Shown here piece by piece: positions 1 through 64,000 of a stretch of DNA of 64,000 nt (the first letter of the stretch is position 1; every line of letters begins with the position of its first letter). Position numbers and translations under genes: made by a program. This DNA comes from Reticulascus tulasneorum. Lineage: Eukaryota; Ascomycota; Sordariomycetes; Glomerellales; Reticulascaceae. The stretch lies in assembly GCA_001557505.1 (NCBI GenBank), contig LSAX01000006.1, positions 434,001 through 498,000 on the forward strand, in the 5' to 3' direction. The notes under the pieces were generated by a model that saw only the letters and a program-made list of their open reading frames with translations, was not told the origin of the DNA and searched no databases.

Positions 1-1
1 G

Positions 2-1330
2 CATGAAAACCAACAGTCATGGCTGTATAGAATCTTGCCTGCTGCTGCACATGAACCCTTCGAGTCGTTTGGCTCTCAAGCAGACCAACCTGGGCTACCC
101 TCCGAGGGGTCAAAGGTGCATCAGATCCCCAACCAGTTAAGGTGGAGCCCTTTTGACTTCAACGAACAAGTGGACTGGATACATGGGCTGAATTTCGTCG
201 CTGGATGCGGTGACCCGGCAATGAAGAGTGGGCTGGCCGTGTACATATTTGCAGCTGGAAAGGACATGGGGAAAGAAGCATTCTATTCTGCAGACGGCGA
301 CTTTCTGATTGTTCCGCAGCACGGAGTCTTGGACATTCAGACAGAGTTTGGACGGCTACTGGTGCGAGCAAACGAAATTTGTGTTATTCCGCGCGGTGTG
401 AGGTATGTGAATTTAGGCTTTCCCTAACTCAGTATCCCTACCCTCTGATCTATACTGACTCTGCAGGAATATCCAGGTATCGAGTTACACTTCCTGACGG
501 ACCCGTGCGCGGCTACATTTGCGAGTTGTATCAACGGCACTTCCAGCTGCCGGAGCTGGGACCTATTGGATCAAATGGTCTAGCCAATGTCCGGGATTTC
601 TTGGCTCCAACTGCTTCATATGACGAGGACCTAACGGAATGGGCAGTCGTCTCCAAATTTAACAATACACTCTTCAAGGCTCGACAAAACCATACACCAT
701 TCGACGTCGTAGCTTGGCATGGCAACTACTATCCATACAAGTATGACCTTGGACGCTTCAATACGATTGGTTCTGTCTCCTTTGATCATCCGGATCCCTC
801 TATATTTACGGTACTCACGGGGCCTTCTGATCAACTTGGCACAGCCATTGCAGACTTTGTCATATTCCCGCCACGATGGCTTGTGCAAGAGGACTCTTTT
901 CGACCGCCCTGGTATCACCGCAACACAATGTCTGAGTTTATGGGCTTGATAGCTGGTGACTACGATGCCAAGGCCGGAGGCGGATTTCAGCCTGCTGGTG
1001 CAAGTTTGCACAATATTATGAGCGCCCATGGCCCTGATGCGCCAACGCATGCAAACGCGTCGAATGCTGATCTGAGGCCCATTAAAGTAGGGTCCGGGAG
1101 CATGGCTTTTATGTTTGAGAGGTATGATTGTCTCAAGTTCCAACGCATGGGTTAGCCAACCTAGTTACTAATTGCCTTTAAACAGCTCTTTGATGTTGGG
1201 TGTCTCCCAATGGGGTTTGAAGACGTGCCAAAAGTCTCAACCAGACTATCAAAATACTAGCTGGACACCACTGAAGCGGAATTTCAAGAAGCCCGAGAGA
1301 AATGAGATTATCTTGGGCCGGGCCAAGTGA
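2..1330 (+). CDS. hmgA: Homogentisate 1,2-dioxygenase, 5' end cut by window
   Basis: Opens the ring of homogentisate to maleylacetoacetate in cytosolic tyrosine/phenylalanine degradation. I read three exons: 2-402, 477-1121 and 1186-1330, with introns of 74 and 64 bp. They give the C-terminal 396 residues; about 50 N-terminal residues of a typical ~445-residue enzyme lie left of the window. Diagnostic stretches are [19 protein letters not shown] at the start, PRGVRYRV across intron 1, and FESSLMLG across intron 2. The iron ligands known for the family are visible: the His of YHRN, the Glu six residues later (SEFMG), and the His of HGPD. Fumarylacetoacetase lies 4.6 kb downstream on the same strand, so this is part of a tyrosine-catabolic cluster. 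Confidence 0.96.
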
Positions 1331-1626
1331 TGGGCGGCGAAAGACCAGATACCATCGAAGTATTAAATAGTCATCTCATCACTGAATATTTTCTATTTCG
1401 TAAGGAGCTTGAGAGTATCACTACTTAAGCTGTATGGACGGTGCATTACAGTATATTAGAGTATTTAGGTATACTATAGTATAATCTAGGAGGCTTACTG
1501 TACCATCTTGTAGCAGAAGCAAAAGGACAGTTTGTTGCAATAAAGCATATGCCAAACTTGACGGCATACAACGCTGAACGGCAAGTAGTTGTCGGCAGCG
1601 AGGTTCCTCAGAAGTTGGTTGAGGAT

Positions 1627-3036
1627 TTAACCTTGACGCGCGCAGGCCCTTGTAACCAACAACTCGAAGTAGTCCACATTGAAGTTTTGATACGCGGTGG
1701 GGTCGACGCGGAATGTCAACTTATGTTCCCCCTGGCGGAAAAAACGACTTTTGGCCAATGTTTGCAGCTCGAGGGCCGTATGCGAGGTAGTGGTCAACGC
1801 GGCAGCGGTGATTGGCTTTCCATCGTCATCAAATTCGATGGAGAACAGGCCGGCAGGAGAGTAAGGCGACGAAGTCCGGGCGTTCACTTGATAGTAGCCG
1901 GATTGCGGGACATTGAAGCGATATTTGACCCACTCGCCCTGGCGGATGTAACACAACAGCTGCGAGCCTTCCTGATCGCAAATATCCACGCCCTCGTACT
2001 GGCGGTAGATGGTACCGCCATTGTTAGCGTCATCGGTGTCGTAGTAGCCCACGCCTTTGCCGTCCGTCACATAGTCTTTCGCTTGGATAATGATACGATC
2101 AGAATTCGTACGTCGTGGCACGTTGCAGTCCGTTGTGTTGTGGAAACATGTATCGAGCCATTCCATCAGCAAATCTGGGTTGTCGGTCTGGATGACACTG
2201 GCGTGATGGCGCTCAATCACCGTTTTCCAACCCCGAGAAGGATCGATAAGCGATGCTTCATCCGTGTAACCGGCGGCGAGGCCACGCCACATGGTGTTGG
2301 TGAAGATACGGGACTTTGCACGCACTCGATCGATGAATGTCGGCTGGATTTGATCGTCGGTCAGACGGTCGTAGTTAATCTCAAACGCTTGCGGCATCTG
2401 TATGAACTGATCGAAGTCACCAGCGCGGCCGTCCTCGATGATATGTTGATATATGATTCGCGAATCGCGCGCCAGGAACGCGTTCACGTCAGCAGGAGCC
2501 GCGTTGCTCTTAAATATCACTTGTTCTAGCATGCCTGCCCCCTTTACCAGTTCATAAGCCTGATCGCGATAGTCCCAGGCTTTATCCAACTGCACCATGA
2601 TCAACCCTTGAGTCACGTTCAGCACCTCCGCGAGCGTGGGGATCGTTTCATCCGTGAGCGGCGCCTGACCGCCACCCAAGCCCTTCTTCAGACGCAGTGG
2701 GAGCAGCTCTGCCAGTGTTTTGCTGGATACTCCTCCAGAACCGTTGGTCGTGCGATCGACAGACCCATCATGCATCAGCACGAGCTCGCCGTCGGCCGTG
2801 CGTTGCAGATCAATCTCGACGATGTCGATGTGTTTGTCGATGGCGGAACGAATCGAGCTGAGCGAGTTCTCTGGGGCGACGCGCCAATCGGCACGGTGTG
2901 CAGTGACCAGGATTTCGACATCATCCCCATACGTTCTGAAGGAACGGCTGATGGCATCGACGGGATCCGAGTGGGCTACACCAACCAATACTGCGAGCAC
3001 CGAGGCAGAGCCGGCAATCCAACATGAAGTTTTCAT
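1627..3036 (-). CDS. Secreted glycerophosphodiester phosphodiesterase with C-terminal CBM6-like domain
   Basis: Intronless, 469 residues. The ATG at 3036 was chosen because it has A at -3 and opens a signal peptide (MKTSCWIAGSASVLAVLVG, cleavage near AHS-DP). Next comes a GDPD TIM barrel with AHRADWRVAPENS, EIDLQRTADGELVLMHD and DRTTNGSGG, carrying the His-Arg and Glu-x-Asp metal and catalytic residues of the family. The last ~150 residues (from IIIQAKDYV, through GVGYYDTDDANNGG, to NVDYFELL) read as a carbohydrate-binding beta sandwich of CBM6/CBM35 type. The role would be hydrolysis of glycerophosphodiesters outside the cell, perhaps tethered to a glycan. The HRxDWRxxPENS wording and the domain order resemble bacterial GDPDs, which hints at transfer. 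It lies tail to tail with hmgA. Confidence 0.85.
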   Translation of the reverse strand: MKTSCWIAGSASVLAVLVGVAHSDPVDAISRSFRTYGDDVEILVTAHRADWRVAPENSLSSIRSAIDKHIDIVEIDLQRTADGELVLMHDGSVDRTTNGSGGVSSKTLAELLPLRLKKGLGGGQAPLTDETIPTLAEVLNVTQGLIMVQLDKAWDYRDQAYELVKGAGMLEQVIFKSNAAPADVNAFLARDSRIIYQHIIEDGRAGDFDQFIQMPQAFEINYDRLTDDQIQPTFIDRVRAKSRIFTNTMWRGLAAGYTDEASLIDPSRGWKTVIERHHASVIQTDNPDLLMEWLDTCFHNTTDCNVPRRTNSDRIIIQAKDYVTDGKGVGYYDTDDANNGGTIYRQYEGVDICDQEGSQLLCYIRQGEWVKYRFNVPQSGYYQVNARTSSPYSPAGLFSIEFDDDGKPITAAALTTTSHTALELQTLAKSRFFRQGEHKLTFRVDPTAYQNFNVDYFELLVTRACARQG

Positions 3037-4668
3037 TTTAACCGATGTATCCGTGACAAGAGCGAAGTAGGCGATTATGAAGAGCAACTCATGGCATGGA
3101 AAAGCAATGACACTCGTCGGAAGCTGGGGTTTTAAAGACAACGGTCATCACGTCTGAGCGTTGATTAGAGTGGAGCGAATACGCTCAGCAGACGATAGAT
3201 CATTGGCACATCAGTCCGAGGTCAATCTTACCAGTGGATTGAGTTAAAGACCTTACATGCTTACGGATTCAAAATGTCGCGATCGCTCTTTAAGCCTTGC
3301 TGACCCCGGAGCAGCATCACGACCACAAGGTCGCCGCTTATTAAACACGCCCGTTGCCTCGCGTTAAATGGTCGTATATTCTTATCACGAAGTAAGTAGT
3401 GCGACCAAACACGAATGAAGAAGGTCCCGGCAGGTTCGGTATTCAAATATGGTATAGATGGCGGAGCAGGAGTAAATCGGTGTAAAATCTGGTGCAGATA
3501 GCGGGGCAAACATACATCCTTTGGTAACGCTGGAAACGTGGCTGGATGGTCAGAGCTCATTAGTTGAATCGATCTGTGGCGGGAAGGATTCTGCAAGGGG
3601 CTGGCATAGGCCAAGAGCTTAAATGTGGTATTAAAGTCGAGTTTGTGTTCTGGTTGGTGCTAATCCATGAAAGAGAAACTCGTTTTGGCATAGCACGGGA
3701 AACCAGGGATAAGATGCTGACAGGAGTACGGGGGGGCCCACGTGCACCAGTATTGCATACTTGAAGAAAACTCCACGTGCTCAATAGTTCTTCAAGTGAG
3801 CAGGCACTAAATTAGGTTTCTAGATATTACTTTACCAAGAATACAGTTAGATAAGCTTGCTCTAGTGCACATAGATCTATTTATAAATCACTAGAGACAT
3901 CAGTAGTTTTTAACTTGATCTTTCTTCGCCGACCTTCGGATCGCCCCTCAAGAACGCTACCTACCAGAGCAGTTGAGGGCTTCTGCGTTTGTTTCTATCC
4001 ATGAGCAAGAAGTGGCTGGTACTGGCTGCAGGTTGCCGCTGGGGAGTGTGTAACTCTCATGAGTAGTATCTGCCGTCGAATCAAGACAGCACCCCAGTAA
4101 TAAATACTGTCTAGACCATATGATTAAACAGTCGTGTTTATTGGGCACCCTTTACTCCCGCATGTATTTCAGTCCAAACCCAGGATACTTCGTTCTACAG
4201 AAATCAAAGCGGCGAGGCGCATGTCGGCAGTGTTATCTGAAATATGTAATTCTGTGTGCAAAAGTCTTCATATTTGGTAGGCAGCACCCGTGGGTTTTGG
4301 GAGTGTCGTCACAGCCTTCCCGACACCGTGAGGGCCCTCCTTAAGTTCACCGCCTACTAGTTCAACTTCTAGTGAACCCTCAATTCTCGGGCTGCCCCCG
4401 TAGTGCGATATCCTCCACATTGGGATGTCCGCTTGAATAGGACCGTGCCGAATGTGGACACCTGAAAAAGGACAGCACTTGCAACAGGATAGCACTGGGA
4501 ACATGATATCGCCTAAAGAGGGCGAGCCATCCCCTCTCCAACGTTACTGTTAAGTGTGGTTCAAAATGATGATAAATATGAAGTCTTCTACTCAGTTCAA
4601 TCTCTTCGGCACATGTCCTGATTGCCAACTAAGCGAATAAAGGATCACTCTTGTAGATCCCGACTTAT
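3037..4668. other. Intergenic, no supported gene
   Basis: This 1.6-kb stretch holds only short frames without recognisable motifs or coherent splice structure. It is probably the promoter of the minus-strand GDPD gene plus the 3' region of the TTC36-like gene. I saw no tRNA and no repeats. Confidence 0.5.
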
Positions 4669-5382
4669 TCAGACTGAGATGAAGGAGTCCTCAACTTCTT
4701 TTTTCATGGCTTCTTTGACAATGGCGCCACAGAGTTTGGCATAAGGGTTTGTGGCCACTGACATTTGTTGTGCCCGCTCATCACCAAATGATCCGCCCAT
4801 GTAGAAATCTCGACTTGCTGCCTCTTCCAGTTCCTCGACGTCGCCTGCACCCAATAATTCCAACAGGTGTACCGGGTTCCTCGATTTGGCGATTCTCTGG
4901 AGGAGGTACGCACGATGTGTGTGTGCGTTCGACAGAATCTTTGCCTGGAAAGAAGAAACCGGGGACGTGGTAGACGACGGCGATGCCAAATTGATTGCCA
5001 CTGAAAGGTCGGCTAGAATAAGTGTGATGATGTTTGAGTCGACAAGTGTGAGCTCATCATCGCCGAGGAGTAACCTCCTTGCTTGGGCGCGGTTCGCGTA
5101 TGCTGAGGGGTACTGAGGATTCATGGCGATTAAGCCATTGAGCCTTTCCAGTGCTTCGTCCAACATATCTTGAGCAGGATACCTTGTATCAAGAAGCCTT
5201 ATTATATCCAATTCAAGACTTTTCAATGTTTGAAGCTGCGCTATAGACAGGTTTGGCAGTGCGTCAGATGTCGCGTCAATATTAGAACTCGGTCTTGACA
5301 AAGAGCTCTCAGGGTCGAAGAGAGCGTTCAGGACGGTGGAATCGTTGACCGAGAGCCAGTTAGACGAGGAATGTTCCGACAT
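4669..5382 (-). CDS. TTC36-like tetratricopeptide protein
   Basis: Intronless, 237 residues, from the ATG at 5382 (A at -3). The frame continues upstream only to a TTG. The layout follows vertebrate TTC36: an N-terminal NDSTVLNALFDPES, then LKSLELDIIRLLD, a TPR with ALERLNGLIAMNPQYPSAY followed by ANRAQARRLL, a second helical hairpin (AHTHRAYLLQRIA), and a C-terminal NPYAKLCGAIVKEAM. Mouse TTC36 is reported to stabilise 4-hydroxyphenylpyruvate dioxygenase, the enzyme just before homogentisate. Here the gene is divergent from fumarylacetoacetase and 3.3 kb from homogentisate dioxygenase, so a role as a chaperone or adaptor of tyrosine catabolism is a reasonable inference. It may correspond to the Aspergillus hmgX gene; I could not test that. 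Confidence 0.85.
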   Translation of the reverse strand: MSEHSSSNWLSVNDSTVLNALFDPESSLSRPSSNIDATSDALPNLSIAQLQTLKSLELDIIRLLDTRYPAQDMLDEALERLNGLIAMNPQYPSAYANRAQARRLLLGDDELTLVDSNIITLILADLSVAINLASPSSTTSPVSSFQAKILSNAHTHRAYLLQRIAKSRNPVHLLELLGAGDVEELEEAASRDFYMGGSFGDERAQQMSVATNPYAKLCGAIVKEAMKKEVEDSFISV

Positions 5383-5942
5383 GTTTGGGTGGTGCTTTGT
5401 GAAGTAGGCATGCAAGATTGCCAGGTGTCGTCCCCGCTATCACAAGCATCTGAAAGGGATTAAGGTCGTGGAATATATGACTGGGATACGTCGATCGTGA
5501 TCACAGCAGTATGAAGTAAGTTATCCAGTTATGATTTAGTGTCACTCATACGAATAGCAGCCAAGAGGCGGATCTGAAGCATTTGACCAACAGTGAATAA
5601 TCAATCGGCCGAGACCCGCCAACACCGAGATTCTTCCATCGCTAACCAGCCGGGCCGACGCCCGGGTATCAATGGCGCCCCGCATTTCAGTAGAATGCGC
5701 CAGAGTGAGAAATTCTCGCTTTGACTCGGTCCCCGATTGTGGCCGTCTCTTCAATGCCGCTCTCTGCCCCTCGGCATCAATCGGCATTGCTTGATTCGTC
5801 ACATCGACATCTTTTTGCCATAATTAGATCTCCCATTCTAGCTCACCTAGAGCTTCAGCCTCCGCATTGCAGTGCCAGTTTCTAGCAATCGTCAAGCACC
5901 AGAAAATAAGCCTCGTTAGTAGTTACATCCAGAGTGCTCAAT
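5383..5942. promoter_or_regulatory. Shared promoter region of TTC36-like gene and fumarylacetoacetase
   Basis: 560 bp lie between the two divergent start codons, which implies joint regulation of the TPR protein and the catabolic enzyme. There is a GC-rich inverted motif (CGGGCCGACGCCCG) near 5650-5663. I could not assign a known activator site. Confidence 0.45.
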
Positions 5943-7241
5943 ATGGCACGCTCGTGGGTATCTATTCCGCCAGACTCGGCCTTTTCGATCGCGAACATTC
6001 CATTCGGGATCATTGCTACGGCAGGAAACCCAGCTCCTCGCCCAGCCATAGCCATAGGGGACTGCGCTTTAGATCTTTCAGCGTTCGCCTCAAATGCCGG
6101 GTTTTCTGGTCTCCCCTCCATCACGCCGCACTTGTCTGCTTTTCATCAACGGAGTCTCAACGCCTTTGCTGCCCTCGGTCGTGGACTTCACAGGGAAGTC
6201 CGGTTATACTTGCAACAAGTGCTTCAAGAAGACGGAGCCTTCCCATCTGTCCTCAAAAACAACTCTGCACTTCAGGATACAGTTCTAGTTCCTCTGGCAT
6301 CTATTCAGAGCCACCTGCCCCTTGAAATTGGAGACTACACGGACTTCTATGCCGGCTTAAACCACGCGTACAATGTCGGCGTGCTGTTTCGCGGGCCAGA
6401 CAACGCTCTACAACCGAACTATAAGCACCTACCGGTAGGGTATCATGGCCGCGCATCCTCCGTGGTCATATCCGGCACACCGATCAGACGTCCCTGTGGC
6501 CAGATTCTTCCAAACCCCACCGCAACTCCCAAGACCCCATCTTTCAGTCCGTGTAAAAAGTTGGACATCGAACTCGAACTGGCTGCATTTGTTTGCACCC
6601 CGAATAAACTTGGAGAACCCATTCCTATAGACAATGCGGAAGATCACATCTTTGGCCTTGTTTTGATGAACGACTGGAGCGCCCGCGACATTCAGGCTTG
6701 GGAATATGTTCCGTTGGGACCCTTCACATCAAAGAACTTCGGCACCACCATCAGTCCATGGGTTGTGTTGGCAGATGCCTTGGAGCCTTTCCGAACCACT
6801 GCGGCGCTCAGTAGCCAAAAAGAGACACTGTTACCATATCTACAAGAGGTTCGAGAAGACACGGTGTTCGATATTCCCCTCCAGGTGGAGCTCCGTACAC
6901 CAAACTCCACCCAGAAGCATATAATATCTCAATCCAATGCTCGCGATCTTCTGTTCTCCTTCCCGCAAATGCTGGCACATCACTCTGTTACCGGCTGTAA
7001 TATGAGAACCGGCGATCTGCTCGGAAGCGGCACCATATCTGGTTCCGAGCCAGGCTCCCTGGGTAGCTTGTTGGAGGCAACCAGCAACGGGAAGACGACT
7101 GTCTCCCTGAAAACTGGAGAGAAGAGGATGTTCTTAGAAGACGGCGACGAGATCATTATAACTGGGCGTGCGGGTAAAGAGGGGCAGTACGTCGGGTTTG
7201 GGGAGTGTGTTGGGGTTATCATTCCTGCCCTGACTGGATGA
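5943..7241 (+). CDS. fahA: Fumarylacetoacetase
   Basis: Last step of tyrosine degradation: hydrolysis of fumarylacetoacetate to fumarate and acetoacetate, in the cytosol. Intronless, 432 residues, starting at the ATG at 5943 (MARSWVSIPPDS). The N-terminal SH3-like domain is followed by the catalytic domain. By comparison with the mouse enzyme I see the metal ligand Asp134 in GDYTDFYAG, the catalytic His141 in LNHAYNVG, Glu210 and Glu212 in LDIELELAAF, and Asp244 in NDWSARDIQAWEY. PVGYHGRASS and the C-terminal GDEIIITGRA are also typical. Length matches the family (~420-430). It shares its promoter with the TTC36-like gene. Confidence 0.97.
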   Translation: MARSWVSIPPDSAFSIANIPFGIIATAGNPAPRPAIAIGDCALDLSAFASNAGFSGLPSITPHLSAFHQRSLNAFAALGRGLHREVRLYLQQVLQEDGAFPSVLKNNSALQDTVLVPLASIQSHLPLEIGDYTDFYAGLNHAYNVGVLFRGPDNALQPNYKHLPVGYHGRASSVVISGTPIRRPCGQILPNPTATPKTPSFSPCKKLDIELELAAFVCTPNKLGEPIPIDNAEDHIFGLVLMNDWSARDIQAWEYVPLGPFTSKNFGTTISPWVVLADALEPFRTTAALSSQKETLLPYLQEVREDTVFDIPLQVELRTPNSTQKHIISQSNARDLLFSFPQMLAHHSVTGCNMRTGDLLGSGTISGSEPGSLGSLLEATSNGKTTVSLKTGEKRMFLEDGDEIIITGRAGKEGQYVGFGECVGVIIPALTG

Positions 7242-7735
7242 GCGCCATTTTCGATCTTTCCGTGCATCCACGCTGGACAACCATTTCATCAGTGGTGCTC
7301 CAGTTCTGGATGCCAGGCATGTATCTCTCTAAACAAAGCTCTTCTTAAAAAGTATATAGAAGAGATGGGGATGTAAATCCATGCCAGATCCTTGAGAAAT
7401 AGTGACGAATGTGAAGAGTACTGTTTAATTCGGCTGGCTTTGTGATCTCAGTAATGCAGTCTACCCGGTTTAGCGGCAAACCCAACCGTCGCTGCTTTTT
7501 CTTGTCTAAAAGAGCTAGCACAACCTTACCATGCATCTAGTTCTCACTTCTCTTACACTCCACCTCTTTCACTACGCTCATCTTCCTTGCGTAGTGCGCA
7601 TGGAAATTAAGGGGCTACGGGCGAACTACTTACAATGTTTGATCACGATGCCTGGTATCGTTCACTTGACGGGCGTATAAAACAAGCTTTATCAATTTTA
7701 GCATAAGCCACGACTCGTCATGTTGCCCACAATGC
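7242..7735. other. Intergenic between convergent genes
   Basis: 494 bp between the fahA stop and the stop of the minus-strand cysteine-rich gene. It should carry both 3' ends. I see no gene in it. Confidence 0.5.
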
Positions 7736-8266
7736 TTAATCCCCACCTTCTTCTTCTTGCCAGCCATCCTGATCCTCCCTCATAACCTCCACCGCGCCAC
7801 TCTTCTCATATGAATCCGACCCAAACCTCAGTGGAAAGCAATATCCACTCCCAAAGCAGACCTTGCCCTCTTCGCACTCCTTTGCGATGCCTTCTCTGCA
7901 CATATCCTTCGTCGGCGCGCAGATCCCCATCCCATCACACGAGGGCCCGCAATGATCCGTGGATCTTGGGTCTGCAATGCAGCGTTCGATACGTTCATCG
8001 CAGTCGTCTATCAGGCCCCACCCTCCGCAGAGAGTGTAGATCTGCTGCTTCGTGGTGGTAAGATCGTGGCATGTCCCCGGGCATCTGTCGAAATCAGTGC
8101 AGTTTGTGGAGAGGGGGGTGCAGGTCAGAGACGGGCAGTCGCCAAGAGCTGAGCCGCAACGGGAGCCGAGTTCAGGAGTGTCAATGAGTGGGCTGGAGCT
8201 TGTAAATGTGCAAAGTATTGCGGTGGTGAATAGAGTTAGGTACATTTTGTTCCATTTGGCATCCAT
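7736..8266 (-). CDS. Small secreted cysteine-rich protein (16 Cys), function unknown
   Basis: A single-exon frame of 176 residues from the ATG at 8266; in-frame ATGs at 8320 and 8245 are alternatives. The 8266 and 8245 starts give a clean signal peptide (MYLTLFTTAILCTFTSSSPL). The mature part carries 16 cysteines, an even number fit for disulfides, in spaced pairs such as RCGSALGDCPSLTC and CGPSCDGMGIC. The tail is acidic (DQDGWQEEEGGD). There is no domain I recognise. Such proteins are often extracellular adhesins, inhibitors or effector candidates, but nothing in the sequence selects one role. Confidence 0.65.
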   Translation of the reverse strand: MDAKWNKMYLTLFTTAILCTFTSSSPLIDTPELGSRCGSALGDCPSLTCTPLSTNCTDFDRCPGTCHDLTTTKQQIYTLCGGWGLIDDCDERIERCIADPRSTDHCGPSCDGMGICAPTKDMCREGIAKECEEGKVCFGSGYCFPLRFGSDSYEKSGAVEVMREDQDGWQEEEGGD

Positions 8267-9514
8267 ATTCGTAGTGAGGTTCCCGGGATCAATAGATATG
8301 CATAGTGAGAACATTGCCATTCATCGAACAGAATCATTCGTATTATAGACATATGGAGTTCAAGCTGACGTAGCACCAAATGGACGTGTTCATGTTTTTA
8401 CCCCCTAAAAATATCGTATATTTTCTGCCATTTGTAGTTGTAGGAACCGGGTATTGTACGTGTGGTAAATTGCACTGTAGATTGAAGTAAGCGAAGTTAA
8501 ACAGATTTCTCCGCCATTCCTCGAGCGAGCATAGATTAAAGGGTACGACTTTAGGCAGCGATATCAGCTGCTGATGGCAGGATACCATAATTAGGCTGTA
8601 TCACTTTTCGACTCGGGCACCCACTACCTTATTGTGCAACACATCGTCCAGTCCTAACCTATCAGGTTAGAAAGACCTACAACCTGACAGTGAAGATGAA
8701 GGGTAAGGCAAGATATCGCATGAAGCTCTATGGCTCGTTCGAGTTCGAAAATTTGAATCTGTCTAGATGCCAAGGTTGAAAATAAGAATTACTAACATGG
8801 CATCCAAATGGCGCTGTGGCTGTACTTAAATATTATTTAGTGAGATAGATGTAAGTGCAGTAAAGAGTAAATGGGTAGATCATACTTTAACCTACTAGCT
8901 GACATCTTAGCCCAAGGAGTAGAAGTCTGTACAGGGTAGCAGCCGAGACCATTGAAAGCGGCGGCAAACTCTACCTAATCCAGCGACTAAACTACGCCAC
9001 TCGGCTTTAAGGTGTATTATATTATTGTCCATGGCGAATATGGAGGTAGATATTTCGCTATAATGATGTCACTCTAATGCATCAATGCATGGCAGGAAAC
9101 GTCAGAAGAAAGCGTCACTGGATAAGATCATGTTGCAGCTTGGCCTAGCTTGAATGTTGGTAGGGTGAAGCGGGGGGCAGAGCAGAGAACTGTTTATACG
9201 CGTATCGGGAGAGTACAAATAAAAATGGATCTGGGATCGCCGCGTATCTGACCTAAACTGCCTCGATCTTGGCAGCCTAACTCAGGGTCGGGGGAATATA
9301 ATTGGCGGCAAGTCAGCTCTCGATCGTCCTTCCACGCTTCTTGCGTCAGCCACGTACAAGATCCACCGAGTTGAGGGAGCGCTAGGAGGACCCTTAACTT
9401 GGCATTTCCCGCCTAGTCATGACATATATAGCGGTGCTTCAATCGATTTGGCCCAGTCCGCCCTGACTCCGTTCACAGCCAGGCTAATTCTTGGTAACTC
9501 TGCTGTCACATCCG
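8267..9514. other. Intergenic, promoters only
   Basis: 1.25 kb between two divergent genes with no supported frame. A TATATA element at 9425-9430 lies about 85 bp upstream of the next start codon (9515) and is a plausible TATA box for it. Confidence 0.45.
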
Positions 9515-10996
9515 ATGGCGAACGTGACCGAAGCATCGTGGACACCGCCGCCAGAAGAATGGCTTACCTTTACGAACTGTACTGCGGCCACCGCATGGGT
9601 AGGTGCAAGGGCACAACAAGTTGAGAACGGGATAAACGACGTGCCAGTCTGGCTCACAGTCAAATACATGAAATCCTTGATACCTTCGAATTGGACGACA
9701 CCCGAAGACCCCGCCGATCTCCTCGCCTGGTTCTTACACAAAGAATGGAGCAATGAAACGACAACCCGGATGGCGATATTCCCCGTAACGGAGTGCAGTG
9801 TAGAAATGTGCCAGGAACTTACATGGCAGGGGGACGCAGACCTGGCCGGTCTTGGGGTGAGCTACACCGGTGCTATGACGGGTTGATAGCCCCAATATTC
9901 CTGACAAAGTATCCTACTATAGATGATGATCACATACTACCTTGCAGCGACCTTCTCGACAATCTACTTTGCGGTCCTCATGACAACCAGCCTGGAATAC
10001 TTCACAAAATCGACTCGGCGGAAAAGGTACATCCGACACTTTAGTGGCTTCCGCGCCTCACTAAACAACTTTGTCGATACGGCCCTGATCTTCGCTATTG
10101 CGATGCTTGTTTCAGCGGCATATCGTCACGGTTCAGCGAGAATGAATCCAGATAAGACCCATTCCATCTATGGTATGATCAACTCGACATTTATGTCTAC
10201 CTTCTCTGTCTTTCCGCCCTTGATACTTCAATCCATTCCAGAGGAGCTACGAAGACGAAGAATCAGGTTAACTCTCTGGCTCGTGGTCATCATCTTTACA
10301 ATCACTGTGCAGGGATTATTTTGGGATTTGACGTTAAACCGCGTGGAATTCCTTATTATACGAGAAGTAGCCCTATCGGAGCCGATCTGGGTTGTGAATT
10401 GTATCACCGAAGACCTGCTACACGACCTACAGAACCTCCTCATAGCAGGCAACGTTTTGATGTGCTCCAATGCCCTATTGTGGATATATTACGTTGTTGC
10501 GAGCACAATGGGCTATCGGCTTGAGCCAAGTCTTCAAAAGCACGACCGGCTGCGCAAGGTCTGGCAAAGGTGTTGTCCATACATGAGGGTGATCCATGGC
10601 GTTCTATGCTGCGCTATGATGTGGGCTTTTCTCGGGCAATTCACCTACTACCGAAATTTCGTTGGAAGTAGGGCCGGCGACACAAATTTGGATGGCGAAT
10701 GGACCTTCAGCCAGGTTCTAGCCCTGGCTACATGGTGGCCTGTTGCTGTTGATCTTGTATCAGTCTATATTTGTAAGTTTGGGCATCGCCTTATATTGCT
10801 CTGCGGCTGTTGCCAAGGATAATGCTAACAAGTATGTCTGCTAGATGGTGCCAAGGAGGGATTGGCAGGAAAGATGTCAAAGCGATATTCTGTTATTGAC
10901 GCAATGTCGCAAAATGGAAGTATTGGCTCTGAGAAGGGGAGTTCTGATGAGCACGAAGACCTGCATGCAGTGCACGCGAGATCTATGACGGCATGA
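9515..10996 (+). CDS. Fungal multi-pass membrane protein, function unknown
   Basis: Three exons, 9515-9856, 9923-10772 and 10845-10996 (introns 66 and 72 bp), give 447 residues. The N-terminal ~115 residues look extracellular, with paired cysteines and N-glycosylation sites (NVTEAS, NETTT), ending in CSVEMCQELTWQGDADLAGLG. Several hydrophobic segments follow (MMITYYLAATFSTIYFAVL; VDTALIFAIAMLVSAAY; LTLWLVVIIFTITVQGLFW; LLIAGNVLMCSNALLWIYY; VLALATWWPVAVDLVSVYI). The cytosolic tail is Ser- and acid-rich (IGSEKGSSDEHED). The pattern matches a widespread fungal family of uncharacterised membrane proteins that begin with a short ectodomain and the '(D)G(D)xDxxGxG' junction. I assign no function. 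Confidence 0.8.
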
Positions 10997-11697
10997 GAAT
11001 GTTGCAATTAGGGTATGGGGAGTTTTCTGATGAAGACGGAGTTTGATTAAGCCCAAACGGGGTTTTGTACCCCAAATAACAGGCCAGCATCTATTGGTCG
11101 CATAATGAAGACATGAGACTATACGATACAATGCGGCGATGTTAAGAGCCTGCCGAACATGGAACGACTCGCCTGCCTGTGAAGCCGGACTACGATCTCA
11201 TCTGCTAAAACAGGACAAGCTCTGAGACTAGCTTTGCGCACCTTAGACGATCCAATGCCAGAGGTCTTCGGCAGCTACAGCCACGGCAGGAACCGCAGAT
11301 CCTTGCGTTCAATATTATACGTCAAGTCAACACAGCCAATTATGCGAATAGTGAAGTGCCACTCTTGCAGCCTAGGCCGACGAAGAATTGGATGATGTCT
11401 TCTTGCATGTCTACCCATTCGGCGGTCTGGAATGTTAGCAGGTATGGGCAACCTGATGGGAGCGGCGGCACAAACAAGGCTACGGAACAACGATGCTTAG
11501 GTAGCCCCCAATTGAGGGACGTGGCCGGCTGAAGAATAAAAAACACTGTATGTAGTACGTATTATCATATCCAAGCGGTCCCTTCCGCATATTAAACATG
11601 TAAAATACCCAAAGAAGTCTACACCAATCACGCCTAAGTAAGATATAAGTGGTTACTGGGAGGGGATATCGCAGCGACTCGATGAACAACCCCGACA
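10997..11697. other. Intergenic between convergent genes
   Basis: 701 bp with no frame that I can support. It probably contains both 3' untranslated regions. Confidence 0.5.
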
Positions 11698-12435
11698 TCA
11701 TGTGCCGCGCGGACCACCTCGCGGACCACTAGAAGTAACCTGCACCTGGCCGTACTTGTTAAGCGATATTTTCTCCCCCGGAAAACTCCAAAAGTGCTCC
11801 CGAATCTCTGTAGTATTGACACCGCCGGGGTAGATGCGCTCCATCTCCAGCCTGTCCTTGCTCTTCTCCTTGCGGTCCCGGACGCGGATCTTCTCAAACA
11901 GGACATACGACGCGTAGTATACGGAGCTCGTGTTGCCCTTGGTGGGGCCCTTTCGACCGAGGAAATCGGCGAGCGATTTGCCCTGGATCTTGCGGTCGTT
12001 GGGGTACGTCTTGGCGATCTCGCGTAGGAACGCGGCCTGCGTGATGCCGTCCTTCGCGATGGCGGCGCGGATCTTGCGGCGGACCATGTCGCACGAGTCG
12101 TAGACTGGGACGGACTCGGTGGCCTCGTCTGAAAAGGTTATGCTAGCGACGTTGAGGTAGTCGGGCACGTCGGTCTTTGACTTCTTGGACGCGGCGGGCT
12201 TTGCGGCGCCATCGTCCGCGTCAGACTTGCGCTTCCTGGACTTGCTGGGCTTGCTGGGGGCTACGTTTTCATTGCCAACGGCAAGTGGGACACACTGCAG
12301 GTCAGACAATTTAGCTTAATGTTTCACGCGCGTAACGGGTCATCTTGCTCGTACCATTGCTGTGTGGGTTTGTAGCGGACCTGCAGAACGATTGGCATCC
12401 GCGTCACCGAGAGGCATGACATGGTTGGGAGGCAT
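11698..12435 (-). CDS. DUF7726-type fungal nuclear protein
   Basis: Two exons, 12355-12435 and 11698-12294 (intron 60 bp, GTACGA...CTGCAG), 225 residues. The long 3' frame has no ATG of its own; the small upstream exon (MPPNHVMPLGDADANRSAG...) supplies it in frame. Residues ~45-75 are a basic, nuclear-localisation-like stretch (KPSKSRKRKS, KKSKTD). The conserved domain runs from CDMVRRKIRAAI through DGITQAAFLREI and LADFLGRKGPTKGNTSSVYY to the Lys-rich FEKIRVRDRKEKSKDR. This resembles the helical DUF7726 domain of Pezizomycotina, which looks like a helix-turn-helix fold but has no established function. It ends in a Gly/Arg tail (SSGPRGGPRGT). Confidence 0.8.
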
Positions 12436-13930
12436 AATGATGACGATGGGGATCTAATGATTTCCAAGTGTGGAGGCTTCTTCGTGCAGTAATTGGAATC
12501 CCGAATACTTGGGTCACGGTAGTAGGATTAATTGACTGCAGATGCAAAGGAGGAAGATGCACGGAATGTGGAGCGGGAGTGGATTGCTGGACACTGTAAT
12601 TAATCAGTCCTGGGAAAAGCAGTGAGACGCGTTGTGGAGGTCAACTACGCGCCAATCTAGGTAGTCATTCAACACATCGATTCTTCTCCACAAACAAACG
12701 ACTGGCCCAGCATCGAACTGATTGGCGAATCCCCGGTTCTAAAATCAAGGTAAATCGCATGGTTGCACCCAGGAAACCCCGGTTCCGCATTGATTGACGG
12801 GCTGCCAGTTCCACATAGCAAACACAGAGGCTGTGATTGGGTTGGCCCTTGCGAATCCTGGGCGTCAGGTCCCAAAAGAAGAAAAGAATGCTATGCCCCC
12901 TTATAACGGCTTAACATTTCTCCAGTTTTGTCCCGCACCCCGTCTCTCCGCCAGTCGGGTGGCATAAAGTCTTGAAACGTCGAACGAAATACTTCCACCA
13001 GATGTGGCCCCATGCCCAATCCTTCCCACATCCACCTCATCCGATCGGTGATGCTGCATGGTTCCAGATAGATTGATCTACCCCGGTAGACTTCTCCAGC
13101 CTCAACGTCGCATTACTCGACCCAGGATTTCACGTTGACAACCAAGCAACGCTAACGTCCACTTCTCATTTGGCTCATGCCGCCGTTGTTTCCCCCTATC
13201 CCGGCCGACAGTTCTGTGGCCCCCTACCAATTCGTACTCCACCATCTGATAAATTGTTCTGTGCAGTAAAGGGGGATTACTTGCCCCTCACCCAAGGCCA
13301 GGACCCTTGCTAGCCGCCTGGGATACAACGGCCGCCAGCGATCCATCGTGGTGAAACTGCATGACATTGCGACGATTTCGGCTTGGCTTCTGCATTTTGT
13401 TTGTTGGCTCGTCCTATGGGATTCTTTCCTTGTCCCATTTTGTTCATGCTACTACCGCCCCGTGGCCTTGATCTTCGTGGATTCGCATAGCCTGTCCTTG
13501 GATGTGCATGGATAACTGGCCGATGAATGAAGAGATGGGACGAAAAGATGGCTATTTGTTCATCAAGCTGAATCATGGCCAAGTCTACATGGCCGTACCA
13601 AGGCGTAATGGGCCATGGCTGTATCAAGGTGTTGTCGTCCTCACTTATCATTCCATCCCTCCAGGGAGGGCATCGAGGTATAAGATGCCTTCATTCTGTC
13701 TTCGAGTTTCTTATTCACCCCTTCCCTCACACAGGCTCTGCCCGCAGTCTTCTTTTCACACACTTTCTTTGTACAGCTTCGTCTGCCTTTCCATTCACTT
13801 GCCGTTTGCTTCATTGACTGAAGTCTTTTCTTGGCTCGAAAGTCACTCCTTTCCCCCAGTCTGCAAGCGGACCTTTATACTCGAGTCTCGTCCAAAGTAA
13901 CAACCTTGTTTGCCTTTAAAATCAGCCACC
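12436..13930. promoter_or_regulatory. Long upstream region of the AA9 gene
   Basis: 1.5 kb between divergent genes with no supported gene. The part next to the AA9 start is pyrimidine-rich (TTCTTTTCACACACTTTC and similar runs at about 13750-13870), as in strongly expressed fungal promoters. A TATAAG element lies at about 13679. The context GCCACC before the ATG at 13931 is an optimal start. Confidence 0.45.
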
Positions 13931-15046
13931 ATGCCTTCCTACACTACCACCACCATTCTCTCCGCACTTGTCGGTGCCACAACAGTACTTGCCCATGGCC
14001 ATACCACCAACATCGTCATCAATGGTGTCTCTTACCAAGGCTTTGACCCTACTACATTCCCTTACATGCAGGATCCTCCAGTTGTAGTCGGTTGGGCCAC
14101 GGAGCAGCTTGATAACGGCTTCATTGCCCCCAGCGACTTTGGATCCCCAGACATCATCTGCCATCGAGGTGCCACCCCTGCCGGGGGATCAGCCCTTGCT
14201 GCCGCAGGCGATGAGATCTTCATTAGCTGGGATACCTGGCCGGAGAGCCATCATGGGCCGGTTCTTGACTATCTGGCGTCTTGTGGGAGCTCAGACTGCT
14301 CTACTGTCGACAAGACAGCTCTTGAGTTCTTCAAGATTGATGGCGTTGGCCTCGTCGACGGTCAATCAGCACCCGGCAAGTGGGGCTCAGATGACCTGAT
14401 TAGCAACAGCAATGGCTGGATGGTGAAGATTCCCGAGAACATCGCTCCTGGTAATTATGTTCTTCGACACGAGATCATCGCCCTCCACTCCGCCGGCCAA
14501 GCGAATGGCGCACAGAACTATCCCCAGTGCTTCAATCTCCAGATCACCGGCTCTGGGACTGATCTTCCAGCCGGTACCATTGGCACGGAGTTGTATGGAG
14601 CAAGCGATCCCGGTATCCTCGTCAGCATCTACCAGCCATTGAGCACCTACGAGATTCCTGGTCCAGCTCCAATCTCTGGTGCAGTTTCTATCATACAAAC
14701 CACGTCCGCCATCATCTCCAGCGCAAGCGCCATCATTGGATCTGCTACCGCTCCACCGGCCGCAAACCCAACTACAACCTCCGGCTCCGGCTCAGATATC
14801 GACGCGCCAGCTACGACTGTCGAGCCGGCGACACCTGCTGAGTCTACGGCACCTGCTGAGCCGACGACGGCTGAGTCGACCATATCTGAAGCTGTCACCA
14901 CCACTGCTGCTGCAGTGTCCGCCTCGTCTACCACTGCCGCACCCACTCCAACTGTTGTTGCACCTGTTGCCCCCTGCCCCGGAGCCGCGAAGAAGCTGCG
15001 ACGCCATGCCCGCGATCTTAAGAAAAGAAAGGCCCGCCGAACTTAG
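13931..15046 (+). CDS. AA9 lytic polysaccharide monooxygenase
   Basis: A secreted copper enzyme that oxidatively cleaves cellulose or related glucans. Intronless, 371 residues. The signal peptide is MPSYTTTTILSALVGATTVLA, so His22 becomes the mature N-terminus (HGHTTNIVINGVSYQG) and first arm of the copper histidine brace. The second arm is in the His pair 107-108 (WPESHHGPVLDYLASCG). The conserved secondary-sphere trio His186, Gln195 and Tyr197 is present (LHSAGQANGAQNYPQCFN). The domain ends near residue 250. A Ser/Thr/Ala/Pro-rich linker of ~110 residues follows, ending not in a CBM1 but in a basic tail (RRHARDLKKRKARRT). I see neither a GPI signal nor a carbohydrate-binding module. Confidence 0.95.
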   Translation: MPSYTTTTILSALVGATTVLAHGHTTNIVINGVSYQGFDPTTFPYMQDPPVVVGWATEQLDNGFIAPSDFGSPDIICHRGATPAGGSALAAAGDEIFISWDTWPESHHGPVLDYLASCGSSDCSTVDKTALEFFKIDGVGLVDGQSAPGKWGSDDLISNSNGWMVKIPENIAPGNYVLRHEIIALHSAGQANGAQNYPQCFNLQITGSGTDLPAGTIGTELYGASDPGILVSIYQPLSTYEIPGPAPISGAVSIIQTTSAIISSASAIIGSATAPPAANPTTTSGSGSDIDAPATTVEPATPAESTAPAEPTTAESTISEAVTTTAAAVSASSTTAAPTPTVVAPVAPCPGAAKKLRRHARDLKKRKARRT

Positions 15047-15359
15047 ATTGGAGTGCGCTACTAAATCTAGTTGTTGCTCAGGATGCATGGCATGCTGGTC
15101 TTGAGTGGACTGATTGTTTTCAATGTAAAAATTGATTTTTATTCTTGTACATACCTAGTCTGGATATTCGGTTGATTTAGCCCGCTAGACGGAAAAGCCA
15201 ACCTGAATACATTTCTGCTTCTTCGAAGTCTGCTTCACTAACATCGAATCCATGTCGAGTACGGCGGTGTCAATCTGTTTGCTTCAGCACCTGAAATCCT
15301 CCCGCGCTGATACGTATCTGCCAGTAAAGTGATAGCCCAGATACATACCATACGCTCAT
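15047..15359. other. Short convergent intergenic region
   Basis: 313 bp between the AA9 stop and the sfnG-like stop, probably both 3' ends. No gene seen. Confidence 0.5.
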
Positions 15360-16586
15360 TCAATCCTTCTTATATATGTCGCCACTTCTTCCAATCTCGA
15401 AACCAGCATCTGTTCCTCGCCCCGCTTTCTCAAGCTCTCTGACTATCGGGACTACTTCACGACCAAACTGTTCAATCTCCTCGTCGTAATGCAAGAAGGC
15501 TGTCAGAACCAGATTGATGCCCAGGCTTTTGAGGAGCAAGAGTCTGTCCGCGACCTGCTCCTTTGTGCCAATGAGTCTCGTCTTGAAACCATCGTTATAC
15601 TGGATCAAGTCCTCGAACTTGCTGTCAGCCCACATTCCCTTTTTGTTGGCTGTGCTTGCTCCGGCCTGCTGGACAGCATCGCGAAAGGCATTCACAGCTT
15701 CTTTATCTGCTTTGCCTTGGATTGCCTGCAGAACCTCGATTGCCTCCGCTTCCGTATCTCGGACAATGACAAACCCATTGACCGCAAAACGTATGTGTTC
15801 TTCTCGCCCGACTTTTGCAGCTCGGGCTTTGACATCCTGAATCTGGGCTCGGAAACCGTCAAGATCATTACCATTCATGAAATACCAGTCGCTGACTTCG
15901 GCACCATTGTTTCTGGCATCGTCGCTATTGCCACCTTGGAAGATTTCTGGATGTGGCTTCTGGATCGGCTTAGGACTAAGCTTGTAATCTCGGTAACGAT
16001 AAAAGTCGCCCGCAAAAGTGAAACCCGTATCGTCAGGCGCAGTCCATATACCCTTCAAGCAACGAATGAACTCGTTGCTTCGGCGATATCGCTCGGCGTG
16101 CTCGAGCCACCACTCACCGACAGCTGTGAATTCGCCTTTGAACCAACCACTCACAATGTTTACTGCGATTCGGCCATTGCTGTAGTTGTCAATACTCGCA
16201 ATCTGCTTCGCTGCAATTGTTGGGTTCCATGGGCCAGGAAGAATGGCCGCGATGACCTTGATACTCTCGGTTCCTTGCAAGATTGCCTGGGAAAATGACA
16301 CCGACTCATGTTGGTTGGCGGCGCCGTAGGAAGCAGTGAATCGGATTTGCGTTAGTGCATATTCGATGCCTGCTTTTTCGGCTGCCCTTGCGTATTTTAG
16401 ATTGCTTGCGAGGTCCCAGTTTGTACGCTGAGGGATCTTGCTAATGACAAGACCGCCGGAGACATTTGGAACCCAGTAACTTTCACAAACCCTGTCAGCA
16501 AAGCCAAGAACCAGGAAAACAAAGACTATTTACGCAAAGAGTAGACGGCCTGGGTCTGTGTTGAGCTTATGTGAGTGCTCAGCCAT
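15360..16586 (-). CDS. sfnG: Dimethyl sulfone monooxygenase (SfnG-like, luciferase fold)
   Basis: An FMNH2-dependent monooxygenase expected to convert dimethyl sulfone to methanesulfinate, for sulfur acquisition. Two exons, 16534-16586 and 15360-16479 (intron 54 bp, branch CTGAC), 390 residues. The 18-residue first exon (MAEHSHKLNTDPGRLLF) joins the rest at FAYWVPNVSGGLVISK. Family stretches are YALTQIRFTASYGAANQHES, VIAAILPGPWNPTIAAKQ, GRIAVNIVSGWFKGEF, EHAERYRRSNEFIRCLKGIW and FQGGNSDDARN. It is very close to bacterial SfnG in wording. It is divergent from an SfnB-like gene, as expected for a sulfur-starvation module. No NAD(P)H:FMN reductase partner is seen nearby. Confidence 0.92.
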
Positions 16587-17539
16587 ATTCGGAAACGATT
16601 GCAAGCACGATGACTCTTAGAAGAAGGATGTAACTGAGCTAATTAGGTGTCAAAGTTGCCAAATGCAGCAACCGTTTGAATTCTTCCTAAGTCGGGCTTG
16701 GAGCTCGGAGCAAAAAGCATTTGAATGTTGTCCAGACCCGAAGTCACATCATCGCCCGGCATTCACACCAAACTGTGCATTATGCGATGACGTTTGTCAT
16801 GGTACAACCCTACTTCACTGTTTATGCAAGAATCATCCGAAACCATACATTTCCTTGTCCCGTAACACAATGTGTTCTTCTACTGATCAGGGGGGGTCGC
16901 CTACGTGAATGCTCGCTGAGCTTGCACCTGTGACTTGATCCAGACGAATTGCGCCATCTGCGGCTGAATGGCGAGAGGTCAATCAACCACCACTGGCCAA
17001 ATGCCCACATTCCTCGGTAACTTTTGATCCCAAGAGCACGTACTTGCTACATTTGAATGACTTCGAATTGAATCATTGATCTTCACTCTAAAAGGCTAAC
17101 ATAGCGTCCCAAGCTAGGCGGTGCAACTTGTGAATCATCAACTTTGACAAGCCCGTCACTAGGGCTGATGGATTTGAGAGATGACTACTACAAATGTCCT
17201 TTTGGCCAGCTACTCCGTGGCCTGCAGCCTACGGCACTCTAGATGTCAACTGCGGGGAGTTCTCCTTGCGGTTACTGGTACATCCCACAACAGCATTGGC
17301 ACCATTGCGACATATCGCAACATTGCCGCCTCAACTACGCCATTGACTGTGGATGTGGTTGATCAATCTCTACCACACAGATATGAAGGGGCGATCGCTG
17401 ATCAGGCTTCTTCAGGAAGCGAGACACGCAAATCAATTCAGCCAATATCCGAGTTAATCCAATACACCGGTCTTTTTGCGTTACCTTCTGTTCACACCCT
17501 CAACCCAACATCTAAAATTACCTAACTGACCCGAGGACC
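16587..17539. promoter_or_regulatory. Bidirectional promoter of the sfnG/sfnB-like pair
   Basis: 953 bp between divergent starts. It contains an inverted repeat ATGAC-N4-GTCAT at 16787-16800, a bZIP-like palindrome. Fungal sulfur genes are controlled by bZIP activators (MetR/Cys3) whose site also starts with ATG and ends with CAT, so this is a candidate operator; that link is inference. Confidence 0.4.
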
Positions 17540-18984
17540 ATGGCAGACAATCAGCGCATTGTCCCAGCCACCAATGTTGCTGACTATAATGAATACAAAT
17601 ACAAATGGCCTGAAATCCCAAAAGACGAAACCGGTTGGGTAGAGAGGGCCAAAGAAGTAGCCTCAGTACTTGCTCAAGATGCTGCTGTTCGAGAGAGGGA
17701 GAATAAATCTCCACGAGCCGAAGTAGGATTGCTGAAGTATGCTGGTCTCCTCAAGGTTTTGGGTTTGAAGAAGTACGGAGGCGGCGAGCAGCCGTGGAGT
17801 GTAGGATACAAGGTCATTCGTGAGGTCGCAAAAGGCGATGGGTGAGGGACCCTCATCACAGCTCAGTGGGCAGAATTAATCGGATACAGATCTCTGGGCA
17901 TGCTCCTCGGCTACCATCTCCTCTGGTCTACAACAGCAAACCTCGTCGGTTCTCCAGAACAGGCTGACCGATTCCAAGATCTAATCATCTCGAACAATTA
18001 TTTCGTTGGCGGCGCTGTCAACCCCCGTGACAGCGATCTGAAGATCACGTCTGATGGAAATGGCCTCATTTTCAATGGCTTCAAGCACTTCAACACTGGC
18101 GGAGTGATCTCAGATCTAACAGTATTGGAAGGTGTCTACAATGACACGGAAGATCATATTTTCACGATCGTCAAGACAGACCAACCTGGCATCGTATTCT
18201 CCCACAATTGGGATAATGTTGGCCTTCGCTTGACAGAGTCCGGGAGTGTCAAGATCGAAAATGTTTTGGCACCATGGGAAGATGCTTTTGGCTGGGATAT
18301 TGGCAAGAAGAAACCCGATCTTGCAATTCTCGGGATTCCGTTCGCTTCGCTGCTCCTCCCTACGTAGGTTCGCCAGCAGTACACTACAAGTCCAATATGC
18401 TTACGTATGTCACAGGATCCAGCTTGTTTTCAGCAATTTCTACATTGGCATCGCATGGGGTGCTCTTGAGACCGCCACCGTCTACACGAATAAGAACACG
18501 AGGGCTTGGCCATTTGGTGGAGATGTAAGTACCATTTTCCCTCGGATATCACCCACACACTAAAACGGAACAGACCAAAGAGAAGCCTACAGACGAGTTT
18601 TATATTCTGTCTACCTACGGAAATTTCCTTGCTCATCTAAGAGCTGCCACCGCTCTTGCAGATAGAGCAGGTCTGGAGATTGACTCGGTGTATCAGTACT
18701 CAGGTGATGTGGACAGCAGGGCAAAGCTCACAGCGCAGCAGCGTGGGGAAGTTGCTGAGTGGGTTGCCAGCGTGAAAGTTGTTTCGACCGACACTGGCTT
18801 ACGAGTGACCGCGGGGGTGTTCGAGGTAACTGGCGCAAAGGCCACAGCCACCAAAGTTGGGCTTGATCATTTCTGGAGAGACATTCGAACCCATACTCTG
18901 CATGACCCGGTAGCCTACAAAAATCGCGAGCTTGGAAAGTATCAGTTGCTCGGTGAACATCCTGAGCCAACATGGTACACATGA
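17540..18984 (+). CDS. sfnB: SfnB-like acyl-CoA-dehydrogenase-family oxidoreductase
   Basis: Four exons, 17540-17841, 17890-18363, 18416-18524 and 18574-18984, with introns of 48, 52 and 49 bp, give 431 residues. The protein reads as the SfnB family (sulfur acquisition, flavin-dependent, acyl-CoA dehydrogenase fold). Visible stretches are RAEVGLLKYAGLLKVL, KGDGSLGMLLGYHLLWST (across intron 1), FNGFKHFNTGG, LVFSNFYIGIAWGALE, TYGNFLAHLRAATALADRAG and the C-terminal FWRDIRTHTLHDPVAYKNRELG. This acyl-CoA-dehydrogenase-like end lacks an obvious acyl-CoA role. It stands head to head with the sfnG-like gene, so both should act on organosulfur compounds under sulfur limitation. Confidence 0.9.
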
Positions 18985-19539
18985 GGATTTTGTATTAAAA
19001 TTCAGAGGCTTGATCCCGGAGACACGTGGGGGTTGATGGCCGACGAGTCACTCTAAAGTGATGTACTTGCAACACACTCAGGAGTTTTCTGTTCTGTCCA
19101 ATATCATATAACAGGCAGCTCAAACTTTCGTGCATGAACATGGATCCATATCATTGGCAGTATCAGGATCCTCGTACGCTACTTGGAGCTTTCCCCAGGT
19201 AATAGATAGACTGAATTGGTCAATTAACATCTGGGAACATAAAATTGCTTTGTTTTCTTGACGGTTCCAAAGTTAACTAACTAAACTACCGTTTGTGTCA
19301 ATAATAATCAACCTCGGCTCACAAATAACTGATGACCAAGTATTCCACCGTGCTCCCCTACTCTCCCCTATCCTCTGTACCCCCCACTGAGATGAAGCTA
19401 TAGCAGTATCCAAAAACAGCACTTTAGTGTAGTTCCTGGCTTCTACTTCCACGTTAGTCACGATGATCCTGTAACGATGGGCTATAATCTTACCACTGAG
19501 CCATCACAGGCATCCATGATGGAACTGAAATTGGGCCAT
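18985..19539. other. Intergenic, nothing recognised
   Basis: 555 bp between convergent genes. I see no coding frame with motifs and no RNA gene. Confidence 0.5.
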
Positions 19540-19698
19540 TCAACGCGTAGGACCCGGAGGATCCGGAAGAGGAATATAGCCTAAGAAAATGGTTCCACGG
19601 GGCTCTTCGAGCTTAGTGTTTTGTTGAGTGCTTGGTTCAATGGGAAGGGCGAAGATGAGGGGAGCAAGAGCTGCCAGGACAGCAAACGTAGCCTTCAT
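19540..19698 (-). CDS. 52-residue secreted peptide, unknown
   Basis: An intronless frame from the ATG at 19698 to the TGA at 19540. The first 17 residues are a textbook signal peptide (MKATFAVLAALAPLIFA). The remaining 35 start LPIEPSTQQNTK and end with a Pro-rich segment containing GTIFLGYIPLPDPPGPTR. No cysteines and no dibasic (KR) sites are present, so it is not a typical Kex2-processed repeat precursor. A TTAAATA element lies about 135 bp upstream of the start. The strong signal peptide and the upstream element argue for a real gene despite its size. It could be a signalling peptide, an effector or a peptide precursor; I cannot choose. Confidence 0.6.
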   Translation of the reverse strand: MKATFAVLAALAPLIFALPIEPSTQQNTKLEEPRGTIFLGYIPLPDPPGPTR

Positions 19699-21170
19699 TA
19701 TTGCGGTGAGTGAATAACAATGGGAAAGACAGTGTAAAGTCTGGGTGATTGGTAAAGTTTTTAGCTTAAGATAAGTGAAGGAAACAACACTAGTTTCGTT
19801 TTGAAGAACAGGTAGAGGGGAGAGCGCCTATTTAACACCTTTCAATCTCGCTATCCCGGAAAGGACGACTTATCTCTACCACAGGGCTGGTTCCAGAGAC
19901 GCAAAAATTCTAACTTCATTTGGCACAGAGCTACGATGAGCTAACTAAATTAAGAGGGCACGAGGCTGCTGTAGTAAGGATCATTTTGTGAATGGAGACT
20001 TTACGGACGTATCGCAGCTTCTAGCCTACCAATCCGGGCCAACATAGAGTAGGCCGCCTCAGCCCATTGATTTCAGAACAACTCCCAACAACCCTGCCAT
20101 GCCCCACGTCCCTACCCCCTCCACCTGGCTGAAAGAGGGGGGAAGGAAACAAAAGGCCCCCAGTGACGATTTATTCCAGTGGTTCCCCTAGTCTCCATGT
20201 TGTGGGGCGAAATGATAGATGGTAGAATCGTACGATAAACACTTGATACCATTGGTTCGCGAGGCGCATTCAAGAGCCAACATGGTTGGTTTCTTTGGTC
20301 CAGAGGCAGTGCCATGCCGCATACATGCAGTCCGGGCGGGAGACATGGCCGCCGATTCTGGTTAGAGGGAGGATGCACATAGCCAACGGATCTTGCGATA
20401 TTCCGCCGAGATTGGTCCTTTGACTACCTAGACCAATGATGCTTGTTCAAAGTATGCCACATTTGGCTGATGGTGTGGACACCAGGGATCTCAAAGAGCC
20501 TCCCCGAGCCTCCGGAAAGGCATGCATGGCCAAGAACAGAGCCAACTTCCTTGCAGAATCGCCACCAACAGTGCCAAGATTCGAATTTGGTAGATTGAGA
20601 TACACATGGCCATCCTGTCGAAAGCGCGGGTAAAGCGGGACTTTCCGAGGCATCCACCAACGGCAGGACGAACGACATGTCATGATGCATGATGCCATCT
20701 TGCCGACACTTGGGATTCTTCGAAGCCTCGTGTTGCTGTATGTCAAGATGTAACATATTGTTGGTGCAGCCAACTCGGATCGGCAACGTCCAATTGCTCG
20801 GAAAACAAGACGAGATGATGTTTTACAGGACTTGGCAGCCGTCGGGCCGTTCTATCCTTGCATTTGCATTATCAGCTGTCCTTCAAGAATCCCGACAGCT
20901 TGGAACCCTCAGTGGGAATATTTGACATGGAACTACCGACATGGACAGTTGGTATACTTTTGTGCCAAGTACTCTTACAAACGATCGCATTCGTCGGAAT
21001 CACTTCTTTCCTGCCAACAGCCCCCATCATATTACGACATTCAGCTCGAAGGAAACCCGAGAAACCAAGGGATGTACCACTTTATAATCTGGGAGTCGCC
21101 GCTCTCGTTCCAAAGTCTCACGAAAATCAGCTCGATTCCTGATTCCAAACTCTAACCCCCACGTACAAAT
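19699..21170. other. Intergenic, promoters
   Basis: 1.47 kb between divergent genes. Several open frames occur but none shows motifs, signal peptide or splice logic, so I treat it as noncoding. Confidence 0.5.
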
Positions 21171-22811
21171 ATGAAGGTCGTGATAATTGGAGCTGGCATT
21201 GGGGGCCTAGTATGCGCCATTTCCTGCCGACGGGAAGGATTTGACGTGCTTGTCCTCGAGCGGGTGCAGCAAATCACGTCTGTGGGTCTCTTTCTTGTCA
21301 AACATATATGAAAATCAAAGCAGCGGCTGACGGTGGTAGATTGGCGCAGGTATTCAAATCCCGCCAAATGCTTCAAAAGTCCTTCGTGGAATGGGCATCT
21401 TGCCAAAGCTGCTTGAGAAAGGCGTAGCGCTAGAGTCGATCCACCTCCGGAGGTATGCGGATGGCAGTTTATTGCGCTCCAGCCCGGGAGGTGACGAATC
21501 GCTGTCGGAGCTATTTGGGGCGCCATGGATGTCTGTTCCGTCTATCAAATCTGACCTACCAGACCCTTGAGACTTATATACCTGTGTAGCACAATCCATC
21601 GAGCCGACTACCACCAAGTTCTGTGGGATGCTGCAACAGCCGCCGGGGCCATGCTTCGCCTAGGGGCCGAGGTCGAGCATGTAGATTTTGACCGTACAAG
21701 TGTTTCTCTGAGAGGCGGAGAGGTTGTGGAAGGGGACGTTATCGTAGGAGCCGATGGTCTGATGGTACATCCCGCTTTGAATCCGTTCTCTGACCCAGAT
21801 CAGGACTATGGTCCAACACTCGGGACCTCCTTCTGGGCACTCCATCACCACCAGTCGAAACAGGTGATCTGGCTTATCGCGGCACATTCGCCCTGGCCCA
21901 GCTTCAAAAAATCGGCGATCCACGCGTCGATCATCTGTGCTTGAGCAAAAACCTTACGCTCTGGCTCGGCCCAGATCGACATTCGGTATTCTATCCTTTA
22001 AAAGACGGGAAAGAGTTTAATCTTGTCCTGCTGCGACCAGACAACTTGCCTGCCGGTGTGCGAACAGCAGAAGGCGACTTGGGGGAAATGAAAGCCAGCT
22101 ACGACGGTTGGGACGACATGTACGGCCTACGAACGCGTGAGCTTGCACCGGATGATTGCTGACTCTTGACAGTCTGGTTAAGATTATCTCATGCATTCCT
22201 TCGGTCTTGAAGTGGAAGCTCTGTCACCATGGCGAGATTCGTACGTGGACAAAGGTTTGTGAAACGCAAATGGGAGAGAGGTGCCTAGCCCTGATGCTGA
22301 TCGTTATGAAAAGGACTCGGTCGTTCTTCTTGGTGATGCATGCCATCCGACGCTACCTTACCAAGCCCAAGGCGCCGCCATGGCGGTCGAGGACGGTGCT
22401 GTACTGGCCAGACTCCTCGGTCTCCACTGCCGATCGAGCACCGACATTGAAAATGCTAAGAAGGGTATTCCCGAGATCGTGAAATTTTACGAACTAGTGC
22501 GGAAGTCCAGAACAACTCTCATTGTCCAAGGTGCAACAGCGAATCGGAAGTGGTACCACGTGCCTGACGGACCGCTGCAACAGGGGCGGGATATGGCGTT
22601 GAAAGCACCGGATGGGACGTGGAGAACGGATCACGAGTGGGAATTCGCAGATCGGGAATATCAGACTGCAGTGTGGAGTTTCGACTCCGTTGAAGATTGT
22701 GAGAAGTCGTTTTACGCGTGGTCGGCACAGAGAGACGGAATGACTGTGGATGCTAGTCCGATTGGCAAAAAGGGGACCAACCCGGCTTGTCTCACGCCAG
22801 TTCTCGTTTGA
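21171..22811 (+). CDS. FAD-dependent aromatic-ring monooxygenase (salicylate hydroxylase type)
   Basis: Six exons: 21171-21281, 21340-21530, 21590-21756, 21804-22119, 22173-22254 and 22314-22811, 454 residues. Residues 4-12 hold the Rossmann motif (VIIGAGIGG). Further family marks are IGAGIQIPPNASKVLRGMG, IHRADYHQVLWDAA, VIVGADGLWSNTRD (formed across intron 3), ETGDLAYRGTF, LKWKLCHHGEIRTW and the FAD ribityl motif LLGDACHPTLPYQAQGAAMA. The enzyme should hydroxylate an aromatic or heteroaromatic acid with NAD(P)H and O2. Introns 2 and 3 need unusual donors (GTCTGT, GTCTGA); both have good CTGAC branch sites, and the joined protein fits the family exactly. An MFS transporter follows downstream on the same strand. 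Confidence 0.9.
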
Positions 22812-24118
22812 TTTGGTCATTCCATGAACAATTTTAGCTAACCACTCAAGTTAGCCTCTGAAAATCTCAGTTTTTAACTACGAAGTAATTGATTGCTCCA
22901 TGTTACGCGTGCTGGTGGGTGGTGGACTACGATGTGATGTGAAAAAAAAAAAAAAAGGTGGCCCAGACTGGCCCCGGACCAAGGACTATTGCTCAAATTC
23001 ATCTTGAGCTAAACCGATTCTAGCAATCCAGAGAGGCGCATCTCTGTGGGAAAAATGACACATTCCAGATCCACAACAGATAAGCTTTTCCGTGCCCGAC
23101 GGCGGCATCAGAATTTCAGATGGGGTCCCGGCATTGACAACCAGGGTGTGCGTTTCCTAAGCGATCTGTCCCAAGGCGACGGATGGATTGGCCCTGGGGC
23201 AGCAAATGTTTTTGTTTTGGGAGCTATTACTCTAAGGTACAGTGTGTAGATTCGAAATGCAGGCGCCCAAAACCAAGATGCAGAGCTCGAAACCATGCAC
23301 AGATTACTTCGTACAGAAGCAAATTAGCTGGCCACGCCACGTGGCGGCTGAGATTTCGTAGCGTGCGGGGGGCTTCCTACAGTACATACATACTACGTAG
23401 TAGTAAGTGTTAGATTCAGGGTCTACTGTAAATGGGGTGTGTCATTTTCATGAATCCTCTTATCTTTTGCTGATGAACGCTGACACGAAAAACTGACACT
23501 GGTGGGTCGCGACTTTGCCCGGGATGGACGAGAGCGTCAAGAGATGACTCGTACTGCAAACTTTTCACTGCCGATTGCCGGCCATGGACATGGAATCCCA
23601 GCATCTTCTTCGAGATCTGGGGTCTTCGCTGCTGGAAGAGACGGGCATGTACGACATCACCAGTCACTATGTACATAGTAATCATTGAACCCTCACGAAC
23701 TGACAGGCGTCCGCAAATGCCTCAGTTAATTCTCATCTCACCTCAGCATCCAGTCATAGGCTGAGAAATTCCCCGACATTAGTGGAACCGCTCTTATCTC
23801 TTGGCGACCCCAAAACCCACCTCCTTATCACGCCTCATGCTATGTAGGAATCAAAGCCCTTGAGGAACCAGCCCGAGCCAGTAATAGGAATAGGAGCAGC
23901 TCGCAATGCCGATTAAGGAGCTCCAGACAACGCGCATTATGCAAAGGGATTGCCTAAGCTGCCGGGCTAGCAGCTACAGGCCAGGGATCTAGCATTGGCG
24001 GTCGTCATGTTAAAACATAGCCTGCCCCCATGTCGTGTGCTGCGCGTGGTGTTTGAACAAAATTTCAATTCAACTCTTGGGACTCTTACCCTTACCATCC
24101 AGTGTACCGGTATTCAGC
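22812..24118. other. Intergenic / MFS promoter
   Basis: 1.3 kb without a supported gene. A 14-base A tract lies at about 22942-22955. The rest is probably the FMO 3' region and the promoter of the MFS gene. Confidence 0.5.
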
Positions 24119-25903
24119 ATGGTTGATTCCATCAAAGAAAAAGACCTTCATCACGCAGGCGATGAGAAGGTCGTGGGAGGGACGACCCCGGAAGTGCTTC
24201 TGACGAAGGATGGCTTCAGAGTCCATCCGCAGCCCGTCGAAGGCGATGCGCTGGATCCGCTCAATTGGTCGGCCACGCAGAAGCATGTCATATTGGCCAT
24301 TGTGATGGCATTGTAAGCATCACACTCCAATCATAATATGTCCATCTGGCTAATGGGAATAGATATTTCATGTTCACCTACGTCACGACTACAACGGTTC
24401 CCTCCTTCCCCGAGCTTCAAGAGCAATACGGTCTCTCCCTCGAGGAGGTGAACTGGACAGTCGCGATACCGGCTCTGGGCCTCGCTGTCGGTCCTCTTCT
24501 CTGGTCGTCTCCTGCAGATATCATCGGCCGGCGAGTCATCTTCATCCTGGGCACGATCATGGCCTTTGCCGCCACAATTGGCGCGGCAAAGGCACCTTCG
24601 TACGGAGGGTATATGGCTGCGCGGTTTTTCCAAGGCCTCGGCGTGAGTCCGGCTGCGACTGTCGGTCTGGCCATCATCAATGATATGTTCTTCGAACACG
24701 AGCGTGGACAAAAGGTTGGGCTCTGGGTGCTGGCGATTGATCTCGGTCTGCTTTTTGGTCCTCTGATTGGTGGCTTCATCGACCTGGTCGACCACTTCTG
24801 GATCCAGTGGCTCACTGCCATCTTCTTCGCCGTCATTCTCCTCGCTGAGATTCTCTTCCTCCCCGAAACCCTCTACCCACGCGATTTCATGCTTTCGACG
24901 CATGGGACGAAATCACCACTTGCGCCAAACGGCGAGAAAGCGCCTGTTGTGGAGGCACCCGAAATCCGTCGAACAAAGAAGCTTACTTACGTCAATTTTA
25001 CTCCTGTTCCAGCTATGAAGCATCCCAAGGCCTGGGACTCGTTGATCAGATTTGGCAAACTGTTCAAATTTGCTGTCATCCCCATTGCCGTCCTCACCTT
25101 TTGCTTCGGCTGGTATTGGTGGGTGTTGTCGGTCATCACCATGATTCCCGTGGCGTACTTCCAGTACTCGCCTCAAACGCAAGGGTAAGGAAACCAATCT
25201 CCCAGTAGAGTGCTCTCTAATCAGATGTCTAGTCTTCTTTTCATTGGTTTGATTATCGGAACGTTGTTCTCTGAGATCTTTTGCTCTGGTCGTCTGAGCG
25301 ATTATCTGGTTGTGAAGCTCGCCAAGCGAAACGGTGGTGTCAAGGAGCCTGAGATGAGGCTGTGGCTTACATATCCTGCGGCGGTCCTCACTTCTGGTAC
25401 GTATGACCCTAACGCATTGTTGAAAGGACAAGAGTTGAAAGGATCCTAACCGGGAATAGTCGGCCTCATTATCTGGGGAGTCAGCATCGACAAGGGGTAT
25501 CATTGGATTGTCGGACAGGTGGCGTTCGTCCTCTGTAAGTCGCTTCTTCGCCCTTTCGAAGCAAGCTTCTAACATCTCCACAGTTGGTGCGGGAATTCAG
25601 ATGGGAAACACTGCAATCTGCGCTTACATCGTCGACTGCTATCCGCTCCAGAGCATGGCTATTGTCACCTTCTATGCCGTCTGCCTGAACCTGAGTGCGT
25701 TCATCGACCCCTTCTTCATTGCCCCTTGGGTAACGAATGTGGGGTACACATGGACCTTTGCAGGACATGCAATCATCACGACATTTTTCTGCATTCCTGC
25801 ATTGGCACTGCTCCACAAGTTCGGGGCCAGGATAAGGGCATCTTCCGGGGATCCGGATTGGGTAAACCCGGAATACGATCATGAGATCGTGGCTGCTTCA
25901 TAA
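24119..25903 (+). CDS. MFS transporter (DHA1-like)
   Basis: Five exons: 24119-24312, 24363-25184, 25233-25396, 25460-25534 and 25584-25903 (introns 48-63 bp), 524 residues. After a ~45-residue cytosolic start come two blocks of membrane helices. The loop after helix 2 has PADIIGRRVIFILGT, the MFS motif A equivalent, and AARFFQGLGVSPAATVG and LGLLFGPLIGGFI are also typical. A charged central loop spans roughly residues 240-290. The second half includes LLFIGLIIGTLFSEIFCSGRLSD and NTAICAYIVDCYPLQSM. It is probably a plasma-membrane drug/H+ antiporter or substrate importer. Its position behind the flavin monooxygenase suggests that it moves that enzyme's substrate or product. Confidence 0.9.
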
Positions 25904-27692
25904 GCATAAATGTTTGTTCTGCTGTAACTATACCCATGAGTTATCATACTCACAGTAATTGGGCTTTTAACTCAATTGATCTCATCCTGCTTGACTATCA
26001 TGCAATGAGACCCGCGATAAACCCCTCGAAAGAGTTCATTCCGACCCGTAGTGCAACCCTTGCATGGGTTTCGGTCCAGCCCAGTTCTCCCATTGCTTCA
26101 TTGCAACCTTATTTCGAAGGTCAGTTGGCAAGGTGCTGCTCCTTTCACTCGTAGCTGTTCAACCAACTCCGATCCGTGATTATGTCTATCCGTCTCATGA
26201 GAGAGATATTGGATGTTATGATCCAGCTAACCCTCCTGAACTAGATTTTCGTACATTTTATCAGCAGTCCCTGAATCATAGAGACTTCATTGGTAACCCC
26301 ATACTGCAATCCACCTCAGGAAGACACTTGACAACCAGGAGACATGGATAGCTGCCGATAAGAAATATCGGCGAGTGGCTGTGGACCATCGGCTACCCTG
26401 ACAATTTTGGCAGGACGGCAGCAGCGCCTAGATACTCGATGCGGCAGGCGCCGGCTGCATATAGCCTAGGTAATTTGTGCGGGAGCGGGGACGGGAGCGG
26501 GAACAGAGTGCCGAAGCACCCACCGACATCTAAACCACACCTACCTGGCACATGGTCTCAGAGAGTGCCATGTTGGTTTTATGTAGCCTTTAGAGTATGC
26601 CCGTTTAGTCAAACATGACCGCGTGGGAAGAGTTTGTCTGCAATAGTAACTGATCCAAACAGCGTTCTAATATGTCTTAAGAGAATATTCCCCAGTACCC
26701 TACTTCACAAATTTGGTCGCCAGATTGGGGCAACGTAAAATCAAACGACAGATTGCCCAAAGAACTGATATTCTCACGGGACCACTTCGTCATCTTACCT
26801 GCCGAATTAGTTTTCAGAGTCCGTTCCTCTTGCAATTACTTATGTTGAAGTATTGGTGAGACTTCATTCGACCCTCGCCTGTGTTGAGCAATATGCGTAG
26901 CCTGGTTGTTGATCGCAGCTCCTTCGATGAGAACACCAAATTTGGGATATTTCTATTGCCTCAAAAGGGTGCGTCTTTGCGGCTTGGCACTGTACTGGAA
27001 CACCGCGAAAATTGTCCTCGGGCTCTGGTACAGGAACCTGGGACTTCAGTCTGTGCAATGACATTGATGGGTGCACTCTTCACATGGCCGCTATGATGAG
27101 GCGTCAAACAAACACGCGTGCAAAACAAGCCGTCGCTTCCTGAACACGAGCAATTCGCTTAGACTAAACGCCGTCGAATGGCAGCCATGGAATTGCTTAG
27201 ATCATCTGTGGGGACCCCGAACCGCCACATGGTGACATAGTTCCATAATGTACCTGGAAAATCCCAAGATAAAATTAAAAATGAACATATTGGCGGGTGC
27301 GGGGGTGAAACTTCAGGCGAGATGCAGCATGCCTTCTTCCTCGGCTAGCAGTGATCCATCGCGCTTAATCCGATAGGCCTAGAACTCATTGTGATGTGCA
27401 AAGAGAATGATGATGCCCAGGTCAGAATGCGAGCTTGGCGTGTTTGACAAGTTGACCGCCAAGTAACGCCACTATAAGTTTCCTTGAAATTAAAACCTTG
27501 ATGACCAGCTTACCTACGTGACGTCACCCAGGGGCCCTAACATTTTCGAATTGGCTGGAATCGTGACCCTCTAAATCAGATTGGTTGCTACATCTATTCC
27601 ATTTATAAGGTACCAGGAACCCTGAATCCACGCGAGAGTTGCAGCTCTGTCGCTGACGACACGCGCCACATCCCACACCCACGACTCACACG
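25904..27692. other. Intergenic with promoter of AEC transporter
   Basis: 1.8 kb without a supported gene. Near its right end there is a perfect CRE palindrome (27518-27527) and a TTTATAA element at about 27602, roughly 90 bp before the start codon at 27693. Confidence 0.45.
27518..27527. promoter_or_regulatory. Perfect CRE/ATF palindrome
   Basis: GTGACGTCAC, containing the full TGACGTCA core bound by ATF/CREB-type bZIP proteins, lies 166 bp upstream of the transporter start codon. The position suits a stress- or nutrient-responsive site; binding is inferred. Confidence 0.45.
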
Positions 27693-29270
27693 ATGGCATC
27701 AAGCATTGCGGTCCCGGCTCTGAGCGCCATCGAAGCGTCTCTCTCGGTGCTGATAACCATCGGCATTGGCGTCATTGCAGCCCAATATGGCCTGCTCTCT
27801 GCCAAAGCATCCAAGGACATTTCACGTGTTTGCGTAAACCTCTTCCTACCGTGCTTACTGATTGCGAATCTGGGCGAGGAGCTCAATATTGACACTGGGC
27901 TCCGATATGTCCCAATCGTTAGTAAGTACGCATGCTGGGCATAGTACGATCATCGACCACATGGGAATGTACTCACCGCGCGATAGTTTGGGCGCTCATT
28001 TACAATCTCCTTGGCCTCTACATCGCCCGCGTGGGGGTCATTCTGTTTAAACTGCCTGATTGGACCGTCCCGGCGACAGCATTCAACAACACCACATCAC
28101 TTCCGCTGCTGCTAATCCAGTCACTCAAGACTACAGGCTTGCTCTCATCTTTGGTTGGCAAGGATGGTGGTGACGATGCCTATACGCGCGCGAGATCGTA
28201 CTTTTTGATGTGTGCGGTGGTGAGTCACACTTTGACCTTCGGCAAAGGCCCAGATACTCTTAACGGCTTCGACGAGGACACACCGCCATACCAGGCGGTA
28301 AAAGACCTCAGAGATGGTGCTGCAAACCTCATTTCCAGCAGCTCTTCAAGTAGTGATGATGAGGGGAGCCAGCGAGGTGGTGACTTAGAAGATGGAGACG
28401 ACGAAGAGCAGCAGAGGGGAAGTAGTTCGGACCAAGGGGGCGAGAACGAAGAGGATGAGGCGGATGCCCAGACACCCCTTATGCCCCGGCGAGTCGTACG
28501 CATACAGAAAAAGGCGCATCGCAAAGCCTCAAGCTTCTTTAACAGCCTCTGGAACTCGTTCCCAGGCCCTGTTCAACAAGTTTTACAGTTCTTCAAACCG
28601 TTCTTCAATAATCCGACCATCGGCGCCATTGTAGGCATCATCATCGGCCTCACGCCCCCACTGCACCGCATCTTCTTTGCAGACCCAGACGCCGGCGGAT
28701 ACTTCAATGGTTGGCTCACCACTGCGCTGAATAACACTGGAGAGCTGTTCGTCACGCTGCAGGTGGTTGTTGTTGGCGTCAAGCTGAGCTTCAGTCTGCA
28801 AAAGATGAAGAAAGGCCAGGAGGCGGGGACGGTGCCATGGAAGGCTATCGTTTTTGTGACCATGATGCGGTTTATCATCTTACCAGCGTGAGTTTGCCTT
28901 ATTTCGGTTCGCCCTAAGGGTTACTAGACCGGCTTGCTAACCTAAGACCATAGCCTGAGCATCCCCATCATCTATCTTTTCGCTTCTCGCACAAATCTTC
29001 TCTCTACGGATCCAATTCTGTGGTTCACAATGATGCTGATGCCTACGGGTCCGTCGGCCATGAAACTCCTGGCCATGACGGACATGACCGACGTTGACGA
29101 AAAGACAAAGATGTCAATCGCTCGGTTCTTAACGGTGAGCAGAACATCTTCAATTTCCTGCATATGTTATGCATTATCTAACGTTGTTATAGATCCAATA
29201 TGGGGTGACGCCGCTCATCTCACTTTCTGTGGTCGGAGCTCTAAAAGCTGCCGAAGCAATAAAGAAATAG
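27693..29270 (+). CDS. Auxin efflux carrier (AEC) family transporter
   Basis: Four exons: 27693-27921, 27987-28887, 28954-29134 and 29193-29270 (introns 65, 66 and 58 bp), 462 residues. The N-terminal half carries helices with GVIAAQYGLLSAKASKDISR and VCVNLFLPCLLIANLGEEL, the pattern of Pfam Mem_trans. A long hydrophilic loop (about residues 180-260) is Ser-rich, then acidic (SSSSSSSDDEGSQ, DGDDEEQQ). The second half has NPTIGAIVGIIIGLTPPLHR, ELFVTLQVVVVGVKLS and MLMPTGPSAMKLLAM. Fungal members sit in the endoplasmic reticulum or other endomembranes and their substrate is mostly unknown. The last exon is only 26 codons and ends AAEAIKK, an ER-retrieval-like dilysine tail. Confidence 0.9.
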
Positions 29271-29815
29271 ACAATTCAAACTTGTGTTGTTGGCGATCCA
29301 TCCAGCGACGCTTGCTCAAGTCCGATTTAAAACATTACACGAAAAGGAAAGCTGAATTGGACATGGGATACCGAGTATATACTCGTCAAAATATAACCGA
29401 TCCTGATATTCGTGTATCGTGTCTTCGAACACCTCCGTCAAATTGCTTGTGCCTAGTTAGTAGGTGTCGTGAATTTGGAACCGGCGCAGTTTTGTTTTCA
29501 GAATCGAACTTCAAGCACTTCGAGAATCTTATCCGGAACCAACCTTCTAAAACTTGTTAATTCTTAATGCGAGGTGTGACTAAGTCCATGAGCGAAACTT
29601 AGTTGCCTGCACACTAGTTCAAATCATCTTCAAAATGAATGCAGACTTCGAGAGATTGGCCTTATAAGCCTGGCCGATTACAGGACAGATTTATCCCAAG
29701 ACAACAAGATAGAATTGCAAAGATACGGTACAATGACAAATATGAAGACTTGGAAAATGAAAGCACATGATTTCCTGGCACAGTGCCTGCGCTCGGTTTC
29801 ATTGGTAGGATGTTC
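29271..29815. other. Convergent intergenic region
   Basis: 545 bp between the transporter stop and the esterase stop. No supported gene; probably two 3' regions. Confidence 0.5.
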
Positions 29816-31525
29816 TTACAACTTCAGTTGAGATATAATGTGCTTGAAATATGCGTAAGAGCCTCCTCTAAAGTCATCGCGGAGAATTGACGAGCTGTCG
29901 ACGTCGAACTGCATCATACCTTTGCCATCAAGCGTCCACCTTGGCCACATGGTCAAACGGCTTCCATCTTTCCCAACAATCAGATTGGGGTCCAGATGGT
30001 TTACGAAGCTGATATAATATTGGAGGATGTGTTTCTTTGTGGTAGCCGGAAACCCACTGGCGAACATGATGAGATCCGTTCCATGTCCAGTACCGAGAGT
30101 CCCAGCGCTCTGGTTGTAGTTGGCCAGAAAGCTCCACGTAGGCATCAAGTGTGAAGTATGCTCGAGTTGATACCGCCGTTGTAGTGTAAAGAATATATCT
30201 CCTATTAGGGCTGAATTGCGCTTGAACCCGGGATACAGCTGGTTCGCCTCGCCTGTGCCGAAGGGCGAGCCTTCGGCAGGGTCTGCCGCGTATGTCCTGA
30301 TAATCTGCTTCAACGTAGAATGTGGCGCCGCGGAATAAACTGAGCGGAGATGTCTGTCTATCAAAGTGTCGGGCGTGGTGCCGTTGTATAAAGCAAGGCC
30401 AAAGAGTGTGCCCTCGTCGGCCTGGTTGCCTGTAATTACGGGTACGCGGGCAATCTGCCTGGCTCGAATCGCCTGTTCAGGAGACACCGAGAAGAAAGAG
30501 TCGTTTGGATCTGGACGAGGCGGAAATGACAACGCAATTCCATCATAGGTGAGCAAACTTGGTACCACGTTAGTGGCATTCACCAGTTTATCATACGGGA
30601 GGTCCCGCAGACATTCCAGGCGGCCAGAAGTTGCATCACCGTGGCCAGGATCTCCACAGCCACCCGCCTCGGCAATAGCATCAAAGACCTTCTGGGCCAC
30701 CTTGCTATCGACAGGCTCTGCCGGCAGAGTTGAACCCGAGTTCATGATGGCTGCGCGGAACAGCGGCATACCATTGTACTTCCGATCACCGCGATCTATC
30801 AGCAAGTGGTCTAGCACGGACACTGCGCCAGCCGACTCGCCCCAGATTGTTACGCGGTCAGGGTCTCCGCCAAAGGCGGCAATATTCTCAGCTACCCATT
30901 TCAGTGCTAGCCTCTGGTCGCGCAATCCTACGTTCGTGCTGCCTTCAGCCTGCACTTCAGAACCACCCAGGAAACCAAACGCCGACACGCGATAGTTGGC
31001 CTGTACGACAATGATGGGTGCTCCGAGCGAGACAGATTCAACGACAAAGTCGGCAAAGTCATTAGACTGCGTTGATCCCGTGTTGAACGCTCCACCATAA
31101 ATCCAAAACAGCACGGGGAGTCTAGAATTTGCTGCTGTCGAAGATGGTCGCTGGATATTGAGCGACAAGCAGTCCTCGCCAACAACAGTGGGTGGGGTGA
31201 AAAGCGGAATGTAAGGCAGGATATCTGGCACTGCGACCTGGGAGATGATTCGTGGATCAAAGTTGTTGTTGAGTTGTGGGCAAGCCCGTGGAGTCCCAGT
31301 CGCATTGATGTTACCGAAACTGGTGTTAAGTGGGAGAGCGGGACGGAAGCGGAGACCACCGACCGGAGGTTGAGCGAAGGGAATCCCTATGAAGCTGTCG
31401 ACGATCCCAGAGGTTGAGCCTAGAATGGTGCCATTGGAGATTCTTACTGCAGGGCTGCTGCAAGCATTGGATGGGAACAAGATGCTTAGGAGAGCTATCA
31501 ATTGGATGAAACTGGGAGAAATCAT
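29816..31525 (-). CDS. Secreted type-B carboxylesterase/lipase
   Basis: Intronless, 569 residues from the ATG at 31525. A longer frame exists upstream but has no signal peptide, whereas this start gives MISPSFIQLIALLSILFPSNA. The alpha/beta-hydrolase marks are the oxyanion hole GG at 144-145 (FWIYGGAFNTGS), EDCLSLNIQRP, the nucleophile Ser231 in GESAGAVS, the acid in GNQADEGTLFG and the His in LGTGHGTDL. Length and order fit fungal extracellular esterases. A 160-bp piece of this gene (30686-30845) has a degraded copy near 35.4 kb. It may act on an ester substrate of the neighbouring monooxygenase/dehydrogenase genes; that is inference. Confidence 0.93.
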   Translation of the reverse strand: MISPSFIQLIALLSILFPSNACSSPAVRISNGTILGSTSGIVDSFIGIPFAQPPVGGLRFRPALPLNTSFGNINATGTPRACPQLNNNFDPRIISQVAVPDILPYIPLFTPPTVVGEDCLSLNIQRPSSTAANSRLPVLFWIYGGAFNTGSTQSNDFADFVVESVSLGAPIIVVQANYRVSAFGFLGGSEVQAEGSTNVGLRDQRLALKWVAENIAAFGGDPDRVTIWGESAGAVSVLDHLLIDRGDRKYNGMPLFRAAIMNSGSTLPAEPVDSKVAQKVFDAIAEAGGCGDPGHGDATSGRLECLRDLPYDKLVNATNVVPSLLTYDGIALSFPPRPDPNDSFFSVSPEQAIRARQIARVPVITGNQADEGTLFGLALYNGTTPDTLIDRHLRSVYSAAPHSTLKQIIRTYAADPAEGSPFGTGEANQLYPGFKRNSALIGDIFFTLQRRYQLEHTSHLMPTWSFLANYNQSAGTLGTGHGTDLIMFASGFPATTKKHILQYYISFVNHLDPNLIVGKDGSRLTMWPRWTLDGKGMMQFDVDSSSILRDDFRGGSYAYFKHIISQLKL

Positions 31526-32200
31526 TGCGTTGTTTTGTTGTTTTGTTATTTTCTGATGATCGGATTGGGTCTCTGCTAGGCGATGTTGGTAAGTTGACTT
31601 GGTTCTATTTCGAACGGGGAGAAATGGGTGTTGGGACTTCATATCTATAACTTCCCGCCTGCGTCCAAGACAGCAAAATGTGCGGTTCACAATTTCTTCC
31701 GCCCAAGTTGTTCAAAGTCTAAGAAGTAGCCCTGTGACCCTCCACGGACGTGCAATTATTAGCAATTGCACTTATGACATGGCTCATTCACTAACACCAA
31801 ATGAGACCGATCGGAGTTCGGTCTGATGAATAAAGGGGGGAGAACTGATGACTAACCAAGTCCCCCACATCGGCCAATTTGGCCGTTCCCTAAATGTCCA
31901 ATGTGCAAGACAATTACGGGCAATTTAGCAAAGACTGTGCCGCAGTCTTAATTCGGGACAAAATAACCGCGCCTTACAAATGTTGTTTAGAGTTCTATGG
32001 ACTCAGTCCTCCCTCCAGTGTTGGTAGTGTGCGCTGGATGCCAGGCACGGCCAAAGTGGCCGCAACGAAGAAGATCTGGCCCAGTATATTTCTTAAGACC
32101 ACCCCAGCCACCATTGCACAATGAGCTGTGTTGAAAGTCACAACCTGATAGCTCAACGTTACTTTCACAAACTTCATAAGTTCATCAGACTTCGAGCGCT
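31526..32200. promoter_or_regulatory. Bidirectional promoter region, esterase/SDR
   Basis: 675 bp between divergent starts. A ~32-bp piece at 32132-32163 is shared with 44153-44184, so part of the SDR promoter may derive from a dispersed repeat. Confidence 0.4.
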
Positions 32201-32971
32201 ATGTCTCAAAGACCCATCAAGTCTCCTATCGTTCTTATCACCGGCGCAAACCAAGGAATTGGCCGCGCCGTGGCCATCCGCCTGGCCAAAGAACATGATT
32301 GCACAGTAATCATTGGCTCACGCAACCTTTCTGCCGGTCAAACAGTAGCGGACGAGCTTCAAGCTGCTGGCTGCAATGCCATCGCCTTACAGCTAGACCT
32401 GATGTCAGACGCCTCCATTACCACCGCAGTCACAGCCATAGCGGACAAGTTCGGACGGCTCGATGTGCTGATCAACAATGCCGGCGTCCTCTATGATGAG
32501 GGAGGCAACGTCTTCAAACCACTCCCCAAGTTACCCACACGTGAGCTCTTCGAGAAAACCTTCGGCACAAACGTCATCGGCACAGCTTGCTTGACTGAGG
32601 CATTGCTTCCGCTGCTGCTCAAGGCGGCACAACCACCTGGCCCTCGCATCATCTTCGTCTCGACCGTCATGGGATCATTCAGCTTTGCGACCGACCGCAC
32701 CAATCCAAGCTGGCCGCTGGACTACAAAGCTTATGATGCGAGCAAATCCGCGCTGAATATGCTGTCAGTAAACTATGCGCGGATCTTGGAGGCAGCGGGC
32801 GGCACGGCCAACACTGTATGCCCTGGGCTGGTCAGCACGAACTTGCTAGGCTACCACCCGATGGGGACGCCGCCCGATCTTGGCGCGCAGCGAATCATTG
32901 AGCTCGTGACCATAGGGGGAGATGGACTCAATGGGACCTTTTCGAACAAAGATGGTCCACTCAAGTGGTAA
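32201..32971 (+). CDS. Short-chain dehydrogenase/reductase
   Basis: Intronless, 256 residues. The cofactor motif is TGANQGIG, with R after the second beta strand (GSRNLSAG), which suggests NADPH. NNAGV and the catalytic Ser of IIFVSTVMGS and YDASK (Tyr-x-x-x-Lys) complete the classical SDR set. It ends in a short Trp-containing tail (NKDGPLKW). Its start lies 675 bp from that of the divergent esterase, and it is convergent with the regulator at 33.1-34.9 kb. Substrate unknown. Confidence 0.92.
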   Translation: MSQRPIKSPIVLITGANQGIGRAVAIRLAKEHDCTVIIGSRNLSAGQTVADELQAAGCNAIALQLDLMSDASITTAVTAIADKFGRLDVLINNAGVLYDEGGNVFKPLPKLPTRELFEKTFGTNVIGTACLTEALLPLLLKAAQPPGPRIIFVSTVMGSFSFATDRTNPSWPLDYKAYDASKSALNMLSVNYARILEAAGGTANTVCPGLVSTNLLGYHPMGTPPDLGAQRIIELVTIGGDGLNGTFSNKDGPLKW

Positions 32972-33087
32972 CTCAATGGAGAGCCCGGAGGCGCCACGTC
33001 AACTTAGATAAGTTTCGGGATTAATACACATGTTCTCTTCTTCATGGGGCGAAAAAGATGACGAAGCCCAGACCAACAATATGATTT

Positions 33088-34884
33088 TCACGAATGAGCT
33101 AGACTAAGAGTGACACTATTGAGCAATATCCCAAGATTGTCGGCCGCCGCAATCCAGCTGTCTAGTGTTTGTTCTTGTGCCTGGTCTCTGCTCGCTCCTT
33201 CAAACTCAATCATGTGGCCAATTGTACGGAGGCCAGCGTCTTTCGTATGGACAGAAGCTGCATATTCAGATGCCCACGCATCATTTGTTTTGGCTTCCCA
33301 TGGCCCTTTTGTCGAACAAAGCGGAAGATCGCGGTATTGCTCGACGATGCCACAGTTCATATTCGTAAAGACAGAGATGACACGACTTATGAGAAAGAAG
33401 ACTGTAGTAATCCTGGAATCAATGTGTTAAAAAAGGATATGCTGAAGTTTCCACAACTCTACCCACCTAATTCTTGATTCGGTATGAATCCAGCTTTCCC
33501 AGTCGTATGGCTGGCACCCTACGAAGCTACCGTCGTTCTGTGCTTTGAAATGTTGACAAAGGACCTAATTAGATGCTTAGCTTGGTACAATACGGGTAGA
33601 AAATTACTTGATTGATGAACTAACCTTGAATGCTATTAGGATCTGGACGTCCAGCTCATCAGGCTGGGTCACCCCATCTATGAGCCGCATAATAAGGTAC
33701 ATGACCTGCACTTGAATCGCTGCAAGGAGGCATTCCTCTGAGAAGCTGTTCATCTGCGTTGATTTTCCAATATAAGCAACAATAAGCACCATTGTATTTA
33801 CACAAATATATAGTCTCACCTCATCAAGGCATCTTTGACTCTCGCTCTTCACTGAGCTCCAAAGGAATGTCGCGGTTTCCGAAGTTCTAGACACGAACAA
33901 GTTTGCTATTATCATACAGTTAGTCAAAGGCCAGGGCAAACATGGTGTGCTCGGACGGTGCCAGTGCGGATGGATGAAGGGTGGGAACGTCTCCTTCCGC
34001 AGCATCATATATGGATATGCGCGTATGGATTGCATAATTAGACGCGCATTGTGTTGAGCAACTGGGTCTTTAGGTTGTAGACGAGCTAATGTGCCCATAA
34101 TCTGGTAGCTGGATGACGGATTTCCATTCGATGTGTGCATCCCCGAAAGAGCGGAGATGTGATTGTTGTCAACGATGCAGTATATACCAGAGCGCAATGC
34201 GTCTCTTTTCTGAAGAGGTAGGGAGGACGATGGAAGATATCTCTGATAGGAAGGCAAACTGATAGCGGTGGTTTGTGTTTCCGAGTTTGAGTCGAAGATG
34301 TCGTCACGACCGGAGATGCTAACTAGGACGCCATCGTCCATAGTGTCTGACCTGATGGAGTCGAGATTTGTCAGAAAGTTAGAATCTGCAATCTGAAATC
34401 GGCTGTCAATTCGCGATGCATCAAAGATGCCAGCCCTGTCGTTTGGCCCAGAATCAATCAGCGTGAAGGACGGCTTATCCATAAGGCCTGCAGGAATATT
34501 GGAGTCGTCCCCCCTGGAACCCCTCGGTATGCTAACCGGCTGGTCATAGCTGCAATGAAGCCCTCTTTGGGTACACCGCCGGCAGGTCTTCTCAAAGGTG
34601 CATTTGGTCTTTGCGGAGTTGCATGCCCGGCATGCTTTGTTTCGGATGCGTTGGCGATTCTGCGTCTTGCGGCAGTAGGAGATGTGCCGGCTGTATGAAG
34701 ACTCTGTAGAGCTCATCTGTCAGAACTCACCCATCTTACAACATGCAGGGTCAATATCTCGACTGGAAGTTCGATACGGACCTTGCACAAATGGTTTCTG
34801 GCAAATGGGGCAGCGGAGATCGGATGTCAGTGGCAGGCTGGACCCCGAGCTCTCCAATGTCATTGAATCTGTGTTTGCACTCAT
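33088..34884 (-). CDS. C2H2 + Zn2Cys6 transcription factor
   Basis: Five exons (34782-34884, 33820-34703, 33625-33753, 33467-33564, 33088-33412) give 512 residues. Joining exons 1 and 2 creates a finger C25-x2-C28-x12-H41-x3-C45, followed at once by a Zn2Cys6 cluster C59-x2-C62-x6-C69-x5-C75-x2-C78-x6-C85. This tandem arrangement is known from a fungal regulator class. The C-terminal part carries the family's typical ETATFLWSSVKSESQR, WESWIHTESRIRITTVFFLI, CSTKGPWEAKTNDAWASEY and a closing helix. Intron 1 needs a weak donor (GTCCGT) but has CTGAC before CTACAG. It may control the esterase/SDR/monooxygenase group, or the UstYa-like genes on its other side. Confidence 0.85.
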
Positions 34885-35240
34885 TTTCCCTGGCGCGACA
34901 CAGCTTTCAGCTGCATTTTGGAGGTTGCCAATATGCCAACTCGTGTGAAGTGTGGCAGAACGCAAAGAACGAGCTTCCAATTCATGATGGCTGAATTACT
35001 AAGCAAGTGGGTCCACCAGTCAACCAATAAGAGGCCACTTAATGCCAGGGCTCCGTTTCTCTTGTGACAGGTGGGTGTTCAAGATGCTCCGGTGCAACTT
35101 ACAAGTCCACCGGCTATCCAAACGTTTCAGCCGCCATAAGTCGTTGCAGTGCTTGAGACTTCTGTTTACGCCGTTGTCGCCGTATGCCAACTTCATGGAT
35201 GCAGGACAGTTAACGTTATTACCTTAAATAACAAAGCACA

Positions 35241-35327
35241 TAATTCTTTATGACGGATAACATATAGTTTATATACTACACTTAGTTAACGATAAATAGC
35301 TCAGCATTGAGGTAGAATCAAGTTCTT
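35241..35327. repeat. Dispersed repeat, copy A
   Basis: Shares CATATAGTTTATATACTACA, the nearby ATGACG and a terminal GAATCAAGTTCT with 44204-44327, in the same orientation, with indels. It abuts the esterase fragment. Its origin is unknown; it may be a remnant of a longer mobile element. Confidence 0.6.
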
Positions 35328-35330
35328 ATA

Positions 35331-35694
35331 GACCTTCTAGGCCATTTTACTATCGACAGGCTCTGCCGGCAGAGTTCATTCATGGTGGCTGCGCGGAACA
35401 GCCGCTTACCATTGTACCTTCGATCAGCGCTACCGCAAATACAAATACAAATCAAACAAATCGAGTGTTGGCAGAGTAACTAATGTCTACACCCTAGTAA
35501 CCCTACGTTTTAGGATGTGATAACTTATTCCCATTGGCCAAGATCCCTGCTCTATACATGGGTGTAGTCTGGTTACTCTGCCAATACTCGATTTGTTTGA
35601 TTTGGATTTGTATTTGCGGCAGCGCTGCCTTCGATCACCGCGATCTATCAGCAAGTGGTCTAGCACGGACACTGCGCTAGCCGACTCGCCCCAG
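35331..35694 (-). pseudogene. Esterase gene fragment (degraded copy of 30686-30845)
   Basis: In the same orientation as the parent, this segment repeats the esterase region encoding the stretch around GESAGAVSVLDHLLIDRGD, here GESASAVSVLDHLLIDRGD. It has a 9-bp deletion and scattered substitutions, many of them C to T or G to A. It is interrupted by a 203-bp MITE. No start, no stop context and no flanking esterase sequence are present, so it is a dead partial duplication 4.8 kb from its source. Confidence 0.85.
35425..35627. mobile_element. hAT-like MITE with 56-bp inverted repeats and 8-bp target duplication
   Basis: 203 bp. The two ends (35425-35480 and 35572-35627) are inverted copies of each other with 53 of 56 matches, both starting CAGCGCT. 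The element is flanked by the direct repeat CCTTCGAT (35417-35424 and 35628-35635). An 8-bp target duplication and a terminal CAG fit the hAT superfamily. There is no transposase, and the interior partly continues the palindrome (CTACACCC...GGGTGTAG). It sits inside the esterase fragment, so it inserted after that duplication. Confidence 0.85.
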
Positions 35695-36109
35695 TAGAAA
35701 AAAATGTAAGGCGTAGCTTCCAACAGCTTTATAATCAATACTACGAGAGGAGTTTGGGTCAACTCCACAGAACAGGTGGGAGGTTAGGAGATGAATCGCT
35801 GGGGCATTCAACATCTTCCAATAGTTCAGATCTACGTACCAACGTTCAATTGATTGTGAGGCATCAATGGACTTTTATCATTACACAATGATGCCTTACG
35901 GTGTTTCCCTCTACGTAAACGCCTTCTTGTCCTTATATGATTTGTTAGGCACAGGGTTCCTGCAGCCTCCTGAGAATGTTAGTGTAATAGATGTACCATT
36001 CTTACTCACACACCTTACAATCTCGACTAATCTTCGTCGGAGGCACGATTTACAAGTTCGTCCTTAATTAGGATTAGAAATAAGTTGATCAAACCGCCAA
36101 CGTCATCAT

Positions 36110-36930
36110 TCAGCCTGGGAACGCCTCTGTAGTGACATTTTTACCCTGATCTCGCACAGTCTTAATTAGAGAGCGGCTGTTTCCGCACTGCCGCAGGTCC
36201 TGTGTACCATCTATCGTCCATGACCTGCTGCCATTCCGTAAGAGTGACTCTCGCTCGATAGTGCCATCCGCCCAACAGAGAATAGTCTGCATGTTGTTAA
36301 ATTCAATGGTATCTTCAAAATGATCGGTTACAACCTGCCTTTCTCAGGTAGTCCATGCAATGTGGCCAGTGTGCGTTGTCATTTTGGTCCAACCCAGGAT
36401 CTTTACCATCGCGGGCCGTTTGTATAGCATGCCGAAGGCTAGAGAGGCAATGTAGTTGGTGGAACCTTGCGAATTATCAGTATGTTTATTTTCGCATGTT
36501 CAGAGCCGGTCTTCTTTGCAGCGGTTACTAACATGGAAAATACCCCTGGCAGTATTTCACCGTTGGAAGCATCATCTGGAAGGAGGATCACTGGAGATCT
36601 TCCATCTTGTGCCTCCCACAGTGAATCATACTTGTGATCTACCGACATTAAGGCAGTATTGTGACCATAGGCAGTCTTGAACACATTGTTGGCCTGGCAG
36701 CTCTTGCCGTTCGTCTTCAAGTGCAACTGGTTTAGGATTGCGGCCATGACGACCACCACGGCGGTGGTTGATAACGCGCAGTATACTAACAGACACGTCG
36801 TTGTAAAATTAAAGCTAAAATGCCCGGAGCGACGTGAAGCTATTAAAGAATAAAGCGAGGGAGATTCGTCTGGAATTAGATGCTCGTTAGACGAGTCCTC
36901 GGAGGAGCAAACGCGATCGTACTTGGCCAT
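36110..36930 (-). CDS. UstYa-like (DUF3328) oxidase
   Basis: Three exons, 36533-36930, 36339-36465 and 36110-36286, 233 residues. A cytosolic start is followed by one membrane helix (about residues 46-66, CLLVYCALSTTAVVVVMAAI) and a lumenal domain. The two HxxHC motifs that define the family are present: FHQLHC at 134-139, formed across intron 1, and HWPHC at 165-169, followed by MDYLRKTILCWAD. VDHKYDSLWEA before motif 1 is also typical. Intron 2 has no usable GT donor; a GC-AG intron (AAG/GCAGGT...ATGCAG) restores the frame. The C-terminal 'HxCRD' block is weak (TQDLRQCGN). Such proteins cyclise or oxidise fungal ribosomal peptides (ustiloxin, asperipin) or act on cyclic peptides. Confidence 0.85.
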
Positions 36931-38202
36931 GTTAATTGTCGACAGTTAGTAACTCAATCACGCAGGCCCGGGAATAAGAGAATTCAAAGAGACTGTAATT
37001 ACGAAAATCAGCGGCGAGCAGAAGGGGACGACCGATGGAGCTGAAGGAAATCCCTGGAGATGTCCACCCTCCTAACCCTCTCTAAAGGGTGGAAGACATG
37101 GCCGGTGTAGAAACAGCATGACCCCCAACATTAAACCACTTGACCAACAATTATCGTCATACCCACTACTGTGTGAAGATGACCGGCAATCCTTACGAGA
37201 TAGACAGGGTTATGTCAAAATTGCCACTGCACTGTGTTGAGCGGGCTATGGGAAGGACTTTTGTGCTGGAGTGCCCGCAGGTGACCGGGCATGATTAATG
37301 CATTGAGCATTCGTGTGAGAGATATAATTACTAGACTAGGATTACGCCCGTCACTGCGTGTACGCCAAGTATCAACCTATGATCCCTCGCTTCAAGCCAA
37401 GGAAATACCTAGTTGCTTGTCGATCACCAGAGGAGCGTTCGGTGAGCCGAGACTCCCGCAAACGGTATTTACCTGCTGCCAAGGTTAGCGAAACTCGGTG
37501 TGTAGTATTTACCTATTGCCAAGGTTCTTGGGCAGACATGGTGACTGGTCCAATTAATTGAGAGCACGTAGGTGCAGATGTCGACGACGTAGGTATATGT
37601 GTGAGTAGGTCAACTGAAGGATGCAATGCGAGGTGAGAGAACTTAATAGAACCTACAGTATGCCTACAGTATGGACCAGAAGTCGGACTTGATGCCTATT
37701 GCAGCATTGACCACCGGGTGCGCAAGCGCAGCTTTGGTTTTAGGAACATGAAATGTGCTGAGTTGTCTTATCTGTACTCTTGGTAGGCAGTAAGACCCAA
37801 CAACAGACCCTCGCTCAGGCCGGGAAGCTTGTGTGAAGGACTTTGTTTTATGACATATACTGGAGACGTGCATAGGAATATGTCTCAAAAGACCACATAA
37901 AGTGTCTGGCTAAGGGTAGTCTGAAATGCAGCTCGGGTGGAAAGTTGCGTATATTGAAGTAAAGAGACTTGGCAGTAGTCTGAGCTCTAGCACATTGTGT
38001 GATTACAAATGTAATCTGGAGTTCGTCTAAACTACCTACTTCCGCAGCTCAATTCACCCTTGACCTCAATCCTCAGAATCAGCAACAAACTCCACCAAGC
38101 ACCATATGGTCTCAACCATTCTTCATCCCCCAAATCAGAAAGAAAAGAAGGAGTCGGCGAATTCAAAGCAGCCACGCTTCGCTACTACTCGTAGATATTT
38201 CT
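36931..38202. other. Intergenic; promoter of UstYa-like gene 1
   Basis: 1.27 kb without a supported gene. Two imperfect copies of a 22-bp block (GTATTTACCT...GCCAAGGTT) occur at about 37465-37486 and 37505-37526. Confidence 0.4.
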
Positions 38203-38468
38203 CTACTTTTCGACAGCATTGTTATTGTTGTACTCTATACAGGTCAGCAGATTAGCTTGTTTCTCTGTATCCATTTGCATAACGTCAATTAAGGCACTAG
38301 AATCCTAGTCTTACCAAGGGCAGGGAGTGCTGGCAGGTCCTATTGCGTTGTTAATATACTATGGTCACTCCCAAGTGTTAGTGTTAGACGTACCGGCTGA
38401 GGAAGAGCGATGGCAACAGCCAGAGAAAGCAAGGTGACAAAAACGGAAATGATATGAGTGGTCTGCAT
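38203..38468 (-). CDS. Tiny multi-exon secreted peptide, candidate RiPP precursor
   Basis: Start ATG at 38468. Exon 1 (38394-38468) encodes a signal peptide, MQTTHIISVFVTLLSLAVA-IALPQP. Intron 1 (38340-38393) has donor GTACGT, branch TATTAAC and acceptor AATAG. Exon 2 (38315-38339) adds DLPALPAL. A second intron (38235-38314; donor GTAAGA, branch GCTGAC, acceptor TATAG) leads to exon 3 (38203-38234), ending in EYNNNNAVEK; total 43 residues. If intron 2 is retained, the product ends GKTRILVP at 38289 (41 residues). A TATTTAAA element lies ~70 bp upstream and the leader is pyrimidine-rich. It lies between two UstYa-like genes and is divergent from the second. Confidence 0.6.
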
Positions 38469-39069
38469 GATGGTGGGATTGGTTGGTTACTGAGATACGG
38501 TAATATGAAGATGAGAAGTTGAACTGTGGAAGTTTTTAAATAGTGTGATGGTTTACTGAACGCTCTTGGATTTACAAGATGTCACAAACTTGAGGGCAGA
38601 TGTCCGGACCTTTATAATATTCAAATCCAAGCTTCCGGTAGAGTATGAATATATGTAAATGATGGAATGCACACGGTTTGACGGAAATGAAACCCTGTGC
38701 CCATTTCGCCAAGCACCAAAAGTACAACATGCTAACCTCGTTGGCAAATCACGCTTCAAGAACGCCTTTTGCTCGCGGCCCATTCAGGCCGAATGTGCGG
38801 TTATTCAAAATGTATTAGTCGTTAGTGGGAAAGTGACATCTGACGTGCTACAGGGTTGGAGGAAGGATTCGAAGGATTCGAGGGATTCGAAGGATTAGTG
38901 CAGTGGGAAACAGTTCCGTGTTGATCTTGGTCGTGCAGAGATAGCTTGAGTTGAAGCTAGGTCCTAAAGACCGGAATCCCCATTCTTCATCGTTACAACC
39001 AAGAACGTCTTTGAAGGTCCCATTCTCATCCTCTCAAAAGATCGGCTATGATTCCCCTCAGCGTCCGTC
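38469..39069. promoter_or_regulatory. Shared promoter of peptide gene and UstYa-like gene 2
   Basis: 601 bp between divergent starts, with a TATTTAAA element for the peptide gene at about 38534-38541. A short array of about four 9-bp GGATTCGAA units lies at 38862-38896. Confidence 0.45.
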
Positions 39070-40080
39070 ATGAAGAATACTGAGCACAGCAGAGTTTCGA
39101 GCCTCCTAGAGTCGAGAGACTCAACATCCGATGGTGATGATGAGGAGGGACACACCTTACTCCCCGGGAAGACACCATTGAGAGTTTCACATCGATCAAC
39201 GAGAAATTTCATGACTATCCTATCGATAATTAACGCTATTGTCTTTGGTTTCTCATGCTTGTTTTTCGGAACGTGGTTTTATGACAACTACCTTGTTCTT
39301 AATGTGGAATTCCGGAGAATCTCAGCGTACAGTATAGCCCCGATTTCATAGCGGTTACTATCAGACTGGCTCTATTATGAGTATTAATGTTCAATAGCAC
39401 CCATTCATGAGCTTTTCCGCCCCGAGTGGCAGGTCAAGAAGATCAATGGTACTTTTTGGCCACCAGAGAGCCCATCTATTGCCCGACAAATCAACGATGA
39501 GACAGAAAGTCAATGGCAAGAATATGAAAAAAATAGGATCTTTCCCGTAACAGCAGCACAGCTTCGAGTAATGGGTGTGGACTCTTCCACGGCTGCCAAG
39601 CTGGATGACGAAGAATGGGGTCTGGGAGATGACGCTTTTGTCGCAGCTCTCGATGTATATCACCAACTTCATTGCTTGAATACCCTCCGACAGATAGCGT
39701 ATGGAGACCTCTATCCTGAGGTTTCTCGTGGTCGTGAGAAGCCGGCATGGAAATATCACGTCGACCACTGTGTAGACATACTTATGCAGGAGCTCCAGTG
39801 CAGTGGCAATCTCAACCTAGTCACCTACCACTGGGTCGAAAACCACGATAGACCCTTCCCGGATTTCAGCATTAACCGTCAGTGTATCGACTTTGAAGCT
39901 TTAACACGTTGGCGCCTGGAGAACACGCTTGACGTGGACAAGTTCAATAGTATTGCCAGAAAGCCGACCGGAGCCAAACAGCTGCGCGCCGCGGACGACT
40001 GGTACAAGTATAGAGCACCGAACTTGACGAATCCTAACCATCTGAACGGGGCCAACCCCGATGAAAAGTTCATCTTGTAA
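39070..40080 (+). CDS. UstYa-like (DUF3328) oxidase
   Basis: Two exons, 39070-39331 and 39398-40080 (intron 66 bp), 314 residues. An acidic cytosolic start (STSDGDDEEGHTLLPG) leads to a membrane helix at about 47-69 (FMTILSIINAIVFGFSCLFF). The lumenal part has NGTFWPPESPSIARQ, ALDVYHQLHCLNTLR (HQLHC at 176-180) and WKYHVDHCVDILMQEL (HVDHC at 208-212), the paired HxxHC signature of the ustiloxin-type oxidases. It is longer than usual, with ~60 extra C-terminal residues rich in Asn and basic residues. It is divergent from the small secreted peptide, and two further HxxHC genes follow on the same strand. Confidence 0.92.
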
Positions 40081-41002
40081 AGTGATTCTGGGGTGGATCT
40101 AGCTTGGACGGGCGAGGGCTTGGTGCGACCAAGACGAGGGAGTTCGGGGTATATCTCGCTAGAGATTTTGTGCGAAGCGTGGTAGAGGTCTTTTGTAAAT
40201 TTCATGACTTCAGTTATTCTGATACATTCATGGCCACTTAGCCTTTGGCCTATACCTCGACTTGCCTCCACAAATTGTTTCTTGATTTCAATATTTCAGG
40301 CTGCATATCAACAGCAAATAGATGCTTGTCTCCCAGTATATGGATTATTTTCAAATGCCGACGAATTCTTCGTATTCTGCATAATTCAGAAACTTGGGCT
40401 TCGAATATTCAAGCTTGCCAAGATTACTAGCAAACCTACAGAGATAAGATAGTGTACGATCTACGCCCGCCAGTGCCACGCTGCCTGCACCAGGGTCCGC
40501 GGTCATGCTCCGAGTACTTGCAACTGATATCAGTACTTGCCAAGCTCACTTTTGATCTTTTGTCCACAATCACATATGACGAGAGTTGTGAAGAATCCTT
40601 CAAAATGCTTATTTACGTCGTCTGACGCGGTCAGACATATATGTACACCGATAGCCGTGAAGAATCCTTCGCCATGCCTGATTACGCGGTCTGACAGCGT
40701 TGGACATATCAAGAAAATTGTTAATCCTTCCGAAGCGAGTCTATCAGGTGGCGTGGTGCTGTGGGTGTAATCATTAAGATCAAAAGCCGAAACCAGCTTA
40801 CATAGCGAGTGGGGGGACACTGGACTTGCCATACCAAATGTAGTCGGTAGCCACGTCTTAGATATCTTGACTGTTACTTCTCCTGTGTGTATTTGAATAC
40901 ATGATGCGGAGAATGAATTCCAGGTTCACACCTTTTGGTCGTGAACTTGCCCGATGCCCATACTTTTTCCTACATACGTAGCTTTTCGCTTGACCTCCTA
41001 TT
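40081..41002. other. Intergenic with a tandem repeat
   Basis: 922 bp. It contains two ~53-bp copies with 69-bp spacing (40588-40640 and 40657-40709). No supported gene. Confidence 0.45.
40588..40709. repeat. Two-copy direct repeat, 69-bp period
   Basis: Both copies start GTGAAGAATCCTTC and end in GACATAT, with diverged middles. Each contains GTCTGAC. They lie 0.3 kb upstream of the next HxxHC gene; a duplicated regulatory site is possible, but so is a mobile-element remnant. Confidence 0.55.
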
Positions 41003-41725
41003 ATGGCTCCCAAGCAAGCGACTTCACTCTCAGAACTGCAAAACACAATGCACGGCGGCCACAAAAAGCTTTACTCCGATGAAGAGGTTGACTTAGCAAT
41101 AGACCAAAGCCAAACCTCCCAGCTACACCTCCAGTCTCAAGCTCAAGGGATTCTAAGCCTTCGTGTTCTCGCCAGTTTCTTCCTTCTACTCGCAACGTCA
41201 AGCGTCTTCGTTGTCGTCCTTCGCAGCAATGGCAATCGCACCGAGTATCACAACTTGAGACCCATCAATGCCTCAGCAAATCCTGGTGAAAGCTTCTCGA
41301 AATGGATTGACTGTGGTCAAACAGCCTTGGAGGCTCGCGACCGGAACTGCATATTCGACCTTATGCTCTCAACATGGATTCATGAGTCCTGTTATGACGA
41401 CGAGATGATGAACAGGTATCTTCTAGAGGGAAACCATACTTACTTTTACGACGAAGGTATGGTGAACGAAATGCCTGAGGAGGAAGCTCGGCGTGGAGAG
41501 TATAAAACCATTTGGACGGACGGGGAGTTCCATTTACGGCACTGCGTCTATTTGATGGATATGCAACTACAGGCATACGTGACGGGACGGCCAATCGAGG
41601 TGTCAATATATAACTTTAAGCACACGCAGCATTGTGTTAACATGACGCTTTGGCATGATCGGGATGGAAAGAAGACAAAATTGCACGCATTGCACGGAAA
41701 ATGTGGCTTTCCAAAGACGAGATAG
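41003..41725 (+). CDS. UstYa-related HxxHC membrane protein
   Basis: Intronless, 240 residues. A cytosolic start is followed by one hydrophobic segment at about 50-72 (LASFFLLLATSSVFVVVL). The lumenal part has the pattern CG...EA...C-x-FD...W...CYDDE (residues 104-134), then two HxxHC motifs: HLRHC (177-181) and HTQHC (207-211). This is the less studied HxxHC branch common in ascomycete secondary-metabolite and accessory regions, related in motif layout to DUF3328/UstYa. No cofactor motif is visible beyond the His/Cys pairs. The neighbour at 42534 is a paralogue. Confidence 0.8.
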   Translation: MAPKQATSLSELQNTMHGGHKKLYSDEEVDLAIDQSQTSQLHLQSQAQGILSLRVLASFFLLLATSSVFVVVLRSNGNRTEYHNLRPINASANPGESFSKWIDCGQTALEARDRNCIFDLMLSTWIHESCYDDEMMNRYLLEGNHTYFYDEGMVNEMPEEEARRGEYKTIWTDGEFHLRHCVYLMDMQLQAYVTGRPIEVSIYNFKHTQHCVNMTLWHDRDGKKTKLHALHGKCGFPKTR

Positions 41726-42533
41726 CTGGCTTATCACGTAGTGACACTAAAGTCTAGAAACAGGATTACACAATTTAACAAAGACACCGTTGTTTTTCAA
41801 AATAGTGTATCATAGAGAATTTGTCACCTGGACTTTTGTGGATTCTGCTATGCCTTATGAAACGTAGACATGATAAAGGTTTCTTAGAAGCTACGTGAGG
41901 CACACGATTCGTGCAGTTAATTAGTGACACCATTTCGCAATTTTCTTCTTTAGATTTAGTAGCAGTGTCTGGCAGATACGATCACACTTGATCCTGTCAC
42001 TATGTTCCCCCACGCAACATGCTACACACCAAAAAGACTGGAAGCCATCGACGATTTTCTATGGCATAGTCTTTGCAACTTGCAGACAACGCCCGCAAAT
42101 GCCATGCCAAGTTCATTAAACCTGCAATCCGCAGTTGGCAAGATCTTCACTTCGGCACATAGCCACACTACTGGAGCCAGAAGAATGCCTGAGCTCCTTC
42201 GGCGGTCCTCCGGCAATCCTTTACCATGCACTGTGTGGGATTCTGCTGTTCACTCCATTTGGTACTTTGGTGTTGCACTCAAGATCCACAACTAGGCGGG
42301 AGCCAAGAGTGAAGCTTCATTTCTTTTGCCTAATTAGTTGACCTTGTGACATTTGGCCATACCTTGGTGCTTTCTTGCTCAGCAGTTCCGTAGTCCTGAG
42401 CACAACCCCATATTTTTTGGAACTTGGAGATAAGCATGTGCAGGAGTTCATATATACCTTGCCTTACATCTCCGCTGGGCAGGGAGACAGGCCCCATCTT
42501 TTTTCTTGTTCTCGATGTCCTAGATCGGCTAAA
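41726..42533. other. Intergenic between two HxxHC genes
   Basis: 808 bp. Some frames overlap here but none has motifs or a signal peptide. The frame of the next gene extends upstream, but the ATG at 42534 is the best start. Confidence 0.45.
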
Positions 42534-43232
42534 ATGGAAGAACAAAAATACAAATTACTTGACAATTATGACCAGTCCCTCGATTATGAGGTAGAGGACT
42601 CTCTTAACGGCGTTGAGGCCACTTATTCCTCACCAATCAATATTAGCAACAAGCTTCGGACTAAGAAGCGGTGGCGTACCACCCTTTACGTGATCACTGG
42701 CCTACTGTTCGCGGCTATTTTTTATCTGCTGGGTTTTTATACGCCAGTCTTGGGCTATGACCCATATCTTTTCAAACCATTCGGTTCGGGGCATTGTGGC
42801 AATTCTTCTGAGGAAGCGATAAAGAATGGTTGCATCATGGACTTCATACCAGGAGCGTGGGTGCCCCCGGACTGCTATGATCAGGACATCGAGAGAGAAT
42901 TCATGGAATATGGCGATTGGCACTGGTACGCTGATCCGTGGGGCAAGGAAGAGCTGTCAGAGGAATTTATGAGACGGACAGGTGGCCCCAGTCCTGTGTA
43001 TGTGTCCATGGCGTACCACGACGCGCATTGCGCCTTTACCTGGAGAAAGTTACACCGAGCAATTCTTCGAGGGACACCGATTGATAGCCAAATTGGTAAA
43101 TATCAGCATACCGAGCATTGTTCGGTAGCATTGTCGATAGCAAGAGATGCTGAGAAGTATCCGCAATGGAAGGCACCTGCTAGGTTCTTTAACGTATTCA
43201 CATCTTGCGAGCTGCCGCAGAAGTGCAAGTAG
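42534..43232 (+). CDS. UstYa-related HxxHC membrane protein, second copy
   Basis: Intronless, 232 residues from the ATG at 42534 (A at -3). A membrane helix at about 48-68 follows a KKRWR anchor (LYVITGLLFAAIFYLLGFY). The lumenal part repeats the architecture of its neighbour: CGNSSEEAIKNGCIMDFIP...W...CYDQDIE (88-120), then YHDAHCAFTWRKLHRAI (HDAHC at 162-166) and HTEHC (192-196). The WRKLHRA string is typical of this branch. Together with the genes at 36.1, 39.1 and 41.0 kb it makes four HxxHC proteins within 7.2 kb. Confidence 0.82.
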   Translation: MEEQKYKLLDNYDQSLDYEVEDSLNGVEATYSSPINISNKLRTKKRWRTTLYVITGLLFAAIFYLLGFYTPVLGYDPYLFKPFGSGHCGNSSEEAIKNGCIMDFIPGAWVPPDCYDQDIEREFMEYGDWHWYADPWGKEELSEEFMRRTGGPSPVYVSMAYHDAHCAFTWRKLHRAILRGTPIDSQIGKYQHTEHCSVALSIARDAEKYPQWKAPARFFNVFTSCELPQKCK

Positions 43233-43900
43233 AATCTCTCCTGGTAATTGATTTCGTGCGCTAATGGGGCATAAATAGATGACCAGCCTGAGAAGAAATG
43301 GGAGCAACATGGAAGTCATAATAAAACCTATTAAGTTTTACTGGGTCTATTAGTCTAGTAATAAATATACCAGAAAGTCTGCTATAATTAGTTCTTGTGA
43401 TACCTCTAGAAGTTATATGCTGGAATAGGGTCAATAAGGATTGGGTACTGCCATACCACAAGTCAGATCAAATATTGGTCCAGTGAATTAAAACAAGACC
43501 GAGCGCCATGGAAATTCCCCCCAAACCCACACATCTCGGCATTGCATTGCAGAAACATGTAAGTAGAACGACTGGTGACTATATGCCATACCGGGCGTGA
43601 ATTTATGAGAGTTGAAGCCGAAGATAGCTAATGTGGAATGTTCCTAGGTCTTCGGCACCACTTTCCAAATGCGGGTGACATATGTGAGACCGTAGTAAAC
43701 GGATACAGCCACCTTATTAGCATGGAAGACTTGTAAGTGTCACAGCTGCTAGACTGCTCCAAGGACCCTTTAAAGCGTGACTCACATGTCAAAGCCATTC
43801 GTTGAACCCTGGGGTTGGCGCGGACTGCGGCGGCCTATTCGGAACCCGATACTATTGCATCGACGCTCCTTACTAGACCCAACTTCCCAACGCTACAACC

Positions 43901-43940
43901 CAGATCGGACCAGATCGGACCAGATCTGACTAGATTGGAC
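43901..43940. repeat. Tandem 10-bp repeat, four units
   Basis: Four units of CAGATCGGAC, the first two identical and the last two changed at one to three positions. Confidence 0.7.
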
Positions 43941-44152
43941 TATTACAGCTCTCCCGCCTCTGGAAACATCTTGGCAGCCTACACCAACTGCTACAGGGGC
44001 CGTTAAAGGTGATCAATCGAGCACGAGTTTATGGCTCAGTCTAGCTCAGTGTCTATGCCTACATCAGGCGTGCCTGGGACAACTATTGCCACTAGACTAC
44101 CGGTGCCTGTGAAGAGTTCGAAATGACACCGTTTTGTAGGAGATTTGAACAA

Positions 44153-44327
44153 TGAAAGCCACAAATTGATAGCTCGACGTTACTATTTTGGATATCAGAG
44201 TGCTTAATTCTTGATGACGAATATCATATAGTTTATATACTACACCTAGTTTGTGATGGTTTGGCATTGGCGTAGCTAACAAAATTGAACAGAAAGGGAA
44301 AGTAATGAGAATGTGGAATCAAGTTCT
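44153..44327. repeat. Dispersed repeat, copy B
   Basis: The first ~32 bp match 32132-32163 (GATAGCTC-ACGTTACT core). The part from 44204 matches 35241-35327. The two partial matches elsewhere suggest that this is the fuller copy of an old mobile element, now fragmented. Confidence 0.6.
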
Positions 44328-44376
44328 CCTAGTGAGCAGTCGAAACATAACATGGGCTTAGACTCGTCCCACCCAT

Positions 44377-46145
44377 CTATTGGGAAACTGGCGAAGGAGG
44401 TCCCTGACTCAGCAAGTAGCCGCCTTCATCGCTATGCTCGCTCCCAGAAGCTGCTGTATCCCAATCATCGTTTGAGAGCCATGATTGTGGCCTGGTAGAT
44501 TCTGGAAGGTTAAAAAGAGTTCTGGAGAGGCTCGTGTCCCGGCCCTCGTTCACCAGAGCAACGCGACGGAGATTCTTTCCCAAGGAGGAGAGAGCGGTCG
44601 AATCATGTGGCTTCGAGTCTGTAATCTTCTCGCGGAGAGCTCGTTGGACATCTTGGCGCAGTTGCCCAATTATGCCTTTTATTATTTCCCGCCGTGTCAG
44701 GAGAGCCGCTTCTTCTGTGGGAAACCCATGAACATCAGCATGGTCGGGCATCCTCCAGTTCGGGTATAGGTTTCCATGTGAGTTCCTGACTTTCATGCTA
44801 CCCGGATGCGAGTTGACGTAGTACTGGCACAGTTTGCACGTAGGTTTGCTACTGCCGATGTATTTCCAGCCCTTGAAGAAGCGCTCTGGTCTGGTCCCGC
44901 CATTCTTCTCGAGCCAATTGAAGACGAGAATTTCCGCGTGGACAATCGGCTTAAAGGTTTTCTTAATCCACTCCTTTTCAATGTTTTCGTCTAATTCGAA
45001 GACCTGCTGCATCAGATTTGCAAAACCCACATAAGTGCCACTTATATCAGAAGGCATCATGCGAGTGAGTATCTCCGATGCTGTCTGCGGGCCGGCCATA
45101 AGCGGGTTTGGAGTGGGAATGCTAGAGGCGATATACGTGACTTCGAAGTCTTCGAACAGGCTTGGCCACATATTACCAGCGTACCAAAGATCATTCACAG
45201 CGCGCTTATACGCCATGATCCGGCCAGAATGATGGCGTAGCTCTTTCCAAGGTTCTGCGTTTCTGGCCTTGTCGTCACTTGCTCTGCTCAAGACGAACAA
45301 AGACGTGATCCCTTTTTGCCCATTTTTGATAAGTGTAATCAAGGTTTCTGTGCGGTCCAGGACTGTATGTTCAACTTAGCCGAGGTTACAGGACTGACAA
45401 AATGTTTCGGACTTACATTCGTCGTCATCAACGTCTCTCTCCTTTGCGAGCTCGACCGATTGCAGCAGTTCGCGAAGGTTTGGCTCCTGGGATAAGGCTT
45501 GAGGTTTACTTAGCTCCAAGAACCAACAAGCAACAGGCATTGAACTTGCCTTCCTGAGATCCCTCGTTTCTGCAAATGTCAAGGCATGTCGTCAGGGCGT
45601 CTTTCAGACCATTCAGGTAACGTTTCACACGCTCGCGATTGAATGTTAACACATCCCGTAAAAGAGTTTTCAAAAACTCTTGCCGCTTATCGTCATTCTC
45701 GCACTTGGAGTGCTTTAAAGTTGCAAGTACGGAGCAAATATATGCTTTGACAGTGTCAAGCTCCACAGGTCTTCGTCTGTTTGACGCAAAGACATACTCG
45801 ACCTTATCCAAGTGCTGCAAGACAGTGAAAGAGGTCACCGTAAAGCCCCCTGGCCTGGAATCACAGATTTGGCCTAGCCTGGAAACAAAATTGCGGAACA
45901 ACTGTTTGCCGGATTCCAGGTCTTCACCATTAAGAAGATCGTTCTTCCTATCACTTGCATTGCCTTTGTTTGCTTGGTTCAGGGCTACTAGAAGCACAAC
46001 AACTTCGTAGAAACGCCTGTTCACCTTCGTCGGAATAGCAAGAGGCCCGTCAAAGGCAGGAGCTGCTATGCTTTCTAGTGTTTTTAGCGACCTCGATCAG
46101 TGTGGCAATATAATGAACAAGCGTACCTGTGCCGTCAAACTCCAT
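44377..46145 (-). CDS. OTT_1508-like deaminase-fold protein, one junction unresolved
   Basis: I read exon 1 at 46127-46145 (MEFDGT), exon 2 from 46074 downstream (ESIAAPAFDGPLAIPTKV...), an exon at 45417-45486 (EPNLRELLQSVELAKERDVDDDE) and a last exon at 44377-45362. The last exon has the zinc-deaminase motifs: HAEILVFNWLE (zinc His and catalytic Glu) and KPTCKLCQYY (two zinc Cys), as in the large fungal OTT_1508 family related to cytidine deaminases. The junction between exon 2 and 45486 does not close in frame with any strong donor. The best-looking donor, AG/GCAAGT at 45549, is off by a phase. So the gene is either spliced unusually or carries a frameshift. The role of this family is not established. 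Confidence 0.7.
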
Positions 46146-47213
46146 ATTTTTCAAGAGAAAGGTGAACTGACAGAGCAATTGAGTTGAGAGTAAGTTTGGA
46201 ATTGAGGTCTGAGATTCGATAAATTTGAAGAGCTGTCACCTCCTCGAGACAGGGTGCGTGATCTTTATATACACCTCTCAGAGAGTCTTTGCAGAATCAA
46301 AAATCGCCCAACCGGGCAGCATTTATTCCCACACAATCATGATCCAGCGAATCGTCGATCTGCCATGCACTACGGCCCAAGCATCCTATTTGGTATTCTC
46401 AAATTACATAAATTATGCCTGACTTTTTCTGGTGTTCTTCGAGACTGATAGAGAAAGATCCAAGAGGCCAATAAAGATTTCGGTCAATTGCTGGGTCCCT
46501 CGTCAGTGGAGTATCCTAAGCAAATCAAATAGCCGAGATCTTCATATCTCTTAAGCTGCAGTCGTTATGCATTGGGCTTCCAGCATTAGTGAAAGCCTCC
46601 AGCATTGTATCAGGGGGCCTCCAGCAGATGCACCCAGCCACTAAATTGCAAGGCTACCAATGATATCGTCTAATCCTCAATATCATGTGTAGGTTTCTCG
46701 GTGAGTCTCATCATTGCCACTCCAGGGGCCAGGCACTTCATGATTGGCCAGCCACAATGCAACTCGGCATAAGAATATCGTCATCAAACTTTGGCAGATC
46801 TCTGGACTTAGGTCTCTTGGCTCGAAACTTGAGGAACTCAAAATTTCGCTTTAATAATACTCTCCAGAGCTTGAAGGGATGAGGTATCTCAGACAAGCTT
46901 TGGGCACCGCCATTTTGGAAATGGGAGCACTCTTTCGATTGAGTTCGAATTCTCAAAGCAAGCATGATAACACTGTCAGAAATGAGACTTTGTGGGCTCA
47001 CCATGCTTTGGTCAACAGAGGGATCTCGGCGAGCCTTGCAGTCAAACCTCGCCCCAGGCCTACACCATATGGCAATTGGGGTAATCAATACTGCTAAGCA
47101 GTCCCATCAGCTTATCGTCTCTAGGATCCCATGTTCTTCGTACATTTCACGCCACTTCATATCTTCATATGATTCGAAGTTTTCTTATTCGTCAGTTTAT
47201 CCGAACACAGTTG
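46146..47213. other. Intergenic, nothing recognised
   Basis: 1.07 kb between the deaminase start and the end of the HET relic. No motif-bearing frame. Confidence 0.5.
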
Positions 47214-48026
47214 TTAGTTCAACCTTTCGTTATGTTCCGCAGCCATCTCGCCTTGCATAATGCCTTGGACATAACGCGCACCCATAAAGTCGTAATTCCG
47301 GGTAATACTCTCAGATCCAACCTTCGGTCGTAAAGTAAACGGCACTCTACCAAGATTTAAGACCCAGACCTCATCCCCAGGCCTCGTTTCCAGGTGACCC
47401 AAGCCCATCAATCCTCCTTGAGTGACGAAGAGCCTCCGGTTTCTCGTCGTTCCATTTATTGAATGTTGCATGAGCGTCTCAATTCCGCTCTCCAGATGGT
47501 CCGATATAGTCTTTACGTCCTCGTTCGTAACAAGCCGTTCCACTCTGCTCTCGTGATCCCGAGCCAAGCCCTCAGCAAGAAGCCTAGAGAAGAGTCCCCT
47601 CATCTCGTTGGATAAGATTCAGCTGCATTTTCTTTCCGCACGCACAGCTCAGGCCAGCTTCTCAGTAGTGGCATTGATGGCGATGTTGATCGTGGCATCT
47701 TTTTCGTCTGGTATGCTATTGCCCTCGCCTACCTCATCGACCAAACCTACCAAACCACCGAACAGGTCCAAAGTACCATTTTTATCATACGCTGGAAGTG
47801 TGAGGCAGACCCTTATTTGCGTGGTAACAGCTATACCTTCTAGGCGCGGATCGAAGATAAGCGGGAGAAGGCCATCGTGCTCAATTAGATCTGCTGTGAA
47901 GTCGGCGAAGGCGCGGGCGGCGCTATGCTTGTAGTCACACCACTCTGTCCTTGGGAATGTGCCGGCCGGGTACAGGGCGGTCAGAGCGCCCCGAAGAATG
48001 ACAACGCCATGCGTGCCCCGCCACAT
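47214..48026 (-). pseudogene. Relic of a HET-domain-family gene (C-terminal part)
   Basis: Two open stretches, 47649-48026 and 47214-47603, lie in the same frame, separated by 45 bp with two TGA codons. The second part has the HET-protein C-terminal wording RLFVTQGGLMGLG, PGDEVWVLNLGRVPFTLR and YVQGIMQGE. The first part fits the variable middle region. No N-terminal HET domain is found upstream. Both TGAs could come from CGA by one C to T change. The gene is therefore probably a truncated, dead heterokaryon-incompatibility gene, though an unusual short intron cannot be fully excluded. Confidence 0.65.
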
Positions 48027-48664
48027 CCTTCCGCCAGTTTACTATTGAAAAGCCATTGCGACAGCTCCTCACTAGGCACAGGATGATTGCATGGCCCCAT
48101 CATTTCTGATTACGCGTTGAAAATGAGCAGCTCGCACACCTTGAGCTAAGCACACTCTCTTGAGGTTTTAATCCTAATTAACTGATTGCCATGCTCGCGA
48201 AACGATAGGCAGCAGTCGGTTGTGAAAAGGAAAGAGATGAGAATGGGAATCACAAGAATGCCAGGCTTGGACATGAGTATTCTTGCATTTGAATCCAGCG
48301 CAGAGCCATATTTATATCTAAAAGACCTTGGTAAAACCAATCTTATAAATACACGTCCCAAATCTGTCAAATCAGTTTTGGGACATGAAGCATGAAATTT
48401 GCTGCCGAGACCTCGAAAGATGACCTTTGGCCGCTCCAGACTTTTCTTACTTGGCGATAACATTTCAAGACAGAAAGGATTATGCGAATTCCTCACCTGC
48501 AAAGCTACCGTCTTATGCTAGACTATATATACAATATGCTGAGAGACAAATCTGAGACCGGGTGGAGAAGAGGTAGGCCACGGAGGTGTTCCTGGTCGGG
48601 TCGGCTCGCAACCACAACAACACGGCGAACAAGCAGAGCTGTGTGTTACTTTCTGAACGCGGAC
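48027..48664. other. Intergenic, nothing recognised
   Basis: 638 bp between the HET relic and the subtilase stop. No supported gene. Confidence 0.5.
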
Positions 48665-51507
48665 CTAGGCCAACTCTATATAATCCAGAATAAACGGCCC
48701 CATAGCTACCGTATCATAGTCTTCGGGTTTTGTCGGATCCCCAAAAACCCTCAAGCCTCGAAGCAAAATTTCATATCGCCCTTCAGGCACCACAGTCCCA
48801 TCCGCTAGCATCCCGTTGAACGGAACTTCATAGAATCCACCAGTTTTATATTCTCTCGGATAACCATTAACGCTACCAGCTATATCGACGCCTAAAACCT
48901 TCGTTGTAGGCAGCTCGCTGCTGATATCAAGAGGTACAATGTCTGCGCGCATAATTGCTGGTCCCCAGTTGTAGGTCAAGTCGAAACTGGGATATCCAAT
49001 GTCATGGGGTGCCGATCCATCGACTTGTCCTGTCGGTCGTGGGATAAGAAATGTCGAATTGGGAGGAATTGGATCGTACGGGAAGTCTACCACTGTCCAG
49101 TTCCTGAATACGGTAAGTTCGTGGTCCACTATATTGACCGAATACAGGCTTCCCGCAGCTCCCACATAAGGAATTGAAAGGGAGTCACCGTTGGTCCCGT
49201 TGATGGCTACATAACCGCCGTATATGGGGATGTTGCTTCCATCAAGACCAGCTGGCGGCGTCGGCATGACTGTAATTATAGCAGAGCTACCCGCAGGTAC
49301 AACGACTGTGCCTGGTTCCTTGGTCTGACTGGTCGATAAAAAGCCGATCGTGGCCCAGGAGTCGACTGTAGGAGGGGGAAACTGGGTGCGACTCCCGCCG
49401 AGAAAGGTATACATGGTTGCTGCGTGGACATTGCTGAGTGTATACGTCACTTCTTCTGGGCTCGCGTTCTCTATACTAAAGCTGGTGCTCTTGCGAAAGT
49501 GATCTGTGTCATTGAAAGCAAGAGACGAGATGTTGAGGAGAGTCGTGGTGTGAAGGGCGTCGTATGCTTGGACAAGACCAGCACCCTGCTGTGCAGTCGG
49601 CGCCAGGATGCCAAAGGCTCTCCTACCGTTATGGAAGTTGTTTGGGTTTGCTGTGTTAGAAAGACGTCTCTCCAAAGTAGCTGGGTCATGGGTGCCTAAC
49701 GCTTCTGCGAGAAGAGCATAGATAGCCGCGACCAAAGGAGTTGCGAATGATGTCCCAGTTACCAAGGCATATGATTCGTTGACAGTGATTGAAAGTATAT
49801 CAGCGCCAGGTGCTGAGAACTGCGGCTTCAGGTCCATCTCTTGCGTTGGGCCCCAGGCAGTGCTGGTTACCAGGTAACCGCCGAGGCTGACGTTTGGCGC
49901 CTCGTGACGGAGTTTCTCTGCATGCGATGGCTCAGTGAATTCTAGGGTTACTTGGTGGCCATCTCGGAGAAGATCAAGCCATTCCTTTCCTTTGCTTGCT
50001 GCGACGTTTCCGAATCCGTGGACATCAGTATGATCCCCTGCCCAGACATCAAGTGGTTGCGTTCTGGATATAATTAGCATAGTAAGTGGTATGAGACTAT
50101 GACAGGTGTGAACTCACGATTCATCAGCGCTATATATCATCATATAATGCGCTCCCTTGTCGCCCACGAACCCAAGGCTCTCTAAAATGGTACAAGGCCC
50201 TCCAGCTGGAATGAGAACAACATACGGCGATAGATCCGGGGTGCCCGAGGGTAAGGGACTACAGCCATCTCCAATGGACTCGGAATTGCTCCAGATTGGC
50301 AAGGTAATATTTCCAAAAGGAGGCGAAGCGGCTACGGTGGGCGGCTGCCACCCGAAAGTCTTGCCGGTTGGTGAGTTATCGACGTGGTATGAGCCAGCGG
50401 CGTGGATATACGGCGTGATCGAATTTCTCACGGAAGCAATGCCGGTGCCTCCTTTGCCATTTCCGGGAGTTAAGCCGCTGAAAAGTCCCCCTGCAGCGCC
50501 ATGATTTCCATTGTTTCCCATGGCTACAATACATGGAACTCCAGCCTCAACGATTCGCTGGACAACAACCGCTGGGGCATCTTCAGGCCAGTTGGAAGAA
50601 GTGGTAATGGAGCAGCTGATGATGTGGCTGCCATCTTCTGCTGCTTGGTTGAAGGCGTCCATAAGAATGTCGGCGCGAATTAACTTTCCGCTGCAGGAAG
50701 TAACTCGATACATCCCGAGCTTGGCTCCCGGCGCCGCGCCTTCGAAACCGAATGAGTTGGATTGGCCGGCAATTATGCCCGCAATCTGTGTGCCATGACC
50801 GTTGCAGTTATTAAATGGGTCTGGGTCAGGATGAGTGACTCCTGGATTGTCGTCGTCGAAATCGTCTCCAATCAAATCCGCCCCATAGGACACTACGCAC
50901 CCTGGGCCCGAGCCGAAGCAGCCCCCCAGAGCCGAATGCCGATAATCAACGCCGGCGTCAATGATAGCAATTCGAATCCCTTTACCTGTGAATCCCTCAG
51001 CCTTCAGCTTATCAACTTGAGTCATCACATGTGGAGAGAAGGTATCTTGTGCGAATAGCTGCTGGCGCTTCTCGTTCGGTACAGTTCCAGTATTCTGTTT
51101 GCCAGTCCAATTTTCTTTCTCTGGGTGAGGAGATCGATAAAGTCGTAGAGGCCAGAGCCTTTTAACCATTGGGAGGTTGGAAATATAGGTTGCCACCGTG
51201 TGTGCATCAGAGGAGTTGCTCAACTCAAACGAGCAGCCTTTGAACAGCGAGTAGGTCATATTTAGGAGGGGAGTAAAGAGCACGTTTTCTGCGTCGAGTT
51301 TGGCATAGAAAGAGTCAACATCCTGAACCTTAGTTAGATTCAAAGAGCGACGGGAGTTTGGTTGGAAGTGAGGGTATTCACATGGGTGCCAGAAAATTCG
51401 ACGATATACGATCGAGGCAGGGTTTGGTCTTCGGTAATCGAGGCATGGGCAACGCTCATGAGACACAGCCCTAAGAAGGGTGCCAGAACAGCACGAACGA
51501 GCATCAT
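48665..51507 (-). CDS. Secreted subtilisin-like serine protease (S8) with PA-type insert
   Basis: Three exons, 51382-51507, 50118-51328 and 48665-50063 (introns 53 and 54 bp), 911 residues. The signal peptide is MMLVRAVLAPFLGLCLMSVAHA, then an I9-like propeptide (RSYIVEFSGTHVQDVDSFY). The catalytic triad is Asp166 (IRIAIIDAGVD), His220 (CNGHGTQIAGIIAG) and Ser551 (VTGTSFATPLVAAIYALL), with the oxyanion Asn in CIVAMGNNGNHG. The stretch between His and Ser is long and contains a PA-like insert (PYVVLIPAGGPC). A C-terminal ~300-residue beta-rich region follows, as in minor extracellular protease Vpr/C5a-peptidase-like fungal subtilases. It is expected to degrade extracellular protein. A role in peptide maturation for the neighbouring UstYa-like genes is possible but untested. 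Confidence 0.93.
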
Positions 51508-52465
51508 GAAAAGTTTACCAAGGAGAGACTAGGCAGTGTGTCGGTGACTATGGAGTGCCAACTTAAGAAAAAGGAGACTAAATTGCAAATCTCCCAGAGC
51601 TTGACCATTATATACATGGCATTGTGTTTTAATTAACCAGGACACCAGAGAAATTTTCTCAGTGCAACTTATGAATACAAGCTGCAATCCTCCGTATTGG
51701 TGATGACACACTGTCATCGTGGGAACCAAATAGGAGATCAAAATGTAGGACGGCGGTGGTAGTAGCTCTCAGGCAGCCTTATTTTTAATCATGTATTTTG
51801 TGGAACATGCGACGGAATGTCACAGCTTTTGTCCCGTAATGCCCCTTGCCGCATTTTCAGTTCTTTGGGAAGGAGTTCAAGCTAACTAGGTAAGGCAGCC
51901 AGTCATAACATCTCACATCAGCTGGCTGGTCAAAAGTCGAATGACCCCACAGGCGTAGTTACTTTTCTTGCATAATGATTTGACCCTGGACATATGTTGA
52001 GTGGCCAAGCCATGGATCACATCACTCGACCACGCGACCTGGATTCCCAGAAATCCTTGTCAGGGAATGATTCCACAGAGCCCGCTCCGTTCGTGATGGG
52101 ACTTTTTCTTTTTTTGTTCACCCGTGCCTGCAGCGAAAGTTGGTGCTATTTGGTCATCACGCACAGGACTAGTCCAATTATTCGCAAGTCAATAGACTGG
52201 ACTGTCATTAACACATGCTAATTAAGTTGGGATGAATCTATTGAGCTAATCGCTAGTTCGTATAATGCGCGTTTCGTAGTCAGCGTAGAATTTCAAGAAA
52301 CCGAAAGACTGAAAACGCAACATCGACAAGACACCTAGTTCGAAAGTGAAAGCTGAGAAGTCGCCGTCTACTGATGGAACTCTCGATCTTTTGGTTCCCC
52401 ATGCTTTGATCATCAGGCTCTCGCCCTAGAATCGTTCTCGACTCAGAAGGATTGGTAAGCCGAGG
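51508..52465. other. Intergenic, subtilase promoter
   Basis: 958 bp without a supported gene. Confidence 0.5.
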
Positions 52466-54879
52466 TCAAGCAGAGTGAACTGCGTCGACAGATGAAAGAT
52501 TACTTCCCTCGCGAATGCAATTATTACTATGCTCTTGCATCGGAGCGGGAGCGGGTATTGTGGAGGGGCTTTCCGCCTGCGTATCTAAACTGGTCTGGAG
52601 GGCCATGCTCCTTTCAGCCGATGTGGCGTGTGACCAAACAGTAACGGTCTCCAGAGGGTTCGGTTTTTTCGTGTCCAGAGCGGTAAAGCTCAGGTTGTTC
52701 TTTGGTTTCACTAGCTTGGGGTGGGAAGGATCCGAGATGTCAAGCAGTCCCAAGGTCTCCCCATACTGGGTGACTGGTACCAATTTTGTCGTGTTGGTCC
52801 ATGTACCAGCGCCGATCTGTTCGTGTGCAAGACGTTGAAGCTGCAGTGTGTCATTGGTTAACCACTCCAACTGTTGGTAACGCTTGATACCATATCGTCC
52901 TTGCAAGAAAGCCATGACGGGATCTAAGGCAACTGAAACAATGATGGCGAGCCCACCAAAGGCAAAGATGAAAGCGATTCCAAACACGCTAAATGATACG
53001 AACTCCGTAGACATGATTTTCTGGAGAGGGCAAGGTTAACGATTGGAGGAGGAGCAGAAACAATGCTGTGCATGGACTTACTTGGCTATCGCACAACCTA
53101 TTTTGGATAGTGTTATTTGGAGTTGTAGCCCATTTTGCAAGATTCTCGTCCTTCGGTCCCGTGGCAGCGGTGACAAAGGCCGATTGCATACTGGCGAGTG
53201 TGCTGTCGAACCAGAACTTGACATCAAACTCCCACTGGTTGTCTGGAAGGGGGCCCTGCACCCCCTGATTCAATCCTGGCCTGGAGCTGAGAGACTTGCT
53301 GCCTTGTATCCCGATTATAGAATTTAAAGTCGGATCACCCATCTTCATGGCATTGATCGCCCAATCGGCACGGGTTGCTTGGTCAGGGTTCACTGCTCCC
53401 AGTGCATCTATGAACGTGCTATAAGCATCATTGGTCGATAAGAGAGCAGTGCAGTTTCCAGACGGAAGGCCGGGACTGCAGTATTGTTCTTTAACTGTGC
53501 AGGCTAAGGGGGATGCGGCTTCGTTTTGGTAAAACACTGGTATCTGCACATCACCAATACCATCTGAGCCATCCCAGATTTGGACGTAGCCTGCAAGCTT
53601 GGTAGCTCTGTACCACAGGTCCGTCACGTTTCCTTGAAATAAAACTTTGCCGGGAGAAAGGAAGACCAAGGTGATATCAGCATCTGTAACCTGTAGCTCG
53701 GGTATAGGGTCGAAGGTAGAACTGGCACGCTGTAGCTCGCCCATGGAGAAGCGAGCCTCGAATCCTCTGTAACAAAGAACTTGTTAACCACTATTTCGTA
53801 GACGAAGTGAAGAGACTCACTGAAGGTCAAAATCTGCCTGCGAAGTGCTAAAGTTGGCAAAGGACGTTGCCCGTTCAGCTATAAGGTCGTTTGGATATAG
53901 GTAGGTTCGATCCGACGTCATTCCGCCGTAATGATACCCAGTGTAGTTTCGGCCCCTCGTTGTCTCATATTGCGCAGAATATCCTTCCGTAATCAATGGT
54001 GCGCAGTGTGCTACACGTCTGTACTGAAATCGCTCGTTGTGAGGAAGATTAAGGCCGAAATGATCATGAATGTCTAGATAACCGGTATCTATTAAGATAT
54101 TTTTGCTTTGACTGGTGCAAATAGTTTCGTTGAAAGGGCAACCAGCGTTTATGATGACAGTTGAGACCAGACGCTTTTGGGGAAATGTTGCGCATGTCAG
54201 TAGTCCAACCGTATCATTGGCCGAGTAGCATTGCTCCGCGTAACTGGAAGCGCTGGCCGTCTGCCTTGAGAGGTACGGATAATACTTTGTCATCAACACC
54301 GTTGGATCCATATCCGGAGCTCCTCCTCCTTGAAATACCGCACACTTTTTACCAGATAAAAGGACTTCGCTGGTAGTGTTTAGGGAAATTTTCGACGAAA
54401 AGCCAGAGGCGAGGGCAAATCCAACCGCCCAGGTCACAGTAAGAACCAGGAGAGCAAGGAGGCGCCATAGCGGTCGCTTCGCATTGCGTCGCCAGCTCCA
54501 TAGGAGCTCGAGCACAATGAACAAGCTAGCCTCAGGACTGGCTGAATTGCGAAGAAAGGCCTGACGTTGGTGATGAAGTCCATCTTGGGGGTCTTTGGAA
54601 GAGTAAAGCCAGTGTAAGGTAAAGCAAACGATTCTCCTATCAAGTGCAAATAATCAGTCCGCGCTCCACTGCAGGCTGACAGGTAACCTCGTAAGTTATA
54701 ATTTGTTTATGTACTTACCATAGACGAACTCCCACGAAGGCAACAAAAAATGCGACAAAGGCAATAAGGAGATTTGCGTCTGCTCGCGTAATGGTGAGGG
54801 TTGAACCAAGCACTTGACCCTTGGACCAGTTGATCCAGGCGCCAACGTACACATCATACTTGTCTGAACCTCTTTCCAT
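52466..54879 (-). CDS. Large fungal membrane protein, function unknown
   Basis: Four exons, 54719-54879, 53821-54636, 53082-53766 and 52466-53020 (introns 82, 54 and 61 bp), 738 residues. It starts MERGSDKYDVYVGAWINWSKG, with a first membrane helix (LLIAFVAFFVAFVGVRLW), then RIVCFTLHWLYSSKDP and QDGLHHQRQAFLRNSASPEA, which is a signature of a widespread ascomycete family. A second helix pair (LWRLLALLVLTVTWAVGFALASG) precedes a long, glycosylation-rich outer domain with many Cys. A last helix (FGIAFIFAFGGLAIIVSVALD) leads to a cytosolic tail. No enzyme motif is seen. All four exons join in frame with normal GT-AG introns. Confidence 0.85.
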
Positions 54880-57309
54880 AATTTCGATGATTCAATAGCA
54901 GTATTGGTGAGCTACTAATACTACTACCCAGGTATCTCTCTTGCGTGAACAGGAGTGACATGGAACATGGACTTTATAGATGAGCAGGCCAGCTCCGCTT
55001 GATTGTGGCACGAGGACCGGTAGTGCCCTAACCAGGATAGTCCCATGGCTTTGTTGTCGCCGAACTGATGTGTACACTCTGCGAGCACCGATTATTAAGG
55101 AAAACCTTCCGATCATGAGATTTACAACGGATCTGTACCAGACAAGCGGGACTGCCGACTCATCTACCCAGGATAGCCGACATTGATGAGTCACGCCTCT
55201 GCATGGGCCTGCAGTGAAGTCTTCCCCTTAAGGTTTAGTATCGGACAATCATTCAGCGTGTGAGTTGCTGAGGCTGTTCTCTTCCGACTTCGAAGTGCAA
55301 TATCGAGGTGTTCTTAATGGGTCTAGAGCCTCCTTCCTCTGTCCTCAAGTGAGTCGGAAAAGCAATTACCAAAAGAATCCCTGAAAAAAAGAATCATACC
55401 ATGCGTTAGAGCAGCCCCAGATAGCTACAACCTCGTATGACAACGGCTGTTTATAGAAAATCGGATATCCGATTATATCTGCTGTGTTCTCAATAGCCAT
55501 ATCTGGAAAGCGTTTTAGCGTGAACGCAGGGCTATAGGACGCTAGTGCTGTATAGCTTCACGCCAATTTTGTGGCAGCCTATGAACTATCAATTTGGCGA
55601 AACTATTGATCCATGGGCATGTGACCCTTGCAGAAAGAGAATGGGATCATCCTCCAAGCATTTTCAGAATCATGTTAGACAGGGTCATCAACGAGAGGCT
55701 CTGCGCGAAATTTAGTCCTAGAAATGAGACCTTAGACGTAAGGTCGTTCAGCAAGCAAGGCATTTGTCGCCAACTCACTCCACAACTCTACTTACCTTGC
55801 AATCTTGGTGCTATGCTATTCGTCTGGCTTCATTACTTGCGATGCCGCGAAATGCCCCGGAGTGCCCTGGGATTTTCATGTTTAACAAGTTTAGATACCT
55901 AGACGAATACAACATGTTCTTCAGCGTTAGTTCTAAGCGAATGTGTCGCGCCGAATCGCGGCAACCATCCTGACACTAGTTTGCGGGAAAGCGAGCTAAG
56001 GAAGGCAGTTTCCCCGAGTCTAACTAGAACCTCATCCAGCCCTACGCCACCCACCACCCAGACTGATTACCTCAATAGGTAAATGGTCCAAATAGACTAG
56101 TGCTGTCCATGAGGACTGATGATAATGCCGATCACATTGTTGACAGCTGTCATAGCACGACGAGCAATACAGTAACAGTACAGATGATGTATCATCCTCC
56201 ACGATCTGTCCTTGGCACGAAATAATGCGATCTTGGGAAACGGCATCCAAACTTGGCACATAACCAAATAAGATCGCGAGTACTGCACCACAGGGCAAAG
56301 GCAAGAGGCAATAATCTGGCCTGTGACGCGACACATGAATGTAACATGTATAAGGAGAATACAATGTCACTGAATCAACCGCGAAGACCACAAGGAAACA
56401 GAAGTTTGACGGATGAAAGATGTATATTTCGAAAGCTCCAGGTGCTTGCAAATGTATTTGTTGAAATTTTCAAACGGCCACTACCATGGATGTTTTTAAT
56501 GCTCTAATTAATGGATACCTGGGCTTTCCAATGTGTTGTCCTTCTATAGTTACAAGTACCGGAGCACCAAGATTTTCGGTTTCACATAGATAAATTCTAT
56601 TTGATGAATACATTTAAAAGATTCCCACGTCTCGAAATCTTTTTCACCCTGTTCTTTATGGCCTGTACCTATGTAGAGTCATGGCTCTGGCAAGCGAACG
56701 ATAGTAAGCGTCTTGACTAAAGACGTTCATGGTATGAAGTATAATATTTCAGCCTTGTTAGAGAACAAGGGAGTCGTCCTGGATTCTGCAACAGAGTATT
56801 GGTGAGAATAGGAGGGGTGGCATTATAATATGCTGGCTTGCAAGCGTCAAGTCCCGATTTGACACAAGAGATGTGACTGAACAGGAAGACTATGCCACTA
56901 GCCGAATGAGCTACGTGCAATACGAAAGGGTCGTGAGCGTTAAAATGAGGTTACCTCACTGATGGTGACAACCGAGCCAGACCCAACATTGGCCTCGCTT
57001 TACGATTGGAATGAAATTATTGTACACACAGACAGAATAGTGTAAATGTGAATTAACCTTGATGGCTGGAAGAGACCGAACTGGGTTCAATCAGAGAAGT
57101 CAAATTTTACCCTGAGTAGCAGAAGCCATGCACTTTGCGAGTGACAGCATACTTTTATACTAAATTGTAGGCCAATATTTGCTGTGATTATTTTATACGT
57201 ATGAGCATGTTCATTGCTGTTTGCTACTTAATATTCTCCGGCGTGAAGAAACGAGAAGAATGGCGCACCGCTATGCGCAGATAAGTAGTCAACACGATTG
57301 CGTCACTCT
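54880..57309. other. Long intergenic region, nothing recognised
   Basis: 2.4 kb. Only short frames with non-ATG starts or no motifs occur. No tRNA, no inverted repeat ends and no fragment of neighbouring genes were seen. Confidence 0.45.
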
Positions 57310-58248
57310 TTAGACTTGGTCATACAGTTCCTTTTCTGTCCACTCCCAAAGTGTTTTCTGCAGGTCCTCATCATTTACTAGGGGACTGATAATTCCAGGT
57401 GTCCCGACCGGATCATAATACTTGCCGCTCTCGACACCCTCTGCTGTTGCCGCCCAAAGTGATGTATGTGCACCTTGCTCCACGCTAGCAGCAAAAAGAG
57501 GCCATAGAAGCCAGCCAATAAACCGCCAGAATAGTCTGCCTTCAGTGGCGGTGAATATTCCTGATGTTTGCACTAATCCTGGATTTATTGACACAACCTT
57601 CAGCTTAGGGTTTTGGGCAGCAAATTCCTTCGCCCACAATATGTTGGCCAGCTTACTCCGGCCATATATGGCGAGAGAGTTGTTGAATCTCTGGCCCTGC
57701 TTTATGTCCTCAAAGTCAAAGCCGGCTGACGGTGCAGACCTGTGTGCGCCGGAGGAAAGCACGATGATACGCACATCAGAGGCAGCCGACGAGAGCTCCG
57801 CAGTCTTGAGCATTAGAGGCCGCAAGAGTTTGGCCAAGAGTGCGTGTCCCATGTGATTTGTACCAAAACTGCTTTCGTAGCCATTTTCTGTAAACGCCAG
57901 CTTTGGGGGGTGAAAGCCGGCATTCAACAACAAAATGTCAAGTCGGGAAGTCGAGGTGAGAAGCTTCTGCGCCGCATTGCGTATAGAGTCAAAGGATGCC
58001 AGGTCGAGTTCAAGGATGGATATTGGTGCGATGGGCTTGTTGGCTTTCTGCTTGATATCGGCAATGGCCTCCTCAGCCTTCTGGACAGAACGGGCGGCAA
58101 GCCAGATGCGAGCGGGATTGTGTTTCGAGAGCTCGAGGATTGTTTGTTTGCCAAGACCGGTATTTCCGCCGGTGAGCAGTATAACCTTATCGTCAAGGGA
58201 GGGTATGTCCTTATCTGGGTTGAAGCTGGTGCCGGATGAAGAGAACAT
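57310..58248 (-). CDS. Short-chain dehydrogenase (retinol dehydrogenase-like)
   Basis: Intronless, 312 residues from the ATG at 58248; an in-frame ATG at 58314 would add 22 residues that look non-conserved. Motifs are TGGNTGLG (cofactor), AARS after the second strand, LLNAG, VLSSGAH (catalytic Ser) and YGRSKLANILWAKEF (Tyr-x-x-x-Lys). NPGLVQTSGIF follows the active site, and a hydrophobic C-terminal segment (LFWRFIGWLLWPLFAAS) may anchor it to a membrane. Typical of fungal oxidoreductases of lipid or polyketide metabolism; the substrate is unknown. It is divergent from a Zn2Cys6 regulator. Confidence 0.92.
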   Translation of the reverse strand: MFSSSGTSFNPDKDIPSLDDKVILLTGGNTGLGKQTILELSKHNPARIWLAARSVQKAEEAIADIKQKANKPIAPISILELDLASFDSIRNAAQKLLTSTSRLDILLLNAGFHPPKLAFTENGYESSFGTNHMGHALLAKLLRPLMLKTAELSSAASDVRIIVLSSGAHRSAPSAGFDFEDIKQGQRFNNSLAIYGRSKLANILWAKEFAAQNPKLKVVSINPGLVQTSGIFTATEGRLFWRFIGWLLWPLFAASVEQGAHTSLWAATAEGVESGKYYDPVGTPGIISPLVNDEDLQKTLWEWTEKELYDQV

Positions 58249-58856
58249 GATGAATGGTGAATCCAGAAAGGAGGATATAGGTTGGGGTTGATCGCGTCGG
58301 TATTGAACTCTCATAGACAATTAGATAGGTCACACAGTCGACTCCAGACCTTTGGGAATTCAATGAAACTGATCAATATAGCCCAAGACAGTCGCAGAGC
58401 TTGGAGACGGATATGTCACAAGAAGCCAAGGATAAAGACATGCCACTACGACAAGAACATGTAACTCGACAATGCCACTATTATATATCCGGATAGGCAG
58501 TCGAACAGACGCCAATAGCTCTTTTTCAGCTATGAAATTTACCTCACTCACTTCCATGGGTTCAGCTCCTTGTCACTGACTAGATGCTGAGCTTCCATGA
58601 TTTGCCGCGCTGCGGGATAGCGTGCTTCGCCTTGGCATCGTCGCATTCGAAGGTGGTTCTTGAAATGAGCTAGCGGGAATAGAGGATTTATCTGATTGGC
58701 TACATTTCCCGCCGCTAGCCCGCAAGAGCGTGATTGCGTCGGGCTGACAAATGCCGAATGCCCCGATCGACTCCTAGCTTGCGGACCTACAGAACTTTCT
58801 TCACAAAACACCGGGTCAAATGTTCGGAGGCACCAGTAGAATGGTTGTTTAACGCT
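58249..58856. promoter_or_regulatory. Divergent promoter, SDR / Zn2Cys6 regulator
   Basis: 608 bp between the chosen starts (shorter if the upstream ATGs at 58314 or 58758 are used). The head-to-head layout suggests that the regulator controls the SDR. Confidence 0.4.
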
Positions 58857-60164
58857 ATGGATAGAGCCAACTGCCGTAAAATGATGCAGCGCCAGGAGCG
58901 CCGAAATGCATGCCACGCCTGCACACAGGCAAAGAGAGCATGCGACAGGCAGGATCCGCAGTGTAGTCGTTGCGCTGACAGGATGATCAAGTGTGAGTAC
59001 GCGCAGAGGCAGGCTCGCAGGGATCAAGTCATGCTGAGACCACGAGTAAATCCTGGGCAATGGCGGACACTAGCAGCGAACGATCCCATCACCCTGCTCA
59101 CTAGACTTGACGATACTGCCGTTTATCCTCTCCCTGGGTCGGACATGAGCGAATCGCCGGGGCCAGCAATCTGTCGGACACTAGAACCCCTTGCCAGAAA
59201 ACACACGCTCCCCGTCGCAGATATGATTTGTCTCACACCTGCCGCTCAGCTCGATACCTCGTGGTTCTTGGCCAGAGATTCGTGGGATATCCAGCACCAC
59301 TATTTTCCAGCCCGAGACATCCCGTCTTCTGCCTACAAGAGTTTTATCGACGACGTCAAGGGCTGGCTCAGTGTATGGGCGACTCACGGACACAACGTTT
59401 TCATCCACCGCCAACTTTACCGGGAAGGATTACCCAGCTGCCTGCAGGACGCCTACAGCACTCTCGTCACTTACCTGGCCAAGAATGACGAGACGGAAGA
59501 TATGGCACTGCAGATTCTTGGAAACCGTGCTTCAAGCCTTATAAACCAGTCGCTTTTCCTGGACGGTGTCGAGACGCTTGATGTTCGAGCTCACCTAGCC
59601 CGAACCCAGGCCTTGTTGGTCTATACGATTATCCGCCTCTTTGATGGATGCCCACGACAGCGATTCCAAGCCGAAGGAGCATTGCGTAATTTGAGTCAGT
59701 GGTCCAGAGAACTGTGGGAGGCTGCCACAAGAGAGGCCACGCAGCTCTGTGATATATCGGCGGGCGCGGCAGGGGGCTACGCAAGCCATGACTTGGCCAC
59801 GTGGCGGGCTTGGGTTCTCTCCGAAAGCATAAGACGGACCTGGTTGATTGCATCAACGATAGAAAACGCATATCTTGTCATGACAGTCGGTTGGGCAGAC
59901 TGCTCTGGTGGTCTCGTATTTACCGTCCGTCAGGGGCTCTGGGAGGCTACCTCCGCATTGCATTGGCTACAGATGTTGCAGAAACACGGCGCCCTCTTTA
60001 CCTCGATTCCGAAACTAATCGAACTTATGGAGAATGCCTCGTCTTCTGAAGTTGACGACTTTACTCGTTGGGCGTTAGCTATCATGATTGAGCCAGACCA
60101 AGTTAAGCACTGGGTTGCCAAAACCAGCAAGGGGAGCTTGGAGGCAGCGGAGTCGAACAAATGA
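58857..60164 (+). CDS. Zn2Cys6 transcription factor
   Basis: Intronless, 435 residues from the ATG at 58857; an in-frame ATG at 58758 would add 33. The binuclear cluster is C19-x2-C22-x6-C29-x6-C36-x2-C39-x6-C46 (ACHACTQAKRACDRQ, QCSRCADRMIKCEYA), followed by a short basic linker (QRQARRDQ). The rest is helical and lacks a canonical fungal_trans signature, but has LLVYTIIRLFDG and AWVLSESIRRTWLIAS, which are characteristic of the C-terminal half of pathway-specific regulators. It may regulate the divergent SDR and the downstream amidase. Confidence 0.9.
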   Translation: MDRANCRKMMQRQERRNACHACTQAKRACDRQDPQCSRCADRMIKCEYAQRQARRDQVMLRPRVNPGQWRTLAANDPITLLTRLDDTAVYPLPGSDMSESPGPAICRTLEPLARKHTLPVADMICLTPAAQLDTSWFLARDSWDIQHHYFPARDIPSSAYKSFIDDVKGWLSVWATHGHNVFIHRQLYREGLPSCLQDAYSTLVTYLAKNDETEDMALQILGNRASSLINQSLFLDGVETLDVRAHLARTQALLVYTIIRLFDGCPRQRFQAEGALRNLSQWSRELWEAATREATQLCDISAGAAGGYASHDLATWRAWVLSESIRRTWLIASTIENAYLVMTVGWADCSGGLVFTVRQGLWEATSALHWLQMLQKHGALFTSIPKLIELMENASSSEVDDFTRWALAIMIEPDQVKHWVAKTSKGSLEAAESNK

Positions 60165-60679
60165 CCAATATTCGAGGACACTGCCTTCTCCGCTGGACAG
60201 CAGCCAACCCAAAAGACTTCCCACTGGAAGTTCGATAGACATTCACAGCGATTTAGTATCAGGTTACAAGTTGTAAGTTACATTCGCCAGAACCATGACC
60301 CGCATAAAGATATTGACAAATATTAGCTACGTCTCAGGTGTTGATGTCTAGCTGATCATGGAGCCTCTCTCGAGGGTCGCCGCTGGTCAAACACCTACTA
60401 TGAGCATCTTGTGCATCGTTTCGCACTGCAAATTTAAATCATGAACATCTGAAAGAACAAATCTTTGGAATTTCACAGCCAGAGAATGCTTTCAAAATAC
60501 CAAGTTGAAGGTCGTTCGCTTGGCCGAAGTCGGCGTTGAGATATTAATTGTTTAGTTCAAGAGTGTCGTTCAGCACCCAGGCATAAATTTATATCAATAT
60601 TAATTCACATCGAATGTACATCTGTGTGAAGTGCTTTTTTGAGCATGCCTCTCAGCTGAATGAGTTCACGAAACGAGAC
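60165..60679. other. Convergent intergenic region
   Basis: 515 bp between the regulator stop and the amidase stop, with no supported gene. Confidence 0.5.
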
Positions 60680-62605
60680 TCAAAGGTTGAGAATCGGAAT
60701 GTTCCGCCGCAAGTACCCATACCACTTTGGCAAAGTCCTTTTGTAGGGCGTGTCGGAAGTCAACTGCAGGTCCTCGATGGCGCTTCCCCACTTAACCAGT
60801 TCTGCTTCGCCGTATGCCGTCTGCATGATGGCCAATCCGAAAGGCATACCAGTGGAACTATGGACTCCGGCCGGGACCGTGATCATCGGATACCCAGCCT
60901 GCGCGGCGATCTGATACGTCTGCCCAACATCCGGGGGTACCAATAGCCCATCTAGCTTAGCTCCTCCATAGTTCAGTGCATCGTCGATACCATTCCGGGT
61001 GGAGGATGAGGTGAACTTTACAGCTTGAGTGTACGTCTCATCCTTGATACCGCCACTTGCGAATGACGCCAAGAAGCCGTCTTGGCCCGAGTAGAACGCG
61101 GGATTGCCCAGCGGCCATGGGTTTCCGCCTTCACTGCCGTCGTTGTCATAGTTGTACTGGATTATGTCCTCAAAAGTCTTGATGTTGGTGTTCTCCAGCT
61201 CAGACAGATATGTGTTGATGTTATTGTAGAAGTCGACCTTCACGACCGTATACTCCGACTCGTTGGGATATCCTCTCGCAGTACCCCAGTCCCAGTTCCA
61301 GTAGTCTGGACTCACGATCGTCTCGTAGTCGGTAATCTCGGTACCATTGATGATGGTTGCTCCTGCTGCCTTCATGAGGCAAAGAATGCGACCAAGAATG
61401 GTAAGTTGCTCGGGGTCCGCTTTCGTCCAAAAGCTCTTCCAAGGAATGCCGAACGTGGCGCCCTTCAGACTGTCCTTGGTAGTCAAGAACTGGATATATC
61501 CACCTTCCGGTGTCTTCCCCTCTTGGGCGAGGGTGTACTCGTCGCGAGGGTCAATGCCGTAGATTGCATCAAAGGCGTAGACGGCATCTCGCACTGTCCT
61601 CCCAAAGGTCCCAACGCTGTCTTGGTGCTCACTCTCTGGGATGACACTAGGTAAAGTTAGTACCTGGCAAGACACCGCGATTGAGTGACTTACCCAGCTC
61701 TCGATGTCAGCCCAACAGTTGGCTTGAACCCGACAATCGCATTTCGCTCTGCGGGATTGATCACTTTTAATCTATCAGCGGGCTGGCTCTTCCAATTCAT
61801 TCATCTCAACTCACCACTGCCGTCCGTCTCAGTACCGAGAGAAAAGGCGATGACATTGGCACCAACACCTGCTGCACTACCAGAACTGCTGCCACCGGGA
61901 TTGAGCGTGAGGTTATAGGCGCTTCGAGCCTGGCCACCTCTTGCGGAATAACCCTCGCTGTAGTTGTTGCTCCGCATGTCAGCCCACTCGCTCAGCGTCG
62001 CTTTGCCAAAGAGAACTGCGCCAGCCTCACGGAGCTTAGCGACAACGTGCGCATCTCGCGGGACAATGCTTCCAACAAGAGCCCAGCTACCGGCTGTGGT
62101 CTCCATGTTGTCCTTCGTCGCGATGTTGTCCTTGACGGTATACGGGATACCATGGAGCGGGCCGCGAACCTTCCCGGCCTTTCGCTCAGCATCCAGCTGG
62201 GCAGCAATGTAGAACACATCTGGATTGACTTGCAAGACGGAGCTGCGCGAGTGAGTCAGCATGTGTTCAATGGGTGTGGATCCCAGGCGTGTTTCTCGGA
62301 GGTGCACTACGCCGCATGGCTTACTTGATGTAATCGTCTGTTTGGTAGTGTCTTTGCAGGTAGCAAAACACCAATTGCTGGGACGTCAAGCTGCCATCTT
62401 CCATGGCCGCTTGCATCTGGTCAATGGTCGCTTCCTCCAGCTGGAAACTCCCGCACAGCGGCATCGGGAAGAGTGCTGATGTATCTGCATTTTCGAGGAG
62501 CGGGAAAACCGAAGGTGTCAATGTTGCGGCCAGGTCCTGGGCACTCACTGCAAACACCAACCCAAGGAATTGGGCCAGAAAGGGCCGAACCCGAGAAGAA
62601 AACAT
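60680..62605 (-). CDS. Secreted amidase (amidase signature family)
   Basis: Four exons: 62325-62605, 61815-62242, 61694-61763 and 60680-61646 (introns 82, 51 and 47 bp), 581 residues. It starts with a signal peptide (MFSSRVRPFLAQFLGLVFAVSA). The Ser-cisSer-Lys triad is visible as Lys131 (GIPYTVKDN), Ser212 in the Gly/Ser signature PGGSSSGSAAGVGAN, and Ser236 in GTETDGS, which is completed by the following small exon (VINPAERNAIVGFKPTVGLTSRAG). The C-terminal part has GYPMITVPAG and PFGLAIMQTAYGEAEL. It should hydrolyse small amides; extracellular amidases of this type occur across Pezizomycotina, with unknown substrates. It follows the Zn2Cys6 regulator tail to tail. Confidence 0.93.
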
Positions 62606-63529
62606 GGTGGAAGGAAACCCACGAACACGACACTAAGTTCAAGTGTCAACGCCCTCTTCTCAGCCTCTAGTGCGTACCGGACCCAACGAGTGCGATATTG
62701 AGGTAGGATGAAGATCCCCAAGCACGGGCTGTAGGAGGGGCGGGAACGGTTGATAAGGATTCCAGCGGCGCCAACCCGCAATATTTCGAGTGCCATAAGT
62801 GGATTAGCGGTGTGTAAGATGAATTGGCAAACATCCAATTTACTCGCTAGCATGGCGACGACGCCACCAACACGGGTAGCATCACGTAGAGTTCGTCACC
62901 ATCACCCATTTCGGTGACCAAACCCCCCCGGGTGCCCACATGTCGGTCATTGGCCGATAAGAAGAGCTTATTCTTCTTCAAAATAGACGGAGAATTCCAG
63001 AATGCAGGGGAGAGTCGTTAGCCCACTATTGCGTCCATCCGGGTGCAACCCCATTGCTTGAGTCAGGTCCCCCACAAGACTGCATGGGCCTGTATGGGTG
63101 ATTTACCGGGGAGGGTTCCTGGGGGCAGTGCATCCGGCGGACCAGGGCCGCATTCATACACACATCCATGATACGAATTCGGGCTTATCACGGTAGTATC
63201 TTTGAAGGGGGGAAACACCTCACCAGCCGCCATTGACTTCTCCAAACTATCGTGAAAAGGACTCAACAAATTGTCTCCCGAAGCTTCCGAACTGGGAGTT
63301 GGGGTCTGTGCTTCGGAATAAACAAAATAAATGAATTCGCCAAGAATCCCATCGAACCCTTGGGATTCAATTGAAGGCAAAAGAGCCATGAGTGCCCTAC
63401 GCTACGGTATCTGTATACTCCGTGTATCCAATCCTAAAACCTCGTCATTTGCTGTTATCATATCAGAACATCCGTAAACGTGAATACCAATCCCGTCGTT
63501 AATACACTGTGGCCCAAGACATAGACGCC
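62606..63529. other. Intergenic, possible short frame
   Basis: 924 bp. One minus-strand ATG frame (63063-63389) exists but shows no motif, so I do not call it a gene. Confidence 0.4.
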
Positions 63530-64000
63530 TCAGATGGTCCCTTTCCCAAAACCTGCCTTTCCTACAGTATCCTCCTTTATTTTGAAATCCACGTGCACTA
63601 GAATGCCCCGAGAATCCGAGCTCACCATGCTGCGATCGTCTTTCGAGCCGCTCTCAAGATCGTATTGCGCGGTCGCATTTCCTTGGATATCTTCCCTGCT
63701 TCCTAGGTGGTTATGAGACGGCCCTAGGCTTCGTAGCGCCGTGCCGTGTGTCCGCGAGCCTTTGCTCTGGAAATGAGATGTGGTTGTTGACGATGGTGTC
63801 TCCCTCCTCAAAAACCATCGATCGAATAATGGCTTGATGCCGGGGATGGATAGCGCTATCAAGGTTGCCCCAATTTCAGACACCTCGACGCCGAGCATGG
63901 GATTATAAGACCAGGACTGGTCGATCTCCCACTGGCCTCGGATGACCAGAATGAGACGCGCAATGGATATTGCGACGACGCTGGGAAGCAGGATCTGTCA
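63530..64000 (-). CDS. Pth11-like rhodopsin-domain membrane protein, C-terminal end (cut by window)
   Basis: The frame is open from the right edge to the stop at 63530, about 157 residues. It begins within a membrane helix (ILLPSVVAISIARLILVIRG), then WEIDQSWSYNPMLGVEVSEI and the last helix GATLIALSIPGIKPLFDRWF. This is the usual end of the fungal seven-helix rhodopsin-fold family that includes Pth11 receptors. A ~90-residue cytosolic tail follows, rich in Ser, Thr and basic residues. The first five or so helices, and any CFEM domain, lie beyond the window. Confidence 0.85.

What the first reader, a model, noticed from the sequence alone, without database searches (positions are those of the whole stretch)
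36110..43232. Candidate fungal RiPP cluster: four HxxHC proteins around a tiny secreted peptide gene
Seen: two UstYa-type and two UstYa-related membrane proteins within 7.2 kb, each with paired HxxHC motifs, and between the first two a 41-43-residue signal-peptide gene sharing a promoter with an oxidase. Known: ustiloxin, asperipin and phomopsin are made from secreted ribosomal precursors modified by UstYa oxidases. Unlike those precursors, this one has no KR-separated repeats, so it would be a single-core variant.
Basis: partly seen in the sequence, partly recalled or inferred. Interest (0 to 1): 0.87.

Follow-up and report, generated by a model that had tools for sequence, protein, structure and literature searches.

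The report
Possible single-core fungal peptide gene cluster
A fungal genome carries a compact group of four copper-oxidase-like membrane proteins around a tiny secreted-peptide gene that looks like a one-unit relative of known fungal ring-peptide clusters, but nothing yet shows that the peptide is made or modified.

Summary
The anatomy is real. Two proteins (36110-36930 minus, 39070-40080 plus) are UstYa/DUF3328 members. Two more (41003-41725, 42534-43232, plus) form a separate HxxHC family ("family B") below Pfam's cut-off. All four have a hydrophobic N-terminal segment and paired HxxHC motifs. Between them a short frame (start 38468, minus) has the window's highest signal-peptide score (5 of 500 shuffles as good). 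Its predicted first intron falls where predicted introns fall in two repeat-type precursors beside the closest paralogues of the 39070 gene.

New: in this genome family B lies near UstYa at 4 of 6 loci (one weak). At two (C16, C12) a small non-repeat secreted peptide again lies between them; the C16 one resembles a KR-repeat precursor in its signal exon. The 39070 gene and family B are listed on the same contigs in two named fungi and three unnamed contigs.

Not shown: conservation of the peptide (no homologue found), its C-terminal end (six models score alike), expression, product. It has no Kex2 site or repeat. Best reading: a dikaritin-like, single-unit RiPP cluster with an extra HxxHC family; new variant of a known kind; 0.55 that the peptide is the substrate.

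The parts
36110..36930 (-). Gene 1, UstYa/DUF3328 protein, 233 aa, exons 36930-36533, 36465-36339, 36286-36110; second intron read as GC-AG
   Evidence: Pfam UstYa 2.9e-16 for the spliced model, 4.3e-8 for exon 2 alone; exon model and HQLHC/HWPHC. Conservation with the other genes not tested.
38203..38468 (-). Candidate precursor peptide gene: exon 1 38468-38394 (25 codons, signal peptide), predicted intron from 38393; 3' end uncertain (41, 43 or 53 aa among six near-equal models; 42 aa if unspliced)
   Evidence: Highest signal-peptide score in window, 5 of 500 shuffles as good; spliced models; intron place and phase as in the L029 and L031 precursors. No homologue in the protein database, no paralogue in own genome.
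38469..39069 (.). Shared upstream region of the peptide gene and gene 2, with a 9-bp repeat GAAGGATTC at 38862-38896
   Evidence: Divergent gene order from sequence; repeat. Promoter function not tested.
39070..40080 (+). Gene 2, UstYa/DUF3328 protein, 314 aa, exons 39070-39331 and 39398-40080
   Evidence: Pfam UstYa 1.2e-40; homologues, the best full-length one at 85%; AlphaFold model of the second exon, pLDDT 76; exon model
41003..41725 (+). Gene 3, family B HxxHC membrane protein, 240 aa, single exon
   Evidence: No Pfam or NCBIfam family; 20 of 37 family B relatives are nearest to it, at 44-89%; HLRHC/HTQHC
42534..43232 (+). Gene 4, family B HxxHC membrane protein, 232 aa, single exon
   Evidence: 17 of 37 family B relatives are nearest to it, at 45-86%; 11 invariant residues in 39 aligned sequences including H162, H165, C166, H195, C196; AlphaFold model pLDDT 78

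Best explanation
The stretch is a compact RiPP (ribosomally made, modified peptide) cluster of the dikaritin type with a precursor that carries one unit instead of Kex2-separated repeats. The peptide enters the ER through its signal peptide. In the lumen of the secretory pathway the membrane-anchored HxxHC proteins, acting as binuclear copper oxidases as shown elsewhere for the DUF3328 protein CctR, oxidise or cross-link side chains of the short tail; the tail of the 43- and 53-aa models holds one Tyr, that of the 53-aa model also one Cys. Genes 3 and 4 are a second HxxHC family that works beside the UstYa proteins. Shown here: genes, motifs, topology, gene linkage, the peptide frame and its parallels in this genome. 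Inferred: splicing, secretion, copper use, substrate identity, chemistry and product.
For: Gene 2's two closest paralogues in this genome (57.6% over 229 aa at L029; 49-52% over two pieces at L031) each lie divergent to a secreted precursor: L029 with KR/KK-separated repeats, L031 with two repeats. The window peptide is divergent to gene 2 in the same way, and its predicted intron falls after codon 25 in phase 0, against codons 23 (L029) and 25 (L031), also phase 0. At two other family B + UstYa loci (C16 = L023, C12 = L024) a small secreted-peptide frame lies between them; the L023 one was the only match outside its own locus when the L034 KR-repeat precursor was searched over the whole genome (E 2.7e-5; the match covers the signal-peptide exon). 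Each HxxHC sits near the start of a helix in both models, fitting the helix placement reported for CctR (PMC12435403). No condensation, adenylation or ketosynthase domain among 39 of the 108 window frames of 110 aa or more.
Against: No homologue of the peptide in the protein database, and DNA of the syntenic contigs could not be reached, so conservation, the key test, is open. None of the six best-scoring peptide models has a dibasic Kex2 site. Chance gives a signal-peptide frame as good in about 1% of shuffles, and the L023 and L031 peptides are weaker alone (47 and 37 of 500). The L034-L023 similarity is mostly signal peptide, where convergence is possible. Five of the six family B contigs longer than 100 kb (Phialocephala, Mollisia, Seiridium, one Rhypophila, Naviculisporaceae) have no gene 2 relative in the 78-row list, so linkage is not universal, or the capped search missed it. 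UstYa proteins also act on non-ribosomal peptides (cyclochlorotine, PMC12435403). Family B also occurs at two loci with no UstYa match nearby (L026, L027).
Confidence: 0.55

Rival explanations
1. Genes 2-4 are a conserved oxidase module whose substrate is coded elsewhere (a non-ribosomal peptide, or another gene's precursor); the peptide frame is chance or unrelated.
For: Genes 2, 3 and 4 have relatives in other fungi, several on one contig, the peptide is not found outside this genome; DUF3328 proteins act on non-ribosomal cyclochlorotine (PMC12435403); family B at L026 and L027 has no UstYa match within the fetched stretch.
Against: No condensation, adenylation or ketosynthase domain among the 39 scanned frames (69 of 108 not scanned); peptide signal unlikely by chance; the same predicted intron place as two repeat-type precursors; parallel layout at L023 and L024.
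Confidence: 0.28
2. The small gene makes a secreted peptide that is not modified (signal or effector-like peptide) and sits there by coincidence or shares only regulation.
For: No repeat, no KR site; PMC7329392 reports that 78% of Kex2-processed repeat proteins have no DUF3328 gene within 15 genes (passages).
Against: Lies between two UstYa genes and divergent to one; a similar layout recurs at two other loci.
Confidence: 0.12
3. A decaying cluster: the repeat part of an older precursor was lost and gene 1 is no longer correctly spliced.
For: Gene 1 needs a GC-AG intron to stay open in my model; the peptide tail is short and has no Kex2 site.
Against: Genes 2, 3 and 4 are open with both motifs kept and have relatives at up to 85%, 80% (89% over 146 aa) and 86% identity.
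Confidence: 0.05

Closest known systems
Dikaritin RiPP clusters (ustiloxin, asperipin-2a, phomopsin, victorin)
   Same: UstYa/DUF3328 oxidases with paired HxxHC beside a small secreted-peptide gene; the same genome holds KR-repeat precursors beside UstYa genes
   Different: No repeated core, no KR site, no tyrosinase or methyltransferase among the scanned frames; two extra HxxHC proteins outside Pfam UstYa. Sequences of the published clusters were not compared.
CctR, CctO, CctP2 of cyclochlorotine (DUF3328; PMC12435403)
   Same: HxxHC(x)nHxxHC on two helices after an N-terminal membrane helix, as described for CctR
   Different: Their pathway starts from a non-ribosomal peptide; no NRPS domain was found in the frames scanned here
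Lichen DUF3328 clans R1/R2 (PMC12048977)
   Same: UstYa-type genes without a repeat precursor; the authors mention a single core peptide as one possibility (passage)
   Different: The passages seen name no candidate precursor; here there is one, with parallels in the same genome
Plant BURP-domain peptide cyclases
   Same: Four-histidine binuclear copper site, by the analogy drawn in PMC12435403
   Different: No sequence relation tested or claimed here

Membership tests
Dikaritin RiPP cluster | DUF3328/UstYa protein with two HxxHC motifs (class-defining enzyme, per PMC12048977) | tested here: met
   Genes 1 and 2 over the Pfam cut-off with both motifs
Dikaritin RiPP cluster | Precursor with N-terminal signal peptide near the DUF3328 gene | tested here: inconclusive
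   Signal-peptide-like frame between genes 1 and 2, 5 of 500 shuffles as good; home-made score, not SignalP; no transcript evidence
Dikaritin RiPP cluster | Repeated core units separated by Kex2 (KR) sites | tested here: not met
   No repeat array of that kind in the window; no dibasic site in the six best peptide models
Dikaritin RiPP cluster | Tyrosinase, methyltransferase, peptidase or transporter in the cluster (older definition) | tested here: not met
   No tyrosinase or methyltransferase among 39 scanned of 108 frames; an MFS transporter frame lies at 24337-25185 and subtilase frames at 48668-51514, not next to genes 1-4. PMC12048977 notes that functional clusters may lack some of these.
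Dikaritin RiPP cluster | Oxidatively cyclised peptide product | not testable with these tools
   Needs LC-MS of cultures and deletion strains
UstYa family (PF11807), for genes 3 and 4 | Score over the Pfam cut-off | tested here: not met
   No UstYa match for genes 3 and 4; 2 of 39 family members match, best 0.0054
UstYa family (PF11807), for genes 3 and 4 | One N-terminal membrane helix and HxxHC(x)nHxxHC | tested here: met
   H162, H165, C166, H195, C196 invariant in 39 sequences, H192 nearly so; membrane helix by hydrophobicity and model only
UstYa family (PF11807), for genes 3 and 4 | Detectable homology of the whole domain | tested here: inconclusive
   Profile comparison aligns both motifs on both motifs, E 0.0016 but probability 16%; no solved relative found

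The most novel reading that the evidence does not exclude
Family B marks a separate lineage of dikaritin-like clusters that use short single-unit precursors without Kex2 repeats, modified by paired UstYa and family B copper oxidases; repeat-based genome mining and the Pfam UstYa model would miss both the precursor and half of the enzymes.
Probability: 0.35. Interest if true: 0.72.

Novelty: new variant of a known kind. Interest (0 to 1): 0.52.

Why it matters
Surveys such as PMC7329392 start from Kex2-separated repeats, and others from Pfam UstYa genes. If single-unit precursors with family B oxidases are real, an uncounted set of clusters exists in several ascomycete groups, and a second HxxHC family offers new candidate peptide oxidases. 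The lichen study (PMC12048977) left open whether DUF3328 clusters without a repeat precursor have a single core; this locus makes that question testable.

Tried and rejected
A hidden repeat precursor in the window: rejected. An NRPS/PKS partner: no condensation, adenylation or ketosynthase domain among 39 scanned frames; two short-chain dehydrogenase frames match the KR model as well, as such proteins do; 69 of the 108 frames of 110 aa or more were not scanned (count), and genes split into small exons could be missed. Peptide homologues: none in the protein database (2 candidates shared words, none E <= 10) and no paralogue in the own genome. Structural relatives in the PDB: none meaningful; the two models were compared only by where the motifs fall on helices. 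Rfam and tRNA scans empty. Genes 3 and 4 as plain UstYa members: rejected at Pfam level.

Rows dropped: alignment A2 holds 34 of the 37 relatives (P0017, P0036, P0037 left out) and the family B copies of the window, L024, L026 and L027, not that of L023; alignment A3 holds gene 2's second exon and 27 of the 78 relatives.

Papers: passages seen in PMC12048977, PMC7329392 and PMC7099791; parts 1 and 2 of 3 of PMC12435403. Searches listed no paper that I recognised as showing a single-unit dikaritin precursor or naming family B; most listed papers were not opened. Published PhomY, VicY and UstYb sequences were not compared.
Full report
What is there. The window lies in an unnamed fungal genome of 42.8 Mb in 35 contigs (C32:434001-498000). 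In 7.1 kb there are four genes for proteins with paired HxxHC motifs. Gene 1 (36930-36110, minus, 233 aa as modelled) and gene 2 (39070-40080, plus, 314 aa) match Pfam UstYa at 2.9e-16 and 1.2e-40; gene 1's second exon matches alone at 4.3e-8. Gene 3 (41003-41725) and gene 4 (42534-43232) are single-exon, related to each other at 29%, and match no Pfam or NCBIfam model at the cut-off. I call them family B. Each of the four has a strongly hydrophobic segment starting near residue 48-57 and two HxxHC motifs 30 to 32 residues apart. Gene 1 stays open in my model only if its second intron is of the rare GC-AG kind, so its model is the least certain.

Family B. A profile search found 37 relatives. 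They fall into two clean groups: 20 nearest to gene 3 (44-89% identity) and 17 nearest to gene 4 (45-86%). Named sources include Phialocephala subalpina, Mollisia scopiformis, Xylariales sp. AK1849, Seiridium cupressi and Rhypophila. In 39 aligned sequences (34 of the 37 relatives and five copies of this genome) 11 positions are invariant: C88, G89, A95, C100, W109, C114, H162, H165, C166, H195, C196; H192 is nearly so. Profile comparison with 28 UstYa sequences (gene 2 and 27 of its 78 relatives) puts both motifs on both motifs (E 0.0016, probability 16%), and 2 of 39 members touch the Pfam UstYa model (best 0.0054). Models of gene 4 (pLDDT 78) and of gene 2's second exon (pLDDT 76) each place the two motifs near the start of two helices. 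This fits the arrangement reported for the DUF3328 protein CctR, a membrane-bound binuclear copper enzyme (PMC12435403, parts 1 and 2 of 3 read). I take family B as a distant sister of UstYa; that is inference with moderate support. No solved structure resembles either model.

Linkage. In this genome family B matches lie at 6 loci. At 4 of the 6 a UstYa match lies within about 7 kb: the window, C16, C12 and C2, the last with a weak UstYa match (4.4e-4) and a family B fragment. At the two C17 loci no UstYa match is near. Outside this genome, gene 2 and family B relatives are listed on contigs of identical length: 14,223 and 9,199 bp with all three genes; 4,074,841 (Xylariales sp. AK1849), 18,454 (Rhypophila decipiens) and 3,471 bp with genes 2 and 3; 10,340 bp with genes 3 and 4 (types). 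Against universal linkage: of the six family B contigs longer than 100 kb, only that of Xylariales sp. AK1849 also appears among the 78 gene 2 relatives. That search scored 200 candidates only and has length limits, so misses are possible. Whether gene 1 or the peptide is on these contigs could not be tested.

The peptide. The frame from 38468 (minus) has the highest signal-peptide score in the window under a simple score of my own, 3.72; the next frame, at 35558, has 3.66. 3 of 400 and 5 of 500 dinucleotide shuffles of the intergenic stretch do as well. The predicted first intron starts at 38393, after codon 25, in phase 0. Beyond it six spliced models score within 0.3 of each other, among them those of 41, 43 and 53 aa; the unspliced frame gives 42 aa. 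None of the six has a repeat or a dibasic site. No homologue was found among 5.8 billion proteins and no paralogue in this genome. Spliced peptides may be missed by gene prediction in metagenomes, so this absence is weak evidence, but it counts against the claim.

Parallels in the same genome. Of the twenty 10-kb stretches fetched around UstYa and family B places, at least five hold a repeat-type secreted precursor: L029, L033, L034 and L036 with KR or KK sites, and L031 with two repeats and no KR. Gene 2's closest paralogues are the UstYa genes at L029 (57.6%) and L031 (49-52%). Their precursors are divergent to the oxidase and have a predicted phase-0 intron after codon 23 or 25, like the window's. 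At two family B loci a small peptide frame without repeats lies between UstYa and family B: L024 (57 aa, 10 of 500 shuffles as good) and L023 (69 aa as I splice it, 47 of 500). The L034 repeat precursor, searched over the whole genome, found outside its own locus only the L023 peptide (46% over 39 residues, E 2.7e-5). The match covers the signal-peptide exon, so kinship of the two is likely, not proven. The window's own peptide shows no such sequence match.

How it would work. The peptide is carried into the ER; genes 1-4, anchored with their HxxHC domain in the lumen, oxidise or cross-link its short tail with copper and O2; the tail is released by signal peptidase alone or with a peptidase not in the cluster. 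Every chemical step is inferred from CctR and from dikaritin work. Genes 3 and 4 might pair with genes 1 and 2 or act in sequence; nothing here decides that.

What is known. PMC12048977 takes DUF3328 as the class-defining dikaritin enzyme and two HxxHC motifs as its mark, and mentions a single core peptide as one possibility for clusters with no repeat (passages). PMC7329392 found DUF3328 genes near 22% of repeat precursors (passages); its survey starts from repeats, so peptides like this one would not be in it. Six searches listed nothing that I recognised as a proven single-unit dikaritin precursor or a name for family B; I did not open most of those papers and did not compare published PhomY, VicY or UstYb proteins.

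Verdict. I rate it a new variant of a known kind, interest 0.52.

Noticed in passing
L034:2253-2900 (G000:C35, about 966.7 kb): A dikaritin-like precursor in which each repeat (DKRYLQYKTAPGIPPPPKG) seems to be its own exon: about 125-bp genomic repeats made of a coding unit and a predicted intron.
   Followed up: partly
L031:6282-6584: Two-repeat secreted precursor (unit with VYNPxDPVYSGKELRIYE) without KR sites, divergent to a UstYa gene 49-52% identical to gene 2.
   Followed up: partly
L029:6474-6923, L033:5842-6336, L036:1930-2304: Three classical KR/KK-repeat precursors beside UstYa genes in the same genome.
   Followed up: partly
L026:4384-5061 and L027:4429-5199: Family B genes with no UstYa match within the fetched stretch; the frames next to them were not scanned for domains.
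   Followed up: no
window 19540-19698 (minus): Another small secreted-peptide frame of 52 aa ending in a Pro-rich tail, far from the UstYa genes, no paralogue in the genome.
   Followed up: partly
window 35425-35627: Inverted repeat with 56-nt arms, 95% complementary, 91 nt apart, between a Zn-cluster regulator frame and gene 1; perhaps a small mobile element.
   Followed up: no
L041 (G000:C5, 28.5-kb contig): Carries a frame also found in L024 and a UstYa fragment: perhaps a second copy or an assembly duplicate of that locus.
   Followed up: no
L037:1665-1994: Secreted Tyr-rich repeat protein (YGDYGDY units) about 2.2 kb from a UstYa match.
   Followed up: no
window 33607-34719 (minus): Zn2Cys6 regulator-like frame next to gene 1, possible cluster regulator.
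   Followed up: no
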